Positions 1 to 39,240 of a stretch of 39,240 bases of DNA are shown here, one piece after another. The position numbers and the translations under genes are program-made. Source of the DNA: Patescibacteria group bacterium (GTDB taxonomy: Bacteria > Patescibacteriota > Patescibacteriia > WFTA01 > S139-112). The DNA lies in the NCBI GenBank assembly GCA_015485695.1, contig WFTB01000026.1:1-39240 (forward strand), in the 5' to 3' direction. Below the pieces are notes generated by a model. That model worked only from the letters and a program-made list of their open reading frames with translations. It made no database searches and was not told the origin of the DNA. The first letter of the stretch is position 1; each line of letters opens with the position of its first letter.

Positions 1-62
1 ACTTTTTCAATGTGAGAAAATATGATATTATTCACACGAATTAAATAAGCGCAGAAATTACC

Positions 63-2153
63 ATGCTCAAATCAAAAAATAAACACGCAATCGGTCTCGA
101 CATATCCGACAGAACTATAGAAGTCGTTCACATATCGCTTGAGAAAAAACAAATCACATTAAAAAGCTCAAACAGAGTCACCATTCCGAGCGGTGTGGTT
201 GTCGGAGGCAGGATTAAAAAAAACAAAACACTGAATGAGGCCGTAAAAAAGGCTTTCAAAGAAGCGAAACCTTATCCAATCTCAACGGAGAAAGTCGTTT
301 TTGGATTGCCTGAATCTCAGGTGTACACTCGAGTGTTTTTTGCCACTCTCAAATCCGAAAAAAACATTCCGGAAGCGGTAAACAAAGAAATCACAAAAAA
401 CATACCCATACCGGAAAATAAATTGACATACGATGTCCGAATATTGTCAAAGCAAAGGGTGAACGGTCGCACAAAAGGTACTCGGTTTGAGATTTTGATA
501 GTCGCCGTGGAAAAAGAAGTTGTCACTGAGTGGCTTCACTTTTTATCGTCATCGCGAATAGGGGTGGAAGGTTTTGACATAGAAACATTCGCTTCCGCTC
601 GCGGGTTGTTTGAGTCCGCGCCACCGCATCCGTTTTGTGTCGTGGATATCGGAGCGGGGAGTACGTCTATCGGGATTTTTAACAAGCATGGTTTGCAGTT
701 TTCGCTTTCCGGAGACATTGCCGGAGATCAATTCACAAAAAGCATATCGAGAGCTCTTAAAATATCTTATTCGGAAGCTGACAAGCTCAAAAAAACGCAC
801 GGAGTGTCAAATCCAGAAGAAAAAGTTTTTGCCGTTTTGGTCAAGCAATTGGAAGAAATCCGAAAAGACATAGCCGGCGCAATCGCATACGTCAAAAGAA
901 AGAGCGATTTGAGCGTAAAGGAAATCATCCTGATAGGCGGGTCTTCTCAGCTGAAAGGCATTGAAAGTTATTTCGAAAAAAACCTTAATATACCCGTTCG
1001 CAGAGGAAAATCCATATTGTCTCCGGTCAAAAGGACAAAAGTAAATCAACTGTTTTATTTGAGCGCGATAGGACTCGCGATGAGAAACATCAATCCATCA
1101 AGAGCGTTAAAAGACCCTTTCATACCATTGATATCAGGCGATGAAGATATGGTGGTTATGGATTGTTCGGACGGAAAATCCTGCGAAAAATCGGAATTGT
1201 CGGACGGCAACCAAAGCGATTCGCCCAAAGACATGGAGTTTTTGCGTCCGGACGGTCGTGAATTCAAAACACCCGAAAGCAATTCGAGAATTCGTTTCGG
1301 TTTTTATGCGTTCATAGCGGTTTTGGCGGTTTTGTCTTTCTTGTCATGGGCGTTTTTTGAATATCAAGACAGACAACGGGAAATAGTGATACTGAGATCC
1401 GAGGCGATTATGGACGAGTACTCCAATGAACGCAATGTCCCCGTGATTGTCAGAATAAGCGTTGATGAAGAATCTTACAGCGAAAATTCCGCGAAAGGAA
1501 AATTAATCGAAACGGTGGTAAACGAATTACAAGAAGGCGAGACCGTCGTGCAGGTTGCAAGAGACTCCATTGCGGAGAAACTGGCTCAATATGAAAGCGC
1601 AAAGGTTTTGTCGATAAATAACGGCTCCGATGGTTCCGATTCCAAGTTGCCGGTTACTGTTGTTTGGCTGGTGTATGATTCCGATAAGGCGAAAGATTTG
1701 GCGTTTTCACAAGCGACAGATTCGATTCCTTCCGATGTTGATTATAAATTGGGCGAAGTTGTATATAAATCAATCGATTCCGTAGACGGGCAATCTTCAT
1801 CATATGTTCTGAACGGTGTTGTGACATTGCTTTTTAAATCCCCATACTCGGACGAAATAAATACAGCAGAGAAAATCGCCGACAAAGACGAAAAAAACGC
1901 CAAAGCCGAAGAAGAAAAACAAACAAATAACCAAAGCTCTCTAACGGCTTTGATAACTGACACACCAACGGGTTGGTTGCGCGTGAGATCCTCGGCGGGA
2001 ACTCAGTTTCCGGAAATAGACAAGGTTAATCCGAAAGAGAGATTCGAAGTTATTGAAATTCTAGATGATTGGGTTAAAATAAAACTTGATGATACAAGAG
2101 AAGGCTGGGTTTATTCGGGTTATGTGACTTTGGAAGATTCATCTTCTCAATAA
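63..2153 (+). CDS. PilM-like (FtsA/actin-fold) type IV pilus assembly protein with C-terminal TM, extracytoplasmic region and SH3b domain
   Basis: N-term 'AIGLDISDRTIEVVHI' and 'CVVDIGAGSTSIGIF', 'IILIGGSSQLKGIESYFEKNLNIPV' typical of PilM/FtsA fold; TM 'FGFYAFIAVLAVLSFLSWAFF'; C-term 'GWLRVRSSAGTQFPEIDKV...GWVYSGYV' SH3b. Confidence 0.85.
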   Translation: MLKSKNKHAIGLDISDRTIEVVHISLEKKQITLKSSNRVTIPSGVVVGGRIKKNKTLNEAVKKAFKEAKPYPISTEKVVFGLPESQVYTRVFFATLKSEKNIPEAVNKEITKNIPIPENKLTYDVRILSKQRVNGRTKGTRFEILIVAVEKEVVTEWLHFLSSSRIGVEGFDIETFASARGLFESAPPHPFCVVDIGAGSTSIGIFNKHGLQFSLSGDIAGDQFTKSISRALKISYSEADKLKKTHGVSNPEEKVFAVLVKQLEEIRKDIAGAIAYVKRKSDLSVKEIILIGGSSQLKGIESYFEKNLNIPVRRGKSILSPVKRTKVNQLFYLSAIGLAMRNINPSRALKDPFIPLISGDEDMVVMDCSDGKSCEKSELSDGNQSDSPKDMEFLRPDGREFKTPESNSRIRFGFYAFIAVLAVLSFLSWAFFEYQDRQREIVILRSEAIMDEYSNERNVPVIVRISVDEESYSENSAKGKLIETVVNELQEGETVVQVARDSIAEKLAQYESAKVLSINNGSDGSDSKLPVTVVWLVYDSDKAKDLAFSQATDSIPSDVDYKLGEVVYKSIDSVDGQSSSYVLNGVVTLLFKSPYSDEINTAEKIADKDEKNAKAEEEKQTNNQSSLTALITDTPTGWLRVRSSAGTQFPEIDKVNPKERFEVIEILDDWVKIKLDDTREGWVYSGYVTLEDSSSQ

Positions 2154-2307
2154 CACAAAGCATTCAACTCGGTGCTTGTATTGATGGTTAACGGTTATTC
2201 GGTCGCAAAAACGTTTCAGTTAAATATCTCTGATTATCGCAGGCGCTAATTATCTAAATCGAAAACATAAAAACGGCAAAAGAACTTTCGAATCAGAATT
2301 TGCGATT

Positions 2308-2772
2308 ATGACAAATAATAAAATTTCGTGGATTATTGCAGGGTTTATAATTTTGAGTCTGATTGGGTTTGCGGATTCGGGATATCTGGCGCTGAAACAT
2401 TATCAAGGAGAACCTCCTTCTTGTTCATTTGCCAAAGGATGTGACAAAGTCGTGTCTAGTGAGTGGGGAACGGTTGCCGGAATACCGGTGTCCGTTGGCG
2501 GAGTTTTCTATTATATTGTCGTTCTGGTTCTTTCATTGTGGTATTTTGAGACCGAAAACAGGCTGTTCTTGCAAATTATCTTTCCTTTGACTCTGATTGG
2601 GTTTTTGGTTTCGATGTGGTTTGTGTATTTGCAGTTGTTCGTGATAAATGAAATTTGCGTATATTGCATGGGGTCGGCGATTACTTCAACATTATTATTC
2701 ATACTTGGCGCCTTGGTTGTCAGGCAACATGGTGGCAAAAAATCGTCATATGGCCAAACAAATCGGATTTAG
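2308..2772 (+). CDS. Vitamin K epoxide reductase (VKOR) family membrane protein
   Basis: Four hydrophobic segments, 'CSFAKGCDKVVSSEWGTVAGIPVSVGGVFYY' and CxxC 'CVYCMG'. Confidence 0.9.
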   Translation: MTNNKISWIIAGFIILSLIGFADSGYLALKHYQGEPPSCSFAKGCDKVVSSEWGTVAGIPVSVGGVFYYIVVLVLSLWYFETENRLFLQIIFPLTLIGFLVSMWFVYLQLFVINEICVYCMGSAITSTLLFILGALVVRQHGGKKSSYGQTNRI

Positions 2773-3379
2773 GAAAAAAAGAAATATTTTACCAAACCTT
2801 TTCGGGCTTTTGCTTTTTGTCGCAATCGTGATTGTCGGTTATTACTGGATTTTAGATGATGCCGAATACGAAATCACCGAATACGGAGGAAAAACAAAAA
2901 TTGATTCTTCGATTCAAAAAAATACATTGGAAGATTCGGTTGAAACTTCTAAAAGTGATGATGGCGTGATTGACAAGGTATTGCCGGCGCCAAATAAAAT
3001 CGACAAGAAACCGCAGAGCGCGACAAATGATGAAAATGAAACGAAAAAAGAAATTAATATATCTAATTCGAATTCGACCGAAGAATTGTCGGTATTATCG
3101 CCTAAGAACAATGAGTATTTAACGTCTCCGTTTACAATAACCGGCAAGTCCGGAGCTTTGGATGATAAAATATATATACGGATAACTAATTCAGCCGGCA
3201 TACCGCTGATTGAAGAATTCACAATAGCAAGAGGACGTGAGGGCGAAGAGTGGAAGAATTTTAGAATAACAATAAACTATCAATTTACGAGCACCAAAGA
3301 AGGGTATGTAGAGGTATATACAAAATCGACGGAAGGAGATGAGCAAAGCCTTGTCAGAATTCCCGTATATTTTAATTGA
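2729..3379 (+). CDS. Membrane-anchored protein with Gmad2-like immunoglobulin-like domain
   Basis: Start trimmed to MVAKNRHMAKQ (the ORF track start at 2648 lies deep inside the VKOR gene); one N-terminal TM; C-term 'SPKNNEYLTSPFTITGKSG...' Gmad2-like. Confidence 0.7.
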   Translation: MVAKNRHMAKQIGFRKKRNILPNLFGLLLFVAIVIVGYYWILDDAEYEITEYGGKTKIDSSIQKNTLEDSVETSKSDDGVIDKVLPAPNKIDKKPQSATNDENETKKEINISNSNSTEELSVLSPKNNEYLTSPFTITGKSGALDDKIYIRITNSAGIPLIEEFTIARGREGEEWKNFRITINYQFTSTKEGYVEVYTKSTEGDEQSLVRIPVYFN

Positions 3380-3388
3380 ATGATTTAA

Positions 3389-4327
3389 ATGTCTTGGATA
3401 ATCATAGCCATAATTGCATATTTTTTCTTAGCGATGGCGAATGTGGGGGATAAGTTGTTTTTGAATGATTTTGTCCCTGATTATAAGACTTACACGGCTC
3501 TGGTGGCTGTGTTGGGTCTTGTCGTGTTTGCCGTTTCTCCGTGGTTTATCGTTTGGCCGGGGTTTCAAGTTGTTTCTATAGCGATCGTCTCCGGCGCTCT
3601 TTTTATATTTGCTTTGCTTACTTTTTTTTATTCTTTGCAAATTGGGGAAGTGAGCAGGGTAATACCGTTTATAGGCGGTCTTGTACCGGTTTTTTCATTG
3701 CTTCTTTCAATTGTTTTCATCGGAAGAGTTTTTTCTTACGAGGAATCTCTGGCTTTCATATTGCTGGTTGCGGGTTCGGTGTTGATAACCAGAATGCCTC
3801 ACAAAACACATTGGTGGAGTCATGTTTTGGATAAAATGCGCAATAAACGCCACACATATGGTATTTGGGTGGCGGTTTTGTCGTCTTTTCTTTTTGCCGT
3901 TTCTTTCGTTTTGTCCAAGATTGTATACGAAGAAGCGGACTTTTGGAACGGATTTTTATGGATTCGTCTCGGCGGTTTAATCCCTATCGTGACATTACTT
4001 GCAAATGAGGATGTTAGAGATTCTTTCAAGAGTATTTTACTTAAACTGAAATCCAAAAAGGGAGCCCTGTTCTTGATGAATCAAGGATTTGGCGCGACCG
4101 GTTTTATAATGCAGAATTTCGCCATATCAATCGGCTCGGTCGCGCTTATCAACGCATTGCAGGGCGTGCAATTCGTGTTTGTTATATTTTTGGCGTTAAT
4201 CGCTTCGGTATTTTTTTCGTCTATGCGTTCATCCGAAAACATGAGTTTGAGAATGGTGGCGGAAAAGATATTGGCAGTGTTTATTGTCGGGGCGGGACTT
4301 TGGGTGTTGGCATTTGCGGGCTTGTAG
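3389..4327 (+). CDS. EamA/DMT-superfamily transporter
   Basis: About 10 predicted TM segments, 'PFIGGLVPVFSLLLSIVFIGR', duplicated EamA pattern. Confidence 0.8.
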   Translation: MSWIIIAIIAYFFLAMANVGDKLFLNDFVPDYKTYTALVAVLGLVVFAVSPWFIVWPGFQVVSIAIVSGALFIFALLTFFYSLQIGEVSRVIPFIGGLVPVFSLLLSIVFIGRVFSYEESLAFILLVAGSVLITRMPHKTHWWSHVLDKMRNKRHTYGIWVAVLSSFLFAVSFVLSKIVYEEADFWNGFLWIRLGGLIPIVTLLANEDVRDSFKSILLKLKSKKGALFLMNQGFGATGFIMQNFAISIGSVALINALQGVQFVFVIFLALIASVFFSSMRSSENMSLRMVAEKILAVFIVGAGLWVLAFAGL

Positions 4328-4349
4328 TTTTGATTTTTCAATTGTTTGT

Positions 4350-4373
4350 CGTTTTTTGGCTTCCGAAAAAACG
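4350..4373. terminator. Imperfect hairpin between convergent genes, possible bidirectional terminator
   Basis: CGTTTTTTGG-CTT-CCGAAAAAACG with one bulge, between convergent DMT and SET genes. Confidence 0.4.
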
Positions 4374-4400
4374 AAATCAGAGCAAAATAAAGTCAATCGC

Positions 4401-4829
4401 TTAGTCCTTGAGGCATGATTCGCATTTGCATCCGTTTGGTTTTATGAATTCATCGAAGTATTCTTCTCCGTAATCGTATGTTATTTCTTCGCCTGGGAGT
4501 ATTGTTCGTTTCGAAACAATGTACACTCTTCCGCGTATTATTTCTATTTCGCAATTCGGTTTGCACGAATGATTGACATACCTTGCGGTGTTTTCTCTGC
4601 ATGACCCGTCTATTGTTCTATTAGCGCTTGTTTCAAATAAATACCTGCCTCCTTTCTCGTCTCGTTCTTTATTTGACAGTATTTGACCGAAATATTCTAT
4701 TATAAAAGAGTTTTTCGGAATTTTTTTTGTGGCGAACAGCCCCAATCCGGCTTTTGATTTTTTTACCTTTACCGAATCTCGAAACTTTTCTTTTGAGTTG
4801 GGTTTTTGCATGTGCATTTTATCGAACAT
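4401..4829 (-). CDS. SET-domain protein (putative protein lysine methyltransferase) with post-SET Cys motif
   Basis: 'GLGLFATKKIPKNSFIIEYFGQIL', 'RYVNHSCKPNCE', 'GEEITYDYG', 'CKCESC' near the C-terminus. Confidence 0.92.
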   Translation of the reverse strand: MFDKMHMQKPNSKEKFRDSVKVKKSKAGLGLFATKKIPKNSFIIEYFGQILSNKERDEKGGRYLFETSANRTIDGSCRENTARYVNHSCKPNCEIEIIRGRVYIVSKRTILPGEEITYDYGEEYFDEFIKPNGCKCESCLKD

Positions 4830-4886
4830 TGAAATATCATACGGTGTAGATTACACTATGTATGTGTTTTATTCAACCATGTAACA

Positions 4887-5387
4887 ATGAGAGTTCCAAC
4901 CAGAAAATCCGATCAATACAAAAAAAGAGACAGCGGACCTATTTATTTGACTTCGGAAGCGCTTGAAAAACTTAAACGCAAATTAAAACGACTTGAGTCC
5001 GCGTTGCCAGTGGCGATAGCGGAAGTCGAAAGAACAAAAGAATACGGAGATTTTTCCGAAAACGAAGAATACAAAGCGGCTAAGCGTAAAATGCGGGCTA
5101 TACATTATAAAATAGCGGAGTTAAAATCAAGTATCGCGAGATCAACCGTAATAAACAAAAACCGCACTTCATCGAATGAAATTCAAATAGGGTCAACCGT
5201 CACGATTGTCGATAGTGATGGAAATGAAAAAACCTATAAGATATTGGACTCCATAGAATCAAATCCGTCCAAAGGGGTAATATCGTACAAATCTCCTCTC
5301 GGCATGTCTCTTATGGGAAAGAAAACCGGAGACAATGTGAGGGCGGGCATTCGAAATACGCGATATAAAATAATCAAAATAGAGTAA
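4887..5387 (+). CDS. greA: Transcription elongation factor GreA/GreB family
   Basis: 'ERTKEYGDFSENEEYKAAK' coiled-coil motif and C-terminal FKBP-like domain. Confidence 0.9.
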   Translation: MRVPTRKSDQYKKRDSGPIYLTSEALEKLKRKLKRLESALPVAIAEVERTKEYGDFSENEEYKAAKRKMRAIHYKIAELKSSIARSTVINKNRTSSNEIQIGSTVTIVDSDGNEKTYKILDSIESNPSKGVISYKSPLGMSLMGKKTGDNVRAGIRNTRYKIIKIE

Positions 5388-5468
5388 ATAATGCCGATTC
5401 ATGTTTACAGAGTTTTTGATTTCTGGTATATTTTAATCGATTATCGTGTGTGAGAAGTTTTAAACTCC

Positions 5469-5903
5469 GTGAATATGTCGGTTTTCAAGCCTAAAACTGT
5501 TCATCTTGATGAAAAGGGTTTCGCCAAAGTTTTGGGTGACCTTGAAGCCAAAATAATGAACCTGGTATGGAAAAAAGGGGACTCTTCAGTCAGGGCGGTT
5601 CGCGACTCTTTGGAACGACAAGGGCGCGACCTTTCTTTTAATTCCGTAATGACGGTTATGAATCGACTTGTCGAAAAAGGCTTGCTCAAAAAACAAGATG
5701 ATAACGGAACTTACGTCTATGGAGCCTTGGTCCTGAAAAAAGACCTTTCAAGAATAGTTGCAAAAGACATAATATCCTCCGTGGTAAAAGACCCGGCGCT
5801 TTTCAGCGCTTCCAGTTTTGCGGATTTGGCTTCAGAATTGGATGAAGAAACCATCAGCAAACTGCGGTCTTTTTTGGACAAAAAGCAAAATGCGAAAACT
5901 TAA
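5469..5903 (+). CDS. BlaI/MecI-family winged-helix transcriptional regulator
   Basis: 'LGDLEAKIMNLVWKKGDSSVRAVRDSLERQGRDLSFNSVMTVMNRLVEKGLLKK'. Confidence 0.88.
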   Translation: MNMSVFKPKTVHLDEKGFAKVLGDLEAKIMNLVWKKGDSSVRAVRDSLERQGRDLSFNSVMTVMNRLVEKGLLKKQDDNGTYVYGALVLKKDLSRIVAKDIISSVVKDPALFSASSFADLASELDEETISKLRSFLDKKQNAKT

Positions 5904-6894
5904 TTTCAAAAAACGATTCTTGCTTGTCGCCATAGCTTCCGTACCGATTGTATTTTCGGTTGTTATTTTGCGTTCCGTTGAAATACTCGGTTCCGGAGCA
6001 AAATCGACACTGATTGCGTGCGCGAAAAAAGCGGGAGTCTTATTAAGCTATGCGTCTCATCCTGAAAATTTGATTCTCGCCACTCTTGGAGTACTCGCGT
6101 CAATCGGATTGGTAAAAGGCACTTGGTTTTTTATCGGACAGTTGCGTGCCAGTAGAGAACTTGTAAACAGATTCAAATTAAACAAATCAACAAGTAAGAT
6201 GGAGACGGGCGATTCGGGCATAGATGTGTGGGTGGTTAAAGATAACAGAGTATTTGCCTTGACTGTCGGGTTTTTAAAACCGTCAATATATATATCTTCG
6301 AAACTGATAAAAACTTTGAATGATGACGAATTAAAGTCCGTAATATTTCACGAGTACCACCATCAATCAAACCATCATCCATTGGTAAAACTTCTTGTCG
6401 GCACGCTTAAATCTTTTTTGTTCTTTGTGCCGATTATGCATGTGGCTATTTCAAGGATTACGTTGCGTCAAGAGGTTGGCGCGGACAGCAAGGCCATTGA
6501 ACAAACCTCAAGAGAATCTCTAATCTCGGCTTTTTTGAAAATAAGCGGGGAGATTGAAGGATTTTCGAAAATACCCACTACGGTATCCGGGTTTTCGTTG
6601 TCAAAAGACAGATTCACGATATTATTAAATAATGGCAAACATGAGGGATACGGATTTCCGTTTATTCCATCTTTCTTTTCGTTTATTATAGTTTTGACGT
6701 TCATAGCATCGTTCGCATGGTCATACATTCCGTACGTTCATGCTCAAAAAAACACAAGTTTCACGGAAGGCGCTTACAAATCGGGATATACCGCTTTTGG
6801 CGGAAACAAGACGTTGGCAACACGGTACGTTGGCGGTGATTTTGAAAAATACCAATCTTATGTCACCGCCATGCAACATTGCGAGCAACAATAA
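5890..6894 (+). CDS. M56 (BlaR1/MecR1-type) membrane metallopeptidase
   Basis: HExxH in 'VIFHEYHHQSNHHPL'; multiple TMs; overlaps the end of the BlaI/MecI gene; start trimmed to MRKLNFKK at 5890. Confidence 0.82.
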   Translation: MRKLNFKKRFLLVAIASVPIVFSVVILRSVEILGSGAKSTLIACAKKAGVLLSYASHPENLILATLGVLASIGLVKGTWFFIGQLRASRELVNRFKLNKSTSKMETGDSGIDVWVVKDNRVFALTVGFLKPSIYISSKLIKTLNDDELKSVIFHEYHHQSNHHPLVKLLVGTLKSFLFFVPIMHVAISRITLRQEVGADSKAIEQTSRESLISAFLKISGEIEGFSKIPTTVSGFSLSKDRFTILLNNGKHEGYGFPFIPSFFSFIIVLTFIASFAWSYIPYVHAQKNTSFTEGAYKSGYTAFGGNKTLATRYVGGDFEKYQSYVTAMQHCEQQ

Positions 6895-6931
6895 TAGCGC
6901 GCAAACTCGGTTTTTCAAACCTTAATACATC

Positions 6932-6973
6932 TTGACGAAATTTGTCGGCAAAATTCGCTCAAGACGATTTTTT
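6932..6973 (+). terminator. Intrinsic terminator-like hairpin downstream of the M56 gene
   Basis: TTGA-CGAA-A-TTTG tcgg CAAA-A-TTCG-c-TCAA followed by GACGATTTTTT. Confidence 0.5.
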
Positions 6974-7013
6974 GCCGTTACCCTTGCAAAAAAAAGGTTT
7001 TTATACTAGAATT

Positions 7014-7143
7014 CTCTGGTCGAACAATAATTAGCGTTTGATATGGTTTTTGTTGCCATATCTTAAATCAAACCACATCGTCGCGCTCAAAGCCCTGGCT
7101 TGACAAAGCCTATTGCGACGAGAAGTGATAATAAGGGAATTTT
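7014..7143 (+). promoter_or_regulatory. Structured 5' leader of rpsB-tsf (candidate r-protein autoregulatory leader)
   Basis: -10-like TATACT at 7002-7007; hairpin GATATGG(7040-7046)/CCATATC(7056-7062); closing helix CGTCGC(7079-7084)/GCGACG(7115-7120) with inner GGCTT/AAGCC; SD-like AAGGG 7133-7137. Confidence 0.5.
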
Positions 7144-7950
7144 ATGTCATACACACTTCCTACTCTGGAGGAGATGCTGAAAAAAGGCATGCATTTCGGT
7201 CACAAGGACCATAAATGGCATCCTTCGGCGGCTCCGTACATTTACACAACCCGCAACGGGATTCACATAATAGACTTACAGCAAACCGCCGAGAGACTTA
7301 AGGTTGCGTTGGATTTTTTGGAAAAAGCAGCCAAGGACAACAAGGTGGTTCTTTTTGTCGGAACCAAAAAATCCACAAAACACATACTGAGAAAACACGT
7401 TGATGAAAAAAATCTTCCGTATGTTAGCGAAAGATGGTTGGGCGGAACCATTACCAATTTTGAAAGTATAAACGGATTGGTTAAAAAACTGGAGGAACTG
7501 GAAAACCAAGCCCGGAAACCGGATTACGAAGACAAGTACAACAAAAAAGAACGTCTTATGTTTTCGGTGGAGATGAAACGACTTGAAAAAATGGTAGGCG
7601 GAATTCGTTCTCTTACAAAAATTCCTGACGTTATATTTGTTACGGATGTTCGCACCGAAAAAACGGCGATTCGCGAAGCGGTAATGAAAAATATTCCGGT
7701 TGTGGCAATAGTGGATACGAATGTCGATCCGAGCGTTATCACATATCCGATACCCGCGAACGATGATTCGGTAAAGTCGGTTGATTGCATTGTCGGCCTT
7801 GCTACCGACGCGGTGGTGAAGGGAAAGGCTCAAGCACCCAAGATAAGCGCGCCGGAAAAGAAGGATGGCAAATCTCGGAGCGAAAAATCGGTAAAACAAG
7901 ACAATGCCGAAAAGACAAACAAAGACAACGAAAGCAAAAAAGAAGATTAG
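7144..7950 (+). CDS. rpsB: 30S ribosomal protein S2
   Basis: 'MLKKGMHFGHKDHKWHPSAAPYIYTTRNGIHIIDLQQT', 'RWLGGTITNF', 'NIPVVAIVDTNVDPSVITYPIPANDDS'. Confidence 0.97.
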   Translation: MSYTLPTLEEMLKKGMHFGHKDHKWHPSAAPYIYTTRNGIHIIDLQQTAERLKVALDFLEKAAKDNKVVLFVGTKKSTKHILRKHVDEKNLPYVSERWLGGTITNFESINGLVKKLEELENQARKPDYEDKYNKKERLMFSVEMKRLEKMVGGIRSLTKIPDVIFVTDVRTEKTAIREAVMKNIPVVAIVDTNVDPSVITYPIPANDDSVKSVDCIVGLATDAVVKGKAQAPKISAPEKKDGKSRSEKSVKQDNAEKTNKDNESKKED

Positions 7951-7994
7951 CTGTCTTCGGGTTTTACAAGTTTATAATTATTAATTCGTAAATT

Positions 7995-8576
7995 ATGTCA
8001 CTTGAAATTATAAAAAAACTTCGAGCCCAGACCGGAGCGGCGATGAACGATGTTAAAAAAGCGTTTGATGAATCCGGTGGCGATATCGAAAAGGCAAAAG
8101 AAATACTTCGGAAGCGAGGAGCCAAGTTGGCCGCCAAAAAACAAGACAGGGAAGCTTCGGAAGGTCTTGTCCATTCGTACATACATCCGCCGGGCAAAAT
8201 TGGCGCCATGGTAAAGATAGCTTGCGAAACCGATTTTGTCGCTCGAAACGAAGACTTTAAGTCTCTTGCGCATGATATAGCGAAACAAATAGCGGCGATG
8301 TCGCCCTTGTATTTGAAACCGGAAGATGTGCCTGACGCCGAAGTCGAAAAAGAAAAAGAAATACACAAAGAGGTGTTGTTAAAAGAAGGAAAGCCGGAAG
8401 ACATGATTGAAAAGATTTTGGAAGGAAAGCTGGACAAATATTACGAACAAGTGTGTTTGGTTGAACAGAAATTCATATTGGATGATAAGAAAAAAATAAA
8501 AGACGTTATCAATGAGGCCATAGGTAAGCTCGGAGAAAAGATAGAGATTGTGGATTTTGTTCGATACGAGTTATAA
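7995..8576 (+). CDS. tsf: Translation elongation factor Ts
   Basis: 'IKKLRAQTGAAMNDVKKAFDESGGDIEKAKEILRKRG', 'KIACETDFVARNEDF'; follows rpsB. Confidence 0.97.
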   Translation: MSLEIIKKLRAQTGAAMNDVKKAFDESGGDIEKAKEILRKRGAKLAAKKQDREASEGLVHSYIHPPGKIGAMVKIACETDFVARNEDFKSLAHDIAKQIAAMSPLYLKPEDVPDAEVEKEKEIHKEVLLKEGKPEDMIEKILEGKLDKYYEQVCLVEQKFILDDKKKIKDVINEAIGKLGEKIEIVDFVRYEL

Positions 8577-8598
8577 AATCGCATACACATACTGCAAG

Positions 8599-8627
8599 CA
8601 AAACCCGCGCGTTGCGGGTTTTGTTTT
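8599..8627 (+). terminator. Intrinsic terminator after tsf
   Basis: Perfect 10-bp stem CAAAACCCGC/GCGGGTTTTG with 5-nt loop, then TTTT. Confidence 0.8.
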
Positions 8628-8653
8628 ACATGAAGGTTTCATCGTTGTATACT
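8625..8653 (+). promoter_or_regulatory. Sigma70-like promoter for gap
   Basis: TTTACA - 17 bp - TATACT, 36 bp upstream of the gap ATG. Confidence 0.65.
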
Positions 8654-8689
8654 GTTGTTGTCTTTATGTAAAAAAATAATAAATTTAAT

Positions 8690-9733
8690 ATGAGCAAAAA
8701 AACCACAAAGAGAGTTTCGTCGAAGAAAAAAGTAAGAATAGCGATTAACGGTTTCGGGCGTATCGGCAGAGCGGCTTTTGAGGTTGCTCTCTCTCATAAA
8801 GAAATCGAAATAATCGCGATAAATGACTTGACGGACACAAAAACTCTGTCTCATTTGTTGACATATGATACGGTATACGGAAAGTTCGACAGGGAAGTTA
8901 AGTACGATGATTCCGGCATAATCGTAGATAGAAAGAGGTATCAAGTCCTGTCTGTCAAAGACCCGAAAAAACTACCATGGAAAAAAATGAAAATCGATGT
9001 CGTTCTTGAATGCACCGGCAGATTTGTAAAAAACGAATCTTCAAGGTCTCATATCGACGCCGGAGCGAAAAGAGTCATCATATCCGCCCCATCGAAAGGA
9101 ACAGGAAGCGTGACGACTTATGTGAAAGGAGCAAATGACACCTCATACGATAAAAAGGACAAACTGATATCAAACGCGTCATGCACCACGAATTGCATAT
9201 CTCCGATAATGAGAATACTGTCCGACGCGTTCGGAGTGGAAAAGGCATTTATGACCACGATACACGGGTATACGTCTTCTCAAAATTTGGTCGACGGTCC
9301 GCATAAGGATTTGCGCAGAGCCAGAGCGGCGGCTCAGAACATAATACCGACAACCACCGGAGCGGCGATAGCGACGACCAAAGTTCTGCCGGACCTTGGT
9401 GGAAAATTCGATGGAATTGCCATGCGAGTGCCGGTTATTGACGGATCTTTGTCCGACTTTACCGTAATCACGGAAAAGGAAGTAACGGCGCAAAAGATTA
9501 ACGATACGTTCAAAAGAGCTTCTCGGAGCCCGATTTACAAGGGTGTGGTTGATGTCACGGATGCTCCAATAGTGTCCAGTGATATTATCGGTAATTCGCA
9601 TTCGGCGATAATCGATCTTAATTTTACGAAAGTGATAGGAGGAAACATGGTGAAAATATTGGCATGGTACGACAATGAATGGGGATATGCCAATCGTCTT
9701 GTGGAAATGGCAAAAGCGATATCACAAAGCTAA
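8690..9733 (+). CDS. gap: Glyceraldehyde-3-phosphate dehydrogenase
   Basis: 'INGFGRIGR', 'SNASCTTNCISPI', 'WYDNEWGYANRLVEMA'. Confidence 0.97.
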   Translation: MSKKTTKRVSSKKKVRIAINGFGRIGRAAFEVALSHKEIEIIAINDLTDTKTLSHLLTYDTVYGKFDREVKYDDSGIIVDRKRYQVLSVKDPKKLPWKKMKIDVVLECTGRFVKNESSRSHIDAGAKRVIISAPSKGTGSVTTYVKGANDTSYDKKDKLISNASCTTNCISPIMRILSDAFGVEKAFMTTIHGYTSSQNLVDGPHKDLRRARAAAQNIIPTTTGAAIATTKVLPDLGGKFDGIAMRVPVIDGSLSDFTVITEKEVTAQKINDTFKRASRSPIYKGVVDVTDAPIVSSDIIGNSHSAIIDLNFTKVIGGNMVKILAWYDNEWGYANRLVEMAKAISQS

Positions 9734-9855
9734 CGATTGTCGCTTGCGAATTTATGAGTTTGCGATTCGCAAACGGTGAAACCTTAATTGATTCTCCAAA
9801 AACACCAAATATGTTAAATGGAGGTGTTTGTGACATACTCTCTTAATGACAAGAT

Positions 9856-12102
9856 ATGAATTTTAAAAATCTTGACAATGTCGGTCGCTTTTTGTATTTC
9901 GGTACGCTTGTGCCCGTTTTTTTGTCGCTCATAACGCCGATACTCATTGACAGTTCTTTCTTGTTTCCGTTCATATCTCCCAAGACTTTCTTTTTCAGGA
10001 TTCTGATTGAAATCGCTTTATTCTTTTACGTTTTATTGGCTTTTCGGGAGCCGGAATTTCGCCCAAAATTTTCTCCCATAGTAAAAGCGGTTTCCGTCTT
10101 CATGCTTATAATAACTGTTGCGAGTGTTTTTGGTGTTGACCCATACAGGAGTTTTTGGGGGAATATAGAGAGGGGAGAGGGATTGTTGACATTGTATCAC
10201 CTGTTCGCTTTGTTCTTCATAGTCGCGCAAGTATTGAAAACACGCAAGTCTTTTGAGTGGCTATTGCACGCCATGGGTCTTGTAACTTTAATTGTTTCGA
10301 TTTACGGTCTAAGACAGTTTCTGGGCGACGAAGGAGTGATAAATACCGGAGGAGAGCGCTTGACGGCAACGATAGGAAACGCCGCCTTTTTCGCCGGTTA
10401 CTTGCTGTTTGGAATATTTTTATCCTTATGGTTTGCCGTAACGCGTAGGAATTTATGGATTCGAGCTTTGTATGTCGTCGTCGGTTTGTTTGAATTGTTT
10501 ATTTTGATTCAGACAGAGACCAGGGGGGCTTTTATTGGACTTGTTGCGGGAATCTTGGTCGCGTTGATTATCGCTTTTCTGACTTCAAAAAACAGAAGGC
10601 ATAAAACCGCGATGATATCGATTGTGCTATTGATGGGATTGTCAACCGTTTTTGTGTGGACGCAAAAAGATGCCGATTTTGTTCAAAATTCCGGAATCTT
10701 AAAACGACTGACAACCATATCTTTTGACGATATAACCACTCAATCAAGATTGCTTACATGGGATTCCTCTTGGCGCGGATTAAAAGACAGACCGATTCTG
10801 GGATATGGTTGGGAAAATTACAACATAGCATTCAACAAATATTTCCATCCGGAAATTTATCGTGACAGAGGGTCGCAAATATGGTTTGACAGGGCGCATA
10901 ATATTATATTTGACATATCCGTCACATCCGGCATATCTGGTCTTTTGGCGTATTTGTCCATATTCGTTTTGTCCGTTTTGGCATTATATAAAAACTATCG
11001 CGCGACAGACGACTCTTCGACGTTTTCCGTTTTATTCGGGTTGTTTGTCGCTTACTTTGTTTCCAATATGTTCGTCTTTGACGTATTGGCGACTTATATA
11101 AATTTTTTCGCGTTATTGGCTTTTATCGTTTTTATTGAAAATTCCAATTTACGGGAAACGTCAAAGACGGAACGCGAAAAAACTATAAATAAAAAATTGC
11201 CAAAACAAGCGGTTCTGTCAATCACGGCCTTGTCGGTTGTTTTACTTGTGATGTCTGTGTATTATTTTAACATTCAACCGGCAATTACCAATCGAGAAGG
11301 ACTGAGAGCGTGGAAGTACTTCATGGCGGAAAATAAACCGCGAGAGGCTGATGATTTGTTCAAGCGAATTTTTCTTGAAAAGAATTATCAAATACCGGAA
11401 ATACGGCAAAAATACGCCGAATTCGCCCTAATGTATTCGTCCGGCAATTCTCCGGCATCCGCAAGGATTATTGACTCCGCAATCATAGAAATTAAAAAAT
11501 CGATAAAAGAACAGCCGTTAAACGTTCAGCACAGATTATTCCTGATGATGCTGTATAATCAATCCGCAAGATTCAATAAAAACAGATTGAGCCTTGTGTT
11601 CGATGAAGGACAAAAGGCATTGGAATTGTCGCCGACACGCCCGCAAATTTACTATGAAATAGCGCGGGCGCATATAGCCCTCGGTGATTTCGATAAGGCT
11701 TTGGAAGCGTTTGAAAAGGCGCTTGAATTGCAACCCGACGTTTTGGATTCCCAATGGAACGTTGCGGTGGCAAACATATACAACGGCAATATTTCAAAAG
11801 CCTCAAAAATGTTTAATGAAATGAAAGAAAACGGATTTGATTATTACAGTGATTACAATTTGCAAAGAATGGAACGAGTTTTTTCGGAAACCGGAAATTG
11901 GAAATTATTGGCAAACACTCTTGAGTATAGAATCAAGACAAATCCGAAAAACGCGTCGCTTTATATAAGTCTGGCTCGGGCATATGAATTATCGGGATTA
12001 CCGGAAAAAGCTCTGGTATCGGCTCGAATGGCGAAAGAATTGGACGATAGCGTAAGTGAAAAAGCTCAAGCGATAATTTCTCGCATTAAATCGACCGAAT
12101 AA
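9856..12102 (+). CDS. O-antigen ligase/polymerase (Wzy/WaaL)-like membrane protein with C-terminal TPR repeats
   Basis: About 10-12 TMs, 'GYGWENYNIAFNKYFHPEIYRDRGSQIWFDRAHNIIFDI' ligase signature, TPR region 'IYYEIARAHIALGDFDKALEAFEKALELQP'. Confidence 0.85.
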   Translation: MNFKNLDNVGRFLYFGTLVPVFLSLITPILIDSSFLFPFISPKTFFFRILIEIALFFYVLLAFREPEFRPKFSPIVKAVSVFMLIITVASVFGVDPYRSFWGNIERGEGLLTLYHLFALFFIVAQVLKTRKSFEWLLHAMGLVTLIVSIYGLRQFLGDEGVINTGGERLTATIGNAAFFAGYLLFGIFLSLWFAVTRRNLWIRALYVVVGLFELFILIQTETRGAFIGLVAGILVALIIAFLTSKNRRHKTAMISIVLLMGLSTVFVWTQKDADFVQNSGILKRLTTISFDDITTQSRLLTWDSSWRGLKDRPILGYGWENYNIAFNKYFHPEIYRDRGSQIWFDRAHNIIFDISVTSGISGLLAYLSIFVLSVLALYKNYRATDDSSTFSVLFGLFVAYFVSNMFVFDVLATYINFFALLAFIVFIENSNLRETSKTEREKTINKKLPKQAVLSITALSVVLLVMSVYYFNIQPAITNREGLRAWKYFMAENKPREADDLFKRIFLEKNYQIPEIRQKYAEFALMYSSGNSPASARIIDSAIIEIKKSIKEQPLNVQHRLFLMMLYNQSARFNKNRLSLVFDEGQKALELSPTRPQIYYEIARAHIALGDFDKALEAFEKALELQPDVLDSQWNVAVANIYNGNISKASKMFNEMKENGFDYYSDYNLQRMERVFSETGNWKLLANTLEYRIKTNPKNASLYISLARAYELSGLPEKALVSARMAKELDDSVSEKAQAIISRIKSTE

Positions 12103-12126
12103 TAAATCCGGCCGTAAAGATATAAT

Positions 12127-14157
12127 ATGCAAATGACAAATCAACCAAAAAAGGCGTTAAACAATATCGCCAAATTTTTCATAATCGTCGTTGTGAGTCA
12201 TTTGTTTTTTGCTCCAACGGCTCTTCTTGCCAAGGAGCCCTCAGACCCGTTTTATCCTCAGCAAATATATCTATCGAACATATACGCGCCTCAAGCATGG
12301 AATACCGTAACTGACGCGTCGGATATAATAGTTGCCGTAATAGATGCCGGTGTCGATATAGATCATGAAGATTTAAAAAACAATATATGGAAAAACGACG
12401 ACGAAATACCTGGGAACGGTATAGATGATGATGGAAATGGATTTATAGACGATGTTTATGGGTGGGATTTTATAAACGACGCTCCCGACCCGAGACCCAA
12501 ATTCGAAGACGGGTTCAGCGAGTTTGCGATGCAACACGGCACGGTTGTATCCGGTATTATAGGAGCGTCCGGCGGTAACGGAATCGGAACGTCCGGAATA
12601 GCGTGGAAAGTGAAAATAATGCCTTTAAGGGCTCTGAATTCAAGAGGCACGGGTGATATAGTCGCCATAGTGAGAGCGCTAAATTATGCCCGTCAAAACG
12701 GAGCGGACGTGATTAATCTGAGCCTGGTCGGAGACGAATCATCGAGCATGTTGGAGATAGAGTTGGACCAGGCTTACAAAGAGGGAATCGTCGTCGTGGC
12801 GGCATCGGGCAATGAGGGAATAAATTTGAACGAATTTCCAAGATACCCCATATGCAATAAAGGCCCCAAAGGAGAAGATTGGATTCTGGGAGTGTCGGCC
12901 ATTGATTTTGCGGGCAGAAAAGCGAAGTTCGCAAACTACGGAGATGACTGTGTTGACATAAGCGCTCCGGGGGTGAATATTTTTTCAACTCAATTTACGA
13001 GCAACCTCGAACCGGGATACGCGAATCCGTATATGGGAAAATGGTCCGGAACTTCCGTGGCCGCACCTCAGATAACCGGAGCCGTGGCTATGATAAAATC
13101 TCAAAACCCGAACCTGTCGGTTGATGAGATACGAGAAATCATAATATCGGAAGCCGACAACATTGATGATGTTAACCCATTGATACCCGGGATGCTGGGT
13201 GGTGGACGAATCAACCTCGAGAAGATAATGCAAAACGACCTTATCAAGTTCAATCAAAATGTAAAAGAAAGAGCTATTGTGACCGGAGCGGGTCCGGGAG
13301 GCGGTCCCCATGTCAAGGTATATGATTCACGAGGTGTTGTGCGCCAGCAGTTTTTCGCATACGATGACCCGAATTACAGTGAAGGAGTATATGCGAAATT
13401 GGGCGATGTGACGGGGGACGGCAAAACAGAAGTCGTAATATCTTCAGGCAAGGGTGTTGCCCCGATTATACAAGTTTACGATTCAACGAATAAGAAACTT
13501 TCTTCTTTTTTGGCTTATGAAAAAGACATGCAAAGCGGTGTTGAATTGAGCGTGTTTGACGTTGATGCGGACGGAAAATCCGAAATAATCACCGTGCCGA
13601 GGAACGGTTCTTCACCTCTTGTTCGCGTATTCGACGATTCCGGAAAATTAAAGAGAGAGTTTTTCGTGTTTATGCCGTCTCTTAAAAGCGGGGCTCGCAT
13701 GGATGTCGCCGACGTTGACAATGACGGTCTTGGCGAAATAGTAGTGGTACCGGACGCGAATTTGACTCCGGTGGTTAGAGTATACTCTTATCACGGATTT
13801 CTGGAACGGGAGTTTTATCCGTATGACACCGGCGTGACCAGGATTTTGACCGTTGGCGCCGGCCCCGGGATAATCGCGGTTGGAAACGGCAAAGGAAACT
13901 CCCCCGAAGTCAAAACCTTCAATTACAAAGGTGATGTGATTGATTCGTGGATTGCTTATTCCGATTCATTTAACGGAGGAATAAACGTTTCCGTGTCCGA
14001 TATCGATGATGATGGTATTTTGGAAATAATCACAGGACCTCAGAGAGGTGGCGGTCCTCATTTGAGAATATTCAACCCTTCTGGTAGAATTATTGCACAA
14101 TGGATGGCGTATAATACGGGGTTCAAAGGAGGTATCAGCGTTGGGTTGTCTAAATAA
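12127..14157 (+). CDS. Secreted subtilisin-like S8 peptidase with C-terminal FG-GAP/VCBS-like repeats
   Basis: Signal peptide; catalytic D 'VIDAGVDIDHEDL', H 'QHGTVVSGIIGA', S 'SGTSVAAPQITGAVA'; repeated 'GDVTGDGKTEVVI', 'FDVDADGKSEIITV', 'ADVDNDGLGEIVVV', 'SDIDDDGILEIITG'. Confidence 0.93.
   Translation: MQMTNQPKKALNNIAKFFIIVVVSHLFFAPTALLAKEPSDPFYPQQIYLSNIYAPQAWNTVTDASDIIVAVIDAGVDIDHEDLKNNIWKNDDEIPGNGIDDDGNGFIDDVYGWDFINDAPDPRPKFEDGFSEFAMQHGTVVSGIIGASGGNGIGTSGIAWKVKIMPLRALNSRGTGDIVAIVRALNYARQNGADVINLSLVGDESSSMLEIELDQAYKEGIVVVAASGNEGINLNEFPRYPICNKGPKGEDWILGVSAIDFAGRKAKFANYGDDCVDISAPGVNIFSTQFTSNLEPGYANPYMGKWSGTSVAAPQITGAVAMIKSQNPNLSVDEIREIIISEADNIDDVNPLIPGMLGGGRINLEKIMQNDLIKFNQNVKERAIVTGAGPGGGPHVKVYDSRGVVRQQFFAYDDPNYSEGVYAKLGDVTGDGKTEVVISSGKGVAPIIQVYDSTNKKLSSFLAYEKDMQSGVELSVFDVDADGKSEIITVPRNGSSPLVRVFDDSGKLKREFFVFMPSLKSGARMDVADVDNDGLGEIVVVPDANLTPVVRVYSYHGFLEREFYPYDTGVTRILTVGAGPGIIAVGNGKGNSPEVKTFNYKGDVIDSWIAYSDSFNGGINVSVSDIDDDGILEIITGPQRGGGPHLRIFNPSGRIIAQWMAYNTGFKGGISVGLSK
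13273..14154 (+). repeat. Degenerate intragenic repeats encoding FG-GAP/VCBS-like blades
   Basis: About 5-6 copies of a (D-x-D-x-D-G-x-x-E-I-(I/V)) plus (VKVYDSxGxxxxxFxAY) pattern; near-identical 'GAGPGGGPHVKVYD' and 'GPQRGGGPHLRIFN' at the two ends. Confidence 0.75.
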
Positions 14158-14178
14158 ATCATATATAACTTACAAAAT

Positions 14179-15195
14179 ATGTCTGGACTGGACAGAAAAA
14201 ATATTTTAATAACCGGAGGAGGGGGGTTTATAGGCTCTCACTTGGCTGAGAGTCTTGTTGAGGATAATAACGTTATAGCGGTTGACAATTTCATAACTTC
14301 GCAAATAGAGAATATTCAGTTCCTTTTGGAACATCCGAATTTCGAGTTTATCAAGCATGATATAATAAATCCGATTGATCTGAATAAATTCCCTGAGCTC
14401 AAGCAATTTAAAGTAAAAGCATTGGGAGTTCAAGAGATTTATCATCTCGCTTGTCCCACTTCTCCAAAACACTTCAACAAATATCCGGTTGAAACGATTT
14501 TAGCGAATTCGTACGGAACGAAAAACGTACTGGACCTGGCTCGAGGTTATGGAGCCAAAATGCTTTTTACTTCCACCGCCGCGGTGTACGGATATTACAG
14601 AGAGAACGCTCCGATAAGAGAAGACTATTGGGGAGAAGTCAATCCTGTTGGGCCCAGATCGTCATACGACGAAGGAAAGAGATTTTCCGAGAGCTTGGTT
14701 ATGAATTATCGGCATGTATATAACATAGACGCGAAAATCGCTCGCGTATTCAAGACTTACGGTCCTCGCATGCGCCTTGATGACGGCAGACTTATTCCGG
14801 ATTTTATAGATTCGGCGTTGAACGGACGACCTTTGCACATATATGGAGACGAATATTTGACCGCCACTTTTTGTTATGTCAGCGATTTGGTTGAAGGGTT
14901 GATACGTTTAATGCACTCTGATGAGCCCGGGCCCGTTAATTTCGGTTCGGACCACGCGTATAGAGTGGCGGATGTCGCCAGAAGAATTACGGACTTGACT
15001 CAATCAAAATCCGAAATATTGTTCAATGAACCCTTGCCGTACCCTTCCGAGCACGGTGTACCGAACATAAACAGAGCAAAGGAAATTCTAGGGTGGTTTC
15101 CACTCATTTCTCTTGATGACGGAATACGGAAAACGGTCGAATTCATGAAGGCTCATTATCGCTTGTATGGCATAAACTTCAAAACGAGAAATTGA
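14179..15195 (+). CDS. NAD-dependent epimerase/dehydratase, UDP-glucuronate decarboxylase (UXS)-like
   Basis: 'ITGGGGFIGSHLAESL', 'YDEGKRFSESL' (YxxxK), 'YGPRMRLDDGRLIPDFIDSALNGRPLHIYGD'. Confidence 0.88.
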   Translation: MSGLDRKNILITGGGGFIGSHLAESLVEDNNVIAVDNFITSQIENIQFLLEHPNFEFIKHDIINPIDLNKFPELKQFKVKALGVQEIYHLACPTSPKHFNKYPVETILANSYGTKNVLDLARGYGAKMLFTSTAAVYGYYRENAPIREDYWGEVNPVGPRSSYDEGKRFSESLVMNYRHVYNIDAKIARVFKTYGPRMRLDDGRLIPDFIDSALNGRPLHIYGDEYLTATFCYVSDLVEGLIRLMHSDEPGPVNFGSDHAYRVADVARRITDLTQSKSEILFNEPLPYPSEHGVPNINRAKEILGWFPLISLDDGIRKTVEFMKAHYRLYGINFKTRN

Positions 15196-15209
15196 TTAAT
15201 ACGACATAT

Positions 15210-15938
15210 ATGAAAAAGTTTATCGTCATTCCGGCGTACAATGAAGAGAAAACGATACGTTCCGTGGTTTCAGATATTTTTAAGGCGTATAATGATGAGT
15301 ATAACGTGATTGTGGTTGATGACGGATCTGTTGACAACACCGCGAGAGAAGCGAAAATTGCGGGAGCCACGGTGATTAGGCATTCTATCAACAGGCGTCA
15401 AGGCGCGGCGCTTGTAACCGGAACCGAGTATGCGTTAAAGGAAGGCGCGGATATAATAATGCACATGGACGCTGACGGGCAACACGATGTATCAAACATA
15501 GCGAGAATGATTCTTCCGGTTGAAAACAAAGAAGTCGAAATGACAATAGGAAGCCGGTTTTTGAAAAAAACGAACCGAAACAAACGGTCTTTGTTCGTCG
15601 CTTTGTCTTCTTTGCTGTCGAACCCCGATTATCCGTTGACTCGCAAGTTACTTTTGGGTATGGGTTTGATTGTGAATACGGCAATGACCGGAATCGCTCT
15701 TACCGACGCTCATAACGGATTGAGGGTTCTGTCCCGTTATTCCGCCGAAAAAATAAAAATAACGCAAGACGGAATGTCGCATAACACCGAGTACATACAA
15801 GAAATGCGTAGCAATAAACTGTCATTTAAAGAAGTTCCCGTCATTGTTCACTACAACACGACAGAGAAAAAAAGTCAGGGCTTTTTTCATGGAATCAAAA
15901 TTATTCGAGAAATACTTGTCGGTAAAATGATGAGATAA
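15210..15938 (+). CDS. Glycosyltransferase family 2 (dolichyl-phosphate-mannose synthase-like)
   Basis: 'FIVIPAYNEEKTIRSVV...VIVVDDGSVDNT', 'HMDADGQHD'; start trimmed to MKKFIVIP. Confidence 0.88.
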   Translation: MKKFIVIPAYNEEKTIRSVVSDIFKAYNDEYNVIVVDDGSVDNTAREAKIAGATVIRHSINRRQGAALVTGTEYALKEGADIIMHMDADGQHDVSNIARMILPVENKEVEMTIGSRFLKKTNRNKRSLFVALSSLLSNPDYPLTRKLLLGMGLIVNTAMTGIALTDAHNGLRVLSRYSAEKIKITQDGMSHNTEYIQEMRSNKLSFKEVPVIVHYNTTEKKSQGFFHGIKIIREILVGKMMR

Positions 15939-15947
15939 GTCACATAT

Positions 15948-16292
15948 ATGTCATCATCTTTTTGGCAATCGAGATTCAATCAATCGAGCTTATATGTAAG
16001 CGCGTTTTTAAATGTTTTGACATGGGGGCTGTTGGTTTGGAAAATAGTATTGCCGGGAGGGTCCGTTATTTTGCATTATACTGTATATCTTGGAGTCGAT
16101 ATATATGACGATGCGAGATATGCGATTTTTATTCCGTTGGTTGCTCTTGTTTTTTTGATAATAAATACGGTACTGTCGATTCTGACGTCAAAAAACGATA
16201 GAGAAATAGCTCAGATAATAATGGGAGTTACCGTTTTGATCCAAATCTTCGCCCTTGTTGCCGGCACCATAATCACTCTTGTGAATACATAA
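15948..16292 (+). CDS. Small hypothetical membrane protein (about 3 TM)
   Basis: Hydrophobic ORF 9 bp downstream of and co-directional with GT2. Confidence 0.65.
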   Translation: MSSSFWQSRFNQSSLYVSAFLNVLTWGLLVWKIVLPGGSVILHYTVYLGVDIYDDARYAIFIPLVALVFLIINTVLSILTSKNDREIAQIIMGVTVLIQIFALVAGTIITLVNT

Positions 16293-16347
16293 ATCTTACA
16301 GATGTGTTAGTTGTGTAAGCCAAACATTAAAACATCCACCTTTTATT

Positions 16348-16965
16348 ATGTATCAAAAGTTTAGCCAAAAGACGATTGAAGATTTTTCGGAATCAAACAT
16401 AGAATCAATGTACGATCAGGGTTTCGTGTTTACCAGAATCGCCAAAGGAACGATGAACCAAATCGAATCCGTAAGGGTTCGTCTTGACTCGTTTGAGCTT
16501 TCAAGCGAAAACCGAAGAATTCTGAAAAAGTTTGACAACATGAACGTATTCAAAAAACCGCTTCCGTATGATGATTATTCTTGGGAGATTGGGAAACTCG
16601 CGAAAAGTTTTTACAAAACAAGATTCGGGTCGGAAATATTTTCCGCCAACAAAATAAAAGAGCTTTTTACAGATTCGAAAAAGTCGAACATGAACGGAGT
16701 ATTGGTTTTCACAATACCGGAATACGGCACGGTCGGGTATTGCTTGACTTTTGACACGGAGCGAATATTGCATTACTCTTACCCGTTCTATGACATGAAT
16801 AAAACGACAGACAAAAGCACTGGAATGGCAATGATGGTCAAGTCCGTGCTTTGGGCGAAAGAAAACGGCAAAAAATTCATTTATCTTGGAAGCTTTGATA
16901 AGTACAAATTACAGTTCAAAGGAATCCAAGCGTATCACCCGGAAGATGGTTGGCGCGAAAGATAG
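16348..16965 (+). CDS. Arginyl/leucyl-tRNA--protein transferase-like GNAT-fold protein
   Basis: 'MYDQGFVFTRIAKGTMNQIESVRVRLDSFELSSENRRILKK' and 'KFIYLGSFDKYKLQFKGIQAYHPEDGW' resemble ATE/Bpt N- and C-terminal motifs, but without their CxxC. Confidence 0.6.
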   Translation: MYQKFSQKTIEDFSESNIESMYDQGFVFTRIAKGTMNQIESVRVRLDSFELSSENRRILKKFDNMNVFKKPLPYDDYSWEIGKLAKSFYKTRFGSEIFSANKIKELFTDSKKSNMNGVLVFTIPEYGTVGYCLTFDTERILHYSYPFYDMNKTTDKSTGMAMMVKSVLWAKENGKKFIYLGSFDKYKLQFKGIQAYHPEDGWRER

Positions 16966-16985
16966 AGCGGCATCAAAGCTACTCG

Positions 16986-17003
16986 AGAGCCTAACGGCTC
17001 TTT
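16986..17003 (+). terminator. Short hairpin with T-run, weak terminator candidate
   Basis: AGAGCC-TAAC-GGCTCT followed by TT(T). Confidence 0.3.
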
Positions 17004-17029
17004 GCGCATTGAATCTTTAAACGATTGAT

Positions 17030-18439
17030 TTGAATATGAAACACGTTCACTTTATAGGGATATGCGGAGTTGCCATGGCTCCGATAGCAAAGATGATGGC
17101 GGACCTCGGATGGAAGGTTTCGGGGTCTGATTCGGGTTTTTATCCTCCCGTTAGCGATTATTTGAAAAAACACCCGGAAATTGTTTTTTATCCCGGATTT
17201 CATCCTGAAAAAATGGGCAACCCCGATCTTGTCGTTGTGGGAGGTTTTATCAGTATGAAAAACCCCGAATTTATTTATGCCAGAAACAATAACATACCCT
17301 ATAAATCATATCCGGAGGTATTGGAAGAATTTTTGATAAAAGAGAACTCCGTTGTGTGTTCGGGAACTTACGGTAAAACAACCTCAACAGCGCTTGCGAC
17401 ACAAATATTGAAACTGGACAACCTGAATCCGTCATACATGTTTGGCGGAATAGTTTCCGGATTTTCCGACAGTGTTGGCGTGACGGATTCTGTTTGGTCC
17501 GTTGTTGAAGGAGACGAGTACATATCAAGTCGTTGGAACCCCGTGTCAAAGTTTTTTTATTACAAACCAAAATACCTGTTGCTTACGTCGGCATCATGGG
17601 ATCATTCGGATGTTTTTCGTTCCGAAGAAGAATTCGTGGAAAATTTCAGAAAACTGGTGCAGACAATGCCGAGTGACGGAATCGTGGTGGCGAACAGGCT
17701 CGATGAAAATCTAGACAAAGTCATAAAAGACGCTCCATGCAAAGTTGTCAGATATCAAGGGCGAAAAAGCGACGAAGCAAACGTTTATAATGTAGTTTCT
17801 CGCAGTCCGGACGGAGATTTGACTCGTATATCGATAGAATGCGAGGCAAACGGATTCTCCGAGAGCTTTGAAACGACCCTTATCGGGTCGCACATGATTG
17901 ATAACATTACCGGTGTTGTCGCTCTTTTGAATGAGGCTGGAATAGGCGTAAAATCCATGCAAGACGGAGTATCTGAATTCCGGGGAGTGAAAAGGCGATT
18001 GGAAATTCGAGGGAGGACAAGAAACGGAGTAACGATTATTGATGACCTGGCGCACTCGCCGGCGAAAGCGCTCGCGGGATTGCACGCTTTGGGGCATCGG
18101 TTCCCTCTTCGTACGCGAATTTTCGTCGTATACGAACCCAATGTGGGCAACAGGACGATAGAATCTCTCCCCGGCTATGATCGCGCCTTCGGATTGGCCC
18201 ATGAGGTGATAATACCGCGCTTATCCAAAACAAAGACAAAAAAAGACGAAACCAGAATAAACGGAAAGGAATTGGCGAAAGTTATAGAAAAAACCCAAGA
18301 AAACGTTAAATACATCGAAGATGACGATGAGCTTGTCAAGTACATCAAAAAAAACACCCGAGAAGGCGATGTCGTTGTGTTCATGGGAGCTCACGGATTT
18401 AGGGGCATGATTGAACAGGTGCTTGAAAGGGCCGGCTGA
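17030..18439 (+). CDS. Mur ligase, Mpl/MurC-like (UDP-MurNAc:peptide or L-Ala ligase)
   Basis: 'VHFIGICGVAMAPIAKMMADLGWKVSGSD', P-loop 'GTYGKTTST', 'IDDLAHSPAKALAGLHAL'. Confidence 0.88.
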   Translation: MNMKHVHFIGICGVAMAPIAKMMADLGWKVSGSDSGFYPPVSDYLKKHPEIVFYPGFHPEKMGNPDLVVVGGFISMKNPEFIYARNNNIPYKSYPEVLEEFLIKENSVVCSGTYGKTTSTALATQILKLDNLNPSYMFGGIVSGFSDSVGVTDSVWSVVEGDEYISSRWNPVSKFFYYKPKYLLLTSASWDHSDVFRSEEEFVENFRKLVQTMPSDGIVVANRLDENLDKVIKDAPCKVVRYQGRKSDEANVYNVVSRSPDGDLTRISIECEANGFSESFETTLIGSHMIDNITGVVALLNEAGIGVKSMQDGVSEFRGVKRRLEIRGRTRNGVTIIDDLAHSPAKALAGLHALGHRFPLRTRIFVVYEPNVGNRTIESLPGYDRAFGLAHEVIIPRLSKTKTKKDETRINGKELAKVIEKTQENVKYIEDDDELVKYIKKNTREGDVVVFMGAHGFRGMIEQVLERAG

Positions 18440-18543
18440 CTCCGACCCTTAATATTTTTGTAACTTGCTTGTTGCAAGAAAATCCAAACGTGCGACACAA
18501 TAGTCAGGCAGACTGATTGTCAAATTTGAAATTTAGATCGATA

Positions 18544-18726
18544 TTATTTTTCAGTCTCAACGATTTCGGGATTGTTTATCTCGCGCGCACCATCGTTGTC
18601 TCGTATATCATGAGCTTCAAGAGTTATACCGCATGTGGGGCATTCGAAATGTTCACTTTCTTCGAGAGACTCATGGTCAAGGTTTATATCGTTTTTACAT
18701 TCCGGACAAATTGCGTGATATGACAT
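18544..18726 (-). CDS. LysW-like small zinc-ribbon protein (amino-group carrier protein-like)
   Basis: 60 aa; 'CPECKNDINLDHESLEESEHFECPTCGITLEAHDI' with two CPxC pairs and an acidic tail; C-terminus ...EIVETEK rather than EDWGE. Confidence 0.6.
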   Translation of the reverse strand: MSYHAICPECKNDINLDHESLEESEHFECPTCGITLEAHDIRDNDGAREINNPEIVETEK

Positions 18727-18779
18727 ATTGATAATTTAACGTTAAAACTTCAAAAATCGAAAGATTGCTCGACCAATAC

Positions 18780-18808
18780 ATTCTAGACAAAAATAGAAGC
18801 ATAGTCAA
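18780..18808 (-). promoter_or_regulatory. Sigma70-like promoter for the LysW-like gene
   Basis: On the - strand: TTGACT - 17 bp - TAGAAT, about 54 bp upstream of the start codon. Confidence 0.6.
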
Positions 18809-18847
18809 TTGCTAAAATACGTTTTATCTATCAGATAATAAAACACT

Positions 18848-19753
18848 ATGGAATCAGATTTTACACCGCTTGAACAATATGATTCGCTTGCTAGACGGCT
18901 CGGACTTGAAAAGCTGTTTATCAAGCGCGAAGATCTCAATCCTTCAGGCTCGCATAAAGACAGGGGAGTGTGGGGAATGATGCTCGGGCACATGGATGAA
19001 GGTGTCTCAAATTTCGTTATTTCTTCGTCCGGAAATTCGGCAATATCCGCTGCGTATTTTATGCAAAAATCGCAAAACAACGAAAATAACAAATTATACA
19101 TATACATCTCCCCGAGGATGTCGAATGAAAAGCGCGAACGACTTGATGAAATAGTCAATGACAATCCCAATATTGAAGTACGTTTGTCGGAACGGGCGAA
19201 AAGCGATGCATTTGCATTTGCAAAGGAGAGTGGTTTCCGGTTGTTGCGCGCGTCGGTCGATGACAGAGCGCTAATCGGTTATGGTGACTTGGCTCGCGAG
19301 ATAAACAATCAGATTGATGGCGACTTATCATATCACATATTCATCCCAACATCATCGGGGACTACGGCTCTGGGGCTTTACAAGAGTTTTAAGACTGACA
19401 ATATTGGGCAAACACGCGAAATATCGATACACATAGCGCAATCAGTGGCGTGTAATGTAATCGCAAAAAAATTTGATTCCGATTTTACTCCGTCAGACAC
19501 GTCGTTGGCGTCCGCCATAGTGGATACGATAGGGCATCGCAAAAAAGAAGTAATCGAGGCGGTGAAAGATTCAAACGGATTCGGATGGGTAATAAGCGAT
19601 GACGACCTCATAAAAGCCAGAGAGCTTCTGGAATCCTATACGGATATTTGCGACGCAGGGTGGGACTCTCTCTTGTCGTTGGCGAGTCTTATGAAAGCCA
19701 TGAAGACAAGAAACGACATAAAAAACGCCATATTGATATTTACCGGCAAATAA
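18848..19753 (+). CDS. Fold-type II PLP-dependent enzyme (short threonine synthase/cysteine synthase-like)
   Basis: 'LFIKREDLNPSGSHKDRG' (PLP lysine), 'SSSGNSAISAA', 'IPTSSGTTALGLY'; only 301 aa. Confidence 0.82.
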   Translation: MESDFTPLEQYDSLARRLGLEKLFIKREDLNPSGSHKDRGVWGMMLGHMDEGVSNFVISSSGNSAISAAYFMQKSQNNENNKLYIYISPRMSNEKRERLDEIVNDNPNIEVRLSERAKSDAFAFAKESGFRLLRASVDDRALIGYGDLAREINNQIDGDLSYHIFIPTSSGTTALGLYKSFKTDNIGQTREISIHIAQSVACNVIAKKFDSDFTPSDTSLASAIVDTIGHRKKEVIEAVKDSNGFGWVISDDDLIKARELLESYTDICDAGWDSLLSLASLMKAMKTRNDIKNAILIFTGK

Positions 19754-19754
19754 A

Positions 19755-20942
19755 ATGCAATTTTTTGTAACAAACAACATAGAACGCGTGTCCGGAATGA
19801 ATTTTGAAAACCATCCGAATTTGCGTATAATCTCAAACAACTCTCCATTGGCGGAAGTCTTGCTTGAGAAATATCCGGACAGGATCATATTAAACACGGA
19901 TGATGAGTTTTTGAGCACCCTGGATTTGATGAAAAAATTCTCCGATAAGATAGATTCTGGATCCAAAATAGCGGTATTCAAAAACACAATTCATATTCAA
20001 CGTTTTTGCGAACAAAACGGATGGATTAATGTTCATGCCGACGCGGAAATCGGGAAAATGCTCGAAGACAAAGTGAGTCAACACTCTTGGCTCGTCGACA
20101 ACGACTTTGGTTCCGTGATTCCGAAAACATATACCGGTTTCGTTGAGTCTTTTGAATTTGAAGACTTGGGCGAGCGACTTGGCTTGCCGTTTATATTGCA
20201 ATACAATTCCGGGCATACGGGCTCAGGGACAAAATTAATATCGAATTCCGATGATTGGAGCATGGAATTGAGAAAATTTCCAAAACGAGATGTTAAAATA
20301 TCACGATTTATTGAAGGTGATACATATACGATAAACGCGTGCGCGATGGGCGATAAAATTCAATGCGGAAAAACAAGTCTGCAAATTACCGGGATTCCCG
20401 ATTTGACTGATAATCCTTTCTCGACAGTCGGCAATGTCTGGGGTGAGGATTCTTATTGGGTTCACGATAAGATAAAAAATATGGCTCAAGAAATCGGAAA
20501 AGCCATGATATCCATCGGTTGGAAAGGTTTGTTCGGCATAGACGTAATCAAAGAATCGAAAACCGGAAAGTTGTTTCTTATAGAAATAAACGCTCGACAA
20601 ACAGCGTCCGCCAGCTTTGAAAATCGTCTTGCCAATTTACAAAAAGCGTCCGGTCCTCTCGATTGGTTAATGCGCTCCTTGTTTGACTCCGATTGCGATT
20701 TTCCCGTGGGTGAGACTTATTATAACGCCTCTCAGTTATCGGTAAGAAAAAAATCCGGAAAATTCCACGAAAAGTACGGCGATTTTGACAAGGTTGGGGA
20801 GTGGGACGACGAACTCGGCGCATTCGAAGAAACCCCTACATTTAGTCTTCCACCTCAATCAAACAAGGTATTTGTAATACCGAAGGCAACTGCTTCAGAA
20901 ATTATTCGTATACAATCTCGAAAGCCTTTGATTTGGCATTGA
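19755..20942 (+). CDS. ATP-grasp ligase
   Basis: 'LPFILQYNSGHTGSGTKLI', 'FIEGDTYTINACAMGD', 'GLFGIDVIKESKTGKLFLIEINARQTAS'; 1 nt downstream of the PLP gene. Confidence 0.85.
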   Translation: MQFFVTNNIERVSGMNFENHPNLRIISNNSPLAEVLLEKYPDRIILNTDDEFLSTLDLMKKFSDKIDSGSKIAVFKNTIHIQRFCEQNGWINVHADAEIGKMLEDKVSQHSWLVDNDFGSVIPKTYTGFVESFEFEDLGERLGLPFILQYNSGHTGSGTKLISNSDDWSMELRKFPKRDVKISRFIEGDTYTINACAMGDKIQCGKTSLQITGIPDLTDNPFSTVGNVWGEDSYWVHDKIKNMAQEIGKAMISIGWKGLFGIDVIKESKTGKLFLIEINARQTASASFENRLANLQKASGPLDWLMRSLFDSDCDFPVGETYYNASQLSVRKKSGKFHEKYGDFDKVGEWDDELGAFEETPTFSLPPQSNKVFVIPKATASEIIRIQSRKPLIWH

Positions 20943-21014
20943 TGGCGATAAAAACGTGTTTTTTCTCGGTTTTTTTGAAAAAAGCCGATTATATGCTACA
21001 CTGATAAACGCCTT

Positions 21015-21752
21015 ATGGATGAATTATTGTCAAAAAACGGCATTGAAACGATAGACAAATATGCCAATCTGCCGATAGGTGAGCGCGCAATTCGTTGCCC
21101 ATACTACAAGAACTCGACGCTGGCAAGGGCATTGTCGGTTTATTCCGGAAAAGGGTCACCGCAAGAAATAGTAGACGAAGTATCTGAACTGTCCCATAAA
21201 GAACGAATCGATTTTTCTTCATGCTCCGACAGTCAGGTTCGGGATTTTTTGATTGAACACGGAATCGGTATTGACTGTTCCGGGTTTGTCAGCAATGTGT
21301 TAAACGATATAAACCCCGAAATCATACGCGGTATACAGCTGGACAAAGCGCGCAAAAATCCAATCATGAACTGGTATGTTAATCGGTTTCGAAAAATATC
21401 AAACATATCCGTTAAAACTTTGACATCCGATAAAAACGCGCATGAAATAAAAAGCCTTCACGATATAAGGCCGGCGGATATGATAGAAACCAGAAACGGA
21501 CAGCATGTTTTGTTGGTATTTCGTGTTGTTATGGCTGAAGATTATGTGAGAGAAATCGAATACGCTCACTCTACGATGTACTACGGAAAAGAAAACGGAG
21601 TCAGAAAGGGGACTATCAAAATAACTCAAAAAGACAAAGACTTGGGAAATCAAGAATGGACGGAAGTTGACGATAATACGGGAGTGAATTATACCCACGA
21701 AGGTTATCTTGATGGCGGGAGAGTTTTCCGGTTAAGATATTTTACTAATTGA
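21015..21752 (+). CDS. NlpC/P60-like cysteine peptidase/amidase without signal peptide
   Basis: 'GIGIDCSGFVSNVL' Cys motif, 'ETRNGQHVLLVFRVV' His motif, 'YAHSTM'; no hydrophobic N-terminus. Confidence 0.65.
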   Translation: MDELLSKNGIETIDKYANLPIGERAIRCPYYKNSTLARALSVYSGKGSPQEIVDEVSELSHKERIDFSSCSDSQVRDFLIEHGIGIDCSGFVSNVLNDINPEIIRGIQLDKARKNPIMNWYVNRFRKISNISVKTLTSDKNAHEIKSLHDIRPADMIETRNGQHVLLVFRVVMAEDYVREIEYAHSTMYYGKENGVRKGTIKITQKDKDLGNQEWTEVDDNTGVNYTHEGYLDGGRVFRLRYFTN

Positions 21753-21756
21753 TTAC

Positions 21757-22869
21757 ATGACTGAAATAATCTCACAAAGCTTATTATTCCTCGTGGCAAG
21801 CGCGTTTCTCGGTTTTGTTTTGGCGAACCCTCTTATTGAGGTTTTAAAGTCTCTGGGAATAACTCGCAGAGGGGAATACGACGACACGACCATAATCGAA
21901 GGAAGAGTGGGCAAGGTCGGAACCCCGATAATGGGTGGCGCTTTGGTTATAATGGTTGTCGCTATAATAACAATATTGTTTAACTGGGACAGGAGGTTTA
22001 CATGGGTACCAATGGGAGTCATGGCTCTATCCGCTCTTTTGGGGGGAGCTGATGATTTGTTGAACATATTCGGGCACATACGTCGTATTCGAAAAATAGA
22101 TCACATAAAACGTTTGTCTCGAGTTCACAAACACGCATACATGCGCGCGTGGTTTAAATTGCAAATTCCGTGGACAAGAATCAAACGTTTCTTTCTGTTC
22201 ATAGGTTCAAGACCCGGAAAAGGAATACAAGTCCATGAAAAGTTGTTTTTTCAACTTGTGGCGGGCGCAATAACGGCCTGGTGGTTGTTTGTGAAACTTG
22301 GTCCCGAATGGGAGAGGATGTGGATTCCATTTGTCGGGGAGGTCGCTATAGGCTGGTTGCTGATTCCGCTTATCATATTGGTTGTCATGGCTACGGCAAA
22401 TGCGGTTAATTTTGCCGACGGCTTAGACGGATTGGCGGGCGGAACGCTCATAACATCGTTCGGCGGATTGATGATTGTTGCTTGGTTGCAAGGTAATATT
22501 TATTTTGCGGTAATGAACGCAACGGTAATAGGCGCTCTTCTTGCTTATACTTATTTCAATGTTAAGCCTGCGCAGTTTGAGATGGGGGATATCGGCTCTC
22601 TGGGTCTCGGGGCATTGCTTGCCGTAATGCTGATAGCTCAAAACAGAATTTTATTACTTCCTTTTTTCGGATTTATTTTTTTTCTTGAGCTCGGGTCCGT
22701 TATTTTGCAACTTTTTTGGAGACATTTTTTCGGTAGGCGCCTATTTAAGATGTCTCCATTGCACCATCACTTGGAAATAAAAGGTTGGTTGGAAGAAAGA
22801 ATAGTTCAGCGTTTTTGGATTCTGAACGCAATAGCGGTATTTATAGGGATCTGGCTTTCCGTGCATTAA
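21757..22869 (+). CDS. mraY: Phospho-N-acetylmuramoyl-pentapeptide transferase
   Basis: 'GRVGKVGTPIMGGALVI', 'NAVNFADGLDGLAGG', 'EMGDIGSLGLGALLA', 'FKMSPLHHHLEIKGWLEERIVQRFWI'. Confidence 0.96.
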   Translation: MTEIISQSLLFLVASAFLGFVLANPLIEVLKSLGITRRGEYDDTTIIEGRVGKVGTPIMGGALVIMVVAIITILFNWDRRFTWVPMGVMALSALLGGADDLLNIFGHIRRIRKIDHIKRLSRVHKHAYMRAWFKLQIPWTRIKRFFLFIGSRPGKGIQVHEKLFFQLVAGAITAWWLFVKLGPEWERMWIPFVGEVAIGWLLIPLIILVVMATANAVNFADGLDGLAGGTLITSFGGLMIVAWLQGNIYFAVMNATVIGALLAYTYFNVKPAQFEMGDIGSLGLGALLAVMLIAQNRILLLPFFGFIFFLELGSVILQLFWRHFFGRRLFKMSPLHHHLEIKGWLEERIVQRFWILNAIAVFIGIWLSVH

Positions 22870-22914
22870 AATCAAGCCACGACAGCGAGCTTTGAATAAT
22901 CCGATGTTTTACAG

Positions 22915-22941
22915 GTTCGAGCGTCTTCGCGCGAACTTTTT
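22915..22941 (+). terminator. Intrinsic terminator after mraY
   Basis: GTTCG-A-GCG tctt CGC-G-CGAAC followed by TTTTT. Confidence 0.7.
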
Positions 22942-23092
22942 GATACCTTGCGAATACCGCAGAAAAGATCAATAAACCGATAGTAAACCTTGCAAAAGAT
23001 TAGATTAAATATCCTAAGATAAAAAAACATATTAACTGGATTCAAACTTACTGAATTACTCCAACGCGAAGTCGGAACGTTACTGCATGGGA

Positions 23093-23120
23093 TTGACCAA
23101 AATTTCAGAATTGTTATGAT
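23093..23120 (+). promoter_or_regulatory. Sigma70-like promoter for serS
   Basis: TTGACC - 16 bp - TATGAT, 42 bp upstream of the serS ATG. Confidence 0.55.
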
Positions 23121-23162
23121 TACACAGATGAATAATCTTTAGTCGTTTTAAATTGAAAACTT

Positions 23163-24485
23163 ATGGTGGATATAACGTTTATCAGAGAAAATCCGGACGC
23201 GGTTCAAAAGGCCGCGAATGAAAAGGGGATTGGTATCGACATTTCAGAACTTCTTTCGATTGATGAAAAGAGGCGATCGATCCAACAAGAAGTGGATTCT
23301 TATCGCGAGGAACGAAACAGGGTGTCGGACGAGATAGCGAAAGAGACGGACCCGGAAAAGCGCGCTAGTCTTATATCGAGAATGAAACAAAAAAAAGAAG
23401 AAGGAAAGAAACTGGAAGACAAATATTCAGAAATCGAGAAAAAGTTCAACGAATTGATGCTCAAGGTCCCAACGGTGCACGCCGAAGACACTCCGATAGG
23501 GGAGGGGGAATCGGCTAACACCGAGGTTTACAGGTCGCAAGACCCTCCAACGTTTGATTTTGAACCGAAAAGCCACATTGAGCTTGGTGAGAGCTTGGAT
23601 ATAATCGATTTCGAAAAAGGAGCGGATGTTGCCGGGTACAGAGGTTATTATTTGAAAAACGAAGCCGTAATGTTGCAGATGGGATTCTTGATGTATGCGT
23701 TGCAAAAGGCGATAAGCAAAGGATACGCGCCGATGATACCTCCCACGCTTGTCAGAGAATTCGCTCTTAAGGGGAGCGGATATTTTGCGGGCGACACATA
23801 CAATCCGGACGTTGACGAAATATATAAAATCGCGAATGATGAAAAATTGGCTGACGGAACGACGAAAAAAGAAGATAAGTTTTTGGTCGGGACGGCTGAA
23901 CCGTCTATACTCGCTTATTATTCAAACAAAGTTCTGGATGAAAAGGATTTACCTTTGCGCATTTGCGGTTTTTCTCAGTGTTATCGCAGTGAAATCGGGA
24001 GTTACGGAAAAGACACAAAGGGGATATTTCGCGTGCACGAATTTATGAAAGTCGAACTTGTGAGCATTTGCAAGGCAGACATAGAAACCTCTGACGCAGA
24101 GCACATGGAAATGCTGGATTTGTCAAAAGAGCTTCATGAAGATTTGGGACTGCCGTATCATGTGTTGAGAATAGGTTCGGGTGACATGTCCGCCGGAAAA
24201 TACAAAATGTTTGACTTGGAAGCGTGGATACCGAGTCGGAATAATTGGGGGGAGACGGGGTCCGCTTCGAATTTTCTAGACTGGCAATCAAGACGACTTA
24301 ATGCGCGTTATAAGACACCTGAAGGCGAGACTAAATATGTATACATGCTGAACGACACTGCTCTTCCGTCTCCCAGGATTCTAATCTCGATATTGGAAAA
24401 CTACCAACAAAAAGACGGGTCGGTGAAAGTGCCGGACGTACTTGTGCCATTTACAGGATTTGAAACAATCGAGCCGAAATCATAA
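23163..24485 (+). CDS. serS: Seryl-tRNA synthetase
   Basis: N-terminal coiled coil; 'GTAEPSILAYYSNKVL', 'CYRSEIGSYGKDTKGIFRVHEFMKVEL', class II motif 3 'NDTALPSPRILISILENYQ'. Confidence 0.97.
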   Translation: MVDITFIRENPDAVQKAANEKGIGIDISELLSIDEKRRSIQQEVDSYREERNRVSDEIAKETDPEKRASLISRMKQKKEEGKKLEDKYSEIEKKFNELMLKVPTVHAEDTPIGEGESANTEVYRSQDPPTFDFEPKSHIELGESLDIIDFEKGADVAGYRGYYLKNEAVMLQMGFLMYALQKAISKGYAPMIPPTLVREFALKGSGYFAGDTYNPDVDEIYKIANDEKLADGTTKKEDKFLVGTAEPSILAYYSNKVLDEKDLPLRICGFSQCYRSEIGSYGKDTKGIFRVHEFMKVELVSICKADIETSDAEHMEMLDLSKELHEDLGLPYHVLRIGSGDMSAGKYKMFDLEAWIPSRNNWGETGSASNFLDWQSRRLNARYKTPEGETKYVYMLNDTALPSPRILISILENYQQKDGSVKVPDVLVPFTGFETIEPKS

Positions 24486-24593
24486 ACTCGCATCGAGTTT
24501 TGAATGACGAAAGCTTTTCTTTTCTGATGGGAAAAGATCCAATTTTTTGCCATGGAGGGCTTTTTAAACAGTTTCTTAAACTTTAACTTCTTT

Positions 24594-25301
24594 ATGTCTA
24601 CACTTTCCAAACCAGATATTCTAAAGCACATCGAACATGGCAATATAATAATTAATCCGTACAACGAAAATAACTTACAAAACGCGAGTTATGATGTTCG
24701 ATTGGGGAAATATTTCTACCGTCAATATACCATGAGCCACACGCAGACGCTTAATCCGTTTCACGAGAAGTCATTACGTAAGATGTATCGTGACGTAGAA
24801 GAGGGAATACCGGTGAGCAAACTCAAATCAGAAAAAAATCCGTTTCACAATCTTGATAATGACGACTTGGTTATTTTGGTCGCTCCAAACGAAACAATAC
24901 TAGCTCATACGGTTGAATTCATAGGGGGGAGAAACGGTGTGCCGGATAAAAATCTTGGCGCTGTAGCAACAGAAATGCGAGCCAGAAGTTCTATCGGCAG
25001 GATCGGTATCGCGGTTTGTAAATGCGCCGGTTGGATTGATATCGGATACATAAATCGAGTCACAATGGAAATCACAAACTTTAGCACAAGTATAATACCG
25101 CTCGTGGTCGGCATGCGTATCGCCCAAATTATTTTTCACGAAACCACACCGACAAAAGAAGAAGACACGTATTACAACGGGGGCAAATATCAGACAACCG
25201 GAGATTTTAATGAACTGAAGAAATCATGGAAGCCCGAAATGATGCTTCCAAAGTTGTATATTGACTCAGATCTCGGGCATTTTAAAGAATATTATTCGTA
25301 G
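24594..25301 (+). CDS. dCTP deaminase/dUTPase family protein
   Basis: 'ASYDVRLGKYFYR', 'MRARSSIGRIGIAV', 'AGWIDIGYINRVTMEI'; start trimmed to MSTLSKPDILKHIE. Confidence 0.82.
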   Translation: MSTLSKPDILKHIEHGNIIINPYNENNLQNASYDVRLGKYFYRQYTMSHTQTLNPFHEKSLRKMYRDVEEGIPVSKLKSEKNPFHNLDNDDLVILVAPNETILAHTVEFIGGRNGVPDKNLGAVATEMRARSSIGRIGIAVCKCAGWIDIGYINRVTMEITNFSTSIIPLVVGMRIAQIIFHETTPTKEEDTYYNGGKYQTTGDFNELKKSWKPEMMLPKLYIDSDLGHFKEYYS

Positions 25302-25303
25302 AG

Positions 25304-26149
25304 ATGCCAAAAAAGGACTATTCCAGAAAGAAGTTCACTCATCCTTTGCGACAACGAAAAAAAAGACCGGCTTTAATCGGCCCGTCTTTGAAGAAACATT
25401 TGATTCGTCTTGTGTTTGCGGGAGGTGCAATCGGAGTGCTTTGGGTCACTCTGTTTTCCCCGTGGTTGAAAGTAAAAAATATAGTAATTGAGGGAAATCT
25501 GAGATCCGATGCATACACAACAGCTTGGCGATGGCTGGGTCGCGAATCCATGAGAAAACTATACGGAAAATTCTCGGGAAATCATATTTTTTTCATACGA
25601 ACAAAAGAATTGGAAAACGCTCTCATGGAAGATGAACTAATAGATTCCGTTGTTATTGAAAAAAAATTCCCATCAAGCCTGGTTATTGGAATAGAAGAAA
25701 GAACGGCGTCGTTTACGTATGTTCTCGACGGGGTTAGATACATATTGGATTCTCGCGGGAGTTTGTTGGAAGTGACGGAAAAACCGATTGAAAAGAACGA
25801 CGCTTATTCGAGCTTGCCGATTGTGTACGGGACATCAACGTCACCCATGATTGTAAATAACGAAAGTTCGTTTACCCCTCAATTGACGAAATTTATAAAG
25901 CGATTGAGTGTTGAATTTTCGAAATTTTTTGAAAATTTGGCGATTGTACGATTCGCGATAGGGGACAACGGCAATACGATAACCGCGATGACATCGGAAG
26001 GTTGGTACGCTCTCTTGGATCCGACAACGGACATTATGGTCCAATTATCCAATCTATCACGCGTATACAAAGAGGTAGTAAGCGAATCCCGCAAAAAAAG
26101 GTTGGAGTACATAGACGTGCGTATAGAAAATTACGCTTATTACAAATAG
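25304..26149 (+). CDS. FtsQ/DivIB-like cell division protein (POTRA domain)
   Basis: Basic N-term, one TM, 'SPWLKVKNIVIEGNLRSDAYTTAWRWLG', 'DELIDSVVIEKKFPSSLVIGIEERTASFTYVLDGVRYILDSRG'. Confidence 0.82.
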   Translation: MPKKDYSRKKFTHPLRQRKKRPALIGPSLKKHLIRLVFAGGAIGVLWVTLFSPWLKVKNIVIEGNLRSDAYTTAWRWLGRESMRKLYGKFSGNHIFFIRTKELENALMEDELIDSVVIEKKFPSSLVIGIEERTASFTYVLDGVRYILDSRGSLLEVTEKPIEKNDAYSSLPIVYGTSTSPMIVNNESSFTPQLTKFIKRLSVEFSKFFENLAIVRFAIGDNGNTITAMTSEGWYALLDPTTDIMVQLSNLSRVYKEVVSESRKKRLEYIDVRIENYAYYK

Positions 26150-26288
26150 AGCGGGGGAGTTAATAAATTGTTTTCGGGTCGTCCCCCATCAATACCGGAT
26201 TTTTCGCACCGGACTTGCGTCGAACGCGCTCGTTTTCGACGAATCTAAATATGAACCCAAAAATTTTAAAAGTTTTATAAAGTGTTTC

Positions 26289-26319
26289 TTTCGCTGAAAA
26301 AGCCAGCGAGAATTTTTTT
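26289..26319 (+). terminator. Hairpin plus T-tract, candidate intrinsic terminator
   Basis: TCGCTG aaaaagc CAGCGA then GAATTTTTTT. Confidence 0.5.
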
Positions 26320-26374
26320 AAAAAATATTTTTATCTAACGCGCTTACCATTGTCCCGAGTCTATATATAATCGA

Positions 26375-26390
26375 AATTTTAATTAAAATT
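26375..26390. repeat. Perfect 16-bp AT palindrome
   Basis: AATTTTAATTAAAATT equals its own reverse complement. Confidence 0.8.
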
Positions 26391-26440
26391 CCTTGTTCGA
26401 AAGGTTGATTTTATCGATATTTGACATAAGTACATAAGAT

Positions 26441-26482
26441 ATAGTAAACTGAGTATAATATCTCTTACACTCAATTTACTAT
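26441..26482. repeat. Long inverted repeat upstream of Xer-type recombinase gene
   Basis: ATAGTAAACTGAGT (26441-26454) / ACTCAATTTACTAT (26469-26482), 14-bp arms with one mismatch, 14-nt spacer with further partial symmetry. Confidence 0.8.
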
Positions 26483-26488
26483 GCGATA

Positions 26489-26520
26489 TGTTCAATTGTG
26501 TTCAATCTTTAGTGTTCAAC
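26489..26520 (+). repeat. Three direct repeats TGTTCAA(T/C)
   Basis: TGTTCAAT at 26489 and 26499, TGTTCAAC at 26513. Confidence 0.75.
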
Positions 26521-26630
26521 CGGTAAACCCAAATTTGAAAACAAAATAAATCGTATTTGAGTAAGACAAGCGATACAACACTTGCCCATCGCTGACAAAA
26601 AATATTTTTAAAAAATTATTCAACAAAACC

Positions 26631-27608
26631 ATGCCGATTGATTCAAAATCCGAACAACATGATTATTTACCGTTATTGGATGATTATTTATTGCATTTGC
26701 AATCAAATAATTACTCTGACAAAACCATATACAACTACGAAAGAGATTTGACCGTGTTTGAAGAGTTTTTAAGACTTGAAGTTCGCACTCCCCTGTTTTC
26801 CGCTTCTAAACGCACAATTCAGGAATATAAGGCATATTTGTCATCCAAGGACAGGAAAACCCCACTGACGGGCGCTGAAGGGCTTAAAAAGCTCAATTCT
26901 TACAGTATAAACCGAATGCTATCGGCACTTCGGTCTTATTTGACTTTTTTGGTCGATTCCGACTACAAAACTCCGATTACGCCCGAAATGGTAAAACTTA
27001 TAAAAAACGACAAAAAACATCCACGAGTCGCCGAACTGGAAGATTTGATAATGCTTATCGAATCTCCGAGCAAGTTCGAAAAAAACAAAAAAATAGCCCT
27101 TCGAAACAGGGCGATGCTTGAGGTATTGTTTTCGACCGGAATGCGAATATCTGAACTCGTAAACATAAAAAGATCGCAAATCGACGATACGGGAAAAATA
27201 TTCATCACCGGCAAAGGCAAAAAACAAAGATTCGTGTATTTGACAAATCGAGCCAGGGCTCACATAGATGCATATCTTAAAACTCGGACAGACATGTCCG
27301 AATACCTTTTCGTTCCCTATCGCGGATCCAATTCAGGCTCACTGAAACGTAAAATATCGACAAACTATCTCCAAATGAAAATAAAACAATACAGAGAAAT
27401 TCTGCGAATCAATGTTCCGACATCCGCTCACTCTCTACGCCACGGATTCGCCACTTATCTCGCTGAAAGTGGAGCCAATCCCGCGGCGATTCAAATACTT
27501 CTCGGACACGAATCATTGGAGACGACAACTCGTTATGTGCACGCTTCCGACCGTTACGCCGAAAAATCTCACAAAAAATTTCACCCGTTAAACGAAAAAA
27601 CCGATTAA
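26631..27608 (+). CDS. Tyrosine recombinase, XerC/XerD-like
   Basis: N-term SAM-like 'YLLHLQSNNYSDKTIYNYERDL'; catalytic 'STGMRISELVNI', 'HSLRHGFATYLAESGANPAAIQILLGHESLETTTRYVH'. Confidence 0.95.
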   Translation: MPIDSKSEQHDYLPLLDDYLLHLQSNNYSDKTIYNYERDLTVFEEFLRLEVRTPLFSASKRTIQEYKAYLSSKDRKTPLTGAEGLKKLNSYSINRMLSALRSYLTFLVDSDYKTPITPEMVKLIKNDKKHPRVAELEDLIMLIESPSKFEKNKKIALRNRAMLEVLFSTGMRISELVNIKRSQIDDTGKIFITGKGKKQRFVYLTNRARAHIDAYLKTRTDMSEYLFVPYRGSNSGSLKRKISTNYLQMKIKQYREILRINVPTSAHSLRHGFATYLAESGANPAAIQILLGHESLETTTRYVHASDRYAEKSHKKFHPLNEKTD

Positions 27609-27654
27609 AAACAGAACCAATGCACGAGAATCATCAAAGGTTGAAGCGTGGTTC

Positions 27655-30561
27655 TTATATTTTAGAAATCGCCAAATTCAAAGACGATTTTTTGATTGAT
27701 GTCTCGGAACCTAGGACCGAAATCGCCCCATTGTCGCGAACCAATTCGAACACATCCGAAAGTTTAACCAAATCTTGAAGTCGAGTTCCAAAGACAGTAT
27801 CACGAATCTCTTGGCGCATTTCATCCGTTATACCCGTAAGATGTCGGACAAATGCGGTAAACCCCCTTTCGTCCGGTCGCATATACGGGCTTATCCCCCC
27901 TATTGTTGAGATTTTTATTCTCTCCAATTCGTCGTCGTTTAATTCCAAATTTTTCAAACAATCCGGAACAAAATCGAATCTGGCAATAGTTTCGGAAATG
28001 TTCGGATCTCGATATGAAGCGAATACGCACATTCCTGTTTGCTTGTCGAACATGCAATATCCTCCATAAGCCCCGCCTTGAAGCCGTACCGTATCCCAAA
28101 TGTACACACTGTTCAAAAACTTCACGGCAACTAGCAAAGACGCGTCAAAATCATATCCCAAATTATATAAATTGGCGCCTTTTCCAACATAGTTTACCTG
28201 TGTCGGTATTACCAACCCTTCATCGTTCGGCCGCAAAGGCTCTTCCCAATCATTCTCTGTAGCGGGTTTGTTCGTTTTGAATTCGGACGCAAAAGAGCGT
28301 ATGTCGGACTTAATTGATTCAAACACGGTCGAAGAGCAAGTTATGTTTATTATCGGTACGCTTTCCTTTATTAGCTTTTCTTGAATCTCTCGAAGATCGG
28401 AAAGGACGCTCTCCCATTCATTGTCCATTTTTTCAATAAGAGAACGAACAAAACGCAATTGCTCTATTCCCCCGAGCTGTTCCGCGATATATCCGGATTG
28501 ACTGAACATGGATTTAAGCCTGCTTGCCACGACAGCGCTTCCGGAGCTTATTATGCCGGATTCAAGTGCCACCTTTTCTTCCATGAGAATTTGCCTTAAT
28601 CGTTTTTTATCGTCAAATCGAGTGTCGAACAAAGCGTCTTTTACTATATTAAGCAATTCAGGAACACGCTCAATTACGGAACGACTCCTCATGAACAAAT
28701 ACGCCACAACGGAAGCATCTTTCCCGTGAGTCATTACTGCGTGTTCAAATCCCACTCCTCCAGTGTTTTCATCTATTCTCTGAGTGAAGCTTATGTAATC
28801 TTCTGAGGATGTTCCCAATTTCGTGAGCGCGGAGCTGAACAAAGGCATATAAGGCAAAAGTCTTTTCGGTAATACCTTCATGTCAATCCCCAAGTCAAAA
28901 TAGACTATATCGTTTGTTTCTATGTCGTGATGAAGTACTTCAATTCCCGATATGGTGTCCGCGTCCGTCGGGATTGTTTCTATCGTTTTATCAAGGTCGG
29001 ATAATTTAAGAGTTGGTATTTTCGCAAGGTCTTCTTTTGAATCCAGAGTGTTTTGCCATAATAAGAGCGCGCTGTGTTCTTCTTTGATTTTGTTCAATTC
29101 TTCCTTGCTTAAAGACGAATGTATTTTATCAAGTTTATTTCTCTCTTCCGATTCTCTCTTTTCCACGAATTCGGTGTCCGGTTCGAGAACGACCAATGTC
29201 CTGTGCGTATTGTCGATTAATCGTTCTTTTATGATTTTTTCGAAAAACAAAGGTTCAGTCCGTATTTTTTCTTTTATCTTTTCAAGTTTTGACTCAAACG
29301 AAAGAACGTCTATCGGATCGGCGCCGTAAATCCAGCCCCCCAAAATCCTGATATACAGATTGAGTCCCTTTGGCTTCGGAAATCCGGAAGAGCTACTCGC
29401 TTCTCTAAATTCGAAAGTTGTGACATTCATGGCGGCGTTTATCATTCTGTCGCTTATCCCCTTTTCACCTTTACATAGAGATTTTAAAGTGCCAAGAACC
29501 AACAATTCAAGTTTTTCGGCGTCAGACGGTTTTATGCCTTTCAGCCCCACACTGATACATTGCTGTCGAAACTCGTCTTCCGGACTTAACGCGGACACGA
29601 AATCGTCCCCCAATCCGGAATCCAGAATCGCCTTTCGCAACGGCGATGCGGGCGTGCCGATTAAAATATAACCAAGAATAATCCAGGACAGACGCTCAAT
29701 CTCGTTTGACGGCTCTCCCAACATCCAATTTATCGACACCATGCCCTTGTCCCCCTCTTTTGCGGGATACGTTTCGATTAAACGACGAGGTCCCGAAAAA
29801 CGAGGTTGTAATGGAATCTCGGACAGTGTGTTTTCGCGCTTGAAATCTTTAAGGTAAGAGTCAATAATTTCGAATCTAAGCTCCGGGTCATCGTCTCCGT
29901 AAAAATAAATAAAACTGTTCGACGGATGATAAAAATCATTGTAAAACTCTTTGAATTTTTCCCATGTCAAATCCGGAATAAATCTAGGGTCTCCGCCGGA
30001 TTCAACCCCGTAAACGGTGTCCGGGAAAAGCGATTGGATAGATACCGTTTCCAATATGCGCTCGGCGTCCGAATACGCTCCTTTCATTTCGTTAAACACA
30101 ACGCCTTTGTATTTCAGTTTTTCGTTTTCTATCTCATAGTGCCAGCCTTCTTGCAAAAATGCTTCTTTCTTCAGCAAAGGATAAAAAACCGTGTCCAAAT
30201 ACACGTTTACGAGATTGTAAAAATCTTTTACATTTGCGCTCGCGCACGGATAAACGGTTTTATCCGGATAAGTAAAAGCGTTCAAAAAAGTATTAACCGA
30301 ACTGCCCAAAAGTTGTTTGAAAGGGTCTTTTACCGGATATTTTCGTGAGCCGTTCAATACCGAGTGCTCAATTATGTGCGCAACTCCGGTGGAATCGCCT
30401 GGAGGCGTCGGAAAACCTATTCCGAACACTTTATTTTTATCATCGTTTACAAGTGACAAGAAGCGAGCTCCGGTTTTTATGTGCTCATACAAAAAAGCCT
30501 CGGTTCTCAATTCTTCCACAAATCGTTCTTTTATCAAATTAAATTCATTTTTTGCTTGCAT
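27655..30561 (-). CDS. M16C (presequence protease/PreP-like) zinc metallopeptidase
   Basis: Inverted motif HxxEH in 'VAHIIEHSVLNGSRKYPVKDPF'; 968 aa with M16C_associated-like middle region. Confidence 0.92.
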   Translation of the reverse strand: MQAKNEFNLIKERFVEELRTEAFLYEHIKTGARFLSLVNDDKNKVFGIGFPTPPGDSTGVAHIIEHSVLNGSRKYPVKDPFKQLLGSSVNTFLNAFTYPDKTVYPCASANVKDFYNLVNVYLDTVFYPLLKKEAFLQEGWHYEIENEKLKYKGVVFNEMKGAYSDAERILETVSIQSLFPDTVYGVESGGDPRFIPDLTWEKFKEFYNDFYHPSNSFIYFYGDDDPELRFEIIDSYLKDFKRENTLSEIPLQPRFSGPRRLIETYPAKEGDKGMVSINWMLGEPSNEIERLSWIILGYILIGTPASPLRKAILDSGLGDDFVSALSPEDEFRQQCISVGLKGIKPSDAEKLELLVLGTLKSLCKGEKGISDRMINAAMNVTTFEFREASSSSGFPKPKGLNLYIRILGGWIYGADPIDVLSFESKLEKIKEKIRTEPLFFEKIIKERLIDNTHRTLVVLEPDTEFVEKRESEERNKLDKIHSSLSKEELNKIKEEHSALLLWQNTLDSKEDLAKIPTLKLSDLDKTIETIPTDADTISGIEVLHHDIETNDIVYFDLGIDMKVLPKRLLPYMPLFSSALTKLGTSSEDYISFTQRIDENTGGVGFEHAVMTHGKDASVVAYLFMRSRSVIERVPELLNIVKDALFDTRFDDKKRLRQILMEEKVALESGIISSGSAVVASRLKSMFSQSGYIAEQLGGIEQLRFVRSLIEKMDNEWESVLSDLREIQEKLIKESVPIINITCSSTVFESIKSDIRSFASEFKTNKPATENDWEEPLRPNDEGLVIPTQVNYVGKGANLYNLGYDFDASLLVAVKFLNSVYIWDTVRLQGGAYGGYCMFDKQTGMCVFASYRDPNISETIARFDFVPDCLKNLELNDDELERIKISTIGGISPYMRPDERGFTAFVRHLTGITDEMRQEIRDTVFGTRLQDLVKLSDVFELVRDNGAISVLGSETSIKKSSLNLAISKI

Positions 30562-30616
30562 ATTTCGAGTTTATTTTTTTCGTCAATCGTATAACATGGC
30601 GTTTATTTAGTTAATA

Positions 30617-31834
30617 TTATTCGCCAAAGGTAAACATCCCGTCTTTGTAAATAACTTTCTCGCTCCCGTCTTTTAGCGTGGCCGTAACAATGCGGTTTGT
30701 CGTCGAAATGATATCCGTGTGCTCGGCAGAGTCATTGTATCCCATATCTTCCCACTGTTGTTTGGACACGGATTCGACATTTCCGTCGTAAGTGTCTTTG
30801 TACGCCATGCCTATGGCAACATGCGTGTTGCCGTATTTTCCACCTATGTTTTCGTCGTATAAAGTATCTCCCATTGTTCTCGTTATTCGACTCATTCGCT
30901 TATCCGTCAGACTGAACTCCCCCAGTCTGTTCGCTCCCGGAATTTCTATCATGCTCTTTAGGGTTTGTTCGTTTTTCTTTGCCGAATATTTAACGATAAT
31001 ACCCTTTTCAAATTTGAGTTCTATGCCCTCTATGACAGTGCCGTGACGATAAAGGGGCTGGTCGAATCGAATCCACCCTTCGGTTCCGCGCCAATCCGGA
31101 GACGTGAATATTTCGAAACTTGGAATATTGTTCCCTTCCCCGCCGAGCCACTTTCGATTATCTCCGATTACAATCGTTATGTCGGCATCTTCGCCTTCGA
31201 CACGAACCGATTGAATCTTCAAACCATCGAGCCATGCTCTGATTTCTTTTTGTTCTTCGTTGATTTCGCGCCATCTTGCGACGGGGTCGTCAATATCGAG
31301 ATAACACGCCTTTATAATCTGTTCCCAATATTCTTCGATTGACATTCCGGCTTCTTCCGCCATTGATTCCGTTGCGTACGAGCACAGGGTCCAGCTGAGC
31401 TTTCCGGCGTGCACTTTTTCGAACATTGCATCGGACGCGAATTTCATGCCTTTTTTGCGTTTCATTATTTTTTCAGGGTCAACTCCGCTTAACAAGTTTT
31501 TGTCATTGGTTGAATCCACAGACAGCATATGATTACATGTTTTTATCTTTTCAAGAATCAAATCCTTGGGATAAAAATCAATCTGCGAATCTCCGGCATG
31601 TTCATAAAACGTCGGCGATTCGGTTCTTCCGTTATCATATCTGTAATCCAGAATATAATGCCCGCCGGCTTTGAGAATGGCGGCTTGCAACGGCTCAACG
31701 AAAGCGCGAGCGCTGTCGGGTATTCTCAAACATACGATATCCCCTTCTCGTATCCCCTTTCCATTCCATAGAGCGAAATTTACCATAACATCGGCGTATT
31801 TTTCCAGTATTTTTTTGTCCGGAACGTAGTGCAT
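30617..31834 (-). CDS. M29-family aminopeptidase (AmpS/aminopeptidase T-like)
   Basis: 'YADVMVNFALWNGKGIREGDIVCLRIP', 'LGEFSLTDKRMSRITRTMGDTLYDENIGGKYGNTHVAIG', 'SAEHTDIISTTNR'. Confidence 0.88.
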   Translation of the reverse strand: MHYVPDKKILEKYADVMVNFALWNGKGIREGDIVCLRIPDSARAFVEPLQAAILKAGGHYILDYRYDNGRTESPTFYEHAGDSQIDFYPKDLILEKIKTCNHMLSVDSTNDKNLLSGVDPEKIMKRKKGMKFASDAMFEKVHAGKLSWTLCSYATESMAEEAGMSIEEYWEQIIKACYLDIDDPVARWREINEEQKEIRAWLDGLKIQSVRVEGEDADITIVIGDNRKWLGGEGNNIPSFEIFTSPDWRGTEGWIRFDQPLYRHGTVIEGIELKFEKGIIVKYSAKKNEQTLKSMIEIPGANRLGEFSLTDKRMSRITRTMGDTLYDENIGGKYGNTHVAIGMAYKDTYDGNVESVSKQQWEDMGYNDSAEHTDIISTTNRIVTATLKDGSEKVIYKDGMFTFGE

Positions 31835-31855
31835 AAAGTTAAAATTATTTAATGT

Positions 31856-32572
31856 TTATAAAAAACTTTGAACATATCCTTTCGGATATATCTCATACTC
31901 CTCTTCCCTGTTCGGATTGTTTATTATTTCAGTTATTTTACCGGCCACGAATTCCGGCGTTAGATAGTCCTTTCCGTTTTGCATCAGAGATTTTTTGTCT
32001 TCAATGGTCAGCGGACCGAATTCCGTAAGAATGCTACCGAGCGTAACAACGCAAAATCCTGGAAATCGATTCGTGAATTCTTTGGACAGACTGAGCGACC
32101 AACCTCTCATCGCGAATTTTGTCGCGCAATACACGCTTCTGTTTTTCATCGGAATCACTCCAGACCCGGAACCTATGTTTAACACCAGCGAATCTTCATT
32201 GCGGGACAGTTTTTCCATAAGACGTGATGTCAAAACAAAAGGAGAGGTTATGTTTATATTGAACGAATTTATCCAATCCTCATCCGACACTTCCTCGAAA
32301 GACTTATACACACCTATTCCCGCGCCGTGAATGAGAATATGAATATTTTCGATTTCGTTTTTTATTCGTTCCCCGAGTTTTTTTACATTGTCGACAACTG
32401 ACAAATCGCAATCGTAATACTTATTATCACTCCCGAACATGCTTGAAAGTTTTTTTGATTCGTCTGCTGTTCTTGAAACCATGACAAGACGGAACCCGCT
32501 CTCCGAAAGACTCTTTGCCAATGCGATTCCAATACCTCCGCTCGCTCCGGTCATTACGATGGTTTTTTTCAT
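31856..32572 (-). CDS. Short-chain dehydrogenase/reductase (SDR)
   Basis: 'TGASGGIGIALAKSL', 'NIGSGSG', 'YCATKFAMRGWS' (YxxxK). Confidence 0.9.
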   Translation of the reverse strand: MKKTIVMTGASGGIGIALAKSLSESGFRLVMVSRTADESKKLSSMFGSDNKYYDCDLSVVDNVKKLGERIKNEIENIHILIHGAGIGVYKSFEEVSDEDWINSFNINITSPFVLTSRLMEKLSRNEDSLVLNIGSGSGVIPMKNRSVYCATKFAMRGWSLSLSKEFTNRFPGFCVVTLGSILTEFGPLTIEDKKSLMQNGKDYLTPEFVAGKITEIINNPNREEEYEIYPKGYVQSFL

Positions 32573-32594
32573 ACAATCCGTTTAATCAACTTTG

Positions 32595-32666
32595 AGCGGG
32601 TGAGCGGAATCGAACCGCCGTATCAAGCTTGGGAAGCTTGTGTAATAGCCATTATACGACACCCGC
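32595..32666 (-). tRNA. tRNA-Gly (anticodon CCC)
   Basis: Cloverleaf: acceptor GCGGGTG/CACCCGC, anticodon arm CAAGC-TTCCCAA-GCTTG, T-arm with GGTTCGATTCC; no encoded CCA. Confidence 0.95.
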
Positions 32667-32701
32667 TTAATTCTCAAAACCGTTTCAATAAAAACTATTG
32701 A

Positions 32702-33106
32702 TTACCGTTTTTTGTTGGCGAAAAAATAGTTAAACCATTGAACAGGATTGGAAGGCGACTTTTCAAGTCGCGTCGCGACTCCCGCGACACGCCCCTTCGT
32801 CGGACGAGCGTTTTCCGGTATGCTTACGACCGTTTCTCCAGGTTTTTTAAGTCCCAGGTTTTTGCGCGCTTCTTTTTCTATATAGTTGCTTGTCTCAAGA
32901 ATAGTAATCAATTTCGAAAGTTCCAGATTTTTGCCTTTTAACTCTTCCGTCTCCATGCGCAGTTTTTCGATTTCATTTTGGACTTCTTCCCGGCGAATGC
33001 GATCTTTGTAAAGAGAAGTTCCCAAAAAAGTAATCAACACCAAAACAATCACGGTAAACAAACGAGACGTCAATATTCGCGTTAACTTGTCATTGCCTTT
33101 TGTCAT
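32702..33106 (-). CDS. FtsB/DivIC-family septum formation initiator-like protein
   Basis: One N-terminal TM plus coiled coil 'RREEVQNEIEKLRMETEELKGKNLELSKLI', 'YIEKEARKNLGLKKPGETVV'. Confidence 0.85.
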   Translation of the reverse strand: MTKGNDKLTRILTSRLFTVIVLVLITFLGTSLYKDRIRREEVQNEIEKLRMETEELKGKNLELSKLITILETSNYIEKEARKNLGLKKPGETVVSIPENARPTKGRVAGVATRLEKSPSNPVQWFNYFFANKKR

Positions 33107-33123
33107 AAAATGTCAAATGTCGA

Positions 33124-33612
33124 TTATTCCAAATCTCTGCGAACGTCGTTTATGAATCTCTGAGCTTCTTCCGGGTATTTTACTCCGTGCAATACAAATA
33201 CTATTTCACCGTCTTGAGATTGCACCCTAATCGAACCCACGTTCATAGCGGTATTGACGGGACCTTTGATTCTGTACGAAACGTCGTATATTTCATCGAG
33301 CGAAATTTCCGAAATTTCTTGATCGAACAATCCTCTCTGGTCCCAATCTATCAATCTCGTATCCGTAATTATAAAACTGTTGTATTTGGCCATGACTATC
33401 ACCCGGATTCCCAAAAAAATCCCAACAACCAAGAGAAAGCCGAATACCGAAAACCCTATTCTGCCAATCCCGAATAACGGCACCATAAAGAAAGCCGCTG
33501 AGCATATTAGCAACAGGCTGAAAAATATCGACCAAGCGAAAGCTATGGGTTGCGAGCGGATAACTTTTATTACCCGTTCGTCTTCGTTTAACAATCTATC
33601 GTAAAAGCGCAT
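33124..33612 (-). CDS. Bacterial PH-domain (YdbS-like) membrane protein
   Basis: Two TMs, then 'YNSFIITDTRLIDWDQRGLFDQEISEISLDEIYDVSYRIKGPVNTAMNVGSIRVQS'. Confidence 0.75.
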   Translation of the reverse strand: MRFYDRLLNEDERVIKVIRSQPIAFAWSIFFSLLLICSAAFFMVPLFGIGRIGFSVFGFLLVVGIFLGIRVIVMAKYNSFIITDTRLIDWDQRGLFDQEISEISLDEIYDVSYRIKGPVNTAMNVGSIRVQSQDGEIVFVLHGVKYPEEAQRFINDVRRDLE

Positions 33613-33616
33613 GGTA

Positions 33617-33715
33617 TCAAATCGAAAACGGAGTTACAAATGTCATCGCGATAAAACTTATTATTATGATAGTCGACAAGATTGTCCAAACTATTTTGGC
33701 GGTTTTTCGTTTCAT
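33617..33715 (-). CDS. 32-aa single-TM small membrane protein (not in ORF track)
   Basis: ATG...TGA: MKRKTAKIVWTILSTIIIISFIAMTFVTPFSI; basic N-term plus one hydrophobic helix; occupies the gap between lepA and the PH-domain gene. Confidence 0.55.
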   Translation of the reverse strand: MKRKTAKIVWTILSTIIIISFIAMTFVTPFSI

Positions 33716-33758
33716 GTGCGTAAGGATTTAAGGTTATGATTAAATTTCAAATTTACGA

Positions 33759-35564
33759 TTATCGTTTAAGCAAGTCTATGTATACATTACTTGGAATCTC
33801 CACCTTCCCCTGCCCCATCATTTTCTTTTTCCCTTTTTTTTGTTTTTCGAGGAGTTTTCGCTTTCTCGTGACATCTCCTCCGTAAAGTTTTGCCGTTACG
33901 TCTTTTCGATACGCGGATATTCTGTCGCCCGCTATTATTTTACCGCCAAGCGCGGCTTGCAGTTTTATGACGAACATTTGTCTTGGCAATATTTCCTTTA
34001 GCTTGCTCACTATTTCCTTTCCTATGGATCTGGCATCCGGCTCGTAAACCAATTGCGAGAGCGCTTCTTCCTTTTCTTCGGCTATCAATATGTCCAGCCT
34101 TACGATTTTGCTTTCCCGCCATTCTTTGAATTCCCACGCCAGTGACGCGTATCCTTGGGATACTCCTTTTAATTTATCATAAAAATCGGTCAAAATCGAG
34201 GATAACGGGATAAAATAATTTAAAACCGCTCTTGTTTGGTCGAGGTATTCCGTGCTTTTGTATTCTCCTCTTCTTTCCTGTGCAAGTTGCATTATATTTC
34301 CGATATATTCGGACGGAGTTACTATTTCCAAAGAAACCCAAGGCTCTTTTGTATTGGCAATCGTCGTCACGTCCGGATATTCCTGCGGTCTTCTGACCGA
34401 TAAGGAAGTCCCGTCCGATTTTTCGACTTTATATTCAACCGACGGTGTGGTCACTATGACTTCAAGGCCGTACTCTCTCGTAATACGCTCTTTTATTATA
34501 TCCAAATGCAAAAGTCCCAGAAAGCCCGCGCGAAAGCCCGGTCCGAGAGCATCTGATCGCTCGGGTTCGAAACTGAAAGAAGCGTCGTTCAGGTGTATTT
34601 TTTCAACCGCGTCCCTAAGCTCAACGTGTTGCTCGGTTTTTTGCGGATATATCCCCGCAAAAACCATCGGACGCACTTCTTGATATCCGGGTAATTCCAA
34701 TGACTCTTTATTGACTTTGTCCTTTTCCAAGATAATCGTATCTCCAACACGAACCGAGTGTAAATCCTTTATGCTGGTAATTACATATCCAATCTCCCCC
34801 GCGCTCAAGGCATCCGTCTTCGCCCTTTTGGGGGTAAACATGCCCACCTCTATGACCTCTGTCGTCTGCCCAGTGCCTATCATGTGAATTTTATCTCCTT
34901 TTTGTATGGACCCGTTAAGAACACGAACATACGCGACCACCCCTTGAAAACTGTCATAGAGGGAGTCGAATATCATAACTTGCAATGGCTCGCTTTCCGA
35001 CCCCTTTGGATGCGGAAGTTTGTTTATAATCGCAGGCACGACGGACTCCACTCCTTCTCCCGTTTTGGCGGATATTTTCAATATCTCTTCCGTGTTTTCG
35101 GAATCTCCGTAAAGCAAAGTTCTGATTTCTTCTTCCACCTTCGGAACATCCGCGGCGGGCATGTCTATCTTGTTTATTATAGGCACTATTTCAAGGTTCT
35201 GCTCAATTGCAAAATGCAAATTCGCCAAAGTCTGAGCCTGTACTCCCTGAGCGGCGTCGACAACAAGCAAAGCTCCCTCAACGGCCGCCAGTGACCTTGA
35301 CACTTCATAGGCGAAATCAACGTGTCCGGGAGTGTCTATCAAGTTTAACTGGTATTTTTGACCGGATAAATCGTACTTCATTCGAACCGGTTGCATTTTG
35401 ATTGTGATACCCCTTTCTTGTTCAAGCTCCATGGAATCCAGCAATTGGGCGTGCATTTTCCTCTTATCAACAGTATCGGTTAATTCCAAAAGCCTGTCGG
35501 CCAGGGTGCTTTTCCCGTGATCGATGTGCGCTATAATGCAAAAATTTCTGATATTCTCAATCAT
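33759..35564 (-). CDS. lepA: Elongation factor 4 (LepA GTPase)
   Basis: 'NFCIIAHIDHGKSTLADRLLELT', 'LIDTPGHVDFAYEVSRSLAA', 'DVTRKRKLLEKQKKGKKKM' C-term. Confidence 0.98.
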   Translation of the reverse strand: MIENIRNFCIIAHIDHGKSTLADRLLELTDTVDKRKMHAQLLDSMELEQERGITIKMQPVRMKYDLSGQKYQLNLIDTPGHVDFAYEVSRSLAAVEGALLVVDAAQGVQAQTLANLHFAIEQNLEIVPIINKIDMPAADVPKVEEEIRTLLYGDSENTEEILKISAKTGEGVESVVPAIINKLPHPKGSESEPLQVMIFDSLYDSFQGVVAYVRVLNGSIQKGDKIHMIGTGQTTEVIEVGMFTPKRAKTDALSAGEIGYVITSIKDLHSVRVGDTIILEKDKVNKESLELPGYQEVRPMVFAGIYPQKTEQHVELRDAVEKIHLNDASFSFEPERSDALGPGFRAGFLGLLHLDIIKERITREYGLEVIVTTPSVEYKVEKSDGTSLSVRRPQEYPDVTTIANTKEPWVSLEIVTPSEYIGNIMQLAQERRGEYKSTEYLDQTRAVLNYFIPLSSILTDFYDKLKGVSQGYASLAWEFKEWRESKIVRLDILIAEEKEEALSQLVYEPDARSIGKEIVSKLKEILPRQMFVIKLQAALGGKIIAGDRISAYRKDVTAKLYGGDVTRKRKLLEKQKKGKKKMMGQGKVEIPSNVYIDLLKR

Positions 35565-35702
35565 AGACTACAAATCTCCCTCATTAGCGAGAAGGAGAGA
35601 TACCTGTCGTACATAATACGAAAATCAAAGGTCGCAGTCAATCGACCGCTCTTATTGGAGCGTCGTATGATTATCGTGCTTTCAAACATCCGAAACGTAT
35701 TC

Positions 35703-35725
35703 AAAATCTCGGTTCCTAACCGAGA
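35703..35725 (-). terminator. Intrinsic terminator downstream of murG
   Basis: On the - strand: TCTCGGTT-AGG-AACCGAGA followed by TTTTGA. Confidence 0.65.
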
Positions 35726-35734
35726 AGCTTCCAA

Positions 35735-36826
35735 TCAGTTCATTATCGATAGCACGATATCGGATATTCTTTCCGCCGAGTTATTTGGCATTATCCGAGA
35801 TATGTTTTGAGAAAGTTTCTTCCTTTTCTCTTCGTCATTTATCAGTGTTTTTATTTCCTCGATAAACCTTTCGCATTCTTCGTCTTTGATTTTTCGATTA
35901 AAGTTTAGGACTATCGCCGAACCTTTGTCTTGATAGTAAATCGCGTTTTTCTCTTGATGAGTGTTCGGCATCGGTATAATCACGCACGGTTTTTTCAGTA
36001 CGGACAATTCCGAAAGAGAAGACATTCCGGCGCGCGTGACAACAATATCCGAAACCGCGTAAGCGTCTGACATATTGTGGCTTAAAAACTCAAACATCTT
36101 ATACGCTGGATTCGAATCGCTTTTGGAATTCAGATTCCCATTAGAGCGACCTCCGGTTATGTGAATAATTTTGCAGAATTTCGTTATTTTATCCAAGGTC
36201 CTTGAGATTAATTCGTTTATCTGCTCGGATCCGGTTCCGCCTCCCATCACAAGAACCGTGGGTAAATCCGTTTTCATGTCGAATACGTCCAATCCGGATT
36301 CGGACGGCTTTAGGATATCTTTTCTGACCGGATTGCCGGTTGCAACGGATTTTTCGCCGAAATGTTTTTTTTGCGATTCGAACGTGAGTGTTATCGCTTT
36401 CGCGAAAGGTTTCATCAGCTTGTTCGAAAGAGACGGAACGATGTCTTGCTGATGAATAAGCGATGGTATGCGCAAAACCCACCCTGCGATAACAATCGGA
36501 ACGGACACCGAAGCTCCCGCGGACAATATTATCGAAGGTCTGTTAAACAACAAATAAACAATCGCTCTTAAAAAGGCGTAAACGAATACAACGGGCTCGA
36601 TTACGGTGCGCCACGAAAAATAACGACGAAGTTTCACGGACGGGAAAGCCGTAAAAGGTATGTCGTACTTTTCAATCATTGCTTTTTCCGGTCCACCGTT
36701 CGTGCCTATCCACGCGAACTTGATATTTTCATCGTTTTTCAGAGACTCGTATACGGCGATAAGAGGCGATGTCGGACCTCCGGTTCCCCCACTTGTCATT
36801 AGAACCGTTTTTTTATCAGTAGCCAT
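35735..36826 (-). CDS. murG: UDP-GlcNAc--MurNAc-(pentapeptide) pyrophosphoryl-undecaprenol GlcNAc transferase
   Basis: 'TSGGTGGPTSPLIAVYESLK', 'PSLIHQQDIVPSLSNKL', 'VTRAGMSSLSELSVLKKPCVIIPMPNTHQEKNA'. Confidence 0.95.
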   Translation of the reverse strand: MATDKKTVLMTSGGTGGPTSPLIAVYESLKNDENIKFAWIGTNGGPEKAMIEKYDIPFTAFPSVKLRRYFSWRTVIEPVVFVYAFLRAIVYLLFNRPSIILSAGASVSVPIVIAGWVLRIPSLIHQQDIVPSLSNKLMKPFAKAITLTFESQKKHFGEKSVATGNPVRKDILKPSESGLDVFDMKTDLPTVLVMGGGTGSEQINELISRTLDKITKFCKIIHITGGRSNGNLNSKSDSNPAYKMFEFLSHNMSDAYAVSDIVVTRAGMSSLSELSVLKKPCVIIPMPNTHQEKNAIYYQDKGSAIVLNFNRKIKDEECERFIEEIKTLINDEEKRKKLSQNISRIMPNNSAERISDIVLSIMN

Positions 36827-36841
36827 AAAATGCGAAGTGAT

Positions 36842-37996
36842 TTATCTTGATTTGACGGGTTTTTTCCAACGCCTAGCGGAGCTTTTCTTGATTATGTGCC
36901 CAGTTTGCCTTGATATATTAATCAAAATACCGAAAGCGGCAAGTGTTGTCATCAAAGCGGTTCCTCCGTGCGATATGAACGGCAAAGGTATTCCGGTCAG
37001 GGGTAACAGTCCTATTATCGCTCCCATGTTCACAAACGCTTGCCAACCTATCCACCCGACGATACCGGTTGCGACGATTCTGCCATACATGTCCGGAGCG
37101 TATCTGGCGATACGCAACCCTCGCATCACGAAATAAACAAACGCGATTACGATAATCGTGGATACGAAAAACCCGAGCTCTTCCGCCGCTATGGCGAATA
37201 TCGAATCTCCCGCGACTTCCGGTAAGTATGCGAATTTTTGCCTGGAATATCCAAGACCGAGCCCGAACAAACCGCCGGAACCGACGGCCAAAATAGATTG
37301 CCTCAGTTGATATCCTATGCCTTGGACATCGGTATCCGGTTGCAAGAACACCGTAAGTCGAGCCATTCTGTAAGGCGCCGCTTTTATCAGAGCCACAAAC
37401 CCTGCTATCCCAAGAGCTCCTATCGAGGCAAGATGCGCGATCGGCGCCCCCGCAGCGAAATACGCAATGAGAGATATCGCGACTATGACGGTAAGTGTGC
37501 CTATGTCCGGTTGAAGTATTATAAGTCCTGCTATCACCGTCAAAATAACGGTGAACGGAACCAAACCGACCATCATATCCGATATTCCTTGCGAACGTTT
37601 TTCCAGCCACCCCGCCAAATACAGCAAAAAAGTAAGTTTAACTATCTCGGACGGCTGAAGAGAAAATCCGCCGATTATTATCCAACTCCTGCTCCCTCCA
37701 AGCTCCTGCCCTATTCCGGGGACAAACACGGCGACAAGCAACAATATGGACAGTAAAAGCAATGAAAAAGAATATTTTTTCCATACTTGATAATCAATTC
37801 TATACAAAACAAAAAAAGCGACAATACCCGGCAACAGCCCAAACAAGACTTGTCGTTTTAGATAATAGAAAGTGTCGCCGAATTTTTGGAATCCCAGAAC
37901 GGAAGACGCGGATGAAAGTATTATAAGACCGGCCACGACAAGAAATATCGTGACTCCGATAAGTTGATAATCCGGAGCGTGAAGTTTTCGTTTCAT
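36842..37996 (-). CDS. ftsW: SEDS family peptidoglycan glycosyltransferase (FtsW/RodA)
   Basis: 'GGSRSWIIIGGFSLQPSEIVKLTFLLYLAGWL', 'LPLTGIPLPFISHGGTALMTTLAAFGILINISR'; start trimmed to MKRKLHAPDYQ. Confidence 0.93.
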   Translation of the reverse strand: MKRKLHAPDYQLIGVTIFLVVAGLIILSSASSVLGFQKFGDTFYYLKRQVLFGLLPGIVAFFVLYRIDYQVWKKYSFSLLLLSILLLVAVFVPGIGQELGGSRSWIIIGGFSLQPSEIVKLTFLLYLAGWLEKRSQGISDMMVGLVPFTVILTVIAGLIILQPDIGTLTVIVAISLIAYFAAGAPIAHLASIGALGIAGFVALIKAAPYRMARLTVFLQPDTDVQGIGYQLRQSILAVGSGGLFGLGLGYSRQKFAYLPEVAGDSIFAIAAEELGFFVSTIIVIAFVYFVMRGLRIARYAPDMYGRIVATGIVGWIGWQAFVNMGAIIGLLPLTGIPLPFISHGGTALMTTLAAFGILINISRQTGHIIKKSSARRWKKPVKSR

Positions 37997-38065
37997 GCCA
38001 AAAGTATAGCAGATATGGCACAAATATAAAAAACCACATTAAGTGGCGATGTTTGTGTAGAAGAA

Positions 38066-38572
38066 TTAATCCTCGACAGGAAACAAAGATTCGTTGATTT
38101 TATTTTTTACTTCTTCAAAATCCACGTCTTTCCGGTGTTCGATGCGAAGACTTTTTATTCCTGCTGACTCCAATACTTTGTTTACAAATTCATCTCTTCT
38201 CTTTCTGTCACTTCTGCCGTGAGTTTTTCCGTTGTACTCAATCGCGATAACGGGCTTCAGGTATTGTTCTTCGAATACTACAAAATCTATCGTCTTTCTG
38301 TTTATTTTGTTTTGATAAGTCCAAAACTCTTTTCTGGATGAATTTGTTTTTACGATATTACTCAATACAATTTGCGGAAACACAACATATCCGGATGGAA
38401 TGACTTGTTGCAAACCCTCAAAAAACTTTCTTTCAGGAATATTCAGCAAAAAATTCTTTCTTTTAAATGGCAAAACATTCTTTTCTCGTTGTTCGGAAAC
38501 AAAAATCCCTACCTTGAAAAAATAAAACAAAATTCCTAGAGTTATTACAATTATTGTCAATAAAAATTCCAT
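38066..38572 (-). CDS. DUF2726-like protein with N-terminal TM
   Basis: TM 'FLLTIIVITLGILFYFFKVGIFV', then 'FVVFEEQYLKPVIAIEYNGKTHGRSDRKRRDEFVNKVLESAGIKSLRI'. Confidence 0.75.
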   Translation of the reverse strand: MEFLLTIIVITLGILFYFFKVGIFVSEQREKNVLPFKRKNFLLNIPERKFFEGLQQVIPSGYVVFPQIVLSNIVKTNSSRKEFWTYQNKINRKTIDFVVFEEQYLKPVIAIEYNGKTHGRSDRKRRDEFVNKVLESAGIKSLRIEHRKDVDFEEVKNKINESLFPVED

Positions 38573-39053
38573 ACATCGTATAAATTAACCAGGCGTTCAC
38601 AGTCTCGTTTTTGCAACATTATTCTCATAATACATACAAAATACAGAAATTGGAAACAAGCGAGGTTGATCATGAGTTTGAGTTTTCGCCAACAAAACAC
38701 TTCAACGCCCCAATATCCAAGGAGTTTGATTGTTCTCTTTGGGAATATATCCATTTGCGGTCATTGCCATGTATAAACTTTAATATATTGAGCACAATAT
38801 TAATTTTCATGAATACCTCGAAAACTCTTAAACGCCAGCGAACTTTTGAAATTGATTTTGCCAAACCTCATCCACAAAAGCAATTTGTGTTAACTCCATA
38901 CTCCGCTCACACTCCGCAAGCACCTCGCACTGACCGCTCACAAAGCTCGCGATACCTTCTCGGTGTTGCTTCCTGTTCGCTCTATGGCTTCGTTCACGGC
39001 TTATGGTAACTCAAAAAAACGGCATCTTGTATACTCGACCGGGCTTTGCCAAT

Positions 39054-39084
39054 AAAAACCCGGTACGAATCGTACCGGGTTTTT
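39054..39084. terminator. Bidirectional terminator hairpin next to tRNA-Gln
   Basis: Perfect 14-bp stem AAAAACCCGGTACG / CGTACCGGGTTTTT with 3-nt loop, 9 bp past the tRNA 3' end. Confidence 0.8.
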
Positions 39085-39093
39085 ATCAAATTG

Positions 39094-39164
39094 TTCGGGG
39101 ACAGGGATTCGAACCCCAATTTTCAGGACCAAAACCTGACGTCCTGCCGTTAGACGATCCCCGA
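39094..39164 (-). tRNA. tRNA-Gln (anticodon UUG)
   Basis: Acceptor TCGGGGA/TCCCCGA, anticodon arm TCAGG-TTTTGGT-CCTGA, T-arm GGTTCGAATCC; no encoded CCA. Confidence 0.93.
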
Positions 39165-39174
39165 CTGTCGTGGT

Positions 39175-39240
39175 TTATTCATTCATGACAACCCAATACA
39201 CGGCCATGAAGCCCGCGCCAAGGTATATCATTACGGCGAG
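39175..39240 (-). CDS. C-terminal fragment of a membrane protein truncated at window edge
   Basis: - strand frame reads LAVMIYLGAGFMAVYWVVMNE*, hydrophobic, open to the window end. Confidence 0.4.
   Translation of the reverse strand, partial: LAVMIYLGAGFMAVYWVVMNE

Follow-up and report, generated by a model that had tools for sequence, protein, structure and literature searches.

A conserved seven-gene locus of Patescibacteria and its probable role in an undescribed way of beginning the cell-wall peptide

Patescibacteria are tiny, mostly uncultured bacteria. The window analyzed here, a stretch of 39,240 nucleotides from one member of the group (contig WFTB01000026.1), contains seven genes that raise the question of what a LysW-like mini-protein, a PLP enzyme, an ATP-grasp ligase, a GNAT-family protein and an NlpC/P60-like protein have in common with a Mur ligase and mraY. 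Our analysis suggests that this gene set probably makes the first part of the cell-wall peptide, by a route of which no description was found in the open-access literature searched. MurC and MurD are regarded as nearly universal enzymes and as targets for drugs; here, a large group of bacteria that build a wall seemingly lives without both.

Gene content and conservation of the locus

All seven open reading frames are open and in place (Table 1), and profile searches upheld the family assignments first read from the sequence alone. The gaps reported in that reading, 1 nt between the PLP enzyme and ATP-grasp genes and 4 nt between the NlpC-like gene and mraY, are correct, the ATP-grasp and NlpC-like genes being 72 nt apart. 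The terminator predicted after mraY is a real hairpin; a pattern-based promoter and terminator scan, the matches of which were no commoner than in shuffled sequences, missed it. MraY scored 172 bits with its family model (cut-off 192).

Table 1. Features of the locus in window coordinates
Feature	Position	Strand	Details
GNAT, ATE/Bpt-like aminoacyltransferase	16348..16965	+	205 aa; apparently without ATE_N domain; ATE_C and arginyltransferase models
Mpl-type UDP-MurNAc:peptide ligase (by sequence)	17030..18439	+	469 aa from TTG; in-frame ATG at 17036
LysW-like zinc-ribbon mini-protein	18544..18726	- (divergent)	60 aa; C-terminus ...EIVETEK; Zn_ribbon_LysW above gathering score
Codon of invariant C-terminal Lys (proposed attachment residue)	18547..18549	-	
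Fold-type II PLP enzyme, threonine-synthase/serine-racemase-like	18848..19753	+	301 aa; PALP 7e-33
ATP-grasp ligase	19755..20942	+	395 aa; ATP-grasp_3 6e-8, above gathering score
Signal-less NlpC/P60-like cysteine peptidase	21015..21752	+	245 aa; triad Cys88/His164/His185
mraY	21757..22869	+	370 aa; TIGR00445, 1.8e-50
Intrinsic terminator of the PLP-to-mraY unit	22913..22941	+	hairpin 22913-22938, then U5; -12.6 kcal/mol, z -2.6

Conservation of the neighborhood, the check proposed together with the initial reading, was found on a broad scale. Since the synteny recurs in about 20 genomes of the class and in the GTDB loci, the arrangement is not due to chance, and the set is deeply conserved across Patescibacteria. 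The cluster-bearing genomes are related (seven GTDB families), and their counts are thus not independent. All seven genes stand in a single order in 27 of the 80 GTDB loci, most of the remaining loci being apparently truncated at contig ends, and mraY is syntenic in 57; a murB gene lies next to the cluster in many loci, and murA does so in one. In the class survey of 265 genomes, the LysW-like protein, already assigned to the locus as a carrier-type protein, and the ATP-grasp ligase are confined to one identical set of 18, and the GNAT gene is present in 15, every one ATP-grasp-positive. Some genomes contain fusions of the ATP-grasp with the NlpC-like protein, or of the GNAT with the Mpl-like ligase.

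Absence of Mur enzymes from cluster-bearing genomes

MurD exceeded its cut-off in none of 20 ATP-grasp-positive genomes, versus 231 of 256 others (Fisher p 2e-18, kinship of the genomes not corrected for). The same exclusion is seen within one family, f62, where genome G125 carries the cluster but not MurD, and G099 carries MurD but not the cluster. Judged by model score, MurI is missing from all 22 cluster genomes tested, versus 12 positive genomes among 20 controls. The Mur ligases of the window genome are exactly three, namely the locus ligase, MurE and MurF, and neither MurC nor a MurD-like ligase was found in the cluster genomes examined. Genome comparison thus makes it very likely that the locus replaces MurC and MurD. 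The suggested tie to peptidoglycan-precursor synthesis is strengthened by the MurD pattern and by the murB neighbors.

Two known functions were considered and rejected. The alternative MurD2/MurL pathway of Xanthomonas (PMC8788868) retains MurC and a MurD-like ligase, whereas the cluster genomes examined have neither, and no MurD-type ligase exists in the window genome. Nor is the ATP-grasp protein a replacement Ddl there, because a genuine Ddl is encoded in this genome (376 bits against a cut-off of 246). The absence of MurC, MurD and MurI had been overlooked in the sequence-only reading.

That reading had proposed a non-canonical amino acid, in which case position 2 of the stem peptide would be another PLP-made residue instead of D-Glu. 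Threonine synthase is indeed the closest match of the PLP enzyme, and MurD and MurI are gone; however, MurE, which acts on the side-chain carboxylate of that very residue, has not diverged in the cluster genomes, and we consider such a peptide quite improbable. Because cluster MurEs are no closer to each other (42.8% identity) than to the MurEs of MurD-bearing relatives (42.9%), the dipeptide passed to MurE is probably the usual L-Ala-D-Glu.

Assignment of the Mur ligase

The locus ligase matches the Mur domains with E-values of 1e-14 to 1e-16. Two features, an Mpl-specific insertion and the alanine-binding HRxxR motif of MurC, were compared with their description in PMC3060825. In the alignment, an insertion after the GDEY motif is common to the Mpl-like ligases and E. 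coli Mpl, and is a gap in MurC; the HRxxR motif is absent, with EPNxGNR in its place, and the tree puts the locus ligase together with Mpl (support 97/95). By these sequence criteria the ligase is of the Mpl type, MurC being ruled out by motif and tree, so that only the first half of the earlier "Mpl/MurC-like" label stands. The protein resembles Mpl in domain layout, insertion and tree position. Unlike Mpl, it falls below the cut-off of the Mpl model (TIGR01081, 235 bits against 389; for the MurC model TIGR01082, 263 against 335), lacks an exact match to the Mpl motif (S/T)AFFDKRSK, showing approximately (S/A)RWDxxxKF, and is encoded in a biosynthetic cluster of genomes without MurC.

The peptidase and the aminoacyltransferase

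The NlpC/P60 family model matches 16 of 20 homologs of the peptidase (best 1e-5), the window protein itself scoring 13 bits against a threshold of 23, and hhalign connects the group to MepS/MepH (95.5%, E 1.6e-8). C88, H164 and H185 are invariant in 20 sequences and follow the Cys-His-His order of the family. As a Foldseek search with the structural model gave no NlpC/P60 match, the assignment is made on sequence. The proteins share with YkfC-type peptidases the lack of a signal, the Cys-His-His triad and Asp/Glu-Cys-Ser at the nucleophile, which the homologs retain. They differ in having a long insertion, in that neither SH3b domains nor the upstream Tyr-x-Trp of YkfC were found, and in the ATP-grasp fusion of some genomes.

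The GNAT protein of the window resembles arginyltransferase/ATE_C at 1e-10, under the ATE_C cut-off; all 17 homologs match both the ATE_C and arginyltransferase models (best 1.6e-17). The match begins at model position 77, so the ATE_N domain is apparently absent.

Mpl and cytoplasmic NlpC/P60 peptidases are known recycling enzymes (PMC3060825, PMC2954226), and the locus could accordingly be read as salvage, in which host-associated bacteria import the stem peptides of other cells and the other four genes serve something else. Salvage would account for the Mpl type of the ligase and for the missing MurC, MurD and MurI, but gives no reason why carrier and ATP-grasp always occur together (18 of 18) or why ATP-grasp/NlpC fusions exist, and it does not explain the PLP enzyme or the GNAT. 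Moreover, family f40 keeps the ATP-grasp, carrier, PLP, GNAT and Mpl-like ligase genes without the NlpC-like gene. We regard this explanation as unlikely.

The candidate carrier, the ATP-grasp ligase and the PLP enzyme

The LysW-like protein is a zinc ribbon with four invariant cysteines (C7, C10, C29 and C32) that scores 15 bits with the LysW model (cut-off 53). The tail of LysW itself is EDWGE, with the acceptor Glu at its end (PMC10433800). This sequence is absent from the locus protein. Its homologs have a conserved DEGK-like tail, and Lys is the last residue of all 49 distinct sequences and of 18 of 18 in the class survey, whereas the carrier chemistry first envisaged presupposes a C-terminal Glu. 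Common to the locus and the LysW/ArgW system are a zinc ribbon of about 55-60 residues with four cysteines, a conserved acidic tail and an adjacent ATP-grasp gene. In contrast to that system (LysX/ArgX, LysZYJ, LysK), the tail ends in Lys, the ATP-grasp is of the ATP-grasp_3 kind, peptidoglycan genes are linked, and kinase, reductase or aminotransferase partners are missing from the locus. Taken together, the sequence features make a covalent carrier function of the Lys-terminated protein reasonably likely.

The AlphaFold model of the ATP-grasp ligase (pLDDT 84.7) retrieved PurK (4e-19), PylC (2e-16, only about 30th) and RizA (7e-16) with Foldseek; residues K106, D263, E277, N279 and R281 are invariant. 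In PDB sequence searches, the profiles of the ATP-grasp, NlpC-like and GNAT proteins yielded no informative match. PylC couples a carboxylate to the epsilon-nitrogen of lysine (PMC11467909). The locus ligase shares its ATP-grasp fold, and the PylC amide on that nitrogen involves a D-amino acid; the two differ in sequence (about 11% identity in the structural alignment), and here the acceptor would be a protein. The PLP enzyme has the Schiff-base Lys in GSHK, an SSSGN loop and residues invariant among homologs, and its PDB profile matches extend from threonine synthase (5e-22, best) to aspartate racemase (5e-12) and serine racemases.

These matches also admit a soluble route, where the PLP enzyme racemizes free glutamate or produces a different amino acid, a RizA-like ATP-grasp forms a free dipeptide for the Mpl-type ligase, and the zinc ribbon is merely a subunit or chaperone. 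The presence of RizA and of the racemases among the matches agrees with this route, as does the suitability of a preformed peptide for an Mpl-type ligase, but the terminal Lys of all 49 zinc-ribbon proteins, the NlpC-like peptidase with its ATP-grasp fusion and the GNAT find no place in it, and we think it improbable.

If the protein is a carrier, amino acids might instead be added to the alpha-carboxylate of its C-terminal Lys, as by PEARL enzymes or LysX, the tail then being processed and removed. LysX does activate a carboxylate of its carrier (PMC10433800), a carrier peptide is described as the base for pearlins (PMC9303977), and a conserved tail with an exact last residue agrees with such extension. 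However, an amide-blocked amine could not form a Schiff base with the PLP enzyme, and the invariant Lys side chain would be superfluous, which makes this chemistry distinctly improbable.

Proposed pathway

We slightly favor the view that the locus starts stem-peptide synthesis by a carrier mechanism and replaces MurC, MurD and, mostly, MurI. For the individual reactions and their order we infer the following scheme. The ATP-grasp ligase would activate the gamma-carboxylate of Glu and couple it to the epsilon-amine of the C-terminal Lys of the carrier. The fold-II PLP enzyme, which requires a free alpha-amine, would turn the tethered Glu into D-Glu, and the ATE/Bpt-like GNAT would transfer L-Ala from Ala-tRNA onto the D-Glu amine. 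The cytoplasmic NlpC/P60-like peptidase would cleave the gamma-D-Glu-Lys bond to give free L-Ala-gamma-D-Glu, which the Mpl-type ligase would attach to UDP-MurNAc, possibly before cleavage, with the peptide still tethered. MurE, MurF, MraY and MurG would carry on as usual. The LysW-like protein would thus serve as a "carboxyl-group carrier" and mirror the arrangement in LysW, where the terminal Glu binds the cargo via the amino group.

This complete account, in which a LysW-derived carrier holds Glu on Lys through epimerization, capping from Ala-tRNA, release and joining to UDP-MurNAc in place of MurC, MurD and MurI, is tentative, and its exact step order and substrates are more doubtful still. 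Since family f40 lacks the NlpC-like gene and family f19 has no GNAT (a DgcN-like gene occupies its position), neither step is indispensable in the proposed form. The window genome also encodes an Asp/Glu-racemase-family protein (TIGR00035, 157 bits, over the cut-off) that could provide D-Glu, and epimerization may therefore not be the task of the PLP enzyme. Should the carrier reading be correct, the LysW fold would have a new use, with the cargo held via its carboxylate, D-Glu would have a new source, and the cell-wall peptide would have an unexpected tRNA- and carrier-dependent origin.

The specificity loop of MurE does not distinguish genomes that carry the cluster from those that lack it. 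As this loop is of the EDPY type (EDPR in genome G020) and not DNPR, the third stem residue in the window genome and most of its relatives is probably not meso-DAP.

Mur enzymes in genomes with the cluster

MurD has a match in 248 of 276 genomes drawn from the class, exceeding the cut-off in 231. None of the 20 genomes of this draw that possess the ATP-grasp gene (cluster genomes) has a MurD over the cut-off; 17 are without any match, and the weak matches in the remaining three (1e-26 to 1e-28) look like another Mur ligase. Within one family, f62, the cluster occurs without MurD in G125, and MurD without the cluster in G099. This association is strong, yet the genomes are related, and thus it falls short of 20 independent events. 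Similarly, MurI exceeds the cut-off in 0 of 22 cluster genomes, compared with 12 of 20 MurD-bearing controls. The window genome, G000, has exactly three Mur ligases, namely the locus ligase, a MurE-like (C29) and a MurF-like (C6) protein, and the count is also three in most other cluster genomes; MurC, MurD, and MurE are each present in controls G006 and G008. Ddl is found in G000 and is absent from several cluster genomes and also from a few controls. The best explanation is that the locus would replace MurC and MurD, and in most genomes MurI, with L-Ala-D-Glu built on the LysW-like carrier and then joined to UDP-MurNAc.

Conservation of the locus

The window makes up contig 26 of a genome of 0.98 Mb, the relatives of which are Patescibacteria. 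The gaps of 1 and 4 nt between its genes described in the sequence-only reading are correct, and the proposed terminator 3' of mraY is present as a hairpin with a U-run. Wall synthesis is to be expected here, since murG and ftsW lie farther along the contig.

Features and their coordinates (L-numbers, other sequence stretches)
Feature	Location	Strand	Remarks
Seven-gene locus	window 16348-22869		ATE-like GNAT, Mur ligase, LysW-like zinc ribbon (60 aa, divergent), fold-II PLP enzyme, ATP-grasp ligase, NlpC/P60-like protein, mraY
murG	window 35735-36826	minus	same contig as cluster
ftsW	window 36842-38023	minus	same contig as cluster
Subtilase	window 12127-14157		FG-GAP repeats
M16C peptidase	window 27655-30561	minus	presequence-protease-like, 968 aa
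DUF1611/DgcN-like genes	L031:10760-11857; L042:11363-12499		f19, at GNAT position
Asp/Glu racemase-family gene	L244:9361-9975		G000 contig 19, cut by contig end
MurE	L109:9532-10881		G000
PLP/ATP-grasp pair	L125:7079-10901		G268 (f87)

Comparing the neighbourhoods of ATP-grasp homologues had been proposed from the sequence; we mapped them in the same class, and the same genes recur across the class and the GTDB loci. The window order is shared by G001 and G020, and families f19, f57, and f64 have a rotated order (ATP-grasp, NlpC-like, mraY, GNAT, Mpl-like ligase, divergent carrier, PLP). A scan of GTDB genomes gave 134 relatives, the best 80 of which are Patescibacteria where named (Magasanik-, Uhr-, Colwell-, Taylor-, Wolfe-, and Nomurabacteria). 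Among these 80 loci, the NlpC-like gene is present in 75, mraY in 57, GNAT in 50, the Mpl-like ligase in 43, the carrier in 38, and PLP in 34; the complete set in one order occurs in 27, and E. coli murB has a match at 36. Most gene losses look like the effect of contig ends. Fusions of ATP-grasp and NlpC-like genes form seven ORFs in the GTDB loci, two of them in one genome, and one ORF fuses GNAT with the Mpl-like ligase.

In a survey of 265 class genomes, the ATP-grasp gene (E below 1e-60) and the Lys-ended carrier occur in the identical 18. The NlpC-like protein is found in 16 of the 18 and in G257, and GNAT in 15. Family f40 (G040, G127) lacks the NlpC-like gene and has an Mpl-like ligase elsewhere in the genome. 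GNAT was not found in the two f19 cluster genomes searched, and its position in f19 is taken by a gene resembling DUF1611/DgcN (213 bits against a cut-off of 480). Since DgcN is part of a D-Glu pathway in Shewanella (PMC10845958), this gene hints at D-Glu as the cargo.

Ligase, probable carrier, and expected dipeptide

We aligned the cluster ligases with both E. coli enzymes, MurC and Mpl, and with two MurCs from Patescibacteria, taking reference residues from PMC3060825. After GDEY the cluster ligases carry the insertion found only in Mpl, and they read EPNxGNR where MurC has the alanine-binding HRxxR. On the tree, they all group with Mpl (97/95), separate from MurC, on long branches. Judged by these features, the locus ligase is Mpl-type. 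Mpl enzymes add preformed peptides to their acceptor, which fits a pathway making the peptide first.

Lys is the last residue of every one of the 49 distinct LysW-like sequences; in 43 the tail reads EGK, nearly always as DEGK. The zinc ribbon and tail are conserved and the stretch joining them is variable. In LysW, a terminal Glu is bonded to the amino group of the cargo (PMC10433800), whereas here we infer that the cargo carboxylate would acylate the terminal Lys. The amine would stay free, and thus available as both a PLP enzyme and an aminoacyl-tRNA transferase require.

The usual dipeptide, L-Ala-D-Glu, is expected, because MurE of the cluster genomes is not diverged. D-Glu could come from the Asp/Glu racemase-family gene of G000 (TIGR00035, 157 bits, over the cut-off). 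The MurE specificity loop is EDPY rather than DNPR in G000 and most relatives, with or without the cluster (EDPR in G020), and therefore their third stem residue is probably other than meso-DAP.

Other enzymes of the locus

The predicted ATP-grasp model (pLDDT 84.7) matches the folds of PurK, biotin carboxylase, PylC, and RizA. Of these, PylC forms a bond between a carboxylate and the epsilon-nitrogen of lysine (PMC11467909); the likeness is one of fold and does not establish the substrate. In the NlpC-like protein, the Cys-His-His triad is retained, as is Asp/Glu-Cys-Ser, which occurs in gamma-D-Glu-specific enzymes (PMC2954226); the predicted model of this protein had no match in the PDB. 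The PLP enzyme resembles threonine synthase most closely, and racemases come lower in the list.

Distant ATP-grasp homologues (about 500 aa, E about 1e-29) occur in four MurD-bearing f8 genomes (G081, G111, G153, G172). G268 has MurD and, in addition, a MurD-like Mur ligase of 556 aa (202 bits against a cut-off of 212), which adjoins a PLP/ATP-grasp pair distantly related to that of the window. This locus showed no carrier and may be a distinct module of related type. The f57 cluster is flanked by genes matching the C-terminal repeat part of the window subtilase (L030, L034, L037, L040, L043). The window also encodes an M16C peptidase within this reduced genome.
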